A stretch of 54,524 bases of DNA from Anaerolineae bacterium. GTDB taxonomy: Bacteria; Chloroflexota; Anaerolineae; UBA4142; SHND01. Below the pieces are notes generated by a model that was not told where the DNA came from, searched no databases, and saw nothing but the letters and a program-made list of their open reading frames with translations. The stretch spans positions 1-54,524 of the forward strand of contig JADZCJ010000143.1 in NCBI GenBank assembly GCA_020851635.1. The letters run 5' to 3'. The position numbers and the translations under genes were made by a program. Positions 1 to 54,524 of the stretch are shown piece by piece (within the stretch, counting starts at the first letter, position 1; every line of letters begins with the position of its first letter).

Positions 1-19
1 CACACCACTCCCCTGGGAT

Positions 20-1228
20 TTACGATTGCCACACCGCCGGGTCGTATTTGGGCAGTTCGCAGCGGAGCGCACCGTCGGCGCGGTAGCCAAGAGCATAGCC
101 CGCCTGCATCAACTGGTGAATCTCGCTCGTGCCTTCGTAAATGATCGCGCCGCGCGAATTGCGGAGGTAGCGTTCCACATCGTATTCGTCGCTAAAACCG
201 TATGCGCCATGAATCTGGATCGCTTCGTTCGCGGCTTCAAAGGACTGGTCGGTCGCAAACCATTTCAAGAGCGACGTTTCCTTTGTGTTGCGGATGCCCT
301 GATTCTTCATCCAGCCCACTTTTAAATACATTAACTTGCCGTATTCATAATCGCGCACCATCCGCGCGATTTTTTGTTGGACGAGCTGATGCTTGCCGAT
401 CTCGCGCCCAAAGGTCTTGCGCGTGTTGGCATAACTGACGCTCGCTTCCAGCGCGGCGCGAATCAGTCCGACCGCGCCCGAGCCGACGGTGTAGCGTCCG
501 TTGTCGAGACACGACATGGCGATTTTGAACCCCTCGCCTTCCTCGCCCAAACGGTTGGCGACGGGGACGCGCACGTCACTGCAATTGACCCAGCCGGTCG
601 AACCGGCGCGCACGCCCAGTTTGCCGTGAATGTCGCCGCGCGTGACGCCGTCGCGGTCGGTCTCGATGACGAACGCCGAAAGCTGGTCGTGCGGGTCGGG
701 ACGCTCGGGGTTGGTGCGGGCGACCCAGAGGATGTGATGGGCTTTTGTGGCGAGCGAAATCCACATTTTTTCGCCGTTGACGACATAGGAATCGCCGTCG
801 CGTTTGGCGGTGGACGCCATGTTTGCCACGTCGCTGCCGACGCCCGGCTCGGTGAGACCGAACATGGCGTATTTTTTGCCCTGCGCCTGGGGGAGGAGAA
901 ATTTTTGTTTTTGTTCCTCGGTGCCCCATTGGAGGAGGGCAAGCGAGTTAAGCCCCATGTGGACGGACATGACGACGCGGAGCGAAGTGTCTATCGCTTC
1001 GAGTTCTTCGCAGACGAGACCGAGGGTGATGTAATCAAAACCCTGTCCGCCGTATTTTTGTGGGATGCAGATGCCGAGGATGCCGAGCTCGCCCATGCGC
1101 GGGAGAATCGCGGGGTCCATTTGCTGGTCGCGGTCGGCTTGTTTGATGATGGGGGCGATTTCCTTTTTGGCAAAGTCGCGGACCATCGCTTGCGCTTGCA
1201 GGTGTTCCTGGGTGAGGGTGAAATCCAT
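20..1228 (-). CDS. Acyl-CoA dehydrogenase (first of two, last gene of operon in window)
   Basis: A 402-residue flavoprotein of the acyl-CoA dehydrogenase family, expected to oxidise an acyl-CoA to the enoyl-CoA with FAD in the cytoplasm. The family layout is complete: N-terminal helical domain, the FAD/substrate motif FGLTEPGVGSD near residues 123-133, and the C-terminal segment IIYEGTSEIHQ with the usual catalytic Glu. The substrate cannot be read from sequence. Placed with kynurenine and CoA-thioester genes, it probably acts on an intermediate of aromatic-ring breakdown, perhaps a dicarboxyl-CoA of the glutaryl type (inference). The ATG lies 3 nt past the stop of the upstream dehydrogenase, so the two are co-translated. 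The two dehydrogenases differ clearly and are not a recent duplication. Confidence 0.9.
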   Translation of the reverse strand: MDFTLTQEHLQAQAMVRDFAKKEIAPIIKQADRDQQMDPAILPRMGELGILGICIPQKYGGQGFDYITLGLVCEELEAIDTSLRVVMSVHMGLNSLALLQWGTEEQKQKFLLPQAQGKKYAMFGLTEPGVGSDVANMASTAKRDGDSYVVNGEKMWISLATKAHHILWVARTNPERPDPHDQLSAFVIETDRDGVTRGDIHGKLGVRAGSTGWVNCSDVRVPVANRLGEEGEGFKIAMSCLDNGRYTVGSGAVGLIRAALEASVSYANTRKTFGREIGKHQLVQQKIARMVRDYEYGKLMYLKVGWMKNQGIRNTKETSLLKWFATDQSFEAANEAIQIHGAYGFSDEYDVERYLRNSRGAIIYEGTSEIHQLMQAGYALGYRADGALRCELPKYDPAVWQS

Positions 1229-1231
1229 TGA

Positions 1232-2383
1232 TTAATTTTCCTTGCCAATCACATCGCGTGCAATGACGATGCGCTGGATGTGGGATGTGCCTTCGTAAAT
1301 TTGCAGACCCTTGATGTCGCGATAATAGCGTTCGACGGGATATTCGTTGGAATAGCCGCGTCCGCCGTGCAAGAGCACGGCTTCGGAAGCGGCGCGGACG
1401 GCGGCTTCGGTGGCGAACAATTTGGCGATGGAGGTCTCGCGGGTGACGCGCGCGCCCGTGTCCTTGAGCCAGGCGGCGCGATAGACCAACATGCGCGCGG
1501 CGTCCACATCCGCTGCCATGTTGGCGATGACCGCTTGAATCATTTCAAAATCGCCGATGCGTTGACCGAACTGGCGGCGCGCTCGCGCAAAGGCGACGCT
1601 TGCGTCGAGACATGCCTGCGCCACGCCCAACGCGCCCGCGCTCACGCCGAGGCGTCCGTGGTCGAGCGCGGACATGGCGACCTTGAACCCTTCGCCCGCC
1701 TTGCCGAGCAGCGCGGATTGCGGGACGCGCATGTTTTCAAACTGAATGCTGGCGTGATCGGATGCGCGGTGTCCGAGTTCGTGACCGGGCATTTTTTCGC
1801 GGTTGAAACCCGGTGTATTTGTTTCGACGAGAAACGCGCAGATGCCCTTGTGTTTGAGCGAGCGGTCGGCGGAGGCAAACACAATCGCAATGTCGGCAAC
1901 CCCGCCGTTGGTGATCCAGATTTTTTCGCCGTTCAACACAAAAGAGTCGCCGTCTTGAACGGCGGTGGTTTCCATGCTCGCGGCGTCGGAACCCGCGTTC
2001 GGCTCGGTGAGACAATAACAGCCGATCCATTCGCCGCGCGCGAGTTTGGGAAGGATGGATTTTTTTTGTTCGTCCGTGCCCCACGCGAGAATACATTGAG
2101 AGACGAGCGAGGTGTGAACGGTCATGAACCCGCGCACGGACGAGTCTACGCGTCCCAGTTCTTCATAACACAGGGCAAGTGAGACGGCGTCCCACGCTTC
2201 GCCGCCGTATTCCTTGGGGAGGGGTCCGCCGAGCAAGCCCAGCGCGCCCATTTCGCGGACGAGGTCGAGGGGCATGGAGCCGCGTTCGTCCATTTCGCGG
2301 GCGATGGGCGCGACGCGCGTTTGGGCGAAATCGCGGGCGCGATGTTGGATGGCGAGTTGGGAGTCGGTGAGAGAGAAATTCAT
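1232..2383 (-). CDS. Acyl-CoA dehydrogenase (second)
   Basis: A 383-residue acyl-CoA dehydrogenase of typical short-chain family length. Visible motifs are YCLTEPNAGSD (flavin/substrate binding), WITNGG, the RRQFGQ segment and the C-terminal IYEGTSHIQR with the catalytic Glu position, then the usual ending ARDVIGKEN. It should transfer electrons from an acyl-CoA to electron-transfer flavoprotein. It is the tenth gene of the minus-strand kyn operon, between the dienelactone hydrolase and the other dehydrogenase. Having two distinct dehydrogenases in one operon suggests two oxidation steps in the same pathway, or one degradative and one ring-modifying role. The exact substrates are unknown. Confidence 0.92.
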   Translation of the reverse strand: MNFSLTDSQLAIQHRARDFAQTRVAPIAREMDERGSMPLDLVREMGALGLLGGPLPKEYGGEAWDAVSLALCYEELGRVDSSVRGFMTVHTSLVSQCILAWGTDEQKKSILPKLARGEWIGCYCLTEPNAGSDAASMETTAVQDGDSFVLNGEKIWITNGGVADIAIVFASADRSLKHKGICAFLVETNTPGFNREKMPGHELGHRASDHASIQFENMRVPQSALLGKAGEGFKVAMSALDHGRLGVSAGALGVAQACLDASVAFARARRQFGQRIGDFEMIQAVIANMAADVDAARMLVYRAAWLKDTGARVTRETSIAKLFATEAAVRAASEAVLLHGGRGYSNEYPVERYYRDIKGLQIYEGTSHIQRIVIARDVIGKEN

Positions 2384-2401
2384 CGTTGGCTGCGGTAGCG
2401 A

Positions 2402-2420
2402 GGGCGGGGAAACCCCGCCC
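2402..2420. repeat. Short GC palindrome between operon genes
   Basis: Perfect 8-bp stem GGGCGGGG / CCCCGCCC with loop AAA, directly after the stop codon of the dienelactone hydrolase gene and ahead of the acyl-CoA dehydrogenase start. No T-run follows on the minus strand, so it is not a classical terminator. A related but not identical hairpin occurs at 32045-32063. Possible roles are an mRNA-stabilising hairpin or an interspersed palindromic repeat. Confidence 0.6.
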
Positions 2421-3179
2421 CTACGCGGGCGCGCTGTGCGTGTGAATAAAGTTCAGCACGCGCTCCCAGGCGTTGGCGGACGCTTGCGCGAATTCGGTCT
2501 GTTTGCGGTCAAAGAAACTGTGGGGCGCGTTTTCATAGACGACGAGTTTGTGCTCGACGCCCGCCTTGTCGAGCTCGGTGTCCAGCGTCTGGATCGCTTC
2601 GAGGGGAATGCCCTGGTCTGCGCCGCCATACAAGCCCAACACGGGATATTTGACGCTGTGCGCGGTCTCGAGAATCGTGCCCTCGCCGAATTTGCGTTTG
2701 ATGCCGGAATAGAACGGAATCAGTCCCGCCACATCCAAATCCTGCGTCCCGGAAGAAAGCGCGAGGGTGCCGCCGATGCAGAAACCGACGATAAAGATTT
2801 TGGCGTCGGAATCCGAGCGCAGGAAATTCAGCGCGGCATCCACATCGAGCATAAAGGGCGTGAAATCCATTTGGGCGACATGCGGCTGAAAATCAAAGTC
2901 GTCGCCGCGCTCTGACACGCCCGCACTGCGTCCGAAATAGTCAATGGCGAGGGCGCGAATGCCGACCTCGGCGAAACGGAGGGCGAGGTCTTTATAGAAT
3001 TGGTGCAAACCGCGAATGTCGGGATAGATCAAGACCTGCGCGGTGAATGCGCCCGTCGGCTCGGCGAGATACGCGCTATACACGTTTTCGTCGGCACAGC
3101 GCAAGACGAGGTTGCGCCCGGCGGCGGCGCGACGTTCGCCGGGCGGGTCGGGGGGACGCGCATTGCTGTCATAGCACAT
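2421..3179 (-). CDS. Dienelactone hydrolase family protein
   Basis: A 252-residue alpha/beta hydrolase of the dienelactone hydrolase family, probably cytosolic. The catalytic triad of the family is visible: nucleophile Cys in GFCIGG, Asp in GGADQG and His in APHSFFD. A Cys nucleophile is typical of carboxymethylenebutenolidase-like enzymes. In this operon it may hydrolyse a lactone, enol-lactone or thioester formed during ring breakdown. It could also stand in for kynurenine formamidase, since no recognisable formamidase is present in the window, but that is speculation. A MITE-like element (3212-3402) separates it from the upstream ridA-like gene. Confidence 0.88.
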   Translation of the reverse strand: MCYDSNARPPDPPGERRAAAGRNLVLRCADENVYSAYLAEPTGAFTAQVLIYPDIRGLHQFYKDLALRFAEVGIRALAIDYFGRSAGVSERGDDFDFQPHVAQMDFTPFMLDVDAALNFLRSDSDAKIFIVGFCIGGTLALSSGTQDLDVAGLIPFYSGIKRKFGEGTILETAHSVKYPVLGLYGGADQGIPLEAIQTLDTELDKAGVEHKLVVYENAPHSFFDRKQTEFAQASANAWERVLNFIHTHSAPA

Positions 3180-3211
3180 GGGTTGCCTCCTGGAAAAGTG
3201 GAATGGGCGAC

Positions 3212-3402
3212 TATTCCATCCAGCTTTAATGAGCTGACAGATTCTGTCTCGGCAACTCGGAGGAAAACGCGAATCTGCGCGAATTTGGGCTAATTCTGGT
3301 TTTTATTCGTCGTTACGCAAAGCGTAACAATGATTCGTGCCAAGCCGCAGTTTGGCGAAATTCGCGTTTCCTTGTGTCAGTCAATAAAAGCTACTCGAAA
3401 TA
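3212..3402. mobile_element. MITE-like repeat, copy 1
   Basis: A 191-bp element with ends TATTCCATCCAGCTTTAAT and, inverted, TATTTCGAGTAGCTTTTATT. It contains the perfect hairpin GTTACGC-AAA-GCGTAAC and subterminal inverted segments rich in ACGCGAAT. Over 134 bp (3261-3394) it matches 4773-4906 with only two visible differences, and it matches 33254-33459 in inverted orientation over nearly its whole length. It carries no gene and sits between the RidA and dienelactone hydrolase genes. Calling it a MITE is inferred from the inverted ends and copy number. Confidence 0.75.
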
Positions 3403-3411
3403 AAGTTGCTA

Positions 3412-3813
3412 CTACGGAATCACGGCGATGCCTTCGATTTCGATCATGGCGTTCTGGTCGTAAAGACCTTTTACCTCGATCAAGGTCATGGCGGGAAAGT
3501 ATTTGCCAAAGTATTCGCGATAGACCTCGCCGATGCGGCTGCGTTGGGCATGATATGCGCGTTTGTCGGTGACGTAAATAGTGAGTTTGACAATGTCGGT
3601 CATGCTGCCGCCCGCTTGACGCAGGACGGTCTGCATGTTTTCGAGGGTCTTGTGAAACTGGTCAATCAGGTCAAACGGGTTGGCGATTTTGCCCGTGGCG
3701 TCCATGCCGGTTTGACCGGCGAGAAAGAGCACGCGCCCGCCCTGAGTGAGAATGGCGTTCGAGTAGCCGCGCGGCGGGGCGAGGGTTTCGGGGTTGAGGA
3801 TGGTTTTTTGCAT
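3412..3813 (-). CDS. RidA/YjgF-family protein lacking the usual catalytic arginine
   Basis: A 133-residue protein of the Rid (YjgF/YER057c/UK114) family, which forms trimers; many members deaminate reactive enamines or imines. The fold signature is clear: LFLAGQTGMDATGKI, QTVLRQAGGSMTDIVKLTIYV and MIEIEGIAVIP. At the site where archetypal RidA has Arg in the context PARS, this protein reads FPAMTLIEV. The key Arg105-equivalent appears to be Met, so classical imine deaminase activity is unlikely. Other Rid subfamilies act in aromatic-amine catabolism (for example 2-aminomuconate deaminase), which fits the operon. Function is inferred from context only. Confidence 0.88.
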   Translation of the reverse strand: MQKTILNPETLAPPRGYSNAILTQGGRVLFLAGQTGMDATGKIANPFDLIDQFHKTLENMQTVLRQAGGSMTDIVKLTIYVTDKRAYHAQRSRIGEVYREYFGKYFPAMTLIEVKGLYDQNAMIEIEGIAVIP

Positions 3814-3815
3814 GA

Positions 3816-3906
3816 GAGATTGGAGACCGGAGACTCGTTGATGATTGATGATTTTGGATTGCTGATTGCTGATTGACGAACGACGAATGACGAATGACGA
3901 ATGAGG
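3816..3906. repeat. Heptameric repeat array A (13 units)
   Basis: Thirteen consecutive 7-nt units fill the gap before the RidA-like start, read on the plus strand as GAGATTG, GAGACCG, GAGACTC, GTTGATG, ATTGATG, ATTTTGG, ATTGCTG twice, ATTGACG, AACGACG, AATGACG twice and AATGAGG. The phase is kept exactly although the unit sequence drifts. Two other arrays with different units (7156-7267, 16771-16840) show the same 7-nt period. It does not code for protein. Confidence 0.7.
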
Positions 3907-3942
3907 GACAACTTTGTGCCGTGCGCTATTTGCAATCAGCTA

Positions 3943-4734
3943 TCAGCGCCCGCGAAAAACGGGTTTCCGTTTCGATTTGAACGCTTCATAGAACGCGCGG
4001 TGGTCCTCGCCCATCATCATGAGCGCTTGCGCCTGGGCTTCGGCTTCGATAGCGGAATTGAGGTCCATGTGCCATTCGTTGTTGACCATGAGCTTGGTCA
4101 TGCCGAGCGAATAGGTGGGTCCGTTGGCGAGACGGGCGGCGAGCTCGTTTGCGACGGACAGAACCTGATCGAGCGGGACGACGCGGTTTGCCAGCCCGAT
4201 GCGTTCGGCGGCGGCAGCGTCCACATCGTCGCCCAGCATGAGCAGCTCGGTCGCGCGTCCCTGTCCGACGATGCGCGGCAACAGCAAACCCGCCCCCATG
4301 TCCGCGCCGGTCAAGCCGACGCGCGTAAAGAGAAAGGCGAATTTGGCGGACTCGGCGACGATGCGGAAATCGGATGCGAGCGCGATCACGGCGCCCGCGC
4401 CCGCGGCGATGCCGTTGACGGCAGAGATGATCGGTTTGGGCAGCAGGCGCATGTTGCGGACGAGATGCCCGGTCATACGGCAAAATTCGAGATGGGCGTG
4501 CATGTCGCGGTCGAGGAGCGCGCCGATGATTGTGTGGACATCGCCGCCCGCGCAAAAAGCGCGCCCCGTGCCGGTGATCACGACCACGCGCACGGCGTCA
4601 TCATAGCGGAGCGTCTCGAACAGGTCGCGGAGCTGGGCATAGATTTCGAGCGTGATGGCGTTGAGCTGTTCGGGACGATTGAGGGTGATCGTCGCGATGT
4701 GGTCGTTGATTTGATAGTCGAAATCGTAAGGCAT
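3943..4734 (-). CDS. Enoyl-CoA hydratase/isomerase family protein
   Basis: A 263-residue crotonase-fold enzyme of normal length. The start of the fold (ATITLNRPEQLNAIT), the first oxyanion-hole segment (AFCAGGD) and the second (NGIAAGAGAVIALASDF) are visible, as is the region GLTGADMGAGLLLPRIVG where family members carry active-site acids. It should add water to, isomerise or hydrolytically open an enoyl-CoA. In the operon it probably follows the dearomatising monooxygenase and works with the SDR and the acyl-CoA dehydrogenases in a beta-oxidation-like sequence. Crotonases of benzoyl-CoA and phenylacetyl-CoA pathways open rings, so a ring-opening role is also possible. Substrate unknown. Confidence 0.92.
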   Translation of the reverse strand: MPYDFDYQINDHIATITLNRPEQLNAITLEIYAQLRDLFETLRYDDAVRVVVITGTGRAFCAGGDVHTIIGALLDRDMHAHLEFCRMTGHLVRNMRLLPKPIISAVNGIAAGAGAVIALASDFRIVAESAKFAFLFTRVGLTGADMGAGLLLPRIVGQGRATELLMLGDDVDAAAAERIGLANRVVPLDQVLSVANELAARLANGPTYSLGMTKLMVNNEWHMDLNSAIEAEAQAQALMMMGEDHRAFYEAFKSKRKPVFRGR

Positions 4735-4744
4735 GGTGATGGTT

Positions 4745-4914
4745 TATTCCGCGTGTGTTGGATTGCTTGCGTAGGAAAACGCGAATCTACGCGAATTTGG
4801 ACTAATTCTGGTTTTTATTCGTCGTTACGCAAAGCGTAACAATGATTCGTGCCAAGCCGCAGTTTGGCGAAATTCGCGTTTCCTTGTGTCAGTCAATAAA
4901 AGCTACCCGGAATA
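4745..4914. mobile_element. MITE-like repeat, copy 2
   Basis: A 170-bp element starting TATTCC and ending GGAATA. Positions 4773-4906 match copy 1 (3261-3394) with two visible differences. It includes the hairpin GTTACGC-AAA-GCGTAAC. Its left flank is shorter and more diverged than in copies 1 and 3. The right end lies 2 nt from the kynureninase stop codon and the left end 10 nt from the enoyl-CoA hydratase start, so it fills this operon gap. Flanking GTT on both sides could be a 3-nt target duplication. Confidence 0.75.
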
Positions 4915-4916
4915 GT

Positions 4917-6182
4917 TCAGGTAACTGTCGGTCGTTCGATGGAATATTTTTCGTGCAGGCGTTCGGACAGAACACGATGCATTCTCTCCATCGCATAGTA
5001 TACATCCACAAAGCGCGTATAGAGCGGCGCAACCCCAAAACGGATGTTGTCGGGATAGCGAAAGTCGGGAATCACATTCATTTCCTCGATCAAGGCGCGG
5101 TCAATGCGGAGCGCGTCGGGATGACCGAGTGAGATGTGCGAGCCGCGTTGATTCGGGTCGCTGGGGGAATTGAGCGTCACGCCAAACGGGGCGAGATATT
5201 CCTCCCACAGTGTAATCAGAAATTCGGTTTGCGCCACCGATTTTTCGCGCAGACGCTCGATCCCCGCTTCGAGCACCAGGTCCACGCCGGTCTCTACTGC
5301 GAGCATGGAAAGCATCGGCGGCGTGCCGACATTGAAACGCGTCATCCCCGGCGCGGGCGCATAGTCAAACCCCATGGCAAATTGGTCGCGCTGCCCGAAC
5401 CAACCCTGAATCGGATTGCGGAGCTGTGCCTGTAAATCGCGCCGCACATACAAAAAGGCGGGCGCGCCCGGTCCGCCGTTGAGATATTTGTAGGTGCAGC
5501 CGACGGCGAGATCGGCATTGCAATCGTTCAAGTGAATCGGAATCGAACCGACCGAATGGGACAGGTCCCACAGCACGAGCGCGCCCGCGTTGTGTGCCGC
5601 GTCGGTGATGGCGCGCATGTCGTGGACCGCGCCGCTTTTGAACGCGGTGTGGGTGAGGGTGACGAGGGCGCAGTCGTCCGCGGCGATGGCGTCCACAATG
5701 GCGTCGGTCGGGATGGTGATGCCGTCGGACGTGTCTATATAGGTGATTTTTTTGTTACGGGCTTGGGCGATGCCTTGCAGGATATAGGCGTCGGTGGGAA
5801 AGTTGACGGTCTCGGTGACGATTTGGCGGCGCGCGGGACGCAGGTCTAGCGCGGCGTGGACGAGTTTGTAGAAATTGACTGAAGTGGAATCGGCAACGAG
5901 CACCTCGTCGCCCTGCGCGCCGACGAGTCCGGCGATTTTGCCGCCGATGCGCGCGGGCGCATCCATCCACCCCTCGCCCCAGCCGCGCACGAGACGTTTG
6001 CCCCATTCGTTTTGGACCGCCTCGTTCAGGCGCGCGATGGTGCGTTTTGGCAGGCGACCCAGCGAATTGCCGTCCATGTAGATGGTGTCGGGGTCGTCAA
6101 TGACAAATGCGTCGCGAAAGGCGGCGAGGGGGTCGGCGGCGTCGCGGGCGCGGGCGTGTTGTAAATAGGGGGGGAGGGTCAT
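4917..6182 (-). CDS. kynU: Kynureninase
   Basis: A 421-residue pyridoxal-phosphate enzyme that cleaves kynurenine to anthranilate and alanine in the cytoplasm. Typical motifs are YMDGNSLGRLP near the N-terminus, LWDLSHSVGS, and GCTYKYLNGGPGAPAF carrying the Schiff-base lysine; the C-terminal half has the family signature GWFGQ and PSDPNQRGSHISLGH. The frame is open another 53 codons upstream, but that extension translates an interspersed repeat, and the alignable protein starts at MTLPPYLQHARARDAADP. It is adjacent to tryptophan 2,3-dioxygenase, giving a tryptophan-to-anthranilate route. No kynurenine 3-monooxygenase or 3-hydroxyanthranilate dioxygenase is present, which favours the anthranilate branch. 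Confidence 0.95.
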   Translation of the reverse strand: MTLPPYLQHARARDAADPLAAFRDAFVIDDPDTIYMDGNSLGRLPKRTIARLNEAVQNEWGKRLVRGWGEGWMDAPARIGGKIAGLVGAQGDEVLVADSTSVNFYKLVHAALDLRPARRQIVTETVNFPTDAYILQGIAQARNKKITYIDTSDGITIPTDAIVDAIAADDCALVTLTHTAFKSGAVHDMRAITDAAHNAGALVLWDLSHSVGSIPIHLNDCNADLAVGCTYKYLNGGPGAPAFLYVRRDLQAQLRNPIQGWFGQRDQFAMGFDYAPAPGMTRFNVGTPPMLSMLAVETGVDLVLEAGIERLREKSVAQTEFLITLWEEYLAPFGVTLNSPSDPNQRGSHISLGHPDALRIDRALIEEMNVIPDFRYPDNIRFGVAPLYTRFVDVYYAMERMHRVLSERLHEKYSIERPTVT

Positions 6183-6224
6183 TGTAAATCGTGTTTGAGT
6201 GAGAATAACAGGGTGAATGTCATT

Positions 6225-6292
6225 AGTATAATGACAGGATACGGCGAGATTGCGCTCTCTCGACTGCGCTCGAGATCGTTCGAAATGACAGA
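6225..6292. repeat. Interspersed palindromic element (half copy)
   Basis: Within the kynA-kynU gap, the minus strand reads GTCATTTCGAACGATCTCGA followed by GCGCAGTCGAGAGAGCG. The same opening (GTCATTTCGAACGGAAC) starts a fuller copy at 28272-28377. Such elements are widespread short intergenic repeats in many bacteria. Nearby 6220-6234 also holds a small inverted pair (GTCATTAGTATAATGAC). The element is non-coding, which supports the internal start chosen for kynU. Confidence 0.55.
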
Positions 6293-6294
6293 CC

Positions 6295-7134
6295 TTACAA
6301 GGATGTGCGGACCGCCCATAGTTCCGGGAATAATACAACATCCAGGCGCTTTTTCAGATAAGGGATGCCGAGGGTGCCGCCGGTGCCTTGTTTGTAACCG
6401 ATGATGCGTTCGACGGTGGTGACGTGGCGGAAACGCCATTGGCGGAACAGGTCTTCGAGGTCAATCAGTTCTTCGGCGAGCTCGTAGAGGTCCCACCATT
6501 TTGCCGTGTCGCGATATACGGCGAGCCATGCGCCCTCGACAGCGGGATGCGGGACATAGGGTTTGGACCAGTCGCGCTCGAGCGTCTCGGGCGGGAGGGG
6601 GAGCCCGCGGCGCGCAAGCAGGCGCAGGGTTTCATCATAGAGTGAAGGCGAGCCGAGTTCGCGCTCCAAAACGCTGTAAATCTCGGGGCGATGCTCGTGA
6701 GGTTTGAGCATGACGGCGTTCTTGTTGCCCATGATAAATTCGAGCATGCGGTATTGATAGGACTGAAAGCCCGAGGCATTGCCCAGGGTGCCGCGAAAGG
6801 TGAGGTATTCGTTCGGCGTGAGCGTGGCAAGCACCGACCACGCATTGGTCAGCTGTTCGAGAATGCGCGAGACGCGCGCCGTCATTTTGAGCGCGGGAGA
6901 GATGTTGTCCTGTTTGATGTTTTCGCGCGCGGCATCCAATTCGTGCAGGGTCAGTTTGAGCCACAGTTCCATCACATGATGGATGATGACAAAGAGCGGC
7001 TCGTTATGATTGTCCGAGCGCATGTGCTGCGCGGCAAGCAGTTTGTCGAGGTCGAGATAGTCGCCGTAACTCATGGCGCGCTGAAAATCGAGACGGGCGC
7101 CGTATGCGTCGAGAGTTGGAGATTCTTGTGTCAT
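6295..7134 (-). CDS. kynA: Tryptophan 2,3-dioxygenase
   Basis: A 279-residue haem enzyme that opens the indole ring of L-tryptophan to N-formylkynurenine. Length and motifs are typical of bacterial [24 protein letters not shown] near the N-terminus, [13 protein letters not shown] in the middle, and [24 protein letters not shown] near the C-terminus, where the His is the expected proximal haem ligand. It lies upstream of kynU in the same transcript; the gap holds an interspersed element. A formamidase is needed between KynA and KynU, and no recognisable one is encoded here. The dienelactone hydrolase or a gene elsewhere could supply it. Confidence 0.96.
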
Positions 7135-7155
7135 GGAAGATTCCTATCTTTTAAG

Positions 7156-7267
7156 GTAAAAGGCGAAAGGCGAAAATCAATCGTCGAAAATCAAAAATCA
7201 AAAATCAAAAATCAAAAATCAAAAATCAAAAATCAAAAATCAAAAATCAAAAATCAAAAATCAAAAC
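7156..7267. repeat. Heptameric repeat array B (16 units)
   Basis: Sixteen 7-nt units in strict phase, plus-strand reading: GTAAAAG, GCGAAAG, GCGAAAA, TCAATCG, TCGAAAA, ten TCAAAAA units and a final TCAAAAC. The last unit overlaps the stop codon of the SDR gene (7261-7263), so the array may have expanded by slippage up to the coding sequence. On the mRNA strand it is a run of GATTTTT units between the SDR and kynA, which could influence translation or transcript stability. Confidence 0.85.
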
Positions 7268-8025
7268 ATGACCATTCCCCCATCCACATTGATCGCCTGA
7301 CCCGTGATGCCGCGGGCGTTGTCGTCGAGGAGCATCAGCGCGACATGGGCGACCTCTTGGGACGTGATGAGGCGATTTTGGGGCGAGAGTTTTCCGAGAT
7401 AGCCGCGCGCATCTGTTTCGGACATTTTGGTGCGGCTGGTCATGTTGACGATTGTGTTGTCGGTCATGGGCGTGTCCACATAGGCGGGACAGATGGCGTT
7501 GACGGTAATGTTGTTGGAGACAAATTCCATGGCGAGGGCGCGTGTCAAGCCGAGGACGCCGTGTTTGGACGCGGTGTAGGCGGCGAGGTATTTGGCGCCG
7601 ACTTTGGACGAGATGGACGCGATGTTGATGATGCGTCCCCAGTTGGCGGCGACCATCATGGGCGCGACGGCTTTGGTGACGTAATAGACCGAGTTGAGGT
7701 TGGTGTCGAGGATGCGATGCCAGAGCGCGTCGTCGTGTCCCAGAAACTTGTGCGAGCCGCTGATGCCCGCGTTGTTGACGAGGATGGTGATGGGACCATA
7801 GTCCGCTTGAATGCGCAAGACTGCGTTTTCGATGGCTTGCGGGTCGGTGACGTCGCAGACGATGGGGAGCGCCTGCCCGCCCGCGGCTCGAATTTGTTGG
7901 GCGACGCGGTCAATATCGGTTTGCGTGCGCGCCGAGAGGGCGACGACAATATTTTTTTTGGCAAACTCGCGGGCAATGACCTCGCCGATGCCTTTACCTG
8001 CGCCTGTGATCCATGCGACTTGCAT
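7261..8025 (-). CDS. Short-chain dehydrogenase/reductase (3-hydroxyacyl type)
   Basis: A 254-residue classical SDR. Visible features are the NAD(P)-binding TGAGKGIGE at the N-terminus, NNAG (as LVNNAGISGS), the catalytic Ser region IINIASISSKVG, YTASKHG with catalytic Tyr and Lys, and the C-terminal NVDGGMVMF. It resembles 3-hydroxybutyrate dehydrogenase and 3-oxoacyl reductases. In the operon it is a candidate for oxidising a 3-hydroxyacyl-CoA after hydration, or for reducing the keto group made by the monooxygenase (inference). The start at 8025 is preferred to a TTG 21 nt upstream because AAAGGA precedes it at good spacing. The stop lies inside a heptamer array. Confidence 0.92.
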   Translation of the reverse strand: MQVAWITGAGKGIGEVIAREFAKKNIVVALSARTQTDIDRVAQQIRAAGGQALPIVCDVTDPQAIENAVLRIQADYGPITILVNNAGISGSHKFLGHDDALWHRILDTNLNSVYYVTKAVAPMMVAANWGRIINIASISSKVGAKYLAAYTASKHGVLGLTRALAMEFVSNNITVNAICPAYVDTPMTDNTIVNMTSRTKMSETDARGYLGKLSPQNRLITSQEVAHVALMLLDDNARGITGQAINVDGGMVMF

Positions 8026-8042
8026 GTGTGTATCCTTTATCG

Positions 8043-8774
8043 TCAAACAATCTGCTGTGAGGTCTTGAGCCCGACGAACACCTCGCGTCCAAAAGGGTCA
8101 GGAATGATTTCGGTCTGAAAGCCCGCCGCGCCGAGACATTGTAACCAGACTGCGCGCGAAAACAAGCCGCAGATGTGACGGTCGTGCTCGACGGTGACCG
8201 GCTGAGCGCCCTCGCGCAAGAGATAGACGTAATCGGTGACGCAGGTGGTGTCGTTTGCGTCGGGGTCATACGTCCATTCGAAATAGCGCAAACTGCGACC
8301 GTCGCCGTCGGCGCCGCCGTCGTCGGTGGACTCGCGGAAGGTTTCGCGCACATGGTCAGGGACAAAGAGCGCGAGACCGCCCGGTTTGCAGTGGACTGCC
8401 GCCGTGGTGATGGCGCGCTGTAAATCTCCCACCGTGGTCATGTAATCAATCGCATCATGCGCCAAGACGGCATCAAAGGTGCGGTCGAGCCGCAGAGTAC
8501 GCATGTCGCCCTGAAGGTGCTCGCATTCGGGGTTGAGGGCGCGACTGACAGCGAGCATGTTTTCGGATAGGTCGGTCAGGGTCACGCGAGAAAAGATTTG
8601 TTTGAAATAGTATGCGATGCTGCCGCCGCCGCTGCCCAGTTCCAGGAGCGCGGAATCAGGGCGATCGGCGACGGGCGCGAGCAGAGGACGGAAAAATTCA
8701 AATTCGTCCGCATAGTCCTCGACAGGCGAGATGAGAGTCCACCAGGCGGCGAGGTGGGCGTACATCTTTTGCAT
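8043..8774 (-). CDS. Class I SAM-dependent methyltransferase
   Basis: A 243-residue methyltransferase with the SAM-binding motif LLELGSGGGS near residues 43-52, an acidic motif II (TLTDLSENML), DMRTL and the post-II region FDAVLAHDAIDYM. It starts 1 nt past the stop of the flavin monooxygenase gene, so it is clearly part of the operon. A methyltransferase is not expected in anthranilate catabolism. It could modify a small-molecule side product, detoxify an intermediate, or mark a different pathway from the one proposed. The substrate cannot be inferred from sequence. Confidence 0.88.
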   Translation of the reverse strand: MQKMYAHLAAWWTLISPVEDYADEFEFFRPLLAPVADRPDSALLELGSGGGSIAYYFKQIFSRVTLTDLSENMLAVSRALNPECEHLQGDMRTLRLDRTFDAVLAHDAIDYMTTVGDLQRAITTAAVHCKPGGLALFVPDHVRETFRESTDDGGADGDGRSLRYFEWTYDPDANDTTCVTDYVYLLREGAQPVTVEHDRHICGLFSRAVWLQCLGAAGFQTEIIPDPFGREVFVGLKTSQQIV

Positions 8775-8775
8775 A

Positions 8776-10341
8776 TCACGCAGCCCAGGGGCTCCAGGCG
8801 ATCACCTTGTCGGGAAGAATTTTGTAAAGGGCGCGGACTTCGCCGGGAAAACGCATGGTGGGCGGATAGACATCTTTTTCCAGATAACGTTGGGACAATT
8901 TGTTGAGATGTTCTTCGGCGCCCTGTTCGGTGATTTCGACGACGCGCCCGCGGATTGAAATATAACGGTCGGAATTGTCGGGGTCAGGAATTTGCAGGGC
9001 GACGTTGGGGCGCGCTTGCATGTTTTTGTCTTTGACGCGCCCGCGCGCCGAATTGACGATCACGTATTTGCCGTCCCAGTCCACATACACGCTCGTCACA
9101 TGCGGCGTACCGTCGGGGAGGAGGGTGGCAAGATGACCGAACGCCTTTTTTTGAAAGAGATCGAGAAAATCATCCGGAATCGCGCTGCGTCCGGGATGCG
9201 CTTTTTTCCACGTGCCGTATGCGTGCGCAAATGCGGGGTCCGCCATTTCGACGCGCTTGAAGCTGACGCGCTGGCTGCGGGTCAAAAGTTTATAGGCAAA
9301 AGGCACAGGATCGAGGTGCATATAGTTTTGCACGTTTTCGAGCCAGGTCAGACTGCGCAGGGCGGCGGTCTGAAAGCGGTCAACCACCGGTTTGCGCGTG
9401 CGTTGATATTCGGGAAGCGCGGCTGGAATCGAGTCACAGCGCGCAAAAGCATTGGCGAGCGCAATCGAGTCTTCCATGGCGAGTTTGGTGCCCGAGCCGA
9501 TTGAAAAATGCGCTGTGTGCAGGGCATCACCCAGCAAAACGATTGGTGTGCCGCCGAGCAGGATGTGATACCAGCGCCGCGTTTTGACGAGGGGAAAATT
9601 GAGCCAGCGCACAAAATTATTGTGCAACAGGGGATGCCCGCCGAGTTCTTGCTTGAACACGTCCGCGAGATATTCGACGGTTTTGTCATTGTCCATCTTG
9701 TCCAGTCCCGCCCTGAGCCATGTTTCGGGCGGACATTCGACGATAAAGGTGCAGTGGGTGGGGCTGAACTGGTACGAATGCGCGATAAAGAGTCCGACGG
9801 GCGTTTCGCGGAACATCATGGTCAAGCCGTCAAAGGGCTGTTCCGTGCCGAGCCAGATGAATTTGTTTTGGCGAATTTCGATCGAGGGCATGAAAAAACC
9901 CTCGTAGGTTTTGCGGACGAGACTGTTGGCGCCGTCCGCGCCGACGAGCAGATCACAATCCATGTAATCGGCGACGTTGGTGACGTTTTCGTGAAAGTGG
10001 AGCCGGATGCCCAGTTCGCGGCAGCGCTTGTGAAGAATCTGGAGCCATTTGATGCGCGCGACGCCGGAAATGGGATTGCCGTGAATGGGAATCGTCTCGC
10101 CGCGATATCGGACGATGACGGAATCGCGCTTTTGTGAGGCGCGCACAAATTCGTCATAGGTCTCGCGGTCATACCCGGCGAAATTGTCGAGCGTAGTCTC
10201 GGAAAAGACGATGCCCCAGCCGAAAGTGTCATCGGGACCGTCGCGCTCGATGACGGTGATGTCGTGCGCGGGATTTTGTTTTTTCAAGAGGATGGCGAAA
10301 TAGAGACCGGAAGGTCCACCGCCGAGGATGTTGATTTTCAT
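8776..10341 (-). CDS. Flavin monooxygenase fused to PPOX/F420-type split barrel (2-aminobenzoyl-CoA monooxygenase-like)
   Basis: A 521-residue two-domain protein. Residues 1 to about 385 are an FAD aromatic hydroxylase: GGGPSGLYFA (FAD), DDTFGWGIVFSE, LLVGADGANS and LLGDALHTAHFSIGSGTKLAMEDSIALA. These are signatures shared with salicylyl-CoA 5-hydroxylase and the N-terminal half of 2-aminobenzoyl-CoA monooxygenase/reductase. Those enzymes continue into an old-yellow-enzyme domain. Here residues about 395-521 look instead like a pyridoxamine-oxidase-like split barrel (FGHLATLLPDGTPHVTSVYV, YISIRGRVVEI), the fold of F420- or FMN-dependent reductases. The fusion suggests hydroxylation and reduction of anthraniloyl-CoA on one chain (inference). 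The start at 10341 begins at the FAD motif; upstream codons overlap a hairpin. Confidence 0.9.
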   Translation of the reverse strand: MKINILGGGPSGLYFAILLKKQNPAHDITVIERDGPDDTFGWGIVFSETTLDNFAGYDRETYDEFVRASQKRDSVIVRYRGETIPIHGNPISGVARIKWLQILHKRCRELGIRLHFHENVTNVADYMDCDLLVGADGANSLVRKTYEGFFMPSIEIRQNKFIWLGTEQPFDGLTMMFRETPVGLFIAHSYQFSPTHCTFIVECPPETWLRAGLDKMDNDKTVEYLADVFKQELGGHPLLHNNFVRWLNFPLVKTRRWYHILLGGTPIVLLGDALHTAHFSIGSGTKLAMEDSIALANAFARCDSIPAALPEYQRTRKPVVDRFQTAALRSLTWLENVQNYMHLDPVPFAYKLLTRSQRVSFKRVEMADPAFAHAYGTWKKAHPGRSAIPDDFLDLFQKKAFGHLATLLPDGTPHVTSVYVDWDGKYVIVNSARGRVKDKNMQARPNVALQIPDPDNSDRYISIRGRVVEITEQGAEEHLNKLSQRYLEKDVYPPTMRFPGEVRALYKILPDKVIAWSPWAA

Positions 10342-10365
10342 GGGCTGTTGTTTTTCGCAGAGACG

Positions 10366-10387
10366 GAGACGCAAAATATTGCGTCTC
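10366..10387. repeat. Hairpin between tetR and monooxygenase genes
   Basis: Perfect 9-bp stem GAGACGCAA / TTGCGTCTC with loop AATA, next to the tetR stop codon and about 25 nt before the monooxygenase start on the minus strand. No T-run follows. It may act as a processing or partial attenuation site that lowers or protects downstream mRNA relative to the repressor gene. This is inference. Confidence 0.55.
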
Positions 10388-10968
10388 TAGGGGCGGCGCG
10401 CGCCGTCGAGGAAGAGGTCGAGCGCGGCGTCGAGACGCGCGTCCACCGTGCCCAGACGCGTTTGCGCGTATTCGCCAAGCGTGGTTTCGACGATGGCGAC
10501 GTATGCCCACGCCAACCAGCGCGGGTCTTGCGTTCGGATTTCTTTTTTGTTCATGGCGTCGCAGAGGACCTGCTCGACAAGATCGGGCACCGCCTGCTGG
10601 TATGCCTTGACAACCCCGTGACGCAATTTGCCGTTGAACGCGTTGAGATCGCGGCGCACGAGACGCATGATTTGGCGTTGGGCGGGACGCATGGTGAGAT
10701 AGACGCGGGTGAGGGCGCGCAGGCGTTCACGGCAAGTGCTGTCGAGCGGACGCGCGGCGAGGGTTGCCTGCCGCGTGCGCGCCATGTAGGTGGTGAGCAT
10801 GGCGTAATAGAGCTGTTCTTTGCCCGGGAAATGGTGATAGAGCGCGCCGGTCGAAACCTCCGCCGCCTCGGCAATGTCGCGCATCGAAACATCGGCGTAG
10901 GTCCTGGCGACAAACAGTTTTTCGGCGGCGGCGAGAATGTGCGCGATCGTGGATTCGGTGCGGGTCAT
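10387..10968 (-). CDS. TetR-family transcriptional regulator of the kyn operon
   Basis: A 193-residue TetR-type repressor. The N-terminal helix-turn-helix is clear: ILAAAEKLFVARTYADVSMRDIAEAAEVSTGALYHHFPGKEQLYYAM (typical spacing). The C-terminal ligand domain is helical and unassigned. It is the first gene of the minus-strand operon. A perfect palindrome lies 18 nt upstream of its start, so autoregulation together with control of the catabolic genes is likely. The inducer may be kynurenine, anthranilate or a CoA thioester (inference). Start MTRTES was chosen over an ATG 18 nt upstream, because the TetR fold begins right after it and the upstream codon would abut the operator. Confidence 0.92.
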   Translation of the reverse strand: MTRTESTIAHILAAAEKLFVARTYADVSMRDIAEAAEVSTGALYHHFPGKEQLYYAMLTTYMARTRQATLAARPLDSTCRERLRALTRVYLTMRPAQRQIMRLVRRDLNAFNGKLRHGVVKAYQQAVPDLVEQVLCDAMNKKEIRTQDPRWLAWAYVAIVETTLGEYAQTRLGTVDARLDAALDLFLDGARRP

Positions 10969-10985
10969 GGGAAAAATTGAGCGCA

Positions 10986-11009
10986 AACATACCGAACGTT
11001 CGGTATGTT
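10986..11009. promoter_or_regulatory. TetR operator (24-bp perfect palindrome)
   Basis: The sequence AACATACCGAAC / GTTCGGTATGTT is a perfect 24-bp inverted repeat 18 nt upstream of the tetR start. Its length and symmetry are typical of TetR-family operators. It covers the predicted transcription start of the minus-strand promoter at 11013-11041, so binding would block initiation. A half-site-like CATACC recurs at 11015-11020. Confidence 0.85.
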
Positions 11010-11012
11010 GAC

Positions 11013-11041
11013 AGCATACCGCGATTTTAGGCGCGCGTCAA
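11013..11041 (-). promoter_or_regulatory. Promoter of tetR-kyn operon
   Basis: Minus strand: -35 TTGACG (11041-11036), 17-nt spacer, -10 TATGCT (11018-11013). The start point would fall in the palindromic operator just downstream, matching a self-repressed operon promoter. Confidence 0.65.
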
Positions 11042-11061
11042 ACGGGAGCGGTTGAAAATAA

Positions 11062-11090
11062 AAAACAGAACGCTGCAAGCGTTCTGTTTT
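11062..11090 (-). terminator. Rho-independent terminator of the MFS gene
   Basis: Perfect 13-bp stem AAAACAGAACGCT / AGCGTTCTGTTTT with loop of 3. It starts 10 nt past the MFS stop codon and is followed on the minus strand by a T-rich tract. It separates the exporter transcript from the tetR promoter region. Confidence 0.8.
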
Positions 11091-11100
11091 GATGGCTGCG

Positions 11101-12711
11101 TTATTCGCCGGGTCCGACGACGGAATGCCCTTCCATGATCATGGCGGGATTGCCCATTGTTTGAGCGCGCTTTTTGAAATCGAGATGGGGAATCATGAAT
11201 GCGGCGGCAATGCCTAGGGCGCTGACGATGGTGAGCATCCAAAAGCCATCATGGATGCCGATGGCGAGAGCGTGTCGCGCCGTGTCGAGGAGCGCGCGCA
11301 AGAGCTGGTCACCATTCGGCAGCGCGGCGGTGGCTTGGGTCAAGAGACGCAGCGCTTCGGGGCTGACCAGCGCATCGGGATTTTTGATGGCATGGAGCAC
11401 CTCGGGGGTTGCGTCTTGCGGAACATTCGCCGCAAAGGCGCGCGCATATCCTGCCGTGACGATGGTGCCCATGAGCGCCGTGCCGACTGTCGCGCCGATC
11501 GAGCGGATGAATTGGGTGGCGGAGGTGGCGACGCCGACATGGTGGTGGTCCACCGCGGTCTGCACGGCGAGGGTGGAATTGGGCAAGAGCAAGCCAAGCC
11601 CCACCCCGATCACGAACATAAAGCTGCTCATCAACAGCAGGTTTGGCGACATTCCGATAGTGGTGAGCAAAAACGCGCCAACGGTTACGGCGACCGAGCC
11701 AAAGATCAAAAAGGGGCGCACGCGTCCGATGCGCGAGACGAGCTGCCCGCCGATGACGCTGATGAGGGTCATGGTCAGGACAAGGGGAATGAGGACCGCG
11801 CCCGAAGTTGACGCGCTTTCGCCAGCCACGCCCTGCAAAAAGAGCGGCGCGTAGAGAATAATGCCAAACATGGCGATGCTGCTCAAAAACATCAGGACCG
11901 TCACCGAGCTGACGGTGCGATTGCCAAAGAGGGATAACGGGAGGATGGGGTCGTGCGCGCGCCGTTCAATCGGGATAAATAACGCCAGGGCGATCAGGAA
12001 AATGACAAACCCGACGACGACCTGCGGCGCGGTCCAGGGCTGCCCGTCGCCAATCCACGTAAAAGACAACAGGAGCGCAATCACGCCGATGGTGCTGACC
12101 ACTGCGCCGAGCCAGTCAACCCTGGCATTCTTGTGGCGATGGGTGGTGGGCAAGGCAAAGGGCAGGACCAGGAGTGAGAGCAGACCGATCGGCACATTTA
12201 CATAAAAGACCCAGCGCCAGCCGAGGGTGTCGGTGATAAAGCCGCCGACAATGGGACCAATCACAGAGGAAAGCGCAAAGATGGAAAAAAAGAGTCCCTG
12301 ATAACGCGCGCGTTCCGAGGGATCGGGAAAGACATCCGCGAGCAGGGTAAAGACGGTGGAAAAAATCGCGCCGGCGCCGATGCCCTGCAAGCCGCGCGCG
12401 ATAATGAGCCACAGCATGTTGGGCGCGAAACCGCACAGCCAACTGCTGAGCAAAAAGACAACCACGCCGCCGAGCGCGATCCATTTGCGTCCGTACATGT
12501 CGCCCAATTTGCCAGAGATGGGGATGATGGCGGTCTGGGCGAGCAGATAGACGGTGGTGACCCACGCATAAACTTCGAACCCGCGCAGGTCGGCGATCAC
12601 GCGCGGCATCGCCGTGCCAACCACCGTTTGATCGAGCGAAACCAAAAAGAGAGCCAGGAGCAAGCCAAACACAGCGAACGCTTTACCGCGTCGCGTTGCA
12701 TGATCAATCAT
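11101..12711 (-). CDS. MFS drug exporter, DHA2 (14-TM, EmrB/QacA) family
   Basis: A 536-residue polytopic membrane protein. It opens with the DHA2 N-terminal motif VSLDQTVVGTAMPRVIADL and has the MFS loop motif GKLGDMYGRKWIALGG, the motif C-like region GPIVGGFITDTLGWRWVFYVNVPIG, and length for 14 helices. It probably exports drugs or hydrophobic compounds using the proton gradient. It lies downstream of the NarL-type two-component genes on the same strand, separated by an inverted repeat that may terminate or attenuate. It may be a target of that system. The start is uncertain: an in-frame TTG at 12744 is possible, but MIDHATRR fits family N-termini better. Confidence 0.93.
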   Translation of the reverse strand: MIDHATRRGKAFAVFGLLLALFLVSLDQTVVGTAMPRVIADLRGFEVYAWVTTVYLLAQTAIIPISGKLGDMYGRKWIALGGVVVFLLSSWLCGFAPNMLWLIIARGLQGIGAGAIFSTVFTLLADVFPDPSERARYQGLFFSIFALSSVIGPIVGGFITDTLGWRWVFYVNVPIGLLSLLVLPFALPTTHRHKNARVDWLGAVVSTIGVIALLLSFTWIGDGQPWTAPQVVVGFVIFLIALALFIPIERRAHDPILPLSLFGNRTVSSVTVLMFLSSIAMFGIILYAPLFLQGVAGESASTSGAVLIPLVLTMTLISVIGGQLVSRIGRVRPFLIFGSVAVTVGAFLLTTIGMSPNLLLMSSFMFVIGVGLGLLLPNSTLAVQTAVDHHHVGVATSATQFIRSIGATVGTALMGTIVTAGYARAFAANVPQDATPEVLHAIKNPDALVSPEALRLLTQATAALPNGDQLLRALLDTARHALAIGIHDGFWMLTIVSALGIAAAFMIPHLDFKKRAQTMGNPAMIMEGHSVVGPGE

Positions 12712-12757
12712 TACGTCAAATTGCAACAAGTTTGCCAATGACAATTTGGAAAACCAA

Positions 12758-12796
12758 ACCCGTTCCTACAACCATCATTGTTTCGAGGAAACGGGT
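12758..12796. terminator. Inverted repeat between response regulator and exporter genes
   Basis: Near-perfect arms ACCCGTTCCT (12758-12767) and AGGAAACGGGT (12786-12796), about 35 nt downstream of the response-regulator stop on the minus strand. The stem is followed by a moderately T-rich stretch. It is a candidate weak terminator or attenuator between the two-component genes and the MFS exporter. Confidence 0.45.
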
Positions 12797-12831
12797 CCAT
12801 ACGGGATTGGCAAAAATATTGAGTAAAAGGG

Positions 12832-13467
12832 TTATGATGAGCGGTCTATCGGAACAATACCTCGCTGCAATGCGACGGCAACTGCTTCGGCGCGGCTGGA
12901 AACTCGCAGCTTGCTGAAAATATGACTGAGATGGGACTTGACCGTGTTTTCGGAAAGATTGAGCTGCGAGGCGATTATTTTATTACTGGCGCCTTCGACG
13001 AGCAATTTCAGGACGTCCATCTCGCGCGCCGACAACTCGTCTTCTTTGTCGTCGTGCATGCTCGTCAACAATCTGGCGGCGACGGCAGGTTCCAGCGGGG
13101 AACCGCCGGAGGCGAGCGAACGGATGGCGCGGGTCAGTTCGGCGGGACTGGCGTCCTTGAGCAAATAGCCCTGCGCTCCGGCGCTGAGGGCGGGCATAAT
13201 GTATTCGTCGGCGTCGTATGTGGTGAGAACGAGAAAGCGCGTAGAGGTTTGTTGCGCGCGGACATGTTTCATTACGTCAATGCCGGAAAGTTCGGGCAGG
13301 CGCAAATCGAGCAAGACCACGTCGGGGTTTTGCTCCAAAATGACGCGCACCGCTTGTGCGCCGTCGCCCGCCTGACCGACGATCTGCATGTCCGGCTCGT
13401 AGTGCAGCATAGAGACAAGCCCGTGCCGCACGATGGGATGGTCGTCCACCACGACGAGGCGAATCAT
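12832..13467 (-). CDS. NarL/LuxR-type response regulator
   Basis: A 211-residue two-domain regulator. The receiver domain has VVVDDHPIVR (acidic pocket), the phospho-acceptor Asp in VVLLDLRLPE and the conserved Lys in GYLLKDASP. The C-terminal LuxR-type helix-turn-helix is LSAREMDVLKLLVEGASNKIIASQLNLSENTVKSHLSHIFSKL-like, with typical spacing. The ATG overlaps the histidine kinase stop by 4 nt, giving a translationally coupled pair. By position it may control the downstream MFS exporter and the divergent MacAB-like efflux genes, as LiaSR- and BceRS-type neighbours do. Targets are inferred, not shown. Confidence 0.95.
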   Translation of the reverse strand: MIRLVVVDDHPIVRHGLVSMLHYEPDMQIVGQAGDGAQAVRVILEQNPDVVLLDLRLPELSGIDVMKHVRAQQTSTRFLVLTTYDADEYIMPALSAGAQGYLLKDASPAELTRAIRSLASGGSPLEPAVAARLLTSMHDDKEDELSAREMDVLKLLVEGASNKIIASQLNLSENTVKSHLSHIFSKLRVSSRAEAVAVALQRGIVPIDRSS

Positions 13468-14912
13468 GACGTCTCCTTGACAGAAAGAGTGACAACGGGA
13501 CGCGATTCGCGCGCGACGAGAAAGGGGTCGTTTGTGACGTCGGAAACACTGCCTGCGTCATGCGCCCGTTCGGGGAGGCGTTCCGCGCGCGCGCGGGGAA
13601 TCATGGCAAGGACCTGTGCGCCGTCGTCATTCGTCAAGACCAATTCGCCGCCCCACTGCTCGATGCGTTCGCGCATGCCCATCAAGCCAAAGCCGCGCGA
13701 GGGTTCCCGGATGCGTTCGTCGTCGTTCAAAACCTCGCCGGTCAAACCGATGCCGTTGTCGTGAATGACCAGGCGCACCTCTGCGGGCAGATACGCGAGC
13801 GTCACATCCACGCGGGTCGCGTTGGCATGTTTGCTCACATTCACCAGCGCCTCTTGCGCCACGCGCAGTAACGCGGAATCCACCTCGGCGCGCAAATCCC
13901 AGGCGTCGCCCTGTGTTTCGAAAGATACGCGCAGGGTGTCGGTGGAGGCGCGCTGGGCGAGACCGGCAAGCGCGTCACGCAGTTCGCCGTGTGAGAGGTT
14001 CGCCGCGCGCAAATTCCAAATCGAGCGCCGCGCTTCGGCGAGAGCTTCACGCGCCATTTCTTGCGCGAGTTGGATGTGCGCGGGTGCGTCCTGCGGAGCA
14101 ACCTGCAGGGCGCGTTCGGCAGCGCCCAGCTGGACGACGATGCCCGTCAAGCCCTGCGCCAGCGTGTCGTGAATATCGCGCGCCACGCGTGCGCGTTCCT
14201 GCATCACGGCGGTCTCGTTGGATTTTTCGACCAGCTTGTCGGTCTGCTCTTGGACGCGCACTTCGAGCTGCGAGGAGAAATCCTGAAGCTGTGCTGCCTG
14301 GGCGCGACTTGTACGCAAGGCGCTTTGCAGATTGCTGGCGAGCAAATAGGTGAGCGCGGCGATCGTCCAAAAAATACCGCCCCAAAAGGTCGCGGTCAAA
14401 AGCGGCGCAAAGGGCTGGAGCGCGATTGGGATCTCGATGCGAGACGCGACCAAGCCCTGCGATTCCAGAATTGCAAGCGCAATAATCAGAATGGTGGCAA
14501 GCGCGGCGAGACTGATGCTGGCGGCGCCGTCGAGCAACAGACCGGCGGCGCAGATGGGCACAATCAAGAGAGCTGCCCAGATGCCGTTGATGCCGCTGAC
14601 AAGCCCAAACAGTGTGGTGAGCAGGGTCCAGACGCCGATAAAGATGACGCTCGAAAGATTTGGCTTGCCAAAACGCACCAGCGCAATCAGCGCGATGAAA
14701 AAGACTGCGACCACGAGCAAGGGCAGCAGCGGAGTGCCGCGCGAACCGTCACCATTCGGCGGGGTAAAGCCGGGCAAGGCGAAACGCAGAAAAATACCCA
14801 TGCCCACTCCCACAAACAAAGGAATGAGCATGATGGGCAGCGCACGCAAAAACGCCTGACCGCGTCGGCGGGTCTCGTCCTCGACGTGCATCGCGTCCCG
14901 CAAATCTGTCAT
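13464..14912 (-). CDS. Sensor histidine kinase, HisKA_3 (NarX/LiaS-like)
   Basis: A 482-residue membrane kinase. The N-terminal half has about six hydrophobic segments and no large extracellular domain, as in intramembrane-sensing kinases. A short coiled segment follows, then the HisKA_3 phospho-acceptor motif ARVARDIHDTLAQGLTGIV and a HATPase domain (VIHDNGIGL, GFGLMGMRERIEQWGG). The start at 14912 is chosen because a TATAAT box ends 6 nt upstream, implying a leaderless transcript; the longer frame upstream has no support. It is paired with the overlapping response regulator gene and diverges from the efflux operon, suggesting it senses envelope stress or a drug. Confidence 0.92.
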   Translation of the reverse strand: MTDLRDAMHVEDETRRRGQAFLRALPIMLIPLFVGVGMGIFLRFALPGFTPPNGDGSRGTPLLPLLVVAVFFIALIALVRFGKPNLSSVIFIGVWTLLTTLFGLVSGINGIWAALLIVPICAAGLLLDGAASISLAALATILIIALAILESQGLVASRIEIPIALQPFAPLLTATFWGGIFWTIAALTYLLASNLQSALRTSRAQAAQLQDFSSQLEVRVQEQTDKLVEKSNETAVMQERARVARDIHDTLAQGLTGIVVQLGAAERALQVAPQDAPAHIQLAQEMAREALAEARRSIWNLRAANLSHGELRDALAGLAQRASTDTLRVSFETQGDAWDLRAEVDSALLRVAQEALVNVSKHANATRVDVTLAYLPAEVRLVIHDNGIGLTGEVLNDDERIREPSRGFGLMGMRERIEQWGGELVLTNDDGAQVLAMIPRARAERLPERAHDAGSVSDVTNDPFLVARESRPVVTLSVKETS

Positions 14913-14918
14913 GCGCTC

Positions 14919-14924
14919 ATTATA
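14919..14924 (-). promoter_or_regulatory. -10 box of leaderless histidine-kinase transcript
   Basis: Minus strand reads TATAAT GAGCGC ATG, so the -10 box ends 6 nt before the start codon and the mRNA would begin at or near the ATG. No Shine-Dalgarno sequence could fit. The same layout occurs at 34278 (YbaK) and 34876 (membrane protein). No good -35 box is seen. Confidence 0.6.
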
Positions 14925-15032
14925 GCACTCTACGCAGATTGGTAATCGCCGCATAGCGCGTTTTGCGTATCACCCGTTTGGGTGATGCGCGTTTCCTCCG
15001 AACGGCACACCCGGAATCATCCAAGCTCCTGC

Positions 15033-15060
15033 TTACATCAAGTAATTTGCTTGTTAAAAT
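15033..15060 (+). promoter_or_regulatory. Promoter of the MacAB-like efflux operon
   Basis: TTACAT (15033-15038), 16-nt spacer, TAAAAT (15055-15060), about 110 nt upstream of the membrane-fusion-protein start. Just upstream is a small hairpin ATCACCC-GTTT-GGGTGAT (14969-14986), a possible binding site for the divergently encoded regulator. Confidence 0.45.
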
Positions 15061-15172
15061 AGGCACAAAGAGGTAAGGTTGCGGAAATAGAGCTGATAGA
15101 GCCGGGTCAACTTGTGGAGAAAACATGCAGGATTCCCGGTTACGCGAATGGGAAAACAGAGGTGCAATCAAT

Positions 15173-16771
15173 ATGGCAGCAGCAACGAGTCTGACGAATA
15201 CGAAACAAAAGAAATCACGCCTGAATCCGTGGCTGATTGTTGGCGCGGTGGTGATTGTGCTGGCGATCGGGGGCGCAATCGTAATGACCAATATGGCGAG
15301 CGCGGGCACTGCCGCCGCCGCGACGCGCCAGGCGACGATTCCTGTGGAACGGGGCTCGATCGTGGGCAGCGTTTCGGGGAGCGGCGCAGTGACGGCTGAC
15401 CAGACGCTTGATTTGGCGTTCCAGGCGACCGGGCAGGTGCAAGAGGTGCTGGTCAAAGAAGGCGATGTGGTGGTCAAGGACCAGCCGCTGGCGGTGTTGG
15501 ATGCGCGCAATCTGGAAGCGCAGCTCGCCAACGCGCAAGCGGCGCTGGCGTCGGCGCAGGCGCGTTTGAAACAGGCACAACAAGGCAATACGACGCCCGA
15601 ACAACTGGCGGCAGTGAAAGCGGCGCTCGCTTCGGCGCAGGCAAATTACGACAAGGTTGCGGCGGGTCCGAACCAGACGGATTTGACCGCCGCGCAAGCG
15701 GACGTCAACAGCGCGTATGCGGCATATAACGCCGCAACGAAATCGTCGGAAACGTCCGGTTCGAGTTTGGAATCGGCGCGGGCGCTATTGCTCAAGGCGG
15801 AAAATGCGGTCAAACAAGCGCAAGCGGCGTATGACCGCATCGGCGGCGCAACGAATCCGAATATCGGACAACTCCCACAGTCCAGAGACCTGAACAATGC
15901 AACTGTGGATTATCAAAAAGCATTGGCTGATTACAACGCGCTCTCGACGACATCGGGACCCGATTCACAATCGCGCGTTGCCTCGGCGCTCGCGACATTG
16001 CAAACCGCGAAAAAACGTCTCGCCGATTTGCAAGCGTCGCCGGATGAATTGGCGACGGTGAAGGCGAATCTGGAACAAGCCAAGTCAAACCTGGCGAAAT
16101 TGAATGCGCCCGCGAGCGAAACGGATATCGCGATTCAGCAAGCCGCCGTGCAGCAGGCGGAACAAGCGGTCAAACAGGCGCAGTTGAATTTGGATAACGC
16201 CACCTTGAAAGCGCCGTTCGGCGGCGTGATCACCAATATCAAGATCGTGCCGGGCAGCGCGAGCGCCGGTCCCGTTATGGCGCTGGTTGACCGCGACCCG
16301 CTGCACGTGGAACTGCGGTTGAGCGAAAACGACGTGGTGCAGGCGGCGCTCGATCAGAACGTGAAACTTTCGATTGACTCGATCAACAACTGGGGCGCAA
16401 ATGGCAAGGTGACGTTTATTTCGCCCGTGTCGTCCATCAGCAATGGAGTTGTGACGTATCAGGTGCGGGTGGATTTTGCGGATGTGGACCCGCGCGTCAA
16501 AGTCGGCATGACTTCGAACGTGGATATTGTCGTGGCACAAAAAGATAATGTGCTGGTCGTCCCGAACTCGGCGCTCTTGCCGAGCGGCAGCGGGCGCGTG
16601 GTGCAGGTTCTGGATGCGCAAGGCAAGGTGCAGGATATTCCGGTAGAGACCGGCATCAGCGATGGGGCGCAGACCGAAATCATCAGCGGTGTGCAAGAGG
16701 GACAGCAGATTATTGCACTGCCCGGCAGCGACCGAATTGGGAATGGACAGCAGAACCTCTTTGGGAGATAG
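15173..16771 (+). CDS. HlyD/MacA-like membrane fusion (periplasmic adaptor) protein
   Basis: A 532-residue adaptor with a single N-terminal membrane helix (WLIVGAVVIVLAIGGAIVM). The first half-lipoyl strand set follows (GQVQEVLVKEGDVVVKDQPLAVLD), then a very long Ala/Gln-rich coiled-coil hairpin (about residues 105-350), the second half-lipoyl (ATLKAPFGGVITNIKIVPG) and the beta-barrel and membrane-proximal domains. It works with the ABC ATPase and permease that follow to export a substrate from, or remodel, the cell envelope. The coiled coil is longer than in many MacA proteins. An alternative ATG at 15125 has a fair ribosome site (GGAG), but GAGGTG precedes 15173. Confidence 0.92.
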   Translation: MAAATSLTNTKQKKSRLNPWLIVGAVVIVLAIGGAIVMTNMASAGTAAAATRQATIPVERGSIVGSVSGSGAVTADQTLDLAFQATGQVQEVLVKEGDVVVKDQPLAVLDARNLEAQLANAQAALASAQARLKQAQQGNTTPEQLAAVKAALASAQANYDKVAAGPNQTDLTAAQADVNSAYAAYNAATKSSETSGSSLESARALLLKAENAVKQAQAAYDRIGGATNPNIGQLPQSRDLNNATVDYQKALADYNALSTTSGPDSQSRVASALATLQTAKKRLADLQASPDELATVKANLEQAKSNLAKLNAPASETDIAIQQAAVQQAEQAVKQAQLNLDNATLKAPFGGVITNIKIVPGSASAGPVMALVDRDPLHVELRLSENDVVQAALDQNVKLSIDSINNWGANGKVTFISPVSSISNGVVTYQVRVDFADVDPRVKVGMTSNVDIVVAQKDNVLVVPNSALLPSGSGRVVQVLDAQGKVQDIPVETGISDGAQTEIISGVQEGQQIIALPGSDRIGNGQQNLFGR

Positions 16772-16840
16772 CGAATGGCAGGTAGCCGATGGCGAATGGC
16801 AGATGGCGAATGGCGGATAGCAGATAGCGAATGGCGAGCG
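16771..16840. repeat. Heptameric repeat array C (10 units)
   Basis: Ten 7-nt units all beginning GC: GCGAATG four times, mixed with GCAGGTA, GCCGATG, GCAGATG, GCGGATA, GCAGATA and a last GCGAGCG. The array starts at the last base of the adaptor stop codon and lies 60 nt before the ABC ATPase start. The period matches arrays A and B, although the unit sequence differs. Confidence 0.8.
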
Positions 16841-16899
16841 CTGTCAACCGTTGGCATGATGCCATCGGCTATCCGTTACAAACGATCAGCGAGAATTTT

Positions 16900-17628
16900 A
16901 TGATTACTGTAACCGACCTGAAAAAGACATACCACATGGGCGACATTGAAGTGAATGCGCTCAATGGTGTTTCGTTCGAGATCAAAAAAGGCGAATTTGT
17001 TGCGATCATGGGACCGAGCGGCAGCGGCAAGAGCACGTTGATGAACTTGATCGGCTGTCTCGATACGCCGACGAGCGGGACGTATGTGCTGGATGGGGAC
17101 ATGGTTTCTCAATTGGATGATGTGGAATTGGCGGCGGCGCGCGCTGCCAAGTTGGGATTTATTTTTCAGCAATACAACTTGCTGCCGCGCCAGACCGCGC
17201 TGAGAAACGTAGAGCTGCCGTTGATTTATCGAGGCATTTCGGGCGCGGAACGACATCGGCGCGCCGCCGCGGCGCTGGAAATCGTCGGGATGAAAGAACG
17301 GACCGACCATAAACCGAATGAATTGTCGGGCGGACAGCAGCAGCGCGTGGCGATTGCGCGGGCGTTGTCGGGCAGTCCGTCGGTGATTCTGGCGGACGAG
17401 CCGACGGGCGCGCTCGACACCAAAACGAGCGCGGAAATCATGGATATTTTGCAGCGTCTGAATCGCGAGCAGGGTCTGACGGTGGTGCTGGTCACACACG
17501 AATACGATGTCGCCGCGTATGCGGGGCGAGTGTTGACGATGCGCGATGGTGAACTGGTCGGAGACGAAAAGCAGACGCCGCGCATGACGACCCAAGTCGT
17601 CACTATGGCGGGGGTGGCAGGGAAATAA
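16900..17628 (+). CDS. ABC transporter ATPase, MacB/LolD type
   Basis: A 242-residue ABC ATPase with Walker [11 protein letters not shown]-loop [14 protein letters not shown], signature [15 protein letters not shown], Walker [14 protein letters not shown] and the H-loop VTHEYDVA. The sequence is of the MacB/LolD/FtsE group. It powers the following FtsX-type permease; its stop codon is directly followed by the permease ATG. The frame is open 23 codons upstream, into the end of the heptamer array, but the ATPase fold begins at [14 protein letters not shown], so the ATG at 16900 is chosen. Confidence 0.95.
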
Positions 17629-18960
17629 ATGGCAACGAATATTGCAACATTGGAAGGTCGGGGCACAACAAAATCGGCGTCGAGCGCAGACATTGTTTTT
17701 GCGCCGCTGCAAGGTTCGGGGAGCGTGAGTTGGAGCGAAATTGCGCGGACGGCGTTTGACAGTCTGTTGGCGAATCGGGTGCGCTCGTTTCTCACGATGC
17801 TGGGTGTGATTATTGGGGTGGCGTCGGTCGTGGCGTTGATGGCGCTGGGAGACGGCGCGAGCCAGTCCATCACATCGCAAATCCAGTCCATCGGCACGAA
17901 CCTGCTTTTTATTGCGCCGGGACAGCTCAACCGGGGTCCCGGCAGTGGGAATATCGCCGCGCAAAACCTGTCGCTGGACGATTACGAGGCGATCGTTGCC
18001 TTGAAGCTGCCGCTGAACGGGGTAGCGCCGGTGGCGCAGACCGGCGGCACGCTGGTTGCGGCGGCGGCGGACAAACAGGTTTCGATTGTGGGAACGACGC
18101 CGAGTTATGCGCCGCTGCATAGTTTCGAGATGGCGGCGGGCACGTTTTTTGACGAGGTGCAAGCGCGCGACGGCACGGCGGTGGTCGTGCTTGGCGCGAA
18201 CGTAGCCAAGGACCTGTTTGGCAGCGGGCAGGCGGTGGGGCAAACGGTGCGGCTGAACGGACAGCCGCTGCGCGTGATCGGCGTGCTCAAGGCAAAGGGA
18301 GGTGGCGGGTTCGGCTCGGTGGATGACAATGCGTTTATGCCGATCAAGTATGCGCAGCAGCGGTTTGCCAATATGCGAACGGCGGACGGCAACAAATATC
18401 GTGTTTCGAGCATTACGCTTTCGGTGACCAATGCCCAAGACATCGAAGGGGTGCAAGGACGGATTTCGGCGCTGCTGCGCGACCGGCATGGGCTGGACAG
18501 CGACGGCAGTGAGGACGACTTTACCATTCTGAGCCAGGCGGCGTTTTTGTCAACGCTGAATACCATCACGGGACTGCTGACCGCGTTCCTTGCGGCGGTT
18601 GCCGGGATTTCGCTTTTGGTGGGTGGTATTGGTATTATGAACATTATGCTGGTGAGCGTGACCGAGCGCACACGCGAGATTGGTCTCCGCAAAGCGGTTG
18701 GCGCGCGGAGTCGCGACATTCTGCTCCAGTTTCTCGTCGAGGCAGTGGCGCTGTCGTTGACGGGCGGACTGCTGGGGCTGGCGCTGGGCTTTATGGTTGC
18801 CACGCTCGTCACCCTTTCTGGAGTCTTGACCGCATCCGTGTCGCTGTTCTCGGTGTCGCTGGCGGTGGGATTTGCCGTGATCGTGGGCTTGTTTTTTGGG
18901 ATCTATCCCGCGCAGCGCGCCGCGAAATTGAATCCGATTGACGCGCTGCGCTACGAGTAG
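17629..18960 (+). CDS. ABC transporter permease, MacB/FtsX type
   Basis: A 443-residue permease. A first membrane helix follows the conserved RVRSFLTMLGVIIGVASVVAL, then a large extracytoplasmic MacB core (about residues 75-310) and a C-terminal FtsX block of three helices with the motif VTERTREIGLRKAVGARSRDIL and ending NPIDALRYE. It forms the mechanotransmission part of a MacAB-type system with the adaptor and ATPase. In an organism with one membrane it would export to, or act on, the outside of the cell. The substrate is unknown; control by the adjacent kinase-regulator pair is plausible. Confidence 0.95.
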   Translation: MATNIATLEGRGTTKSASSADIVFAPLQGSGSVSWSEIARTAFDSLLANRVRSFLTMLGVIIGVASVVALMALGDGASQSITSQIQSIGTNLLFIAPGQLNRGPGSGNIAAQNLSLDDYEAIVALKLPLNGVAPVAQTGGTLVAAAADKQVSIVGTTPSYAPLHSFEMAAGTFFDEVQARDGTAVVVLGANVAKDLFGSGQAVGQTVRLNGQPLRVIGVLKAKGGGGFGSVDDNAFMPIKYAQQRFANMRTADGNKYRVSSITLSVTNAQDIEGVQGRISALLRDRHGLDSDGSEDDFTILSQAAFLSTLNTITGLLTAFLAAVAGISLLVGGIGIMNIMLVSVTERTREIGLRKAVGARSRDILLQFLVEAVALSLTGGLLGLALGFMVATLVTLSGVLTASVSLFSVSLAVGFAVIVGLFFGIYPAQRAAKLNPIDALRYE

Positions 18961-18969
18961 GATGCAAGA

Positions 18970-19008
18970 GTGAGGTTGTGGGGATGCCGAGCAGCCCCAC
19001 AACCTCAC
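18970..19008. terminator. Perfect 14-bp hairpin after efflux operon
   Basis: Stem GTGAGGTTGTGGGG / CCCCACAACCTCAC with an 11-nt loop, 9 nt past the permease stop. It has no T-tract. It is the first of two perfect hairpins in this gap and probably defines the 3' end of the efflux mRNA, or is an interspersed palindrome. Confidence 0.6.
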
Positions 19009-19031
19009 GCAAGAACCGAATCACTGCGGTC

Positions 19032-19066
19032 AAAGGATAGATGCCGGGCTCCGGCATCTATCCTTT
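19032..19066. terminator. Perfect 16-bp hairpin
   Basis: Stem AAAGGATAGATGCCGG / CCGGCATCTATCCTTT with loop GCT and only a CTTT end instead of a long U-run. It is nearly symmetrical, so it could serve either strand. It ends 67 nt before the start of the next gene. Confidence 0.6.
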
Positions 19067-19133
19067 GCACGTTCTACGCTGTCGCGGGATTTACCCTTTT
19101 CCCGATATCCTTTTTTCCGTTACAGGTGGCATT

Positions 19134-20501
19134 ATGGTCCTCCGCGTTGTTGGATTCGTGTTTTGTTTTGTTGCGTTTATTTTTTTGGTCTCCGGCTCGC
19201 CCTCTCTGGCACAGGGTTTGCCCACTTTTACCCCCACACGCACGGCGACGACGAGACCACTGCCCACATTCACGCCGACGCGTACGGCGACATCGCCGGG
19301 GCTGCCGACCTTTACCCCTACGCGCACGCTGACCCGCGCGACGCCGCCGACGCGCACGGCAACACGGGCGGGGACGACGAGCGGCGCGCGCAGCATCACG
19401 CGCACACCGACGCGCGTCGTTGCGGGCGCGCGGACGGTCACGGCAGCTACCGTCCTGGCGACACGCCCGCGTCCGACCTTGACGCCGACCATTTCTACGG
19501 GGATGCAAGAGTTGGTGAGCGACCAGATCGTGACGGCTGTGTATGCCTCGCCCGATGGGACATTGTATTACGGGGTCGCGCAGCGGCCAGAGTTTTTGGC
19601 GGAAACATTAAGCGGGGGGTATGCGCTGTGGAAAAAGCCGGTTGACGGCGCGCCGTACCCGTTGACGCCGTGGACGATGAATGTGATCGGCGGCGTGACG
19701 GTGCGCGGCGGCGTGATTTATTTCAACGAGGGCGGCACACTGCGGCGGATGCCCGACGACAATGTCGTGCATGAAGGCGAAGTGGTGATTCGTTTTCCGA
19801 CGGTTTCGAAAATCTATGGGCACGTCAACAGTTCGCTGGCGCAGGGCGTGGTGAACGGCAAGGAAGCGCTGTTGATTTCGGTTGGCTCGTCGCGCGATTC
19901 GGCGTTCCCGGCGCAGGGGACCGCGCAGGATGTGTATCTGCCGTATTATGAGGATTTTCCGAACGGGCGCATCTTGTATGCCAATTTCGATTGGCTGGAA
20001 TCCACACACGAGTATCAGGCAACGCGCGGAATGGCGGAGCAGTTTGACGAACTGGCGCGCGGCGTGCGAAACCCATGGGGAATGACGGCGGGGCTTGTGG
20101 ACGGTCAATATCACGTGCTGGCGGCGGACAATGACCCTGCGTTCGTGCCGGAAAAGAATGACGGGAACCCAGCCAATGCCGGCGATGAGCTAAATGACAT
20201 TTATCTCGCGGGCAACTATGGGCATCCGTATGTGTATGGCGGGAGCGAAGTGGCGCTCGGTTATCAAACGCCGATTGTGGTTTTTCCGGATGGCTCGGTG
20301 CCTTCGGGCGTCGCCATTGCGGCGGGCAAGGTGTTTGTCAGTTTGCAGAACGCAGGTATGATCGTGCAGGTAGACCTCAAGAAAAGAACGTATCGTCCCG
20401 TGTTGACCGGTGTCCAACCTTACAATTTGTATGGGGTCGGCAGTCTTTTGTATATTGCCGATTTTGGCGGAGTCCACGTGATTGACGCGCGCAGTCTGTA
20501 A
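19134..20501 (+). CDS. Secreted propeller protein with Thr/Pro repeat stalk (glucose/sorbosone dehydrogenase-like)
   Basis: A 455-residue exported protein. A hydrophobic N-terminal signal (VLRVVGFVFCFVAFIFLVSG) is followed by a Thr/Pro/Arg-rich stalk with 14-residue repeats (about residues 28-115), then a beta-propeller-like domain. The propeller shows PQQ-dependent glucose/sorbosone dehydrogenase features, such as RGVRNPWGMT and ADNDPAF, and ends with GVGSLLYIADFGGVHVIDARSL. Redox activity is not certain; the domain could be a binding or structural propeller. The start MVLRVVG has an AGGTGG ribosome site; the frame upstream only extends into a hairpin. The next small membrane gene begins 1 nt after the stop, so the two are co-transcribed. 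Confidence 0.8.
   Translation: MVLRVVGFVFCFVAFIFLVSGSPSLAQGLPTFTPTRTATTRPLPTFTPTRTATSPGLPTFTPTRTLTRATPPTRTATRAGTTSGARSITRTPTRVVAGARTVTAATVLATRPRPTLTPTISTGMQELVSDQIVTAVYASPDGTLYYGVAQRPEFLAETLSGGYALWKKPVDGAPYPLTPWTMNVIGGVTVRGGVIYFNEGGTLRRMPDDNVVHEGEVVIRFPTVSKIYGHVNSSLAQGVVNGKEALLISVGSSRDSAFPAQGTAQDVYLPYYEDFPNGRILYANFDWLESTHEYQATRGMAEQFDELARGVRNPWGMTAGLVDGQYHVLAADNDPAFVPEKNDGNPANAGDELNDIYLAGNYGHPYVYGGSEVALGYQTPIVVFPDGSVPSGVAIAAGKVFVSLQNAGMIVQVDLKKRTYRPVLTGVQPYNLYGVGSLLYIADFGGVHVIDARSL
19218..19343 (+). repeat. Three 42-bp coding repeats (Thr/Pro stalk)
   Basis: Three tandem 42-bp units (starting near 19221, 19263 and 19305) encode 14-residue blocks of the type LPTFTPTRTATTRP. The repeat is exact in period but diverged at third positions, so it is old. 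It forms the start of the stalk between the signal and the propeller domain. Confidence 0.75.
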
Positions 20502-20502
20502 G

Positions 20503-20706
20503 ATGTCCAAACCGCTTTCTGATTCTCAACGCGTGTTTTTGCTGTTTGTGTGGCTCGTCGCCTTTGGCATTATTGTGGCGCTGGGGCTGGACACGCGCGC
20601 GCGGGTGATGGGCGGGGAATTGGTCGAGGTGTGGCGACTGTTTGTGCCGCTGGTGGCAGCTGCGTTGATCACGCTCATGGTGCACGTGTCGAACAGGACG
20701 AAATAG
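20503..20706 (+). CDS. Small two-helix membrane protein
   Basis: A 67-residue protein with two hydrophobic segments (about residues 9-29 and 41-61) and a short basic C-terminus. I do not recognise a family. The ATG follows the upstream stop codon by 1 nt, so translation is coupled to the stalked propeller protein, and it may assist its membrane location. Alternatively it is an unrelated small protein. The reading frame has normal codon use for the region. Confidence 0.6.
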   Translation: MSKPLSDSQRVFLLFVWLVAFGIIVALGLDTRARVMGGELVEVWRLFVPLVAAALITLMVHVSNRTK

Positions 20707-20769
20707 CTCGAGAATAATCGGATTGGGCGGAAATGACCCGCCAGAGCAAATTCCACGAGTCGAGGGGCG

Positions 20770-20819
20770 AGACCTGCGAGTTTTTGCGATAAAAATTATC
20801 GCCAAGAGCTCGCAGGTCT
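20770..20819. terminator. Bidirectional hairpin between convergent genes
   Basis: Outer stem AGACCTGCGAG / CTCGCAGGTCT (11 bp, perfect) encloses a second hairpin GCGATAA-AAA-TTATCGC. It lies between the converging genes ending at 20706 and 20865 and could terminate both. The nested design recalls the hairpin at 28470-28524. Confidence 0.6.
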
Positions 20820-20864
20820 GAAAGGTCTCGCATCTTGAATCGAATGGGAGCTACATTAGAGCCG

Positions 20865-21416
20865 CTATATGCGTTTTTTGACGCACACGACGGTTATGGT
20901 GGATGCGGTGACCGTATTGGTGTGCCACGCGTCGCTGAATTTGCGGGCGCTAAAGCGGAAGGTATGCCCCCCGCTGATGTCGTCAAAACCCTGTACCGTG
21001 CTGACTGTCTCGTAGGTTTGCGGTTCGCCGTCAATGAGCAGTGAGACGCGGTCTGAGGACGGCACGGTGGTGTCGGTCGAGTCCATACTCAATCCGAAAA
21101 TCGTATAACCGCTGTCCTGAGAGGAGCTTTTGTTGATCGTGGCGCTGGCGGTTACGATGCAAACGTGGGGATGCAGGACGCTCAGGTCTGCGGTGGTGAC
21201 CGAGTTGAGCGTGCGGGGCATCGTGCTGTTAATGTCCAGGTCTGCGGTGCGCGATGTAAAGTCGCCGCCGACATCGTCAAGTGTAGAGCTATAGACCCGC
21301 AGTGGAGGATCGCTGCCTGCCTGCACCAGAACGACGTTTGTCGCCAGCGCGGCAGCGAGCAAGACCGTCAACACGACGTTCCACAGAACCAGCCATTTGG
21401 GAGCTCGCGCAAACAT
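20865..21416 (-). CDS. Unknown membrane-anchored or exported protein
   Basis: A 183-residue protein with one N-terminal hydrophobic segment (WLVLWNVVLTVLLAAALATNVVLV) and a Ser/Thr-rich remainder that looks beta-structured. Two Cys (in HVCIVTASATI and VVCVKKRI) may pair outside the cell. I recognise no family. A strong ribosome site GGAGGAACACC precedes the ATG. It is transcribed divergently from the B12 operon and convergently with the propeller gene, so it appears to be a single-gene unit. Confidence 0.7.
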   Translation of the reverse strand: MFARAPKWLVLWNVVLTVLLAAALATNVVLVQAGSDPPLRVYSSTLDDVGGDFTSRTADLDINSTMPRTLNSVTTADLSVLHPHVCIVTASATINKSSSQDSGYTIFGLSMDSTDTTVPSSDRVSLLIDGEPQTYETVSTVQGFDDISGGHTFRFSARKFSDAWHTNTVTASTITVVCVKKRI

Positions 21417-21624
21417 GGTGTTCCTCCTTTGATTTTATGCGGTTATTAATCTGCGCCGCCATAAATGACTTTGGTTGTCAGCGCAGACTCTCCGGCTATC
21501 GGATTGTTTTGCGAATGCTCGATCCGAATGTGTCCGTCAACCCGGATCGTGCAGCATCGGGGACCCTATGTTTATTGTACGCCCGAGTGTCAAGGGACAA
21601 CGGACACGAATTTGATTCGGATGT

Positions 21625-21653
21625 TTGACCGCGAACGCGGATGGGACTATAAT
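21625..21653 (+). promoter_or_regulatory. Consensus-like promoter of the B12 uptake operon
   Basis: TTGACC (21625-21630), exactly 17 nt, TATAAT (21648-21653). Transcription would begin near 21660, about 17 nt before the cobalamin riboswitch. It is the best housekeeping-sigma promoter in the window. Between 21417 and 21624 I see nothing else. Confidence 0.8.
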
Positions 21654-21676
21654 CTTTTCACAATTGAATAGTATCC

Positions 21677-21806
21677 AGTGAGGCATCCCGAACGCCCGGA
21701 TGCGAGGGAATCAGATGAAAGCCGGTGAGAGACCGGCGCTGTGCCGCAACTGTAAGTGTTTATCCGCCTATGGCGGGAAAATACAAGCCAGGAAATCTGC
21801 CTCACT
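21677..21806 (+). ncRNA. Cobalamin riboswitch aptamer
   Basis: The closing stem AGTGAGGC / GCCTCACT bounds the element. Inside are GAGGGAATCAGATGAAAGCC, a GCCGGTGAGAGACCGGC-type hairpin, the B12 box core GCCGCAACTG (21743-21752) and the 3' segment AGCCAGGAAATCTGCC, all in the order known for B12-box riboswitches. Adenosyl- or hydroxocobalamin binding should repress the downstream operon, whose genes fit B12 capture and uptake. The predicted expression platform includes the terminator at 21982-22014. Confidence 0.9.
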
Positions 21807-21937
21807 TGCGCACCAACATGAGATTGCGTAGCAGCGTCTCGAGTTTTACAGCTCGCGTGATGTCATTTGCCCCGTCAATTTCATCATGTTGTTGCGCTAA
21901 ATCTCTACAGACCCTTCTCGCGACAAGGAGGTTGAGT

Positions 21938-21955
21938 ATGCTTGTATTCTTGTGA
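21938..21955 (+). CDS. Possible 5-codon leader ORF (MLVFL)
   Basis: A very strong Shine-Dalgarno (AAGGAGGTT, 21925-21933) precedes ATG CTT GTA TTC TTG TGA by 4-6 nt. It lies between the riboswitch aptamer and the terminator, about 86 nt before the first structural gene. The ribosome site is stronger than that of the structural gene. It could be a translated leader that affects folding of the expression platform, or simply part of the switch (an SD-like pairing segment). Too short for statistical support. Confidence 0.4.
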   Translation: MLVFL

Positions 21956-21981
21956 CACAGCTTGCCTGCTGCGTTTTCTCA

Positions 21982-22014
21982 ACACCTGACCGGATTGGTC
22001 GGGTGTTTTTTTTT
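21982..22014 (+). terminator. Terminator of the B12 riboswitch
   Basis: Stem ACACCTGACC / GGTCGGGTGT (one G-U pair) with loop GGATT-like, followed by at least eight T. It stands 20 nt before the ribosome site of the first gene, so it can stop transcription before the operon. It is the likely expression platform of the cobalamin riboswitch. Confidence 0.85.
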
Positions 22015-22040
22015 CTCATATTCCAAAGGAGCATTTGAAC

Positions 22041-23462
22041 ATGCAATCTCGCAATCCGGCAGTACACGCGTCAGACGAGGGAACAGAACCGCGTTCGTCA
22101 GGTGGAGGAACGAAACGGCGTTCGTTCCCGACGGGGTTTGGAACGCGCGCGGTCCTCACTTTTGTCGCGTTCGTCGCGCTGGTCATAACTGCCGCCACAT
22201 TCACATTTTCCGCCCCGGTTTCGGCGGCGCCCGACGCCGGACGTCCGCGCTATGCCGATGTGGTCATACAGTTTGGCGATCGCGAAACTGTTGTGCGCAG
22301 CATCGTTTTTAACAAGAAAAAGATCACCGGTCTGCAGGCGCTCGAATTGACCGGATTGGACGTTGTGCGGATTGACACGCAATACGGTCCCGCGATTTGC
22401 AGCATCGAAGGGGTCGGGATGCCCGCCGACAATTGTTTTGGCGACCCTCAGGGACGGTATTGGGGCTATAATTATTGGGATGGCTCGGCGTGGCAGGGAT
22501 ATATGATCGGCGCGGGCGAGTCCAAGGTCAAGAACGGCGCGGTGGAAGGTTGGCGTTACGGGCAATTTGGAGATTCGATGTATCCCGCCGGACCCGTGCT
22601 TGCCGCAAACAAGGCGCTAAAATGGCTGCAAGAGCAGCAGTCCAACACGACGGGTGGTTACGCGGGCGCGCCTTCGAGCGTGGACACGGCGCTGGCAATT
22701 TCCGCCAACGATATTGCCGCCAAAAACTGGCAACGCAATGCGAATGCGCCGTCGCTAGCCACGTTTTTGAAACAGAACGCGCGCAAATACTCTAAATTGG
22801 GCGCCTCTTCCGCCGGAAAACTCGCGCTGGCGTTGACCAGCGCCAAAGTGTGCTTTCAGAAAAAGACGCGCCTGCCCGATGCGTATTACGAGAGCAGCAC
22901 CGGCAAGTATCACGAAGGCGCGGGACATCAGGCGTTTGCGATTTTGGGGACCGCCGCGCTCGGCGCCGTGCCCGCGGACGCGGTCACGTTTCTCAAAAGT
23001 ATTCAACAACCGAACGGTGGTTGGGAATGGCAGCCGACGTGGGGGACCGACACGAATACAACCGCGCTGGCTCTGCAGGCCTTGGTTGCGACAGGTGAAC
23101 CTCTGAACTCGACCGCCATCACGAATGCGCTGGCGTATCTGGACACGGCCCAAAACGCCGATGGCGGTTTTCCATTCGACCCCGATTCATCCATCACAAC
23201 CGAGAGCGATGGCAATTCGACCGCATGGGTGATTCAGGCGTTGACTGCGACGGGACAGGACCCCTTTGGTCCGGACTGGACGCAGAACGCCACATCGGTC
23301 GCGTTCCTCGAATCTTTGCAACTGCCCAACGGGAGTTTTGAATGGATGGCGGGGTCGGGGACGGCGAATTTGCTTGCCACGCAGCAGGCGATCATCGCGC
23401 TGATGGGCAGATCGCTGATTCCGTCGGGGGTGACCGCGCACAAAGAGTGTCCCAAGCCATAG
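22041..23462 (+). CDS. Intrinsic-factor-like B12-binding surface protein (DUF4430 + alpha/alpha toroid)
   Basis: A 473-residue exported protein. A basic N-terminal tail is followed by one hydrophobic segment (about residues 35-60). A DUF4430/transcobalamin C-terminal-like beta domain comes next (about 70-175; VVRSIVFNKKKITGLQALELTG, YWGYNYWDGSAWQGYMIGAG). Then comes an alpha6/alpha6 toroid with prenyltransferase-type repeats (QQPNGGWEWQP, QNADGGFPFD, QLPNGSFEW). Human intrinsic factor and transcobalamin combine the same two domain types in the opposite order. With the riboswitch upstream and ECF transporter downstream, a role in capturing cobalamin is strongly suggested. The ATG at 22041 is favoured over a TTG at 22035 by the AAAGGAG spacing. 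Confidence 0.85.
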   Translation: MQSRNPAVHASDEGTEPRSSGGGTKRRSFPTGFGTRAVLTFVAFVALVITAATFTFSAPVSAAPDAGRPRYADVVIQFGDRETVVRSIVFNKKKITGLQALELTGLDVVRIDTQYGPAICSIEGVGMPADNCFGDPQGRYWGYNYWDGSAWQGYMIGAGESKVKNGAVEGWRYGQFGDSMYPAGPVLAANKALKWLQEQQSNTTGGYAGAPSSVDTALAISANDIAAKNWQRNANAPSLATFLKQNARKYSKLGASSAGKLALALTSAKVCFQKKTRLPDAYYESSTGKYHEGAGHQAFAILGTAALGAVPADAVTFLKSIQQPNGGWEWQPTWGTDTNTTALALQALVATGEPLNSTAITNALAYLDTAQNADGGFPFDPDSSITTESDGNSTAWVIQALTATGQDPFGPDWTQNATSVAFLESLQLPNGSFEWMAGSGTANLLATQQAIIALMGRSLIPSGVTAHKECPKP

Positions 23463-23507
23463 AGGTCGCTCGAGGCGTTACGTTCTCGCCGCACTCGACA
23501 AGGTAAA

Positions 23508-23565
23508 GAGACCCCGAGAATTTTTGTCCGTTTGCGGGGGTCATGTCGGAAATTCTCGGGGTCTC
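23508..23565. repeat. Long perfect hairpin inside the B12 operon
   Basis: A 16-bp perfect stem GAGACCCCGAGAATTT / AAATTCTCGGGGTCTC with a 26-nt loop, located between the two DUF4430 genes. There is no T-run. It may be a processing site that sets different mRNA levels for the secreted binder and the transporter genes, or an interspersed palindrome. Confidence 0.55.
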
Positions 23566-23587
23566 GCAATAATAGTAATAGTCATCT

Positions 23588-24706
23588 ATGCAAGATCGCG
23601 TCCATCAACTGTTGAATACTCTCGACCCCACTCGTCATCGCATTGTGTTTCAATGCGTGATCGGCGGTTTGGGTCTGTTGCTTTTGCTCGCGCTGTTGAG
23701 CTTTATGCTGCTGGCTCGTCAGGCGTTGTCGGCGCAGACGGTCAATCGCGCCGCGGTCGTGGTGGTCTTTGGGAATGGCAATTCGCAGAAGCATTGTGTC
23801 GAGTTTAGCGAAGACGAATTATCGGGGTTGGACTTGTTGGAGCGGGCCGGATTCAACCCGAGCGTGGATGCGAGCAACGCGATGGGCGTGGCGATCTGCA
23901 AGATCGGTCGCAACGGCTGCAACTATCCGAATCAAAATTGTTTTTGCGAATGTCAGGGCGCGGAATGTGTCTACTGGTCCTACTGGATCGGAGATGCGGG
24001 AGGGAACTGGAAATATTCGGGCATGGGAACGTCGAACCGTCTTGTGCGAAACGGCGATATTGACGGTTGGGTCTGGGGCGTGGGCACCACGTCGGGCGCT
24101 TCACCCCCCCCTGCGATCACGTTCGAGCAGGTGTGCGGGGCGCAGACGGGCAACGCGACGCCTACCGAGACCGCGACGACAAGCCCGACGGAAACGCCCA
24201 CTGTGACCACTGCGCCGCCTACCGCGACCACTGCGCCGCCCACCGCGACCCTGACGGCGACGAGCGTTTCGCCGACGTTCACCCTGACGCCGTCGCCAAC
24301 ACTGACGTGGACCGAAACGCGGCTGCCCACCATTACGGGAGAGGCGACCGCGACGCGGTTTGTGCCGACACCACGGATCGCACAAAACAGCGCGCCGCCT
24401 CCCACTCTGCCGCCGGAACCCACGCCCGAGTGGGTCCCGACACCGTTTGAAGAGCAAAACTTGCCCTTGCCGACAGGCACACGTCTCCCGACTCGCGTCG
24501 CGATCGGACAGAGCAATTCCGTCAATGCGACGCGCGCCGCCGAAGAATTGGAGCTGGCGGAACAAGCGCAAACCCAAGCGGAAGAAAAGGCGCAGCTGCG
24601 GCACACCCTTTCGGGGATTGTGCTGGTGGGTGGGTTGCTGGTGGGCGGCGCGGGATTGGTTGTGCTGTTGGCGGGGACGGGCTGGTATATGATGCGGCGG
24701 CGCTAA
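23588..24706 (+). CDS. Membrane-anchored DUF4430 protein with Thr/Pro stalk (predicted B12 receptor)
   Basis: A 372-residue surface protein. It has an N-terminal hydrophobic signal (about residues 24-48), one DUF4430/transcobalamin-like domain (about 52-165, with SGLDLLERAGF, a Cys-rich insertion CNYPNQNCFCECQGAEC, and YWSYWIG), then a Thr/Pro stalk (about 185-300), a short Glu/Ala/Gln helix, and a C-terminal membrane helix followed by RRR. The layout suggests a tethered receptor facing outside that could hand cobalamin to the ECF transporter. The Cys-rich loop may hold disulfides. It is the second gene of the riboswitch operon and lies 9 nt before the T component. Confidence 0.85.
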   Translation: MQDRVHQLLNTLDPTRHRIVFQCVIGGLGLLLLLALLSFMLLARQALSAQTVNRAAVVVVFGNGNSQKHCVEFSEDELSGLDLLERAGFNPSVDASNAMGVAICKIGRNGCNYPNQNCFCECQGAECVYWSYWIGDAGGNWKYSGMGTSNRLVRNGDIDGWVWGVGTTSGASPPPAITFEQVCGAQTGNATPTETATTSPTETPTVTTAPPTATTAPPTATLTATSVSPTFTLTPSPTLTWTETRLPTITGEATATRFVPTPRIAQNSAPPPTLPPEPTPEWVPTPFEEQNLPLPTGTRLPTRVAIGQSNSVNATRAAEELELAEQAQTQAEEKAQLRHTLSGIVLVGGLLVGGAGLVVLLAGTGWYMMRRR

Positions 24707-24715
24707 AAGCTCTCT

Positions 24716-25768
24716 ATGTTTCACACCACTGCCTGGCTCTTGTGGCTGGCTGCCGCGCTGGTCCCGTTTACGCTGACCAAAAATCCGTTCTATCTTTTCA
24801 TCGCGCTCGGCGCGGTGGCGGTTGATTATTATGTGTTGTGTCGCCACAGCGCGCTCGGCAAATCGTGGGGCGCGCTGTTGTGGCTGGGAACAACGGTCGC
24901 GCTGTTTAGCATTTTGTATAATGTCTTGTTTGTGAACGTCGGCGCGACAAGGTTGTTGACCCTGCCCGCGTATCGCTGGACCTTTAACGAAGGGGTGGTG
25001 CAGTTGGGTGGGGCGATCACGCTCGAAAGTCTGGTCTATGGGCTAGTGAGCGCGTTGAGTTTGATCGGATTGCTCGTCGCGTTTGCGACCTTTAACGCGG
25101 TCGCCGACCATTATCAACTGCTGCGGAGCGCGCCGCGTTTTTTGTACCAGTCCGCGATCGTGCTCTCGATTGCGGTCACGTTTGTGCCGCAGATGGTTTT
25201 GGCACAGGCGGAAATTCGCGAGGCGCAGACGCTGCGCGGGCATCGCTTTCGCGCGGTGCGCGATTTGATTCCGTTGTTTGTGACGCTGTTGGCGGAGGGG
25301 TTGGAACACAGCATCACGTTGGCGGAATCCATGAGCGCGCGCGGGTTTGGCGGTTCGGGCGCGCCGTCGAAAACGCGCACGCCGCTGCTGCAAATCGCGA
25401 TTGCGGTCGGGCTCTTTATGGTGTTGACGGGTGTGGTCGCGCTCAAGTATGTGTCGGAAAAAATGGTCGGGGGGGGGGCGGTCGTGGTGGGCGCGGCGCT
25501 GCTCGTGAGCGCGTTGTGGCGGGTCGGGCGGGATGTGCATGTGAGCCGTTACCGGCGGATTCGCTGGGCGCGGCGGGATGTCCTGCTCGCGCTGGCGGCG
25601 GGAGTGATTCTCGCGGTGTGGGGAGCGGGTTGGTGGAGCGATTCGCTCCACTTTATTTTTTATCCCTACCCGCGCTTGAAAATGCCGCCGTTCGAGCCGT
25701 TGTATGGCGCGGCGCTGGTTTTGTTGGCGGCGCCCGCGTTGTTGAGCAAAATGTTTCCTCATGATTGA
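24716..25768 (+). CDS. ecfT: ECF transporter T component (EcfT/CbiQ-like)
   Basis: A 350-residue membrane protein with several hydrophobic helices. It carries two coupling-helix motifs of the EcfT/CbiQ family, seen here as EIREAQTLRGHRF and LAESMSARGFGGSG, which contact the ATPases. It is longer than typical EcfT (about 265 residues) because of extra C-terminal helices (about 260-350). It scaffolds the ATP-binding and S subunits of an energy-coupling-factor transporter. Its stop overlaps the ATPase start by 8 nt. Placement behind a cobalamin riboswitch points to B12 as substrate. Confidence 0.9.
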   Translation: MFHTTAWLLWLAAALVPFTLTKNPFYLFIALGAVAVDYYVLCRHSALGKSWGALLWLGTTVALFSILYNVLFVNVGATRLLTLPAYRWTFNEGVVQLGGAITLESLVYGLVSALSLIGLLVAFATFNAVADHYQLLRSAPRFLYQSAIVLSIAVTFVPQMVLAQAEIREAQTLRGHRFRAVRDLIPLFVTLLAEGLEHSITLAESMSARGFGGSGAPSKTRTPLLQIAIAVGLFMVLTGVVALKYVSEKMVGGGAVVVGAALLVSALWRVGRDVHVSRYRRIRWARRDVLLALAAGVILAVWGAGWWSDSLHFIFYPYPRLKMPPFEPLYGAALVLLAAPALLSKMFPHD

Positions 25769-27440
25769 ACTGCACAACGTCACCTACAGTTATCCAAAAC
25801 AGAATATGCCGACGCTGCGTGACATTTCACTGCAGATTTCGCCGGGGACGTTCCTGCTGGTGGTGGGTCCGTCGGGCGCGGGCAAGAGCACGCTTTTGCG
25901 GACGATCAACGGGCTGGTGCCGCATTTTTACGGCGGCGCGCTGCAGGGGCGCGTGCGGGTGGAGGAGCGCGACCCGGTCGAGTTTGGACCGCGCGGGATG
26001 AGCGATCTCGTGGGGCTGGTGTTTCAGAACCCCGAAGCGCAGTTTGTGACGCAGCTGGTCGAGGACGAGTTGGCGTTTGCGATGGAGAACCTGAATTTTT
26101 CGCAAGCGTTGATGCGGCGGCGCGTCGAAGAGGCGCTCGACCAGCTCTCGATTGCCGATTTGCGCGGGCGCAAGGTCGAGACGCTTTCGGGCGGACAGAA
26201 ACAACTGGTCGCGATTGCGAGCGTGCTCACGTTACAGCCCTCGATCCTGGTGCTCGACGAACCGACTTCGCAGCTCGACCCGCAAGCGGCGGAAGAGGTG
26301 CTGACGATTCTGCAAAAATTGAATATGGACCTGGGTCTGACGATCGTGTTGTCCGAACACCGGCTCGAACGCGTCGCCCAGTATGCGGACCGGATTTGTT
26401 ATCTGCCGCGCCGCGGCGCGAGTCCGCTGCTCGGCGCGCCGCGCGAGGTTCTGGCGCAGGTGGACCTTGTGCCGCCGCTCGTGGAACTGGGGCGCAAACT
26501 GGACTGGCAGCCAATGCCTTTGACGATCAAAGAGAGCCGCCCCTTTGCGGAAAATTTGAAACGAAAATGGAATGGGTTTCGCGCGCCCGCGCCGAGACCT
26601 CCGGCGCCGGGCGGGACGGGCACGACTAAAGGCGTGACTACGAGTGGGGCTGGTGTGATTGGCACGACTAAAGTCGTGACTACGGGGCTGGGGTTTCGGT
26701 ATGGGGAGCGCGAGGTGCTGAAAAGCATTTCGTTCGAGTTGGGCGCGGGGGAACTGGTCGCGCTGATGGGGCGGAATGGGAGCGGGAAAAGCACGCTGCT
26801 CAAAAATATCGTGGGGCTGCTCAAGCCGCAGCGGGGGGGGGTGCGGGTGAACGGGCAGGACCCGGCGGCGATTCCGTTGGAGCAAATTGCGCGGCATGTC
26901 GGGTTTGTGCCGCAGAACCCCGGACGGCTCTTGTTTAACGAGACGGTGCAGGGGGAACTGGAATTTACCTGTCGCGCGCACAATCTCGGGACCGAAAAAA
27001 TTGCGGGGCTGCTGGAACAGTTGGGGTTGAGCGAGCTGCGCGAGGCGTATCCGCGCGATCTGAGCACGGGCGAACGACAGCGCGTCGCGCTGGCGTCCAT
27101 TTTGATCGCCGAACCGGGCGCGCTGCTCCTGGACGAGCCGACGCGCGGGCTGGATTATGTGAGCAAGGAAAAACTGCTGGCGATTCTCAAACGTCTGCGC
27201 GCACAGGGCGTGACGATCCTGATGGCGAGTCATGATGTGGAACTGGTGGCGCAGTGTGCGACGCGAATTTTGCTTTTGGGCAACGGCGACATTGTGGCGG
27301 ATGGGACGACGCGGCATGTGATGAACGACTCGCTGGTGTTTGCGCCGCAGGTGAACAAGGCGCTGCGCGACGAGCGTTTTTTGACGGTGGCGGATGTGCT
27401 GGCGCTCGAGGAGGCGCACCAACATGCGGCGCAGAGCTAG
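25761..27440 (+). CDS. Fused ECF transporter ATPase (two ABC domains)
   Basis: A 559-residue protein with two complete ABC ATPase domains, as in fused EcfA-EcfA' proteins. Domain 1 has GPSGAGKST, LVFQNPEAQFVT, LSGGQKQLVAIA and ILVLDEPTSQLDP. Domain 2 (from about residue 310) has GRNGSGKST, FVPQNPGRLLF, LSTGERQRVALA and ALLLDEPTRGLD. The QNP Q-loop context is typical of ECF ATPases. The linker between domains (about residues 286-307) is encoded by two copies of a palindromic repeat. It energises uptake together with EcfT and the S component; its start overlaps ecfT and its end overlaps the S gene. Confidence 0.94.
   Translation: MIELHNVTYSYPKQNMPTLRDISLQISPGTFLLVVGPSGAGKSTLLRTINGLVPHFYGGALQGRVRVEERDPVEFGPRGMSDLVGLVFQNPEAQFVTQLVEDELAFAMENLNFSQALMRRRVEEALDQLSIADLRGRKVETLSGGQKQLVAIASVLTLQPSILVLDEPTSQLDPQAAEEVLTILQKLNMDLGLTIVLSEHRLERVAQYADRICYLPRRGASPLLGAPREVLAQVDLVPPLVELGRKLDWQPMPLTIKESRPFAENLKRKWNGFRAPAPRPPAPGGTGTTKGVTTSGAGVIGTTKVVTTGLGFRYGEREVLKSISFELGAGELVALMGRNGSGKSTLLKNIVGLLKPQRGGVRVNGQDPAAIPLEQIARHVGFVPQNPGRLLFNETVQGELEFTCRAHNLGTEKIAGLLEQLGLSELREAYPRDLSTGERQRVALASILIAEPGALLLDEPTRGLDYVSKEKLLAILKRLRAQGVTILMASHDVELVAQCATRILLLGNGDIVADGTTRHVMNDSLVFAPQVNKALRDERFLTVADVLALEEAHQHAAQS
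26617..26682 (+). repeat. Palindromic repeat inserted in frame in the ATPase linker
   Basis: Two copies, 42 bp apart, of a 24-nt unit read as GGCACGACTAAAG then G/TCGTGACTACG (26617-26640 and 26659-26682). The unit is a near-palindrome (CACGACT / AGTCGTG) of the kind found between genes. Here it lies in the coding frame and encodes a Thr/Gly/Val-rich linker between the two ABC domains, with no effect on either domain's motifs. Confidence 0.7.
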
Positions 27441-28269
27441 GTCTGGCTTGGTCTCGACGATCATTTTGTTTCTCGCGAGCGCGCTGGGGGCGTGGGCGTT
27501 TCTCTCGCCGTTTCTCGCGACGGATGTGGAGCAGGTCGCGATGATGGGCATGGCGCATGCGAACGATGCGCCGGTCTTTTTTGTGCTGCTGCTCGGGTTG
27601 TGTCTCTTGCTGCTCGTCACAAATCTCGAAACGCGGCAGATGGATGCGCAGCTGGTGGCGGTGCTGGGCGTGCTGGTGGGCATCAATGCGACCTTGCGTT
27701 TGATCCCGGGCATCGCGGGGTTCAGCGCGGTCTTTTTTTTGCCGATCCTGTGCGGGTTTGTGTTTGGCGCGGAATTTGGATTTCTGGTGGGGTCGCTCTC
27801 GCTGCTGGTGTCGGCGCTGATCACGGGGGGGGTGGGTCCGTGGCTGCCGTTCCAGATGTTTGCGTGCGGGTGGAACGGGATGGTGGCGGGGTGGATTCCG
27901 CAGTCGCCGGAGAATCCGCGCCGTGAAGTGGCGCTGCTCGCGGCGTGGGGTCTGGTCAGCGGCTTGCTCTTTGGCTTTGTGATGAATCTCTGGTTCTGGC
28001 CCTTTTTCGCCGACCCGAGCGGGACGGCGTTTGCGTGGGCGCCGGGTTCGAGTTTTATGCGCACGCTGACGGTGTATGGCTTGTTTTATGCGGCGACGTC
28101 GTTGTGGTGGGATGCGGCGCGGTCGGCGGGAAATGTTTTATTGATTTTGTTGGTGGGGATTCCCGTGCTGCGTTTGCTGCGGCGTTTTTATGCGCGGTTT
28201 CATTTTACGGTGGTGGATGCGCCTGCCGAGGTGGGAGGTATGGCGCCTGCCAAGGGGCTTGACAGCTGA
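27424..28269 (+). CDS. ECF transporter S component (predicted cobalamin-specific, CbrT-like)
   Basis: A 281-residue membrane protein with six or more hydrophobic helices. It has small-residue and aromatic motifs typical of S components, such as GFVFGAEFGFLVGSLSLLVSALITGGVGPWLPFQMF. S components bind the vitamin and topple in the membrane. The family match is loose, but the place after EcfT and the fused ATPase, and the upstream cobalamin riboswitch, suggest B12 (CbrT-like). The start at 27424 overlaps the ATPase gene by 17 nt; an upstream ATG at 27394 would add ten basic residues and is less likely. Confidence 0.85.
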   Translation: MRRRARSGLVSTIILFLASALGAWAFLSPFLATDVEQVAMMGMAHANDAPVFFVLLLGLCLLLLVTNLETRQMDAQLVAVLGVLVGINATLRLIPGIAGFSAVFFLPILCGFVFGAEFGFLVGSLSLLVSALITGGVGPWLPFQMFACGWNGMVAGWIPQSPENPRREVALLAAWGLVSGLLFGFVMNLWFWPFFADPSGTAFAWAPGSSFMRTLTVYGLFYAATSLWWDAARSAGNVLLILLVGIPVLRLLRRFYARFHFTVVDAPAEVGGMAPAKGLDS

Positions 28270-28271
28270 AT

Positions 28272-28377
28272 TGTCATTTCGAACGGAACATAGTGGAGTG
28301 AGAAATCTCTCTTGGCGAATCGAGATTTCTCGCGGGCGACCAAACCCGTCGCCGCTCGAAATGGCGCTTGCAGTGAC
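28272..28377. repeat. Interspersed palindromic element (full copy)
   Basis: Starts GTCATTTCGAACGGAAC right after the S-component stop. It contains GAGAAATCT / AGATTTCTC arms and ends with CGCTCGAAATGGC and CAGTGAC. The outer parts (CATTTCGA / TCGAAATG) also pair. The opening matches the half copy at 6225-6292. It is a common type of intergenic palindromic repeat, possibly acting as an mRNA end. Confidence 0.65.
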
Positions 28378-28469
28378 TTGGTTGTCATAGATCGGCAGGT
28401 TGTATGGCGCGCCGGGCGAGCAAAAGTGGTGTATCATGAGTAAAATCTGATTGATTCTTTTTCAGGCGT

Positions 28470-28524
28470 CAAAACCTTCGAGGTGTCTCGCGACGCATAG
28501 CGTCGCACACACCTCGAAGGTTTG
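28470..28524. terminator. Nested perfect hairpin upstream of CHAT gene
   Basis: Outer arms AAACCTTCGAGGTGT / CACCTCGAAGGTTT pair almost perfectly and enclose a second hairpin GCGACGC-ATA-GCGTCGC. There is no long T-run. It separates the B12 operon from the CHAT gene. The remainder of 28378-28579 holds only the ribosome site AAAGGAAC. Confidence 0.6.
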
Positions 28525-28579
28525 AAAACGGACCTATTGTAATCAGCATCTATTTTTTTTCTCGGCGAAAGGAACCTCG

Positions 28580-31500
28580 ATGGCCATTTCATTTGCCGAA
28601 AATGCTTCTTTGACCTGTCCCCAATGTCAGACCCCCTTTGATGCCGAAATCTGGTTGATCGTGGACGCGGGCGAGCGCCCCGACCTCGCCGCGCGCTGTC
28701 ATGACGGTTCCATCCACAGCGTCACCTGTCCGAACAAGCACAGCGGTTTGCTCGGCGCGCCGCTCCTCTATCACGACCGCGCCAAGCAGCAGTTATTTCT
28801 CGCGTATCCGCAGGGGCTGGCTGAGGAGGAGCTGTGGCAAGCGGGTGCGCGCCTCGTTCAACAGCTGCGCGGTCAACTACTCATTCTCCCCGGCAGCAGT
28901 TATCTCGATACCCCGCAAGCCATTCCCCAAGAGCTGTTGCCCGCCGCGATAGACGACAAACTGGACGAGGCGATGGCGGAGCTGCAAGCGCGAATGCAGC
29001 AAGCGAAAGCACTGCGCCAAAACCCCGCCGCGTCCGCCGCGCTGCGTGTTTTGCAAGCACACCAAACACTCCTTGAAACCATTCAACAGTGGATAAATCT
29101 GGACGCCTGGGACACGTCCAAGCAATTTCTGGAAACGCATCCCGAACTGCTGACAGAGGATGCCGAACTCGTCCTTGCCGCCATGCTCGACCTTGCGCGA
29201 GCACAGGACGACGTGAACATGCAAGAAGATGTCAGTGTCCATCGCGAGATCGTACGCGTCGCGCGGGGGAATAGTATCGACGCGGCGTATAAAAAATATC
29301 TTGAACGCGGCGCGGCGAATGAACGCGTCTCTGACGCCCGCGCGGAACTCGAGGCGCGCCTCGCCGAACTCGACATCCATTCGCAAGCGGACCTCGAACG
29401 CGCGCTCCCCGACCATCCCGAACTGCGCGAGTTGATGGAGCGCGTCACGGTAGAAGAGAACCCGCTCCTGCAATCGATCAATCAATTGATGCGCACGCGC
29501 TCACCCCGGGAGGTGTTGACCCTCGCACGCGCGTACCCCGCGCTACTGAGCGATGAGGGAATAAATGCCATCCGCGAAATCATTGCCAACGCTCGTTCTC
29601 GCGGTGAAGAGGATATGGCGAATCATTTGCAAGAACGCTTCGAGATCCTCGAACGGATTATCGCAAGCGGCGCGCGGGTGGACGTTCTTGCACAACAAGC
29701 GGTACTCGAACAATCGCTCGATGATGAAACACGCGCCGCCATCGAGGACCTGCGCGCATTGGGGATTTCGAACGAGCAAGAGCTGCAAGCTGCGCTTGAA
29801 AAACGGCCCGACCTCCGCGAAAAATTGGAACGCACAATACAATCAGCCGTCAGCGGTCAGGCGTCTGCCGTCGGCAGTGGCGACATTCCCGACGACGTGC
29901 GTTCCATCCTGCAAGAAATGTCACAGCTGACGCGTCTCTCCGACATGCCGCGCAAAATCGAGCTGTGCCGTGCCGCGCTGGAACGTGTGACGCGTGAACA
30001 GAATCCAAACTTGTGGGCAGGATTAAATGGTGAACTCGCCAACGCGTTTAATCAGACGCCACAGGGCAGCCGCGCGGATAATCTCGAACAATCCATCTAT
30101 CATTATGAGCAGACTCAACAAGTTTATACGCACGAAACGAATCCCCCAATGTGGGCAGCTGTAGAGAACAACCTGGCGACCGCGTACAGAAACCGCATTC
30201 GGGGGGAGCGCGCCGACAATCTGGAAGAAGCGATTCGGCACTATGAACTGGCGTTAGAGGTTTATACGCGTGCGGCGTTCCCCGAACAATGGGCGACCAC
30301 GCAGAACAACCTGGCGAACGCGTACTCGGACCGCATTCGGGGGGAGCGCGCCGACAATCTGGAAGAAGCGATTCGGCACTATGAACTGGCGTTAGAGGTG
30401 AGGACGCGTGAACAACTGCCGCAGGATACAGTCCAGACCGCGCACAATCTCGGCGATCTCTATTTCGAGCAGCAGAATTGGCAGGCGGCGCACCGCGCGT
30501 TTGGGATTGCCCGTGATGCCGCCGAAGACCTTTTTCGCGTCAGTTTCACACCCAAAGGTCAGCAATCTGAAATGGAACAGTTGGCGCACCTCTATGACCG
30601 CGACCTCGCCGTCTGCGCGCAGTTATCCGCGGCGGAGGCAAGCGTTGTGCCGGATATCGCGAAAGAAGCGTTAAGCGAGAGCGAAGCGGCGCGTTCCCGT
30701 GCGTTCTTAAAGCAGCTGGGTTTGGGAGATTTTGCACAGCCTGCATCCATTCCTACGCCCCTTGTGACGCAGGAACGGGAAATCATCGCGCAGCTGCGTG
30801 AAATCGAAAACAATCTTGCAAACACGGACACGCGCAGCGACCGCATGTCGGAAATGGAACACGCGCTGACGGAGCGTCGCAAGCAACTGTTGAATGATCG
30901 GGAGCGGATATGGGGTGAAATGCTCGCCGCCTCACCCGACGCCGCCGATTATGTTTCCCTCCGTCGCGCAGAGACGCCCAAGTGGGATGCCCTGTCCGCC
31001 CTCGCCGCGCGTTTGGGCAAGGAGGCGGCGCTCGTCGAGTTTCATTTGTTGGACGACCAGACGCTCGCATTCGTCTGGCGCGCGGGTTGGGATGCGCCCA
31101 AAATGCTTTCCCTGCCCCTCACGCCCGAACGCTTATTCCAGCGCTACCTGCGTTCTTATGAACGCGAAGTGCTGAACATTTATCGCCGTTCCCAGGCGCG
31201 CGCCGCAGAACGCGAACTGTATCACGACTGGCTGGAACTCGGCGAGGAACTGCTCGCGCCGCTCGAACCGCTGTTGGGCGACGCGTCGCTCGTCTATTTC
31301 ATCCCGCACCAGTATTTGCACCTGCTGCCACTCCACGCGCTCACGGTGGACGGCGAACCGTTCATCGCGCGGCGCGCGGTCGCGTATGCGCCCTCGGCGG
31401 CGGTGTTGAAACGAGTGTTAGACCCGAAGGGTTTTGGAAACCCTTCGGATCTTGGGGGCGCGCTCGTAATGGGCTATACGGAATATCCAAAACAGCGCGA

Positions 31501-32044
31501 GGTGTTTGTCGGTGAAGCGATTGAGGTTGCGAAATTGTTTGGCATTACTGCGGTTGCGGATGGGCACGCGACACGCGCGGCATTGGCATCTCGCGCGCCT
31601 GAGGCGTCGCTAATCCATTTGTCGTGTCATGGCGCGTTTGACGGCGGCGATTCGCTCAATTCGGCGGTGGCGCTCGCGGATGGTCTGTTTACCGCGCGCG
31701 ATTGGATGCGGCTCGACCTGCGCGCCGAACTTGTCACGCTGTCCGCGTGTCAACTCGCATTCAGCGATGTCAACCCCGGCGATGACCTGGTGGGGATGAC
31801 GCGCGCCATCTTGTACGCGGGCGCATCCTCCGTCCTGCTCGCGCTGTGGTCGGTGAATGCGATCACCACCGAACAATGGATGCTCGATTTTTACGACAAG
31901 ATTCGAGCGAACGGCGCGCCCCAAACCAAAGCGCACGCGTTCCGCGAGGCGACGCTGGCGCTGCGCGCCAAGTATCTGGAATTGACCAAACAGGACGACC
32001 CCTACATCTGGGCGCCGTTTGTGCTGGTGGGAGATTGGATGTAG
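28580..32044 (+). CDS. CpXC-TPR-CHAT protein (caspase-like peptidase)
   Basis: A 1154-residue protein without a signal sequence, so cytoplasmic. Residues about 10-125 form a CpXC domain (LTCPQCQTPFDAEIW and VTCPNKHSG give two Cys pairs that may bind zinc). A long helical region follows, then TPR-like repeats (about 450-640, repeat YELALEVYTR type), then a C-terminal CHAT domain (about 850-1154). The expected catalytic dyad is present: His1017 in HLSCHGAF and Cys1057 in LSACQ. CHAT proteins are caspase/separase relatives that cleave partner proteins, sometimes in defence. Sensor, partner and trigger here are unknown. A gene of unknown function follows 34 nt downstream. Confidence 0.92.
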   Translation: MAISFAENASLTCPQCQTPFDAEIWLIVDAGERPDLAARCHDGSIHSVTCPNKHSGLLGAPLLYHDRAKQQLFLAYPQGLAEEELWQAGARLVQQLRGQLLILPGSSYLDTPQAIPQELLPAAIDDKLDEAMAELQARMQQAKALRQNPAASAALRVLQAHQTLLETIQQWINLDAWDTSKQFLETHPELLTEDAELVLAAMLDLARAQDDVNMQEDVSVHREIVRVARGNSIDAAYKKYLERGAANERVSDARAELEARLAELDIHSQADLERALPDHPELRELMERVTVEENPLLQSINQLMRTRSPREVLTLARAYPALLSDEGINAIREIIANARSRGEEDMANHLQERFEILERIIASGARVDVLAQQAVLEQSLDDETRAAIEDLRALGISNEQELQAALEKRPDLREKLERTIQSAVSGQASAVGSGDIPDDVRSILQEMSQLTRLSDMPRKIELCRAALERVTREQNPNLWAGLNGELANAFNQTPQGSRADNLEQSIYHYEQTQQVYTHETNPPMWAAVENNLATAYRNRIRGERADNLEEAIRHYELALEVYTRAAFPEQWATTQNNLANAYSDRIRGERADNLEEAIRHYELALEVRTREQLPQDTVQTAHNLGDLYFEQQNWQAAHRAFGIARDAAEDLFRVSFTPKGQQSEMEQLAHLYDRDLAVCAQLSAAEASVVPDIAKEALSESEAARSRAFLKQLGLGDFAQPASIPTPLVTQEREIIAQLREIENNLANTDTRSDRMSEMEHALTERRKQLLNDRERIWGEMLAASPDAADYVSLRRAETPKWDALSALAARLGKEAALVEFHLLDDQTLAFVWRAGWDAPKMLSLPLTPERLFQRYLRSYEREVLNIYRRSQARAAERELYHDWLELGEELLAPLEPLLGDASLVYFIPHQYLHLLPLHALTVDGEPFIARRAVAYAPSAAVLKRVLDPKGFGNPSDLGGALVMGYTEYPKQREVFVGEAIEVAKLFGITAVADGHATRAALASRAPEASLIHLSCHGAFDGGDSLNSAVALADGLFTARDWMRLDLRAELVTLSACQLAFSDVNPGDDLVGMTRAILYAGASSVLLALWSVNAITTEQWMLDFYDKIRANGAPQTKAHAFREATLALRAKYLELTKQDDPYIWAPFVLVGDWM
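30192..30399 (+). repeat. Perfect 70-bp coding repeat in TPR region
   Basis: A 70-bp segment (30192-30261) is repeated without mismatch at 30330-30399, offset 138 bp (46 codons, one TPR-like unit). It encodes RIRGERADNLEEAIRHYELA and flanking residues. Perfect identity including third codon positions points to recent duplication or gene conversion of a repeat unit. Confidence 0.8.
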
Positions 32045-32063
32045 GGGCGGCGTCTTGCCGCCC
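32045..32063. repeat. Short GC hairpin after CHAT gene
   Basis: Stem GGGCGGC / GCCGCCC with loop GTCTT, immediately after the CHAT stop codon and 15 nt before the next gene. No T-run. It resembles the hairpin at 2402-2420 and is likely an interspersed palindrome rather than a terminator, so the two genes may still share a transcript. Confidence 0.55.
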
Positions 32064-32078
32064 GAATTGGAGGGATCT

Positions 32079-32786
32079 ATGGACTGGAATGAATGGGAAG
32101 AACTGACGCCGACGACGGAAGCGATACAAGAGGTGACCAAGGTCTATCGCGGGCCGACCAAGAGCCCAAGCGATTCCGAAGTGCGAGAGTCGGCGCGCGG
32201 CGCGGTGCGGACGCACAAACCCGATGTGCGGCAGATGGCTGACCTCTCTAAAATCATCGCGGCGCCGAACGCCAAATATTTTTCGGTGCGGCTCGGTTTT
32301 GAGTTTGACCTTGACGCGGAATCGCGCAAGGCGGGCGCGCGGTATTCGTTTGTGCGGTTTACCGCGCTGCTGCGCGGTGTCGAACGGGATGACGCCGCCC
32401 CGCGCGTCTATGACCTTTATCCAAAGGACTTGTACGAGGGCGAGCCGCGCGTGGTCAAGGTCGAATTTGGTCCCGAGATCAAAGCCGGAGATGTTGGCGG
32501 TTCCATCGGCAAAATCAGCAGCGATATTCAGGTCGGCACGGTCTCGCCCGCGATTGTGGCATACAAAGGGCGCGGCGAGCGCGAACCGCGCTGGGAACTG
32601 ACGCCGAAAGAAAAAGAATTGATTGGGATGCGCAATACGTGGCTCGTGGTCGAGGTGCCCGACGAATGCAAGGGCGCGCAGCTCGCCGTCCGCGTCGAGG
32701 GCGACATTGAGACGAAATGGGGACCGATTCCTGTCATGCCCAAAGAGCGCGTGTGGGAGAATCGCCCGAGTATTTTGCTGGAGTAA
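32079..32786 (+). CDS. Unknown protein linked to CHAT protease
   Basis: A 235-residue protein that I cannot assign. It has an acidic, flexible N-terminus (MDWNEWEELTPTTEAIQEV), a disordered stretch to about residue 60, then a mostly beta-predicted domain (YFSVRLGFEFDLD, YSFVRFTALLRG, PRVVKVEFGPEIK, TWLVVEVPDECKG) ending in SILLE. There is no signal, membrane segment or obvious catalytic motif. The start has GGAGGG in front. It is 34 nt from the CHAT gene on the same strand, so it is a natural candidate for substrate, inhibitor or sensor of that peptidase. That is inference. Confidence 0.75.
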   Translation: MDWNEWEELTPTTEAIQEVTKVYRGPTKSPSDSEVRESARGAVRTHKPDVRQMADLSKIIAAPNAKYFSVRLGFEFDLDAESRKAGARYSFVRFTALLRGVERDDAAPRVYDLYPKDLYEGEPRVVKVEFGPEIKAGDVGGSIGKISSDIQVGTVSPAIVAYKGRGEREPRWELTPKEKELIGMRNTWLVVEVPDECKGAQLAVRVEGDIETKWGPIPVMPKERVWENRPSILLE

Positions 32787-32790
32787 CGCC

Positions 32791-32829
32791 GGGCGGGGAA
32801 CGAAACAGCGTTCGTTCCCTACCGTCCAA
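32791..32829. repeat. Interspersed palindrome, GGGAACGAA type
   Basis: Reads GGGCGGGGAACGAAACAGCG then TTCGTTCCCTACCGTCCAA; the arms GGGAACGAA / TTCGTTCCC pair perfectly. It recurs in inverted orientation at 36004-36045 with few differences, including the trailing ACCGTCCAA. A third related copy (GGAACGAAACGGCGTTCGTTCC) lies in the coding region of the B12 protein near 22101-22127. Confidence 0.7.
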
Positions 32830-32924
32830 AATCGTGACACACACCTATTGCCCTATTTTGCCGCGCGTCAATTTGGATGTATGCTTGTCCCCAATTTGTG
32901 CGATAATTCACATAGGTGTTTTGT

Positions 32925-33248
32925 ATGACGGAATTGACTCCCCCCACCCAACAAGAAATTCGCCGCACCGACCGTTATACGGGCGGGTATCTCGTCTTTG
33001 TTTGTGTGCGGTGCACGATCCAATACATCCTGCTCCCGTTCGTCCTCCCCCTGCTCGGTCTCGGCGGCAACATCGCGATCAGCATCAGTCTGGCGATTGA
33101 TTTTCTTGCGCTCGGCATGATCAGTTACAACGTCTGGCGGTTGTGGGACACGAGCTGGCGGTATCGCTATCTGGCATTGAGTGTGGTCATGGTGGGAATT
33201 CTGCTGGTGTTTATCTATCACGATCTGCGCACGCTGTTGTTTGCGTGA
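32925..33248 (+). CDS. Small membrane protein of unknown function
   Basis: A 107-residue protein with a short charged N-terminus and three hydrophobic segments (about residues 22-48, 50-68 and 80-98). I recognise no family with confidence. The ribosome site AGGTG precedes the ATG at good spacing; a GTG 9 nt upstream is possible. It stands alone between an interspersed palindrome and a MITE-like element. Confidence 0.65.
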   Translation: MTELTPPTQQEIRRTDRYTGGYLVFVCVRCTIQYILLPFVLPLLGLGGNIAISISLAIDFLALGMISYNVWRLWDTSWRYRYLALSVVMVGILLVFIYHDLRTLLFA

Positions 33249-33253
33249 CGGAC

Positions 33254-33459
33254 TATTCCGTGTGGCTTGATTGACTAACAGATGGAAACGCGAATTTCGC
33301 CAAACTGCGGCTTGCGCCAAACTGCGGCTTGCACGAATCATTGTTACGCTTTGCGTAACGACGAATAAAGATCAGAATTAGCCCAAATTCGCGCAGATTC
33401 GCGTTTTCCTCCGGGTTGTCGAGACAGAACCTGTCAGCTCATTCAAGCTAGTTGGAATA
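33254..33459. mobile_element. MITE-like repeat, copy 3 (inverted)
   Basis: A 206-bp copy in opposite orientation to copies 1 and 2, bounded by TATTCC and GGAATA. Its reverse complement matches copy 1 through the left end (AATGAGCTGACAG, CTGTCTCG, GAGGAAAACGCGAATCTGCG), the GTTACGC-AAA-GCGTAAC hairpin and the right end. It carries an extra tandem duplication of about 18 nt (GCCAAACTGCGGCTTGC twice at 33299-33333). Terminal repeats of about 20 bp (TATTCCGTGTGGCTTGA against TATTCCAACTAGCTTGA) are the clearest of the family. Confidence 0.8.
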
Positions 33460-33500
33460 AAAAACGTGACACGCAACTCGAGTTGCGTGTCACGTTTTTT
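33459..33500. terminator. Perfect 42-bp palindrome, bidirectional terminator
   Basis: Arms of 21 nt pair without a mismatch around the centre CTCGAG: A6 CGTGACACGCAACTC then its complement ending T6. It can work as a terminator on either strand. It abuts the right end of MITE copy 3 and lies 50 nt before the intradiol dioxygenase-like gene, which has its own AGGGAG ribosome site. Confidence 0.75.
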
Positions 33501-33550
33501 AATGTGCGATTTAACTGGATAACCTATCTTGCGTCAAGGGAGATTTTAAA

Positions 33551-34282
33551 ATGGATAAAATTCAAACGCTTGTCAGCCGCCGCGCGTTTCTCTATACGCT
33601 TTTGACGATGCCGCCGGCGCTGTTTCTTGCCGCCTGCTCGACGCAAGCGCCGCCGCTTGCCACAATTCCGGCGGCGCCTGCAACGGTCTCGCCGACGTTG
33701 GTTGCACCCACTGTGTCCGAGTCAACCGATGTGCCGCCGACGGATGCGCCGACCCAAGTATCTGCAACGACGGTCGCGCAGTTGGAGCCGACGCCCGCGT
33801 GCGGGGATGATGATGACGAACCAACGCCAGCGCAGACCGAGGGTCCGTACTATACGCCAAACACGCCGGAACGCGCGTCACTGCTCGAAACGGGGATGGC
33901 AGGGACGAAACTCGCATTGACCGGACTGGTGGTCAATCTGAGGTGTGAGCCGGTCGCGCGCGCGTTGGTTGATTTCTGGCAGTGCGATGACGCGGGGGTG
34001 TATGACAATGTGGGTTATACCTTGCGCGGGCATCAATTCACGGACGCGCAGGGAATTTACCGGCTCGAAACGATTGTGCCGGGGCTTTATCCCGGACGGA
34101 CGCGGCACATTCACGTCAAGGTGCAGGCGCCGAATCAGCCCGTGCTGACGACACAGCTCTATTTTCCGAACGAGCCGCGCAATTTGACGGACGGGATTTA
34201 TCGCGCGGAATGTGAAATGGCGATTCAGGAGAATGGGGACGGGAGCAGGAACGGGGCGTTTAATTTTGTGTTGAATATATAA
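33551..34282 (+). CDS. Tat-exported lipoprotein, intradiol ring-cleavage dioxygenase-like
   Basis: A 243-residue exported protein. The N-terminus has a twin-arginine motif (SRRAFLYTLL) and a lipobox (LAAC at about residues 26-29), then a Thr/Pro-rich linker to about residue 85. The rest is an intradiol dioxygenase fold: EGPYYTPNTPERASLLE, AGVYDN, GHQFTDAQGIYRLETIVPGLYPGRTRHIHVKV. The two Tyr and two His iron ligands of the family appear present. Cytoplasmic relatives split catechols or protocatechuate; secreted members act on humic or lignin-derived aromatics or have unknown roles. Export folded through Tat fits a metal enzyme loaded inside the cell. Confidence 0.9.
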   Translation: MDKIQTLVSRRAFLYTLLTMPPALFLAACSTQAPPLATIPAAPATVSPTLVAPTVSESTDVPPTDAPTQVSATTVAQLEPTPACGDDDDEPTPAQTEGPYYTPNTPERASLLETGMAGTKLALTGLVVNLRCEPVARALVDFWQCDDAGVYDNVGYTLRGHQFTDAQGIYRLETIVPGLYPGRTRHIHVKVQAPNQPVLTTQLYFPNEPRNLTDGIYRAECEMAIQENGDGSRNGAFNFVLNI

Positions 34283-34283
34283 T
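34278..34283 (+). promoter_or_regulatory. -10 box of leaderless ybaK transcript
   Basis: TATAAT GGGGGC ATG: the -10 box ends exactly 6 nt before the ybaK start codon and overlaps the stop codon of the preceding gene. This is the same spacing as at 14919 and 34876. The G-run could alternatively be read as a weak ribosome site for read-through mRNA. Confidence 0.5.
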
Positions 34284-34289
34284 GGGGGC

Positions 34290-34778
34290 ATGGCAAAATC
34301 CATTGACCGCGTGCGCGAATTTTTTCGCGCCAACTCGCTTGACATTGAAATTCATGAACTGCCCGATTCGACGCGCACGGCGCAGCTGGCTGCCGATGCG
34401 GTGGGGTGTGAGCTGGGACAGATTGTAAAATCGTTGGTGTTTGTGCTGGACGAAAGGGATACGGTGCTGGCGCTGGTGGCGGGGGACCGGCGCGCCGACC
34501 CGTTCAAGATTGCGCGGGCGCTCCGGGCCAGCACGGTGCGGATTGCGAACGCAAACGAGGTGCGGACACGCACGGGGTTTGCAATCGGCGGGGTCGCGCC
34601 CATCGCGCATACGAGCGATGAGATCGTCGCGAGGTTGTTTGACGAATCGCTCTTGCGCTTTGACACGGTCTGGGCGGCGGCGGGCACACCGCATTCGGTC
34701 TTTCCCATCGAGCGCGCAACGCTGATGCGGTTGACGGATGCGCGGGTGGCGGACATTGCGAGCGCGATGGAGGGATGA
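34290..34778 (+). CDS. ybaK: YbaK/EbsC-family aminoacyl-tRNA deacylase-like protein
   Basis: A 162-residue protein of the YbaK/ProX superfamily, which removes wrongly attached amino acids from tRNA(Pro) in trans. Visible family features are the N-terminal FFRANSLDIEIHELPDSTRTAQLAADAVGCELGQIVKSLVF-type region with its Lys in VKSLVF, the GDRRADPFKIARAL stretch, ATRTGFAIGGVAPIAH-like GFAIGGVAPIAH, and AAGTPHSVFPIE. Length is standard. A strong terminator follows 3 nt after the stop. The precise tRNA substrate within the family is not resolved. Confidence 0.92.
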   Translation: MAKSIDRVREFFRANSLDIEIHELPDSTRTAQLAADAVGCELGQIVKSLVFVLDERDTVLALVAGDRRADPFKIARALRASTVRIANANEVRTRTGFAIGGVAPIAHTSDEIVARLFDESLLRFDTVWAAAGTPHSVFPIERATLMRLTDARVADIASAMEG

Positions 34779-34781
34779 GCG

Positions 34782-34832
34782 GCAAACAAAAACTCGAAAA
34801 TTCCCGGTGAGAATTTTCGAGTTTTTGTTTGC
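34782..34832 (+). terminator. Strong terminator after ybaK
   Basis: A 22-bp perfect stem GCAAACAAAAACTCGAAAATTC / its complement, with a 7-nt loop CCGGTGA. The 3' arm contains GTTTTTGTTT. It is symmetrical enough to act in both directions. Confidence 0.75.
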
Positions 34833-34875
34833 GAGTTGGGTTTTTGCGCCCATTTTCTTTAACGGCTTCAAGCTC

Positions 34876-34881
34876 TATAAT
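34876..34881 (+). promoter_or_regulatory. -10 box of leaderless membrane-protein transcript
   Basis: TATAAT CAGCGC ATG, with 6 nt between the -10 box and the start codon. The spacer is almost the same as that of the histidine kinase gene (GAGCGC). No Shine-Dalgarno can be present in the mRNA. Confidence 0.55.
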
Positions 34882-34887
34882 CAGCGC

Positions 34888-35985
34888 ATGGAACGTGTTG
34901 ACAGCGATACACTGCAATCACCCGCCCGGAACGCGGGACCGCGACGGCAAACGCTCGCCGAACGGACGCTGCCGCTGCGATACCCGTTGTTTGTCCTCGT
35001 CATCGTCGTCGCGGTCGCCCTGGGACAGGTGGTCGAGGACGCGCTGGACACGGTCACGCTGGAAATGTTCAGCGCGCCCATTTCCATCCCGCGGTGGACG
35101 CTGGTGTTGTTGACCCTCTATATGCTGGTCATGCTGCGCGTCATTCAGCGCACGGCAAGAAACTCGTTGAACGACATTCGGACCACCGTGACGGTTGACG
35201 AGCAGACGTTTCAATCTGTTTGTGCCCGCATGACGCGCATCCCGCTCCGGTGGGACCTCTTGCTTGTGTTTGTCTCGCTCGTCCTCGTCGTCCTCTTGTT
35301 TCCCGTGCTCAATTCCCCGCTGCCCATCACGCGCAATCCGGTGACGAACGCGCGCACATTTTTGCCCGAGAACTGGCTGAATGCGGCGATGGTGGTGGCG
35401 GCGTATACGCTGGTCGGTTGGGCGGCGCTCAGTCTGATCGTCACCACGATCCGGTCGGGCATGGCGTTGGGCGAATTGACGCGGCTGCCCCTCAAGTTGA
35501 ATGTGTTTGAGACTGAAAATGTCTTGCCGCTCGGTCGCATGGCGCTGGTGCAGAGTCTCGCGCCCGCCGGAGTGGTGCTGCTCTTGTTGATGGGCTTGGG
35601 CACGCCCGACCGTCCGCTGGCATGGTTTGCGTTTTTGCTCGCCTCGCTCGCCAGCGTGCTTGCGCTGTTTCTGCCATTGCGCGGCGTGCATCATCAAATG
35701 TGCGCGGCGAAAAAAGGCGCGCTCACTCTGGTCAATGCGGAAATGTCCGAAATTCACCGCGAGACGATGACGGCGGCCCCGCCCGATGCGACGCGGACCG
35801 GTTATCTCGCTAACCGCCTCAACACACTGATCGGCTTGCGCAAGGTCATTCAGGAAGGACCCACGTGGCCCTTTCAAAGCACCGTCGCCGTCTCGCGCGC
35901 CTTGCTCGTCGCGAGCGCGCCCCTCGTCTATGCGGTGCTGAACGAGCTCATCCGCATCTTTTTTATTGACCCGCTCGCCAGATAA
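34888..35985 (+). CDS. Polytopic membrane protein of unknown function
   Basis: A 365-residue protein with about seven hydrophobic segments (approximately residues 33-50, 67-86, 121-142, 165-187, 222-240, 244-262 and 335-357) and a cytoplasmic-looking loop of about 70 residues before the last. I do not recognise a family. The reading frame is open 50 codons upstream, but those lie in the ybaK terminator, and the TATAAT box 6 nt before this ATG supports a leaderless start. It is monocistronic by its surroundings. Confidence 0.7.
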   Translation: MERVDSDTLQSPARNAGPRRQTLAERTLPLRYPLFVLVIVVAVALGQVVEDALDTVTLEMFSAPISIPRWTLVLLTLYMLVMLRVIQRTARNSLNDIRTTVTVDEQTFQSVCARMTRIPLRWDLLLVFVSLVLVVLLFPVLNSPLPITRNPVTNARTFLPENWLNAAMVVAAYTLVGWAALSLIVTTIRSGMALGELTRLPLKLNVFETENVLPLGRMALVQSLAPAGVVLLLLMGLGTPDRPLAWFAFLLASLASVLALFLPLRGVHHQMCAAKKGALTLVNAEMSEIHRETMTAAPPDATRTGYLANRLNTLIGLRKVIQEGPTWPFQSTVAVSRALLVASAPLVYAVLNELIRIFFIDPLAR

Positions 35986-36003
35986 TCGGATTGCAGCAGC
36001 AGC

Positions 36004-36045
36004 TTGGACGGTAAGGAACGAACGCTGTTTCGTTCCCTGCCCGCC
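36004..36045. repeat. Interspersed palindrome, GGGAACGAA type (inverted copy)
   Basis: Reads TTGGACGGTAAGGAACGAAC then GCTGTTTCGTTCCCTGCCCG. Its reverse complement matches 32791-32829 closely, including both flanks. It lies between two converging genes, where it may act as a terminator. Confidence 0.7.
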
Positions 36046-36103
36046 ACGCTGCGGCGAGCGTGCCCTACGCAAAAAGGTGCCGCACGCGCGTTCGTTCGGC
36101 GCG

Positions 36104-36337
36104 CTAGCCCCAGTGCACGGCGGTCGGGATCGTGTGCGTCAGGTCCTGCACCCGCGCCGCGAGTTTGTGAATCTCTTCCGGGTCGAGCGATTTTACATAC
36201 TTGATCTCTTTGCGCGACAGTTTGATATTTAGTTCTTCTGCCGCTTTTTTTGGCGAAGCGAGCAAGCGTATACGATAGGCATTGTCAAAAATCGCCCGGC
36301 TTGTGATCGCCTGTAGTTCCTCTTGGGTTGCTGCCAT
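36104..36337 (-). CDS. Putative RiPP precursor (NHLP/Franean1_4349-like leader peptide)
   Basis: A 77-residue acidic/basic helical peptide. The segment AITSRAIFDNAYRIRLLASP-KKAAEELNI resembles the nitrile-hydratase-alpha-like leaders of RiPP precursors (pattern: repeated small helix, F/Y-R-x-x-L-L-x-x-P-x-x-A-x-x-x-x-x-I), and KYVKSLDPEEIHKLAARVQDL resembles Franean1_4349-family peptides. The C-terminus (THTIPTAVHWG) would be the core candidate. The ATG is set by a strong AGGGAGGAAAT site; a longer start 18 nt upstream would overlap it. It is 42 nt downstream of the terpenoid-synthase-like gene in the same direction, which makes that enzyme a possible tailoring partner. Confidence 0.65.
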   Translation of the reverse strand: MAATQEELQAITSRAIFDNAYRIRLLASPKKAAEELNIKLSRKEIKYVKSLDPEEIHKLAARVQDLTHTIPTAVHWG

Positions 36338-36379
36338 ATTTCCTCCCTGTCCCAAACCCGGTAGAGACCGATGGTTGAG

Positions 36380-37414
36380 TTATGTTTGACCGGTCAGATG
36401 CGAAACGCCGCGCGCTTGTCCGGCGGTCGGTCGTTTTCCAAACAAGGAATCGGTTGCCTGTATCAATTGCGCGTTAAAAAAATGCGTCATGGCATCGCGC
36501 GTGCCGCAGACAATGGCGTGAAATTCGTCCAGATAATCTTGCAGCCCGCGGACGCCGAGGGCGGCGCTGCATTGGCGGGCGCGCGCGATGTGTGATTCGA
36601 TCAGGTCAAAATACGCGCACGGCGCGTTTGCGCTTGCGGACGAGTCGAGCAAGGGATTCGTCGTCTCCATCCAGGCGCGGACCACGCGGGCGCGATTTTG
36701 ACGGGCAAAGACATGGGTCTGCGGCAGTGGCGAAACGGCGGCGACAATAAAGTTCCAGCGTCCCGCGCCAAGGTCGGCATCCCAATCCACCGCGTGATCG
36801 TGCAGGACCGCCGCGCTCGACGCAGAATCGAGCAATCGGTCCAACGTGTCAAACGCTCGCTCACCCTGCGTCAATTCCCAGACCGCCCGCGCCGAAATCT
36901 TGAGCGGCGCGCCCAGCTGTGCCGCGCAGCACGCCGCATCAGTATCGTCTTGCCACATGACAGAGAAATCTGTCAGAGCGAGCTGATTGACCCGCGTGGT
37001 CGCGGCGCGCCATTCGCTCAAATATCGTGCCGTGTGCCGCCAGAATGGGGCGGGTTGGGGAAAATACGGGAGATAGAGGTTCAATGCGGCGGTCTGCAAG
37101 GCATCCGCCAGCGCGGTGACGCGGGGTAGCTCGGTCGCGGGGACATCCCCATCCGCGAGGTCGTCCTTGAGGCGTATGGCGACGAGACCGAGCAGATTGC
37201 TCAAGACAAGGGTGCGCGCGGTGGTTTCGGCGAGATCAAACGCCTCGCCCAACCAATATGGGAGGAACCACTCGAGTTGCCAGCGCGACGGGGGCACGCG
37301 CTCCAGAGTTCGCTCTGCCAGCGCGACCTGCGCGGGACACACTCGCGCGACCGTGCGACGGAAATCTGCAACCAGGTCCCGGAGCTCACACGTCTGCGGC
37401 GATGAAACGCTCAT
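36380..37414 (-). CDS. Class I terpenoid synthase-like protein
   Basis: A 344-residue, almost all-helical protein. It has a first aspartate-rich motif DDLAD (residues 84-88, in AIRLKDDLADGD) and a second triad D206-x3-D210-x3-D214 followed by RWN (HDHAVDWDADLGAGRWNF). The layout matches the DDxxD and NSE/DTE metal sites of class I isoprenoid synthases. There are no membrane helices. It could make a terpene, transfer a prenyl group, or be a non-enzymatic relative. It is encoded 24 nt after a TIM-barrel gene and just before a RiPP-like precursor, so prenylation of that peptide is an attractive but untested idea. Confidence 0.7.
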   Translation of the reverse strand: MSVSSPQTCELRDLVADFRRTVARVCPAQVALAERTLERVPPSRWQLEWFLPYWLGEAFDLAETTARTLVLSNLLGLVAIRLKDDLADGDVPATELPRVTALADALQTAALNLYLPYFPQPAPFWRHTARYLSEWRAATTRVNQLALTDFSVMWQDDTDAACCAAQLGAPLKISARAVWELTQGERAFDTLDRLLDSASSAAVLHDHAVDWDADLGAGRWNFIVAAVSPLPQTHVFARQNRARVVRAWMETTNPLLDSSASANAPCAYFDLIESHIARARQCSAALGVRGLQDYLDEFHAIVCGTRDAMTHFFNAQLIQATDSLFGKRPTAGQARGVSHLTGQT

Positions 37415-37438
37415 GGTGTATGCCTATGCGCGGTGTCC

Positions 37439-38641
37439 CTACTTTTTTGCTTTTTTGGCGGCGGACTTTTTCTTTTTTGTCGTCGAATGCCCGTTCTTTT
37501 TGGCGCGGGCGGCGGGGACGGCGCGGGCGCGGGCTTTTTTTGGTTTGGCGCGTTTGGCTTGGGCGGGGGGCTTGATTTCGATGGGGCGATATGCCTGCGC
37601 GGGCGCGATCGCGCGGGCGAGCAAATCGTGTCGCAGCAGACGCGCCGCTTCCAGCACCTGCTCGATGTCGCGGTCAAAAATCTGCAAGACGATATCCAAA
37701 TCCTGACTGCGCCGCACCGTGGCGGTGACCAGCAGTTCGAGGACGCGGTTGAGGTCCATCTCGCCCGATTCCTGATAGATGCTCGAGCTTTCGCGCAGTT
37801 TCATCGGATAGCGAAAAGGGTCTTGCTGAGGGTGCAGCCCGGGGATCGAATGTGTTTCCGATTCCCAACCGCCGCTCAATTGATAGATATAGACTTCTTG
37901 AGCGAGGGTATCGAGGGCGTATTCGAGCGACGCTTCAAAGGAAACGCGCTCGTCGGGCCAGACGCCGGTTACGAGCATGCGATTGCGCGAGTTCCACAGA
38001 TGGGCAAGGTTAAAGGCGAGTTTGACGCTGCGGAGCGCTTTGCGGCACTCGCGCAAGAGCATAAAAGCTTCGGCGCCCGTCGCGGGAAATTTTGGGTACT
38101 CGAGCGTTTCGATGACCGGCACAAAAGTCATTTCGCGCGCCGTGTAATAGGTGGCAAAGACGTTAAAGATTTTGACCGCCTTGTCCATCTGGTCCTGACG
38201 GTCCCAATTCCACTTGTCAACGTGGGCGAGGTGAAAGACAAAGTAATCGGCGCCGATAAATTCCGCAAACTCCATCGCCTGTTTGGTCGCCTCGATGGTT
38301 TCGTATTTGCGAAAGAAATTGGACGAGAGGGCGTCGCGATTTTGAATCGGTTGATGCACGCCGATGCGCGTATTTTGGGCGCGCAATTTCGCAAGCAGGT
38401 CGGGCTGTGACTGCGCCGTGCGCCACCAGCGATTGTTTTTGCGCGGAATGAATTGGTCGGGGAACGTCGCGGGCACGGTCCACAGATCTTCGGGCTGGAG
38501 TTCGAGAAGGACGTAGGGCGATTCGAGGCGCGACTGGTACAATTCGATATAGTCCGCCAGCCGTTCTGGCACGCGCAGATTGCGCGGCAGATCGGCGCGA
38601 TTGACATCCGACAGGGCGCTACCGATAATGATCTCGGGCAT
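37439..38641 (-). CDS. Xylose-isomerase/AP-endonuclease-like TIM barrel with histone-H1-like tail
   Basis: A 400-residue protein. Residues 1 to about 335 look like an AP endonuclease 2/xylose-isomerase-type TIM barrel (RIGVHQPIQNRDALSS, GADYFVFHLAHVDKWNW, VIETLEYP, VKLAFNLAHLWNSR), with His, Glu and Asp residues placed like metal ligands. From about residue 340 it becomes a Lys/Ala/Pro-rich tail with repeats such as KPKKARARAV and KKKKSAAKKAKK, like the C-terminus of histone H1 or bacterial nucleoid proteins. This suggests DNA attachment and possibly a repair role. The ATG directly follows the stop of the SixA-like gene, so the two are coupled. Confidence 0.8.
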   Translation of the reverse strand: MPEIIIGSALSDVNRADLPRNLRVPERLADYIELYQSRLESPYVLLELQPEDLWTVPATFPDQFIPRKNNRWWRTAQSQPDLLAKLRAQNTRIGVHQPIQNRDALSSNFFRKYETIEATKQAMEFAEFIGADYFVFHLAHVDKWNWDRQDQMDKAVKIFNVFATYYTAREMTFVPVIETLEYPKFPATGAEAFMLLRECRKALRSVKLAFNLAHLWNSRNRMLVTGVWPDERVSFEASLEYALDTLAQEVYIYQLSGGWESETHSIPGLHPQQDPFRYPMKLRESSSIYQESGEMDLNRVLELLVTATVRRSQDLDIVLQIFDRDIEQVLEAARLLRHDLLARAIAPAQAYRPIEIKPPAQAKRAKPKKARARAVPAARAKKNGHSTTKKKKSAAKKAKK

Positions 38642-39109
38642 CTAGATTTCCTTGAGCACTTTGGGTGGAATCAGCCAGACGAGTTCGCCGCGCAGCTCGG
38701 CGAGATTCTCCAGGTCAACGCGCGCAAGCCCGGCTTTTGCCATGCGCACCGTGCCGCCCGTCAACTGTTGGAGCGCCAGCGAAAAATCCGGTTCGTGTCC
38801 AACAAGCAAGAGGTCGTGGTCGGGATGATCGGCGAGGAGCTGTCGCAGGGAGTGAAGCCCAAAACCGGGGGCGAGCAGCGGGGTCGTCTGCGGTTCAAGC
38901 CCCAGCTTGTCCGAAATAATCTGCGCGGTTTCTGACGCGCGCGGGAGGGGGCTGGTCAGGATTTCGTGCGGGCGCACTTTGAGGTCGCGGAGCGCGCCTG
39001 CCACATTTTCCATTTCCTTGCGCCCCTTTTTTGTCAACGGACGTTCATCGTCGGGGCGGTCCCATTGTTCCCAGTTCGCCTGACCATGACGCAAAAAATA
39101 GAGTTTCAT
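38642..39109 (-). CDS. sixA: SixA-like phosphohistidine phosphatase (histidine phosphatase superfamily)
   Basis: A 155-residue enzyme of the histidine phosphatase superfamily. The catalytic RHG is at MKLYFLRHGQAN, the second Arg motif at SPLPRASETAQI, and the later catalytic His in LLLVGHEPDFS. Length and motifs fit SixA, which dephosphorylates phosphohistidine proteins. It is the first gene of a minus-strand run that continues with the TIM barrel, terpenoid-synthase-like and RiPP-like genes. The frame is open 50 codons upstream, but the fold starts at MKLYFLRHG, preceded by GAGGGG. Confidence 0.9.
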   Translation of the reverse strand: MKLYFLRHGQANWEQWDRPDDERPLTKKGRKEMENVAGALRDLKVRPHEILTSPLPRASETAQIISDKLGLEPQTTPLLAPGFGLHSLRQLLADHPDHDLLLVGHEPDFSLALQQLTGGTVRMAKAGLARVDLENLAELRGELVWLIPPKVLKEI

Positions 39110-39699
39110 GTTCCCCTCTGGCAGCGCAACAACAAGAGATTTTTTCGTGGGGGCTCGAGTTTTTGGTCCGTGCCCAGCTGCAGTTTGGCGAACGAACCCA
39201 ACTCGCATGCCGGCATCTGATCCGGCATCTTTGGGATGTGGTTGCGTCAGTTCCCGCAAATCACGCGCGCGATTATACGCGGGTCAGGAATGGATTGCAA
39301 AGCTACAGCAGCTGCCGTGTTTCTCAATATCCCGCGCCCGTGTCCGCCGCAACCTCCTGCGTCGGCATGAAAAACTGCGCGCCCACTATGGATCCGTAAG
39401 TTTACAATTTCCCGAATTTGCTTGAATGAGCCAGCTACTGGCAAACGCGAATCCTCGCGAATCATTACGAATTTACGCGAATTTTATTTTGTCCCAAGCA
39501 TTTTGTGGAGATTCGTGCAAGCCGCAGTTTGGCGAACGATTCGCGCCGATTCGCGTTCCGGGAACTAACACTGGTTTCCGTTTCGGCAAGCAAGTTATAC
39601 TTGTACGAACCCTATGGCACGCCCGGATTCCGGTCCGAGGAGCTAAAACGGGAGCTGATGGTTGGGGCGGTTTTGACGCAAAATCCGGCTAACCTGATT
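39110..39699. other. 590-bp gene-free region
   Basis: Between the divergent SixA-like and rpmH genes. It holds a small inverted pair (GATGCCGG / CCGGCATC) near 39208-39232 and the repeat at 39431-39566. In many bacteria the replication origin and dnaA lie upstream of rpmH. Here I see no dnaA and no cluster of DnaA boxes (TTATCCACA), so an origin is not supported. Confidence 0.5.
39431..39566. repeat. Diverged relative of the MITE-like family
   Basis: Shares vocabulary with copies 1-3, such as AACGCGAATC at one side with GATTCGCGTT at the other, TTACGCGAATTTTA and GATTCGTGCAAGCCGCAGTTTGGCGAA, but the order and ends differ and the TATTCC/GGAATA termini are absent. It is probably an older or rearranged member. 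Confidence 0.5.
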
Positions 39700-39727
39700 T
39701 TGTGATTCAATGGGGCGCGTGTATAAT
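39700..39727 (+). promoter_or_regulatory. Promoter of rpmH
   Basis: TTGTGA (39700-39705), 16-nt spacer, TATAAT (39722-39727). It is about 95 nt upstream of the rpmH start and fits a strong ribosomal-protein promoter for the rpmH-rnpA-yidD-yidC-jag set. Confidence 0.65.
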
Positions 39728-39821
39728 CTCGCATTGCCCGCGTGGTGAATTTTGCCGCGCGCTTTTTTTGGCATTTTGAAATTGTGAGCGCGGCGTTGTG
39801 CCGCCGATCAGGAGTAGTGAC

Positions 39822-39989
39822 GTGAAACGACCGTATCAACCCAAACGCCTGCACCGTCTGCGCGTACACGGTTTTCGTCGGAAAATGCGTTCGGTGGGCG
39901 GGCGCAATGTGCTGCGGGCGCGCCGCGCCAAGGGGCGCGCGCGTTTGACCGTCGGCGTCAAGCGCGCCAAAGTCTTTCGCAAGCCCTAA
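39822..39989 (+). CDS. rpmH: Ribosomal protein bL34
   Basis: A 55-residue, very basic protein. The bL34 signature [20 protein letters not shown] followed by [19 protein letters not shown] is clear. It starts at GTG with the ribosome site AGGAG 6-7 nt upstream; the frame upstream (MPPIRSSD) is outside the family. The C-terminus extends about ten residues beyond the usual 44-47 ([12 protein letters not shown]). It is part of the large subunit and is followed by rnpA, the normal bacterial order. Confidence 0.95.
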
Positions 39990-40017
39990 TAGTGCATCAG
40001 CTTTATCGAGATGACGC

Positions 40018-40353
40018 GTGAAACGCGCGTGGCGACTGAAAGCAGAATCCGATGTACAGCGGGTGTGGCAACAAGGACGCGCGTTTGCCCACCCGCTCGT
40101 CATAGTTAGGGTGCGCGCGAATGGGTTGGAGCATTCGCGCGTGGCTTTTGTGGCGGGCAAGAAATTGGGCAATGCGGTAGAGCGCAATCGGGCAAAACGC
40201 CGTCTGCGCGAGGCGCTCCGCCCGCTCTGGTCACGCATTGCAGGCGGCTATGATTTCGTATTGATTGCGCGGGGTGACATCGTCACCGTCTCATTTATAG
40301 ACATACAGCAGGCAGTGGACCAGGTTTTGAAACGGGCGCGGCTGCTTGCGTAG
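40018..40353 (+). CDS. rnpA: Ribonuclease P protein component
   Basis: A 111-residue basic protein, the protein cofactor that helps the RNase P RNA mature tRNA 5' ends. The family hallmark RNR box is present (AVERNRAKRRLREAL), together with SRVAFVAGKKLGNAV and the YDFVLIARGD strand. It starts at GTG (MKRAWRLKAESDVQRVWQQGR) and has the usual length. It follows rpmH by 28 nt and precedes yidD. Confidence 0.95.
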   Translation: MKRAWRLKAESDVQRVWQQGRAFAHPLVIVRVRANGLEHSRVAFVAGKKLGNAVERNRAKRRLREALRPLWSRIAGGYDFVLIARGDIVTVSFIDIQQAVDQVLKRARLLA

Positions 40354-40395
40354 GACAAAGCAGCGATTTGTCCGACCAAATTTATCCTGACGATC

Positions 40396-40614
40396 ATGAA
40401 ATATATTGCGCTTGTGCCGATTCGGTTGTATCAACGTTTTCTCTCGCCCGCTTTGCCGTCTGCCTGTCGGTTTCAACCGAGCTGTTCGCAATATGCGGTC
40501 GAGGCGATTGATCGTTTTGGGCTGTTTTACGGCGGCTGGCTGGCATTGAAACGGATCACGCGTTGTCACCCATTTCACGCGCCGGGCTATGATCCGGTCC
40601 CTTTTGAAGATTGA
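40396..40614 (+). CDS. yidD: Membrane protein insertion efficiency factor YidD
   Basis: A 72-residue protein with the full YidD signature: [48 protein letters not shown] and GYDPVP. The conserved Cys residues are all present. It is a small peripheral membrane protein thought to assist YidC insertase. It lies between rnpA and the propeller lipoprotein gene, which starts 1 nt after its stop codon. Confidence 0.95.
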
Positions 40615-40615
40615 A

Positions 40616-41719
40616 ATGAAGAAACTCACATTATTTATCGTTCCCATTTTTCTGGTTGCTGCGTTTGCGCTGGCGGGCTGTGGCGGGACTGCCGCCCCAC
40701 AGGGCTGGTCTTCGCCGACGGTCGAAAACGGCGCGCTGTTTTATGGTTCAACCGTTCCGCATTTGCTTTCGCTCGACCCGGTTACCGGCGTCAAGAAATG
40801 GCAGTTCCCAAGCGCGCCCGATGACAAGAGTCTGGTCGCGGTCTACAGCACTCCGATAGTCAGTGACGGAGTCGTCTATTTTGGCGGTTACAACGGCAAT
40901 TTTTATGCGATTGATGCGGCTACCGGGGCGCCCAAATGGAGTGCGCCTTTTGCGGTAGGCGCGCCAATTGTGCCGACGCCGCTGCTCGCAAACGGGACCG
41001 TGTATTTTGGCGCCAACAATTTCAAGTTTTATGCGCTGGATGCGGCGACAGGGACCAAGAAATGGGAAGTTGCCACCGGAAACAGTATCTGGGGCGATGC
41101 CGTGCTTGACAATGGCGCCCTGTATTTTGGCTCGCTCGACCAAAAGCTGTATGCGGTGGACGCGGCGACGGGCGCGATAAAATGGAGTTTTCCCGCGGGC
41201 GGAATGGTGGTTTCGACCCCACTCATAAAGGATGGCACGCTCTATTTTGGCGCGTTGAACAAGATGTTTGCGCTCGACGCGGCGAGCGGAGCTGTCAAGT
41301 GGGAACGGACTTTGGGCGAAGCGAACGAATGGATCTGGTCGGACGCGACGACGCAAAACGGGGTGTTGTATTTTGGCAATCTCGGCGGTGATGTGTATGC
41401 GCTGGATGCAGCTACCGGCGCCGACAAATGGACCCAACCTTTTGCGGCGGGCGGGCAGATCCGTTCCGCCATCGTTCTGGATAACGGCACCGGCTATTTT
41501 GGCTCCAGTGACCAAAAGGTTTTTGCGTTGAATCTGGAAACGGGACAGCTTAAGTGGAACCCGGTCGCGGTGACGGGACCTGTATTGGCTTCGCCTGCCA
41601 TTCAGGGCGATACACTGTTTGTGCCCACTCACGGTTATAATATGTACGCGCTCAACACTGCCGATGGCTCGCGTCGCTGGTGCTTTGATGCGACGACCGG
41701 CGCGGCGTGCACGCAGTAG
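40616..41719 (+). CDS. PQQ-like beta-propeller lipoprotein (BamB-like)
   Basis: A 367-residue lipoprotein: signal with lipobox LAGC (about residues 17-20), then a seven- to eight-bladed propeller of tandem blades with the pattern ALDAATGxxKW and GxLYFGSxD. This is the PQQ/BamB-like repeat without obvious PQQ-binding or catalytic residues. BamB-type propellers act in outer-membrane protein assembly, but this organism seems to lack such a machine, so a surface scaffold role near the insertase is a possibility. It interrupts the usual yidD-yidC order and starts 1 nt past yidD, so it is co-translated with it. Confidence 0.9.
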   Translation: MKKLTLFIVPIFLVAAFALAGCGGTAAPQGWSSPTVENGALFYGSTVPHLLSLDPVTGVKKWQFPSAPDDKSLVAVYSTPIVSDGVVYFGGYNGNFYAIDAATGAPKWSAPFAVGAPIVPTPLLANGTVYFGANNFKFYALDAATGTKKWEVATGNSIWGDAVLDNGALYFGSLDQKLYAVDAATGAIKWSFPAGGMVVSTPLIKDGTLYFGALNKMFALDAASGAVKWERTLGEANEWIWSDATTQNGVLYFGNLGGDVYALDAATGADKWTQPFAAGGQIRSAIVLDNGTGYFGSSDQKVFALNLETGQLKWNPVAVTGPVLASPAIQGDTLFVPTHGYNMYALNTADGSRRWCFDATTGAACTQ

Positions 41720-41761
41720 GGTCTCTTGTGGACCCGGGTCGTTTATAATAGAGGAAATCGT

Positions 41762-42712
41762 ATGGACCCTCTCGCTTTTGTCTGGAACACGATTGTTTAT
41801 AACCCAATGCTGAACGGGATGTTGTTTTTGTATTCGTTCATCCCCAATTACGGCGTTGCGATTATCGTCTTTACCATTCTGATTGCGCTCGCCACCATGC
41901 CGTTTCGCATCAAATCGCAAGCTTCGATGCGAAAACAGCAGGAAAAAATGGCGGCAATCAAGCCCAAGCTGGACGAAATCAAAAAGAAATACAAGGACAA
42001 TCCCCAGGAACTGCAGCGCCAACAAATGAAGCTCTATCAGGAGCAGGGTGTTGCGAACCCGTTCAACATGGGCTGTCTGCTGACACTGCTGCCGTTCCCG
42101 ATCTTTATCGGGATGTATAATGTGATCGTCGCGGTGATGGGCGACAAGCCGGAAAGCATGATGCAGATGGCGCCGCACATCTATCCGTTCTTTCCGAGCG
42201 CTTCCGCGTTGATTCCGGTAAACTCGAATTTTCTGGGGCTGAATATCGGCGCCCTCACCAACACGCAAAATATTGTCGTGATTGTGGTGATCGTCGGATT
42301 GGTCGTCGGAACGTCTTTTTTGCAGACCAAGATGATGACGCCCGCCACCGCTTCGCTGGATCCTTCGCAGGCGCAAATGAACCAATCCATGATGTTGATG
42401 ACGCCGTTGATCTTTGGTTTCTTTGTGCTCAATGCGCCGATTGGGTTATCGCTATACTGGATTACGTTCAGCGTGATGGGCATTTTGCAGCAAGGATTTA
42501 CGGGCGGCTGGGACAGCTTGACCAATCTCTTGCCCAAAAAGGCGCCGCAAGTGGTGCGGACCAAACGGGTTGCCGAAAGTACCGGCAGCTCAACCAAGTC
42601 CGTCCCCCAGGTGACCGCCACGAATGGCAACGAGAATACAACGCCCGCATCCACCAACGGGGATGCCGCGGCCGTAACCAAGGGAAAAAAGAAAAGTGGA
42701 AAAAAGCGTTAG
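41762..42712 (+). CDS. yidC: Membrane protein insertase YidC
   Basis: A 316-residue insertase of the short (Gram-positive, Oxa1-like) type without the large periplasmic domain. Helices are visible at YGVAIIVFTILIALATMPF, then the cytoplasmic coiled hairpin (MRKQQEKMAAIKPKLDEIKKKYKDN), NPFNMGCLLTLLPFPIFIGMYN, and later helices including NQSMMLMTPLIFGFFVLNAPIGLSLYW. The tail is charged and Lys-rich. GAGGAAAT precedes the ATG. The 3' end overlaps the jag start by 17 nt. Confidence 0.95.
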   Translation: MDPLAFVWNTIVYNPMLNGMLFLYSFIPNYGVAIIVFTILIALATMPFRIKSQASMRKQQEKMAAIKPKLDEIKKKYKDNPQELQRQQMKLYQEQGVANPFNMGCLLTLLPFPIFIGMYNVIVAVMGDKPESMMQMAPHIYPFFPSASALIPVNSNFLGLNIGALTNTQNIVVIVVIVGLVVGTSFLQTKMMTPATASLDPSQAQMNQSMMLMTPLIFGFFVLNAPIGLSLYWITFSVMGILQQGFTGGWDSLTNLLPKKAPQVVRTKRVAESTGSSTKSVPQVTATNGNENTTPASTNGDAAAVTKGKKKSGKKR

Positions 42713-43460
42713 TGAACCGCGAACCGTTCGATCGAACGGTCGCACCGTCGAAGACGCGATTCAGGCGGGTCTCGGCGTTTTGAATGTGGCGCGCGATCGG
42801 GTGCAGGTCGAACTCTTGAACGAGGTCAGCCCGGACCCCGACCGCCCGGTAGTGGTGCAATTGACGGTCAACGAGCAGGTGGAAGAGACATTTAGCGCGC
42901 CGTCAGCGCAAACTGCGCTGCAACCTGCGCCCAGCCATGCGCTGCAAACGATGGAACAACCCGCCACATCGGCGGCTGAAAGAGTCCACGTCGAACCGCA
43001 AGAGGTGCCTGACGCTGCCAAACAGGTACTCGAAACTTTGCTGCGCGGGATGGGGATTCGGTCCGAGGTGGTCATTCACACCGACCTGGAGGGTCAGGAA
43101 GGTCCTGCGTTTGTGCTGGATATTGTCGGTTCCGACCTGGGGATTTTGATCGGGCGTCGCGGTGAGACCCTGCGCGATCTAGAGTATATTACGCGTTTGA
43201 TCGTGGCAAGCAAGACCCACAGCAACGTTCGTTTTGCGGTGGATGTCGAAGGGTATCGCCTGCGCCGCGAGCGTGTCTTGCGCGAACTGGCAAAACGCAT
43301 GGCGGACCGCGTCAAGCAAAATCGTCAGCCGATTACGCTGGAAGCGATGCCGCCGAACGAACGACGGATCGTGCACGTGACGCTCAAGGAACACCCGACG
43401 GTCAAGACGCAGTCCATCGGCGAAGGCGACCGCCGCCGCGTCATGATTTTGCCAAAGTAA
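42696..43460 (+). CDS. jag: RNA-binding protein Jag/KhpB (Jag-N, KH, R3H)
   Basis: A 254-residue protein with three parts: a Jag N-terminal domain (about 1-52, RTVEDAIQAGLGVLNVARDRVQVELLNE), a linker, a KH domain (about 105-185, with the loop IGRRGETLRDLEYI), and an R3H domain (about 190-250, REEVLRELAKRMADRV-like, EAMPPNERRIVHVTL, GEGDRRRVMILPK). KhpB proteins bind RNA and affect cell elongation and division. It begins with GTG inside the end of yidC, the usual coupling. A strong terminator follows. Confidence 0.94.
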   Translation: MEKSVSEPRTVRSNGRTVEDAIQAGLGVLNVARDRVQVELLNEVSPDPDRPVVVQLTVNEQVEETFSAPSAQTALQPAPSHALQTMEQPATSAAERVHVEPQEVPDAAKQVLETLLRGMGIRSEVVIHTDLEGQEGPAFVLDIVGSDLGILIGRRGETLRDLEYITRLIVASKTHSNVRFAVDVEGYRLRRERVLRELAKRMADRVKQNRQPITLEAMPPNERRIVHVTLKEHPTVKTQSIGEGDRRRVMILPK

Positions 43461-43473
43461 CCCGAATGATCGG

Positions 43474-43527
43474 GTGGACAGGACATCCGAGAATGTGCGT
43501 TTTCGGATGTCCTGTCCACTTTTTTTT
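43474..43527 (+). terminator. Strong terminator after jag
   Basis: A 17-bp perfect stem GTGGACAGGACATCCGA / TCGGATGTCCTGTCCAC with a 12-nt loop, followed by eight T. It is 13 nt past the jag stop and ends the rpmH-jag transcript. Confidence 0.9.
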
Positions 43528-43535
43528 ATCCTCTC

Positions 43536-44396
43536 ATGGCGGCTCCCGATTTTCTTGTTCTCGGTCACATGACGCGCGACGAACACCCGGACGGATCGTG
43601 TTCCCTTGGCGGCGCGGTCACATATGCTTCGATTGCGGCGCGCAATCTCGGTTATCGCGTGGGCATTCTCACCAGCGCCGCAGCTGACTATCCCGAGCCG
43701 CATCTCTTGCACGATTTGGAGATTGTGTGTCTCCCTTCGCCCACCACCACGACGTTTCGCAATATTTACGAGGGACGCCACCGCCATCAATATGTGCGCG
43801 ATGTTGCCTCGCGCATCACTGCCGCCGATATTCCGACGGCGTGGCGGGATGCCAAGATTGTTTTGTTTGGTCCGCTGACCAACGAGGTGGACGCGGATGT
43901 GGTGCGGGTATTTTCGCCGCACACACTCATCGCGGTGTCTCCGCAGGGTTGGATGCGCCAGTGGGATGAGACGGGGCGCGTCAAGCCGCGCGCCTGGCTG
44001 GAAGCTGCCCAGGTCTTGCCGCACACCAACGCTTTGATTTTGAGCGAAGAAGATTTGGGAGGGCATCACGAGCGACTCGAGTCCTATCTGGCGCTTGCCC
44101 CGCTCGTCGCTCTGACGCGCGGACCCGAAGGGGTAATAATCTATCGCAAGAACGAACCTCCGTTGGAGGTGCCCGCGTTTCCCACGCACGCGGTTGACCC
44201 TACGGGCGCGGGCGACAGCTTTGCCGCGGGTTTTTTGATTCGATTGTACGAGACGAACGACCCGCTGGAGGCGGCGCGCTTTGGCAATGCGACTGCCTCC
44301 CTCGCCATCGCCAGCAAAGGCGCATCCACGATGCCGAGCCGCGCCGAGGTTGAGCAGCTGCTCGCGACATACGCGGCGGGTGGGGAAAAAGCATGA
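43536..44396 (+). CDS. PfkB-family carbohydrate kinase
   Basis: A 286-residue sugar or nucleoside kinase of the ribokinase/PfkB family. The GG substrate motif appears in SLGGAVTYASIAARNLG, and the C-terminal signature DPTGAGDSFAAGFLIRL holds the anion hole and catalytic Asp. It is somewhat short for the family. The substrate is unknown. The start lies 8 nt after the jag terminator with little room for a promoter, so expression may use an internal promoter in the terminator region. Its stop overlaps the HAD gene by 4 nt, suggesting paired action on a phosphorylated sugar. Confidence 0.92.
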   Translation: MAAPDFLVLGHMTRDEHPDGSCSLGGAVTYASIAARNLGYRVGILTSAAADYPEPHLLHDLEIVCLPSPTTTTFRNIYEGRHRHQYVRDVASRITAADIPTAWRDAKIVLFGPLTNEVDADVVRVFSPHTLIAVSPQGWMRQWDETGRVKPRAWLEAAQVLPHTNALILSEEDLGGHHERLESYLALAPLVALTRGPEGVIIYRKNEPPLEVPAFPTHAVDPTGAGDSFAAGFLIRLYETNDPLEAARFGNATASLAIASKGASTMPSRAEVEQLLATYAAGGEKA

Positions 44397-45049
44397 GCGC
44401 AAACATTCCAGTTCGCGCCATTGTCTTTGATTTTGGGGGTGTGCTGATTGACTGGAACCCGTGGTATTTGTATCGCGATTATTTCAAGGATGAAGCCGCG
44501 ATGCACGCATTTTTGAACGAAATCGAGTTTGCCGATTGGAACCACGAGCAGGACCGGGGGCGTCCGTTTGCCGAAGCGGTGGTGATCCATTCAGAAAAAT
44601 ACCCGCAGCACGCGGACTTGATTCGTGTATATGACGAACGGTGGGCGGATTCGATCGGCGGCGCAATCGGGGCGACGGTCGAAATTTTGCGGGCGCTCAA
44701 ACGCCGCGGGTATCCGCTCTTTGGGCTGTCGAATTGGTCGGCGGAAAAGTTTGTGTTGGTGCGCGAGCGGTTCCCGTTTTTTGATTTGTTTGACACGATT
44801 GTATTGTCGGGACAGGTGAAACTGGCGAAACCGGACCCGCGCATTTTTGAACTGTTGTTGGAACAAACGGGCTGCCGCGCAGAGGAATGTCTCTTTATTG
44901 ACGACGCCGAGAAAAATATAAAGGCGGCGCAGGCGCTCGGTTTTCAGATTATTCACTTTGATTCACCCGAACAATTGGCGGACGAGTTGGAACGGTTGGA
45001 TCTGCTCGAAAGTGAAGAGCTCGCGCATGGAAATTCTCAAGGGCGCTAA
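44393..45049 (+). CDS. HAD-superfamily hydrolase (subfamily IA)
   Basis: A 218-residue phosphatase-like enzyme. Motif I FDFGGVLIDW, motif II LFGLSNWS, motif III Lys in GQVKLAKPDPRIF and motif IV FIDDAEKNIKAA are all present. The N-terminal form FGGVLIDWNP and later ADWNHEQDRGR resemble YihX-type glucose-1-phosphate phosphatases and haloacid dehalogenase-like proteins. It is translationally coupled to the PfkB kinase (ATGA overlap). Its actual substrate is unknown. Confidence 0.93.
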   Translation: MSANIPVRAIVFDFGGVLIDWNPWYLYRDYFKDEAAMHAFLNEIEFADWNHEQDRGRPFAEAVVIHSEKYPQHADLIRVYDERWADSIGGAIGATVEILRALKRRGYPLFGLSNWSAEKFVLVRERFPFFDLFDTIVLSGQVKLAKPDPRIFELLLEQTGCRAEECLFIDDAEKNIKAAQALGFQIIHFDSPEQLADELERLDLLESEELAHGNSQGR

Positions 45050-45362
45050 TCTCGCCCTGGCGTTTCTTTTGGAATTGTGCCTGCTGGTCGCATTTGGCTA
45101 TTGGGGGTTTGTGACGGGGGATGCGCTGTGGCTCAAGCTATTGCTGGGCATCGGGTTGCCCGTGCTTGTCGCGGTCGTGTGGGGTTTGTTCATGGCGCCA
45201 AAAGCAGCGCGTCGCCTGTCGCGGCCGTGGCATGAGGTCGCCGAAGTGGCGCTCTTTGGGCTTGGCGCTCTGGCACTGTTTGCCGCAGAACAGCCGACGC
45301 TTGCAATCTTTTTTGCGGTGGTATTTGCGATCAATTTTGTGTTGCGGTTGGTGTGGAAATAG
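45027..45362 (+). CDS. YrdB-like (DUF2568) small membrane protein
   Basis: A 111-residue protein with four hydrophobic segments: ANLALAFLLELCLLVAFGYWGF, LKLLLGIGLPVLVAVVWGLFMAP, EVALFGLGALALFA and LAIFFAVVFAINFVLRL. The pattern, length and the motif APKAARRLSRPW fit the YrdB/DUF2568 family of unknown function. It starts inside the 3' end of the HAD gene (23-nt overlap). A decayed toxin gene follows directly after its stop. Confidence 0.8.
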   Translation: MEILKGANLALAFLLELCLLVAFGYWGFVTGDALWLKLLLGIGLPVLVAVVWGLFMAPKAARRLSRPWHEVAEVALFGLGALALFAAEQPTLAIFFAVVFAINFVLRLVWK

Positions 45363-45524
45363 TCCGCTTCAGGCAGAGGGAAACGTGGTGGAGTACGCGT
45401 TATATATTATTTTAGAAAGCAAAATGATGAAATATGGATGTTGACGCTCTATAGCAAGAACCAAACAGGGAACATTCCATCGCATCTACTGAAACGAATT
45501 GTGGAGGAAATCAAAAATGACTGA
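45363..45524 (+). pseudogene. Truncated RelE/HigB-type toxin (C-terminal fragment)
   Basis: Directly after the upstream stop codon a frame of 53 codons reads GRGKRGGVRVIYYF, then NDEIWMLTLYSKNQTGN and IPSHLLKRIVEEIKND. This is the C-terminal half of a RelE/HigB-like toxin. The N-terminal half and start codon are missing, so no toxin can be made. It overlaps the following antitoxin ATG by 8 nt, as intact modules do. The sequence is AT-richer than its neighbours, which suits a horizontally acquired module. Confidence 0.75.
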
Positions 45525-45804
45525 ACGAGATATCGGAATGGAGATTCTGGAGGGAATTCAGGAAATCAAAGCATTCAAGACAGGAAAAGTAACTTTGCGC
45601 ACCCAATAATTCAAACGCGTTGCTCCTCCTCAGAAAATTCGGGCAAAACTACAGCTATCACAATCTGCATTTGCCGGTCTGATGGGCGTGAGTCGGCGCA
45701 CGATCCAGGATTGGGAGCAAGGTCGGCGCAAACCAAGCGGACCTGCGTCGGCGCTACTGCGTATCGCAGACCAGCACCCGGAGGTGTTTCTGCATCTCGC
45801 TTGA
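45517..45804 (+). pseudogene. Xre-type antitoxin gene with internal stop
   Basis: Starting at ATG 45517 (after GGAGGAAAT), 30 codons read MTERDIGMEILEGIQEIKAF and on to TLRTQ. A TAA at 45607-45609 follows, and the same frame then continues with a normal helix-turn-helix (LSQSAFAGLMGVSRRTIQDW, EQGRRKPSG) to HPEVFLHLA and TGA. One base change would restore a 94-residue antitoxin of the HigA type. With the toxin truncated there is no pressure to keep it. The downstream half could still be made only if reinitiation occurs. Confidence 0.75.
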
Positions 45805-45890
45805 CATGTGAGCGGGTTGAAAAGGTTGAAATGGCGCTGCTGGCGCCGAGTCCCGGGCATCATTGGATTGAGCAACTCTGAAGGTTGCGC

Positions 45891-45933
45891 ACAAAAAACC
45901 GCCCCATCACATTGTGATGGGGCGGTTTTTTGT
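45891..45933. terminator. Bidirectional terminator
   Basis: A 20-bp perfect stem ACAAAAAACCGCCCCATCAC / GTGATGGGGCGGTTTTTTGT with loop ATT. It has T-runs on both strands and lies between the toxin-antitoxin remnant (plus) and the glycosyltransferase (minus, ending 45951). It can end both transcripts. Confidence 0.9.
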
Positions 45934-45950
45934 ACGCATTAACCCTATCT

Positions 45951-47204
45951 TTATTTCAAGACATCCTCATACAGCTCGATTATTCGTTCTCCAATGTTCG
46001 CCCACGAATATTCCTGCGCCTCTTGAATACCGCGCTTTCCCATTTTGTTACGCAGCGCGGTGTCGTGGAGCAGGAGCGAGATTTTTTCGGCAAAGCGCTC
46101 GGCGTTGCCTTCGGGGACGAGGAAACCGGTCTCGCCGTCGCGCACGAGATAGGACAAGCCGCCGACATCAGAAGCGACGACGGGGGTGCCGCACGCCATG
46201 GCTTCGAGCGCGGCGAGACCGAATGATTCATAGCGCGAGGGCATGACGACGGCGTCGGAGGCGGAATAATAGAACGGCAGGGACGCCTGCGCGCGCCCGC
46301 CGAGAAAGGTCACGATCTCGCCGATGCCCAACTCTTGTTTTAGTGTCTGCAAGCGCGCTAGTTCCGAATCGGGGTCGAGGTCGTCGTCCAGATCGCCGCC
46401 GATCAAACACACGCACATGCGCTGGCGCAGGGTCGGGTCCTGATCGAGAACCAATTTCATGGCGCGGAACCAGGTGTCCAGCCCTTTGACGGGGTCAATG
46501 CGTCCGACAAAGAGAACGGTCTTGTCATCGTACGAGCCGATCCATTCGCGCGCCCGCGCGTTGGGAATGGGATGAAACATGTCGGTATCCACGCCGGGAG
46601 GAATAATGACGATGCGGTCGGGGGGCGCGTCACACAACTCGATCATTTGTTCACGGTCGCGCGGAGTCGAGGCGACGACTCGCGCCACCGAGCGCATGAG
46701 GTCACATTCCGCGAGGATGCGGGCATCGGTCTCGGCTTCGCTGGCGGTGCGCGCGACGCGATTTTTCATGGCACCGAGCGTGTGAAACATTTGCACAATC
46801 GGCGCGCGTTGACCCATTGTTTGCAGACATTGCGCGGCGACGCCGCTCAGCCAATAGTGCGCGTGCAAAATGTCATAGGAAATGTTTTCTTGTGCGGCAA
46901 AGTCGCGGATGGCTTGCGCGAACGGCGTGACATGGTGAATCAGTTGGTGCTTGGAAACGGGGGCGCGCGGTCCTGCTGTAAGATTGACCACACGCGCGTT
47001 TGCGACGCCGAGCGATTTGGTGTCCACGCGCGGCACGTTCGGGTCGGCGGCGCGGGTAAAAATATCAACGTTGATGCCGCGCATGGCGAGGGCGCGGGTC
47101 AATTCACGCACATACACATTCATGCCTCCCGTCTCTTTACCGCCGAGACGCGCGACAGGCGAAGTGTGCATGGAAAGCATAGCCACACGATTGGGAAGCT
47201 TCAT
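45951..47204 (-). CDS. Glycosyltransferase family 4 (MshA/sucrose-synthase-like)
   Basis: A 417-residue GT-B glycosyltransferase. The N-terminal acceptor domain shows MLSMHTSPVARLGGKETGGMNVYVRELTRAL, a form typical of the MshA/sucrose-phosphate-synthase branch of GT4, and HAHYWLSG. The C-terminal donor domain has IIPPGVDTDMFHP, LFVGRIDPVKGLD and the EX7E-type motif in MPSRYESFGLAALEAMACGTPVVASDVGGLSYLV. It probably uses a nucleotide sugar to glycosylate a small acceptor such as inositol phosphate or a sugar phosphate. A TATAAT box lies 23 nt before the ATG. Confidence 0.92.
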   Translation of the reverse strand: MKLPNRVAMLSMHTSPVARLGGKETGGMNVYVRELTRALAMRGINVDIFTRAADPNVPRVDTKSLGVANARVVNLTAGPRAPVSKHQLIHHVTPFAQAIRDFAAQENISYDILHAHYWLSGVAAQCLQTMGQRAPIVQMFHTLGAMKNRVARTASEAETDARILAECDLMRSVARVVASTPRDREQMIELCDAPPDRIVIIPPGVDTDMFHPIPNARAREWIGSYDDKTVLFVGRIDPVKGLDTWFRAMKLVLDQDPTLRQRMCVCLIGGDLDDDLDPDSELARLQTLKQELGIGEIVTFLGGRAQASLPFYYSASDAVVMPSRYESFGLAALEAMACGTPVVASDVGGLSYLVRDGETGFLVPEGNAERFAEKISLLLHDTALRNKMGKRGIQEAQEYSWANIGERIIELYEDVLK

Positions 47205-47272
47205 TGTAGATTAGAACCCATCCGGCTATTATATCTTACGTTTGCCGGGCGCAGATGACGCAAATTCCACTT

Positions 47273-47674
47273 TTAGGGTTGCGGAGTCTGCGCCAGTTGG
47301 AAATAGAGGGTGGCGTCGGGGGTATCCGTAATGGGAAGCGGAAGCCCGTCGGGACCCAGCAACGGCGTGGGCGTCTCGGTGGGAGGCGCGCGGGTGGGAA
47401 TGGGCGCCTGGGTGGGCGTGGCTTGCAGGGTGCTTGCGGGCAGGATAAAAGTGGGGGCGACCGTCGGGGCGACAAAGGTGGGTCGCTCGACGGTGGGCAC
47501 CGCCATCACGATGGTTGCCGCGGGTGGGGTTGCAATCAGCGCGGGGCGCGCAAGAAAACTAGCCAAGCCCAGACTGTAGAGACAAACCGAAACGACGACA
47601 GCAACACCGGCACAGCCGACCACCCACTGCCCGCGCGGCGGCTGCGCGCGAAACCAATTCTGAAAACGGGTCAT
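47273..47674 (-). CDS. Membrane-anchored Thr/Pro-rich small protein
   Basis: A 133-residue protein with a basic N-terminus, one membrane helix (about residues 18-42) and a Thr/Pro/Ala-rich extracellular tail (ATPTQAPIPTRAPPTETPTP). It resembles a bare version of the stalks found in the propeller and B12-receptor proteins here. No domain is recognised. It lies between the AddA and glycosyltransferase genes on the same strand. A TATAAT box 11 nt before the ATG suggests its own promoter. Confidence 0.6.
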   Translation of the reverse strand: MTRFQNWFRAQPPRGQWVVGCAGVAVVVSVCLYSLGLASFLARPALIATPPAATIVMAVPTVERPTFVAPTVAPTFILPASTLQATPTQAPIPTRAPPTETPTPLLGPDGLPLPITDTPDATLYFQLAQTPQP

Positions 47675-47763
47675 GAGTCGGCAGAATTATAGGGGTGATA
47701 AAAAGAATTGTAAAAGCGAGAGAGGGGGAAGATGGATGCCTGTCGGCAGAGCGGCAAGCATTT

Positions 47764-50700
47764 TTATTTTACCATGACCCATACTACCCCCCCCTCACAG
47801 TCCACAAAACAGAGCCATGTCTCGGTTTTTAATCCAATGTGTTGTGCCGCAGCGAGATAGCGCAAGAGCTGGGCGCGATATTTTGTGCGCGCGAGCGCTG
47901 CCGCTTGCGCTTTTGACACCGCATCCGTTTTGAAATCCACAATGTGCCACGCGCCCGCAGGCGTCTGATAGATCAGGTCCATCACACCGCGCAAGGTCGT
48001 GTTCTCATCCGCGAACGTAAAGGGGAGCTCTTGACGGCGCACGGGCGCGTCGTTGATCTCCTGCCAGCGCGCGTCACGACGCACGCGCCACAGCAGTTCG
48101 CGCACGCGCGGGGCGATCTCTGTGGGGAGGTTGAAATTGGCGGACGCGGCGCGGAGCAAGGTTTCAAAATTCGGGTTGCCGGGAAAACACCATTGGCGGA
48201 TCGCGGCGTGAAACAGTTCGCCGGTGCGCGCGCCGATGCTGTCGGCGGCAAGCTGCTGTTCGAGTGACAGCTCGTCGGCGATTTCGATTTCGCGCGGGGG
48301 AGCAAGGGGCGCAAACAGCGCGGCGGAGATATTTTCGTGTTCGGGTGTGTCCGCCGCTTTTGCTCCGGCGCGTGTGCGGGGTCCTGCGGCGCACTTGTAC
48401 GCGACTGTGAGTTCCTTGTCGGCAAGTTTGCGCTCATGCCACGTTTCGGGTTCTGCGGCGATTTCGTCAAGCGTCAGACCGGCGGCGGTCGCCAGTTGAT
48501 GGAACCAGACGTCGGAATTGTTTTTTCCGGATTGGTGCGCGCAGACGATCAGTTTTTCCTGGGCGCGAGTGGCAGCGACGTACAAAAGCCGCAGGTCTTC
48601 GGCGCGGGAACGGTCGCGTTCCAGATGTTTGGCGAGTCCGAACAACGGCGAACTGCCCGTGTCGTGGTCCAATTGGGGGACGACGCCCAATTCATTCGAG
48701 AGCAGAACGCGGGCGCGAAGATTTGGCGCGCCGCGCGCCGCATCGGCGAGGACGACAATGGGGAACTGGAGCCCTTTGGCTTTGTGGACGGTCATGAGCC
48801 GCACCGCGCCCTGCACCTCGGACGGCGCTTCGCCCTCGCGCGCGCCGACATCCCGTAACGTTTCGATGTATTCGAGAAATTCGCTCACGTTGGTCAGCCC
48901 GCTGGCATACGCATCGGCGAGCAGTTTTTCGACGTTGCGCTGCAAGCGTTCGCCCGCGACGGCGGACAAGAGCGCGAGATAGTTGGTTTCATGCAGGATG
49001 GTTTTGAGCAGCTCGGCAATGGAAATGCGTCCGACGAGCGCGGCGCATTTTTCGAGACAGGCGCGGGCGAGTTCGGCGCGGGCGCGGTCGGTCTCGGAGA
49101 GGAGCGAGAGGTCGGATTGGAGCGCGTCGAGGTAGGGGCGGGGTGTGTCGTCGGAGGCGCGGCGCAGTTGATACAATGCGGCATCGCTCAGCCCGAAAGC
49201 GGGAGAACGGAGCAGTCCCGCCATCGCCGCATCATCAGAGGGGTCCGCGAACGCGCGCAAGAGATTCAAGAGGTCGCGGATTTCGGGACGCTCGTAAAAC
49301 CCGCGACCCGCCACCGTGACGAACGGAATGTCGGCGGCGGCGAATGCCTGCTCGTAATCGTCAAAACCTGTTGACGCGCGAAAGAGGCACACAATCTTGT
49401 CCCACTCGATACAGTCCGTGTCATGGAGCTCGCGCAAGCGGTCGGCGAGGAGCTGCGCGGCGGTTTGACGCGCGTCGTCGCCCGTGCCATACAACAATTC
49501 GACAAAGGGTTTGCGAAACAGCGGCGGGTCCTTGCGCGACGATTTTAGCGCGGCGAATGGCGTATAGTAAATGTGGCGCGCGTCGGGGACGCCCATGATG
49601 TGCGCGAGCAAATGATTGAGCATTTCAATCAAGTCGGTGTGCGCGCGAAAGGTTTCGGTCAAATCTACCGGTTTGCCGCCGCGCGCTTGAATGTCCTGTC
49701 GCACGCGCCCAAACACGGTGACATCCGCGCCGCGAAAGCGATAGATGCTTTGTTTGGGGTCGCCCACGATAAACAATCGTCCCGCGCGCCCGTCCGCACT
49801 GTCCGCCAGCGCCTCGATGATTTCGCGCTGACGTTCGTTGGTATCCTGAAATTCGTCCACGAGCAGAGCATCCAACTGTGACTGCCAGTAGGCGCGGATT
49901 TTGGGATGACGCAGGAGCAGCTGTGCGCCGCGCTCCATGTCGTCAAAATCGAGTTGGGCGCGCCGGTCTTTGGCTTGTTGATACTCTTGTTCGGCGTGCT
50001 CAAAGGCGCGACGCAGTAATGTGATCGTCTCGCGCATTTGCGCGTCGAGCGCGGGGTCAGGTGGTTTGTCTGTGCTCGTTTGACCTCCGAGCCACGGATC
50101 AACCTTTTCGTCATATGCAGTTTGGAGATCGGCGACTGCCTGTTTTGCCGCGCTGGTTTTCTTGCCGCTCCCTTTTTTTAACGTTTCGCGGCGAATTTTG
50201 AACAGCGTGAATGCCGCGTCCCCCCCCTGCTCTTTATAGAGGGCGCGTTCCAACACATCCCATTGTATGAGAAGCGTTTCCACCTGTGGTCCCAGTTTGT
50301 CGCCCGCGTCGTCATACAACGTTCCGCTGTCTTTTAGTTCGCGCAGTGTGTTCCATGCTTGCTGCACATGCGGCGCATCCAGAAATTCGCGGATGGTGCG
50401 GCACAACACTTGTGCCCCCGACACCTCCAGATTAAATGCTGTTTCCGCTTCGAGGCGGTGGTTGAGCAGGTCAGAGAGGATGGATTCGAGTGTTTTGGGG
50501 TCAAAGGTCTCGAACAGCGGCGTGAGGTCCGCCTGTCCGGTCGCCCAGGTGAGCGAGTCCTGCACCACCTGCGCCTTGAGCGCGGACGCCAACCCCTCGT
50601 CGAGGACGCCAAAACGCGGGTCAATTTGCGCCTCGGCGGGGTGGGCGCGCAGGATTTCGGCGCAGAGCGAGTGGATGGTGCCGATGCGCGCGGCTTCGAG

Positions 50701-50991
50701 CCCGCTCTGAATGGCGCGCCAGTGAGCGAGTTGGTCGGGCGGGCAGTCCTTTTCTACCCATTCACGGACGCGGCGGCGAATGCGATTGCGCATTTCGCGC
50801 GTCGCCTTGTCGGTGAACGTCACGGCGACGATGCGGCGCGGCGTTTCGTTTTGGTCCGCCAGCCAGACAAAACGGGCGGTCAGGGTGTTGGTTTTGCCCG
50901 AACCCGCGCCCGCGCTGACGGCAAGGTCTTGAGCCAAGGTAGCTGCCCGGTGCTGGGTGGGGGTGAGCGAAAAGGTGTCGAGAATGTTCAT
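47764..50991 (-). CDS. addA: AddA-like UvrD-type helicase-nuclease
   Basis: A 1075-residue superfamily 1A helicase with a C-terminal RecB-type nuclease. Helicase motifs: Q motif LTPTQHRAA, Walker A VSAGAGSGKTNTL, motif Ia VAVTFTDKATREM, motif II LLVDEFQDTNERQRE, motif III VGDPKQSIYRFRGA, motif V LMTVHKAKGLQFPIV and motif VI LLYVAATRAQEKL. Nuclease motif: WHIVDFKTDAVSKAQ. With AddB it should resect double-strand breaks for RecA loading. The start MNILDTFSLTPTQ overlaps the addB stop (TAATG). The longer frame upstream lies inside addB. Confidence 0.95.
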   Translation of the reverse strand: MNILDTFSLTPTQHRAATLAQDLAVSAGAGSGKTNTLTARFVWLADQNETPRRIVAVTFTDKATREMRNRIRRRVREWVEKDCPPDQLAHWRAIQSGLEAARIGTIHSLCAEILRAHPAEAQIDPRFGVLDEGLASALKAQVVQDSLTWATGQADLTPLFETFDPKTLESILSDLLNHRLEAETAFNLEVSGAQVLCRTIREFLDAPHVQQAWNTLRELKDSGTLYDDAGDKLGPQVETLLIQWDVLERALYKEQGGDAAFTLFKIRRETLKKGSGKKTSAAKQAVADLQTAYDEKVDPWLGGQTSTDKPPDPALDAQMRETITLLRRAFEHAEQEYQQAKDRRAQLDFDDMERGAQLLLRHPKIRAYWQSQLDALLVDEFQDTNERQREIIEALADSADGRAGRLFIVGDPKQSIYRFRGADVTVFGRVRQDIQARGGKPVDLTETFRAHTDLIEMLNHLLAHIMGVPDARHIYYTPFAALKSSRKDPPLFRKPFVELLYGTGDDARQTAAQLLADRLRELHDTDCIEWDKIVCLFRASTGFDDYEQAFAAADIPFVTVAGRGFYERPEIRDLLNLLRAFADPSDDAAMAGLLRSPAFGLSDAALYQLRRASDDTPRPYLDALQSDLSLLSETDRARAELARACLEKCAALVGRISIAELLKTILHETNYLALLSAVAGERLQRNVEKLLADAYASGLTNVSEFLEYIETLRDVGAREGEAPSEVQGAVRLMTVHKAKGLQFPIVVLADAARGAPNLRARVLLSNELGVVPQLDHDTGSSPLFGLAKHLERDRSRAEDLRLLYVAATRAQEKLIVCAHQSGKNNSDVWFHQLATAAGLTLDEIAAEPETWHERKLADKELTVAYKCAAGPRTRAGAKAADTPEHENISAALFAPLAPPREIEIADELSLEQQLAADSIGARTGELFHAAIRQWCFPGNPNFETLLRAASANFNLPTEIAPRVRELLWRVRRDARWQEINDAPVRRQELPFTFADENTTLRGVMDLIYQTPAGAWHIVDFKTDAVSKAQAAALARTKYRAQLLRYLAAAQHIGLKTETWLCFVDCEGGVVWVMVK

Positions 50992-53900
50992 TAACGGGAG
51001 GTATAGCGCCAACAAAAATTTCGGGCGGGGCAATAATCGGGACAGCCGTTCTCGGGTGGTTTGGGCGCAAAGACGCCGCGGCGGATGTTGGAAATAAACG
51101 CGCCGACATGGTCGAGAGCAAATTCCATCGCCCCGGCGGCTCCATCAAATTTGCGTCCCTGCTTGTCCGTATAATCAAAGCGACTCAGCTTGAAGGCGCT
51201 CGCTTTTGCGCCGTGAATGTGCCAATAAAAGCCGTCGGTGACGTGAGATTCGGGATAGAGCTGCCGGGCGGCGAGCGCGTAGAGGGGGAGTTGTAAATGT
51301 TCACCGCGCAGAAACGCTTCCTTGTCGTAGCCCGAACCCCCCGTCTTGTAATCAATGAGGCGCAGGTTGTTCTCGGCGTCCGCATCCACGCGGTCAATCG
51401 TGCCGCGCAGTCGCAGCGCGCCCGCGCTTGTATTCAGAGTGACGGGGGCATCATACCCGCCAAATTGTTTTTCCAAATCGCGCGGCATCATGTCGCCCGC
51501 GAGTTCGTTTAGTTTGGTGATAGAGCGCCGCAAAGCGTCCAGCAGCGCGGCGCGTTCGTGCTGCCACAAGGGGGTCGGGCGAAAACCGAGTTCATCGGGC
51601 GCGGCATCCAGAATGGGCGGCGCGACGCGATCGAGGGTCTGCAATAACGTTTCGGTCGTCTGGGGCGCGGGCGTGTTGCGGTAGACGCGTTCCAGAATGT
51701 GATGCAGGAGCGTGCCCAACTGACGCGCATCAAAACCGGGTGTCGGCGGCTCGGGTGGTTCCACCCCCAGCGCGTGGTCAATATAAAAATAAAAAGGGCA
51801 CGTCCCGTATTTTTCCAGACGGCTCGGACTGGCGACAAATCTGTCGCCGTAGCGCAACTGCAGCAAGGTTTCTACCGCGCTTGCATCGCCGTCATAGATT
51901 CCCTTTGACTCGCTTTCCAAACGCGCCTGCAAGATTTCGGCGCGAGCTTGAACGCGTTCAAATTCCGTTTGCAGAAAATCGAGCGAGGCGGGGATTTTTT
52001 TGCGCGCGGCGACAGATTGGACGAGTTCGGCGCGCGAGGCGGCATCGGAAAGCGTGGTGGACTGTGCCGCGCGGATTTTGCGGGCGGGCGGAGCGTCAAA
52101 GAGGGCGCGGGTGGCTTCCCAATACGGCGACGGTTCCCACGATTCGCCGTCGGAGGCGAGATACGGACGCGTCAGGAGCAAATATTGGCTGGCGCGCGTC
52201 ACCGCCTCATAAAAGAGGGTGGTCTGGGCGCCGCGCAAGCGGATTTCGACCGGCACCCCCTGCGCCGCGAGGGCATTGCGCTCGGAATCGGGGAGAAAGG
52301 GGTCCTCGTTTTCGGGCGCGGGAAAAATGCCTTCGGAAAGCCCCAAAATGACGGCGGCGCGATAGGGAATGCCGCGTGTGGTGTTCATGTTGCCCGCATA
52401 GATGCGCGCCTGCCGCCGCGTTTCGGGGTCGTCGGGGTCATAGGACGCGGTATCGAGCGCGCCGCGCAGTTCGCCCAGAAAGGCGGAGTATTCTATGGCG
52501 CGCGTATCGTTTGTGGTCTGCGCCGCCAGCGCGAGCGCATGGAGCGTGTCGCGCAATTCGAGGAGCGCGGACGCGTCGCGCGCATAGGTTTCGGGCGCGC
52601 GTTTGATTTGTTCGAGCAGGCGCAGTCCGTCGGCGCGCAAGAATTTTTCCTGCAGCCAGTGTAGATATTCCGACAGCGTCGCGTGCGAGGGGGGGGTGAA
52701 TCGGTCGGCAAAGGCAGCGAGCGCGTTCGAGAGCGTTTGCGCCGCATCGCCGCGCAGCGCGTTGACGGGGTCGTTTTCGTCGCGCGTGACGCGGTCGGTT
52801 GCGCCCGCGAGCCGCGCGAGCGTCTGGGACCACTGGTCGCGCCCCTCGATGACCTGTCCATACCGGGCGACGAGCGCGAGTTTGGACGCGTCCGAGGGCG
52901 CGATGCCAAATTGGGTCAGGTCGAGATACGGCGAGCGCACCACATCCAAAAGGGCGCGGCGTTTCCACGTCAGCGGCAGTTCCAGGACGTCGAGCAGCGC
53001 AATGACCGCGGGATTTTGTACGAGGGGTTCGCCGCCGAGAAAACGGAGGGGCATGCCAAATTCGGCGGCGGCTTGGCGCAGAAACGCGCGATAGGGTCCG
53101 AGGTCGCGCGCAATCACCGCACATTCGTCGGGGGGCACGTCGTCGCGCCGGATGCGCGCTTTGAGCCAGCGGAGCGCCTCGCGCGCTTCGAGACGTTCGG
53201 TCTGTGCCTCAAGCCACTCGACGTGACGCGCGGGCCCGATGCGCGCGGGGTTGGGTTCAAAAATATGGCGTTCCAATTGGACCAGCGGCGCGGGGAGGGT
53301 GTGTGCGGACGGCGGTAGGGTGATGGTTTCGAACGCGGCGATCTCTTCCAACTGTTTGCGCGTTTGGGCGAACCGCAGGTAAACGGGGCGCGTCATTTTA
53401 GCGTCGCCGGAAAGGGTGACGAGGGTTTCCTGCACGCGTGCGGCGAGCGGGGCGAGGAATTTGAGGGTGACGCCGTTGAACGAGTCAAACCCGTCCACGA
53501 CGAGCAAGCGCCAATCGGCGGTGAGCGCGGGATTTTGCTCCAGCTGCTCGACCGCCAGCCAACCCATCCCCCAGGCGTCGGCATAGCCGAGCGCAGCGAG
53601 CTCCTTTTGGTATTCCGCATACAGGCGCGCCAGGTCTCAAAGCCGTGCATCGTGTGTGCTGGCGGCGGCGGCAAATTCCTCGGGATGAATGAGGGCGCGC
53701 TCGAGTTCGGCGATCACGTCGGTCACGGCGAGGGTGAGACCCGCGCGTCCGACGATGGGGGCATAGTGCTCCAGCGCCTTCGCGGCGTTGAGCGTTTCGA
53801 GCGCGCGGCGGACGAGTTTATGGACCAGCGCGTCGGACGCGAGCGGCAGAAACTGCCCCGCGCTCGACAGCACGGCTTGATACGCGTCCTGAAAGGTGCC

Positions 53901-54086
53901 GATTTCGACGCCGAACGCGCCGCCGCGCCGCGCGATGCGCCGGCGAAACGCGCTCGCCTGGTTGCGGTCGGGCAAAATCACGCGCACGGGCGCGAGGGGG
54001 TTTTCTTGTTGCACCGCACGCACGCGCTCGATGCAGTATTCGGTCTTGCCTGAGGCGGCGGGCGAGAGGAGGAGGGTTGGAGGCAT
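50991..54086 (-). pseudogene. addB: AddB-like nuclease gene interrupted by one in-frame TGA
   Basis: One continuous frame of about 1031 codons encodes an AddB-type protein, except for a TGA at 53639-53637. Upstream are 149 codons with the Walker-A-like LLLSPAASGKTEY. Downstream the frame continues without shift, DLARLYAEYQKELAALGYAD then GMGWLAVEQLEQNP. The C-terminal PD-(D/E)XK nuclease (LRLIDYKTGG) and four iron-sulfur Cys (TCPFYFY and CPDYCPARNFCW) are intact. A CGA to TGA change would explain the stop. It may be a recent nonsense mutation, a sequencing error, or two separately translated parts. The rest looks functional, so the decay, if real, is recent. Confidence 0.8.
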
Positions 54087-54462
54087 GTGGGGATATTATG
54101 CACTGCAGATTAAAACTGATGGAGAATTGCAGTAGATTTCTGTTGTTGGGAAATCTTAATGCAGGGCACGAGCCTTATATGATACAATCCCAAATGATAA
54201 ATGGACAAAATATCTGAGGATTATTCAATTCAAAGCAAAGCCGGCAAATTGCATTTGCCATTGAACGGCGCTAGAGGGAGCTCGAGCAGCGACCCGCTTG
54301 AACCCTTCGCGCTGTTTCGCGAGACGCGTTCGCGAATCAAAATGCTTTTGGCGACCGATTTGAACTTGGCGGTTTGGCGAATTGTGTGTAAATCCGGCGA
54401 ATCAAGCCATGTAAAATGTTACCCGGTAGGGTATCGTCGAGACATTTGATAATGTTACCCGC
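54087..54462. other. 376-bp region without a supported gene
   Basis: It begins with a possible leaderless promoter for addB on the minus strand (TAATAT, 6 nt, ATG). Further right it holds a short direct repeat AATGTTACCCG (near 54416 and 54451), which may belong to the end of an insertion sequence starting at the window edge. An 82-codon frame at 54201-54449 has no family features. Confidence 0.4.
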
Positions 54463-54524
54463 ATGAAAACGGGTAACTCCATGAGTCAAACCAGCAAGCA
54501 CGAATATTTTCGCATTATGCACGC
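54463..54524 (+). CDS. Possible start of an integrase/transposase (cut by window end)
   Basis: Only about 20 codons are visible: MKTGNSMSQTSKHEYFRIMHA. The part from the second Met (54481) resembles the N-terminus of a group of DDE transposases that begin MSQxxKREYLxxIxxRY. The preceding AATGTTACCCG repeats could be part of the element's terminal sequence. The assignment is weak because so little is present. Confidence 0.35.
   Translation, partial: MKTGNSMSQTSKHEYFRIMH

What the first reader, a model, noticed from the sequence alone, without database searches (positions are those of the whole stretch)
21625..28269. Riboswitch-controlled B12 uptake operon with two intrinsic-factor-like surface proteins
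Sequence shows a consensus promoter, a cobalamin riboswitch, a terminator, two exported DUF4430/transcobalamin-like proteins and a complete ECF transporter, all on one strand. The first protein also carries an alpha/alpha toroid, so it holds the same two domain types as human intrinsic factor and transcobalamin in reversed order. The second is tethered by a Thr/Pro stalk. This suggests a bacterial cobalamin capture-and-relay system: secreted or anchored binder, membrane receptor, ECF S component. I know ECF B12 transporters and DUF4430 families, but not a characterised system of this layout.
Basis: partly seen in the sequence, partly recalled or inferred. Interest (0 to 1): 0.85.

Follow-up and report, generated by a model that had tools for sequence, protein, structure and literature searches.

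The report
Bacterial intrinsic-factor-like vitamin B12 uptake operon
A bacterium that uses vitamin B12 but shows no sign of making it carries one B12-switched operon encoding a membrane importer plus two cell-surface proteins with the folds of the human B12 carriers intrinsic factor and transcobalamin; the same set occurs in many Chloroflexota and Actinomycetota and I found no description of it.

Summary
The operon (21625-28269, +) has a consensus promoter, a cobalamin riboswitch (RF00174, 53 bits, the only one in this 97.7%-complete genome), a 12-bp terminator, secreted protein A (beta domain + alpha/alpha toroid), anchored protein B (beta domain + Thr/Pro stalk + TM helix), EcfT, fused EcfAA' and an S component. 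The S profile finds the cobalamin S component CbrT (6fnp) as best solved relative (E 4e-9). B's beta domain (pLDDT 94) matches transcobalamin, intrinsic factor, haptocorrin and bacterial 3u7z at Z 10.5-11.9; the next fold is at 6.0. A's toroid matches intrinsic factor (Z 19.8) but terpene cyclases better (Z 25), without their DxDD motif. Pfam's DUF4430 model detects neither protein. The genome has B12-dependent enzymes but no CbiC, CobS or BtuC. The A-B-ECF set recurs across Chloroflexota and Actinomycetota, with the riboswitch directly upstream in at least 48 of 58 loci; toroid and beta domain occur split, fused as here, or fused in intrinsic-factor order. Best reading: extracellular corrinoid capture and hand-over to a CbrT-type ECF importer. 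Cobalamin binding and hand-over are inferred. New variant of a known kind.

The parts
21625..21653 (+). sigma-70-type promoter TTGACC-N17-TATAAT
   Evidence: 11 of 12 consensus matches; sits 11 nt upstream of the riboswitch
21664..21818 (+). cobalamin riboswitch aptamer
   Evidence: 53 bits, gathering 31.5; only match in the genome
21981..22007 (+). intrinsic terminator of the riboswitch expression platform, ahead of gene A
   Evidence: 12 pairs, T-run; folds as a separate hairpin
22041..23462 (+). gene A: secreted beta domain + alpha/alpha toroid protein (473 aa)
   Evidence: RBS AAAGGAG at 22025-22031
22041..22226 (+). A: signal peptide (predicted cleavage SA|AP)
   Evidence: hydrophobic stretch aa 38-56; cleavage site by eye
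22245..22565 (+). A: transcobalamin-like beta domain (b1)
   Evidence: model m973491cead4c; homologous to B's beta domain
22572..23435 (+). A: alpha/alpha toroid, without the DxDD motif
   Evidence: PF13243 7e-11; folds to intrinsic factor Z 19.8 and terpene cyclases Z 25
23508..23565 (+). strong hairpin (19-bp stem) between A and B
   Evidence: z -5.6; single copy in the genome
23588..24706 (+). gene B: anchored beta-domain protein (372 aa)
23735..24088 (+). B: cysteine-rich transcobalamin-like beta domain
   Evidence: model mde451c1d76ca pLDDT 93.9; Z 10.5-11.9 to IF/TC/HC/3u7z
24143..24592 (+). B: Thr/Pro-rich stalk
   Evidence: 44% Thr+Pro
24617..24673 (+). B: C-terminal transmembrane anchor followed by RRR
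   Evidence: a TM helix follows the beta domain in 53 of 67 homologues examined
24716..25768 (+). EcfT (CbiQ-like transmembrane coupling protein)
   Evidence: PF02361 25.8 bits
25761..27440 (+). EcfA-EcfA' fused double ATPase
   Evidence: TIGR04520 375 bits; two ABC_tran domains
27424..28269 (+). ECF S component, CbrT-like, with an extra N-terminal membrane segment (ORF opens at 27394)
   Evidence: family profile's best PDB hit 6fnp_A E 3.8e-9

Best explanation
It is a cobalamin (corrinoid) import operon. When B12 is plentiful the riboswitch is expected to favour the terminator and shut the operon; when B12 is scarce A and B are made. A is secreted and B is held on the outer face of the membrane by a stalk; both carry the beta domain that in transcobalamin and intrinsic factor covers one side of cobalamin, and A also supplies the toroid that covers the other side. 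They trap scarce corrinoid outside and pass it to the CbrT-like S component, which EcfT and EcfAA' drive across the membrane. Shown: the riboswitch, folds, S-component kinship, gene order and its conservation, B12 need of the genome. Inferred: ligand binding by A and B, a joint pocket, the order of hand-over, and the riboswitch logic.
For: Riboswitch, the only one in the genome, and directly upstream of A/B in at least 48 of 58 scorable loci, but in only 1 of 15 S loci without A/B. In L072 and L112 A/B sit on the other strand from the ECF genes and still have their own riboswitch. S profile best PDB hit is ECF-CbrT 6fnp, E 3.8e-9, next FolT-type at 0.005; CbrT transports cobalamin (PMC5997447). 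A solo S relative lies beside a B12-dependent ribonucleotide reductase gene (L133). B's beta domain matches only IF/TC/haptocorrin and 3u7z above Z 8. A's toroid matches intrinsic factor at Z 19.8. Genome: B12-binding enzymes including a methylmalonyl-CoA mutase domain, no CbiC (60), no CobS (94), no FecCD/BtuC (61). Fusions in both domain orders suggest that toroid and beta domain work together.
Against: No ligand was tested. The toroid is closer to terpene cyclases in sequence and fold than to intrinsic factor. Solo S genes exist without A/B, and L032, L033 and L076 have T, AA and S genes without A/B nearby, so A/B are not essential for every S of this family. The MAG is 97.7% complete, so absences are not certain. 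A PduO-type adenosyltransferase was not found either; other types were not tested.
Confidence: 0.85

Rival explanations
1. The system imports corrinoid precursors or other cobamides (cobinamide, non-DMB cobamides) rather than cobalamin itself, with A and B selecting the ligand.
For: Characterised CbrT also takes cobinamide. Riboswitches of this class control both uptake and salvage genes (established knowledge).
Against: No CobS and no CbiC in the genome, so a precursor could hardly be finished into a cofactor here.
Confidence: 0.2
2. A is an enzyme (terpene-cyclase-like) that happens to be co-regulated with a B12 importer.
For: Best sequence and fold matches of the toroid are squalene-hopene cyclases.
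Against: 62 of 64 toroids lack the DxDD acid motif; most carry D-x-[DN]-[STA]-T-A-like sequences instead. A is exported, away from prenyl substrates. It is fused to a transcobalamin-type domain in the window, L093, L097, L104 and L066 and, in the other order, in L055 and L084.
Confidence: 0.05
3. The ECF transporter carries cobalt or another vitamin (folate-like), and A/B bind that substrate.
For: EcfT is CbiQ-like; weak similarity of S to FolT-type S components.
Against: No CbiM-type match for S; its profile prefers CbrT by about six orders of magnitude; the beta fold is that of B12 carriers; the cobalamin riboswitch recurs in two phyla.
Confidence: 0.05

Closest known systems
ECF-CbrT cobalamin transporter of Lactobacillus delbrueckii (PDB 6fnp)
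   Same: S component is the best solved relative by profile (E 3.8e-9); ECF architecture; a solo relative sits next to nrdJ as CbrT does
   Different: Here the S component has about 85 extra N-terminal residues, its own EcfT and fused EcfAA' in the operon, and two extracellular partner proteins not reported for CbrT
Human intrinsic factor, transcobalamin and haptocorrin
   Same: The same two folds, an alpha/alpha toroid and a transcobalamin-type beta domain; secreted; B12 context
   Different: In the window the order is beta then toroid; a second, anchored beta-domain protein exists; the toroid is nearer to terpene cyclases; low sequence identity (10-20%); vertebrate carriers are taken up by endocytosis, not by a transporter
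DUF4430-type protein RUMGNA_00854 (3u7z) of Ruminococcus gnavus
   Same: Beta-domain fold (Z 11.9)
   Different: The window family is not recognised by the Pfam DUF4430 model and has an extra cysteine-rich stretch, a stalk and a TM anchor
NCBIfam SCO2321 and SCO2322 families (Streptomyces, function unnamed)
   Same: A and B hit these models weakly and the Actinomycetota operons contain their relatives
   Different: All hits are far below the curated cut-offs; the families carry no functional name
BtuBFCD
   Same: B12 import
   Different: No FecCD-type permease in this genome; different protein families throughout

Membership tests
Cobalamin riboswitch (RF00174) | Covariance-model score above the gathering cut-off | tested here: met
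   53 bits against 31.5
ECF transporter with a dedicated energising module | EcfT, two EcfA domains and an S component encoded together | tested here: met
CbrT-type S component | Sequence kinship to CbrT | tested here: met
   best PDB hit of the family profile, E 3.8e-9
CbrT-type S component | Cobalamin transport | not testable with these tools
   needs uptake assays
Intrinsic factor / transcobalamin family | Transcobalamin-type beta domain | tested here: met
   Z 10.5-11.8 against the solved members, next unrelated fold 6.0
Intrinsic factor / transcobalamin family | Alpha/alpha toroid | tested here: met
   Z 19.8 to 2pmv over 238 residues, but Z 25 to squalene-hopene cyclase
Intrinsic factor / transcobalamin family | Pfam PF01122 match of the protein itself | tested here: not met
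   window A has no PF01122 hit at E 0.1; 5 of 17 homologues do at E 1 or better, best 2.7e-6
Intrinsic factor / transcobalamin family | Order toroid then beta domain | tested here: not met
   reversed in the window; met in relatives L055 and L084
Intrinsic factor / transcobalamin family | Binds cobalamin between the two domains | not testable with these tools
   no ligand docking or binding assay available
DUF4430 (PF14478) | Score above the Pfam cut-off | tested here: not met
   no hit in the genome or in 19 B homologues
Type II terpene cyclase | DxDD catalytic acid motif | tested here: not met
   absent in window A and in 62 of 64 toroids
SCO2321 / SCO2322 NCBIfam families | Score above the curated cut-off | tested here: not met
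   66 of 300 bits and 36 of 85 bits

The most novel reading that the evidence does not exclude
Monoderm bacteria of two phyla share a secreted-plus-anchored, intrinsic-factor-like B12 capture system in which toroid and beta domain (in one chain or two) close over cobalamin outside the cell and deliver it to an ECF S component, and this bacterial module is a counterpart or ancestor of the vertebrate B12 carriers.
Probability: 0.55. Interest if true: 0.85.

Novelty: new variant of a known kind. Interest (0 to 1): 0.7.

Why it matters
ECF S components are usually pictured as capturing vitamins directly, without an extracellular binder. Here an ECF B12 importer is tied genetically to surface proteins with the folds of intrinsic factor and transcobalamin, in many genomes of two phyla. 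If true it would give functions to relatives of two named-but-unknown families (SCO2321, SCO2322), explain B12 supply in bacteria without BtuCD, and offer bacterial relatives for asking where the vertebrate B12 carriers came from.

Tried and rejected
Pfam DUF4430 searches in the own genome, in 61 genomes around a Chloroflexus genome and on 19 homologues gave nothing; the fold search settled it. A PDB sequence-profile search with the beta domain found no B12 carrier. The B alignment was too diverse for the genome-contig scan, so the S alignment was used. A fold search of whole A aligns only the toroid, so A's beta domain was judged through its homology to B. Whether A's two domains pack as in intrinsic factor could not be tested: model coordinates are not exposed and sequential aligners cannot follow a reversed order. 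The antiterminator of the riboswitch was looked for by folding without a clear answer. The idea that A is a cyclase was rejected on the missing DxDD motif. GATase_3 hits in the genome are weak partial matches that I take to be other glutamine amidotransferases, not corrin enzymes; this was not checked further. Literature: no held paper describes the system; Rodionov 2009 is not held, so an earlier computational prediction of this ECF group cannot be excluded.

Full report
Observation. The window stretch 21625-28269 (+) contains, in order, a near-perfect sigma-70 promoter (TTGACC-17-TATAAT), a cobalamin riboswitch aptamer at 21664-21818 (RF00174, 53 bits, cut-off 31.5), an intrinsic terminator at 21981-22007, gene A (ATG 22041, RBS AAAGGAG), gene B (23588), EcfT (24716), a fused EcfA-EcfA' (25761) and an S component (27424 or 27394). 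The riboswitch is the only one in the 5.8-Mb, 97.7%-complete genome.

Folds. The mature A protein was folded with 41 aligned sequences at pLDDT 93.5, pTM 0.89: an N-terminal beta domain (about residues 12-118 of the model) and a C-terminal alpha/alpha toroid. The toroid matches squalene-hopene and other terpene cyclases best (Z 25), and human intrinsic factor at Z 19.8 over 238 residues. The B beta domain was folded with 51 aligned sequences at pLDDT 93.9. Above Z 8 its matches are transcobalamin, intrinsic factor, haptocorrin (Z 10.5-11.8) and the bacterial protein 3u7z (Z 11.9); the next fold lies at Z 6.0. A's and B's beta domains are homologous (34% identity, E 1e-15). In IF-type proteins the toroid is first; in window A it is second.

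Not an enzyme, probably. 62 of 64 toroids found in these loci lack the DxDD acid motif of type II cyclases; 59 have a D-x-[DN]-[STA]-T-A-like sequence. A is exported (signal peptide, no C-terminal TM anchor in the window protein), which also speaks against prenyl chemistry. B has a hydrophobic N-terminal segment, a stalk with 44% Thr+Pro and a C-terminal TM helix followed by RRR; a TM helix after the beta domain recurs in 53 of 67 homologues checked.

S component. A profile of 23 operon S proteins has ECF-CbrT of L. delbrueckii (6fnp_A) as best solved relative, E 3.8e-9; folate S components come next at 0.005. CbrT was shown to bind and transport cobalamin and cobinamide (PMC5997447). The new S proteins carry about 85 additional N-terminal residues with hydrophobic stretches. 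A solo S relative (L133) lies beside a B12-dependent ribonucleotide reductase gene, as CbrT does in L. delbrueckii.

Need. The genome encodes several B12-binding-domain proteins, among them a methylmalonyl-CoA mutase domain and two corrinoid proteins. No CbiC, no CobS and no FecCD/BtuC permease were found. With one riboswitch and no other known B12 importer found, this operon is the likely route of B12 into the cell. A PduO-type adenosyltransferase was not found.

Conservation. S relatives were found in 102 of 400 Chloroflexota genomes and in at least 589 places in GTDB species genomes; the best 80 loci are mainly Chloroflexota and Actinomycetota, the latter including Streptomyces, Kribbella and Actinophytocola. 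Most operons have A, B, T, AA and S, in varying order. A riboswitch lies immediately upstream of A/B in 48 of 58 scorable loci, and two of the ten scored as negative (L116, L145) were missed only by my grouping script; among 15 S loci without A/B only one has a riboswitch. In loci scanned directly, 17 of 19 A/B loci have it. For the loci scanned as whole genomes the contig was matched by coordinates only. In L072 (the closest S relative of the window) and L112, A/B are on the opposite strand from the ECF genes and carry their own riboswitch, so A/B look B12-regulated in their own right. Some Actinomycetota have further toroid genes just downstream of another riboswitch (L132, L147).

Architecture. 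In many operons A is a toroid alone and a separate small beta protein (b1) stands between A and B, for example L036/L098, L073, L091, L092. The window's A, L093, L097, L104 and L066 fuse a beta domain in front of the toroid; L055 and L084 fuse toroid(s) and beta domain in the order of intrinsic factor. The repeated fusion in both orders suggests that the two folds work as one unit. Which gene arrangement came first was not tested.

Explanation. Most likely A (with or without B) traps corrinoid outside the membrane, B holds it at the cell surface, and S with the ECF motor imports it. Ligand binding, a shared pocket and the direction of hand-over are inference. The terminator between aptamer and gene A suggests transcriptional OFF control by B12; this is inferred from position, and folding did not show a clean antiterminator. 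In the S tree the solo genes cluster but are not one clade, so losses or gains of the A/B partners probably happened more than once.

Novelty. ECF B12 importers, the transcobalamin fold in bacteria (3u7z) and B12 riboswitches are known. A system that couples intrinsic-factor-type binders to an ECF importer was not found in the held literature; NCBIfam has only the functionally unnamed families SCO2321 and SCO2322. Subscription papers, notably Rodionov 2009, could not be read. I class it as a new variant of a known kind.

Noticed in passing
window 23508-23565: A 19-bp RNA hairpin (-34 kcal/mol, z -5.6) between A and B, one copy in the genome and no T-run after it; it could set a different level of secreted A versus the membrane genes.
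   Followed up: partly
window 28472-28523: Another perfect inverted repeat (AAACCTTCGAGGTGT arms) between the S gene and the large gene at 28580.
   Followed up: no
L036/L098, L073, L091, L092, L078: A third player: a small separate beta-domain protein (b1) next to the toroid gene; in L078 one protein has two beta domains.
   Followed up: partly
L132 9994-11145, L147 15761-16918: Extra toroid genes in Actinomycetota, each just downstream of another cobalamin riboswitch.
   Followed up: partly
L037, L039, L045, L048, L118, L133 and others: Solo S components without T, AA, A or B nearby and, where scanned, without a riboswitch; L133 is beside nrdJ. Which ECF motor they use is not known.
   Followed up: partly
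window 27424-27680 (S N-terminal extension): N-terminal extension of the S component with hydrophobic stretches, not covered by CbrT; a possible docking site for A or B.
   Followed up: no
L068, L070: More distant S-T-AA operons in small Chloroflexota genomes without A/B in the stretch held; a separate branch in the S tree together with L069 and L071, substrate unsure.
   Followed up: no
G000 (own genome): No PduO-type cobalamin adenosyltransferase found although a methylmalonyl-CoA mutase domain is present.
   Followed up: no
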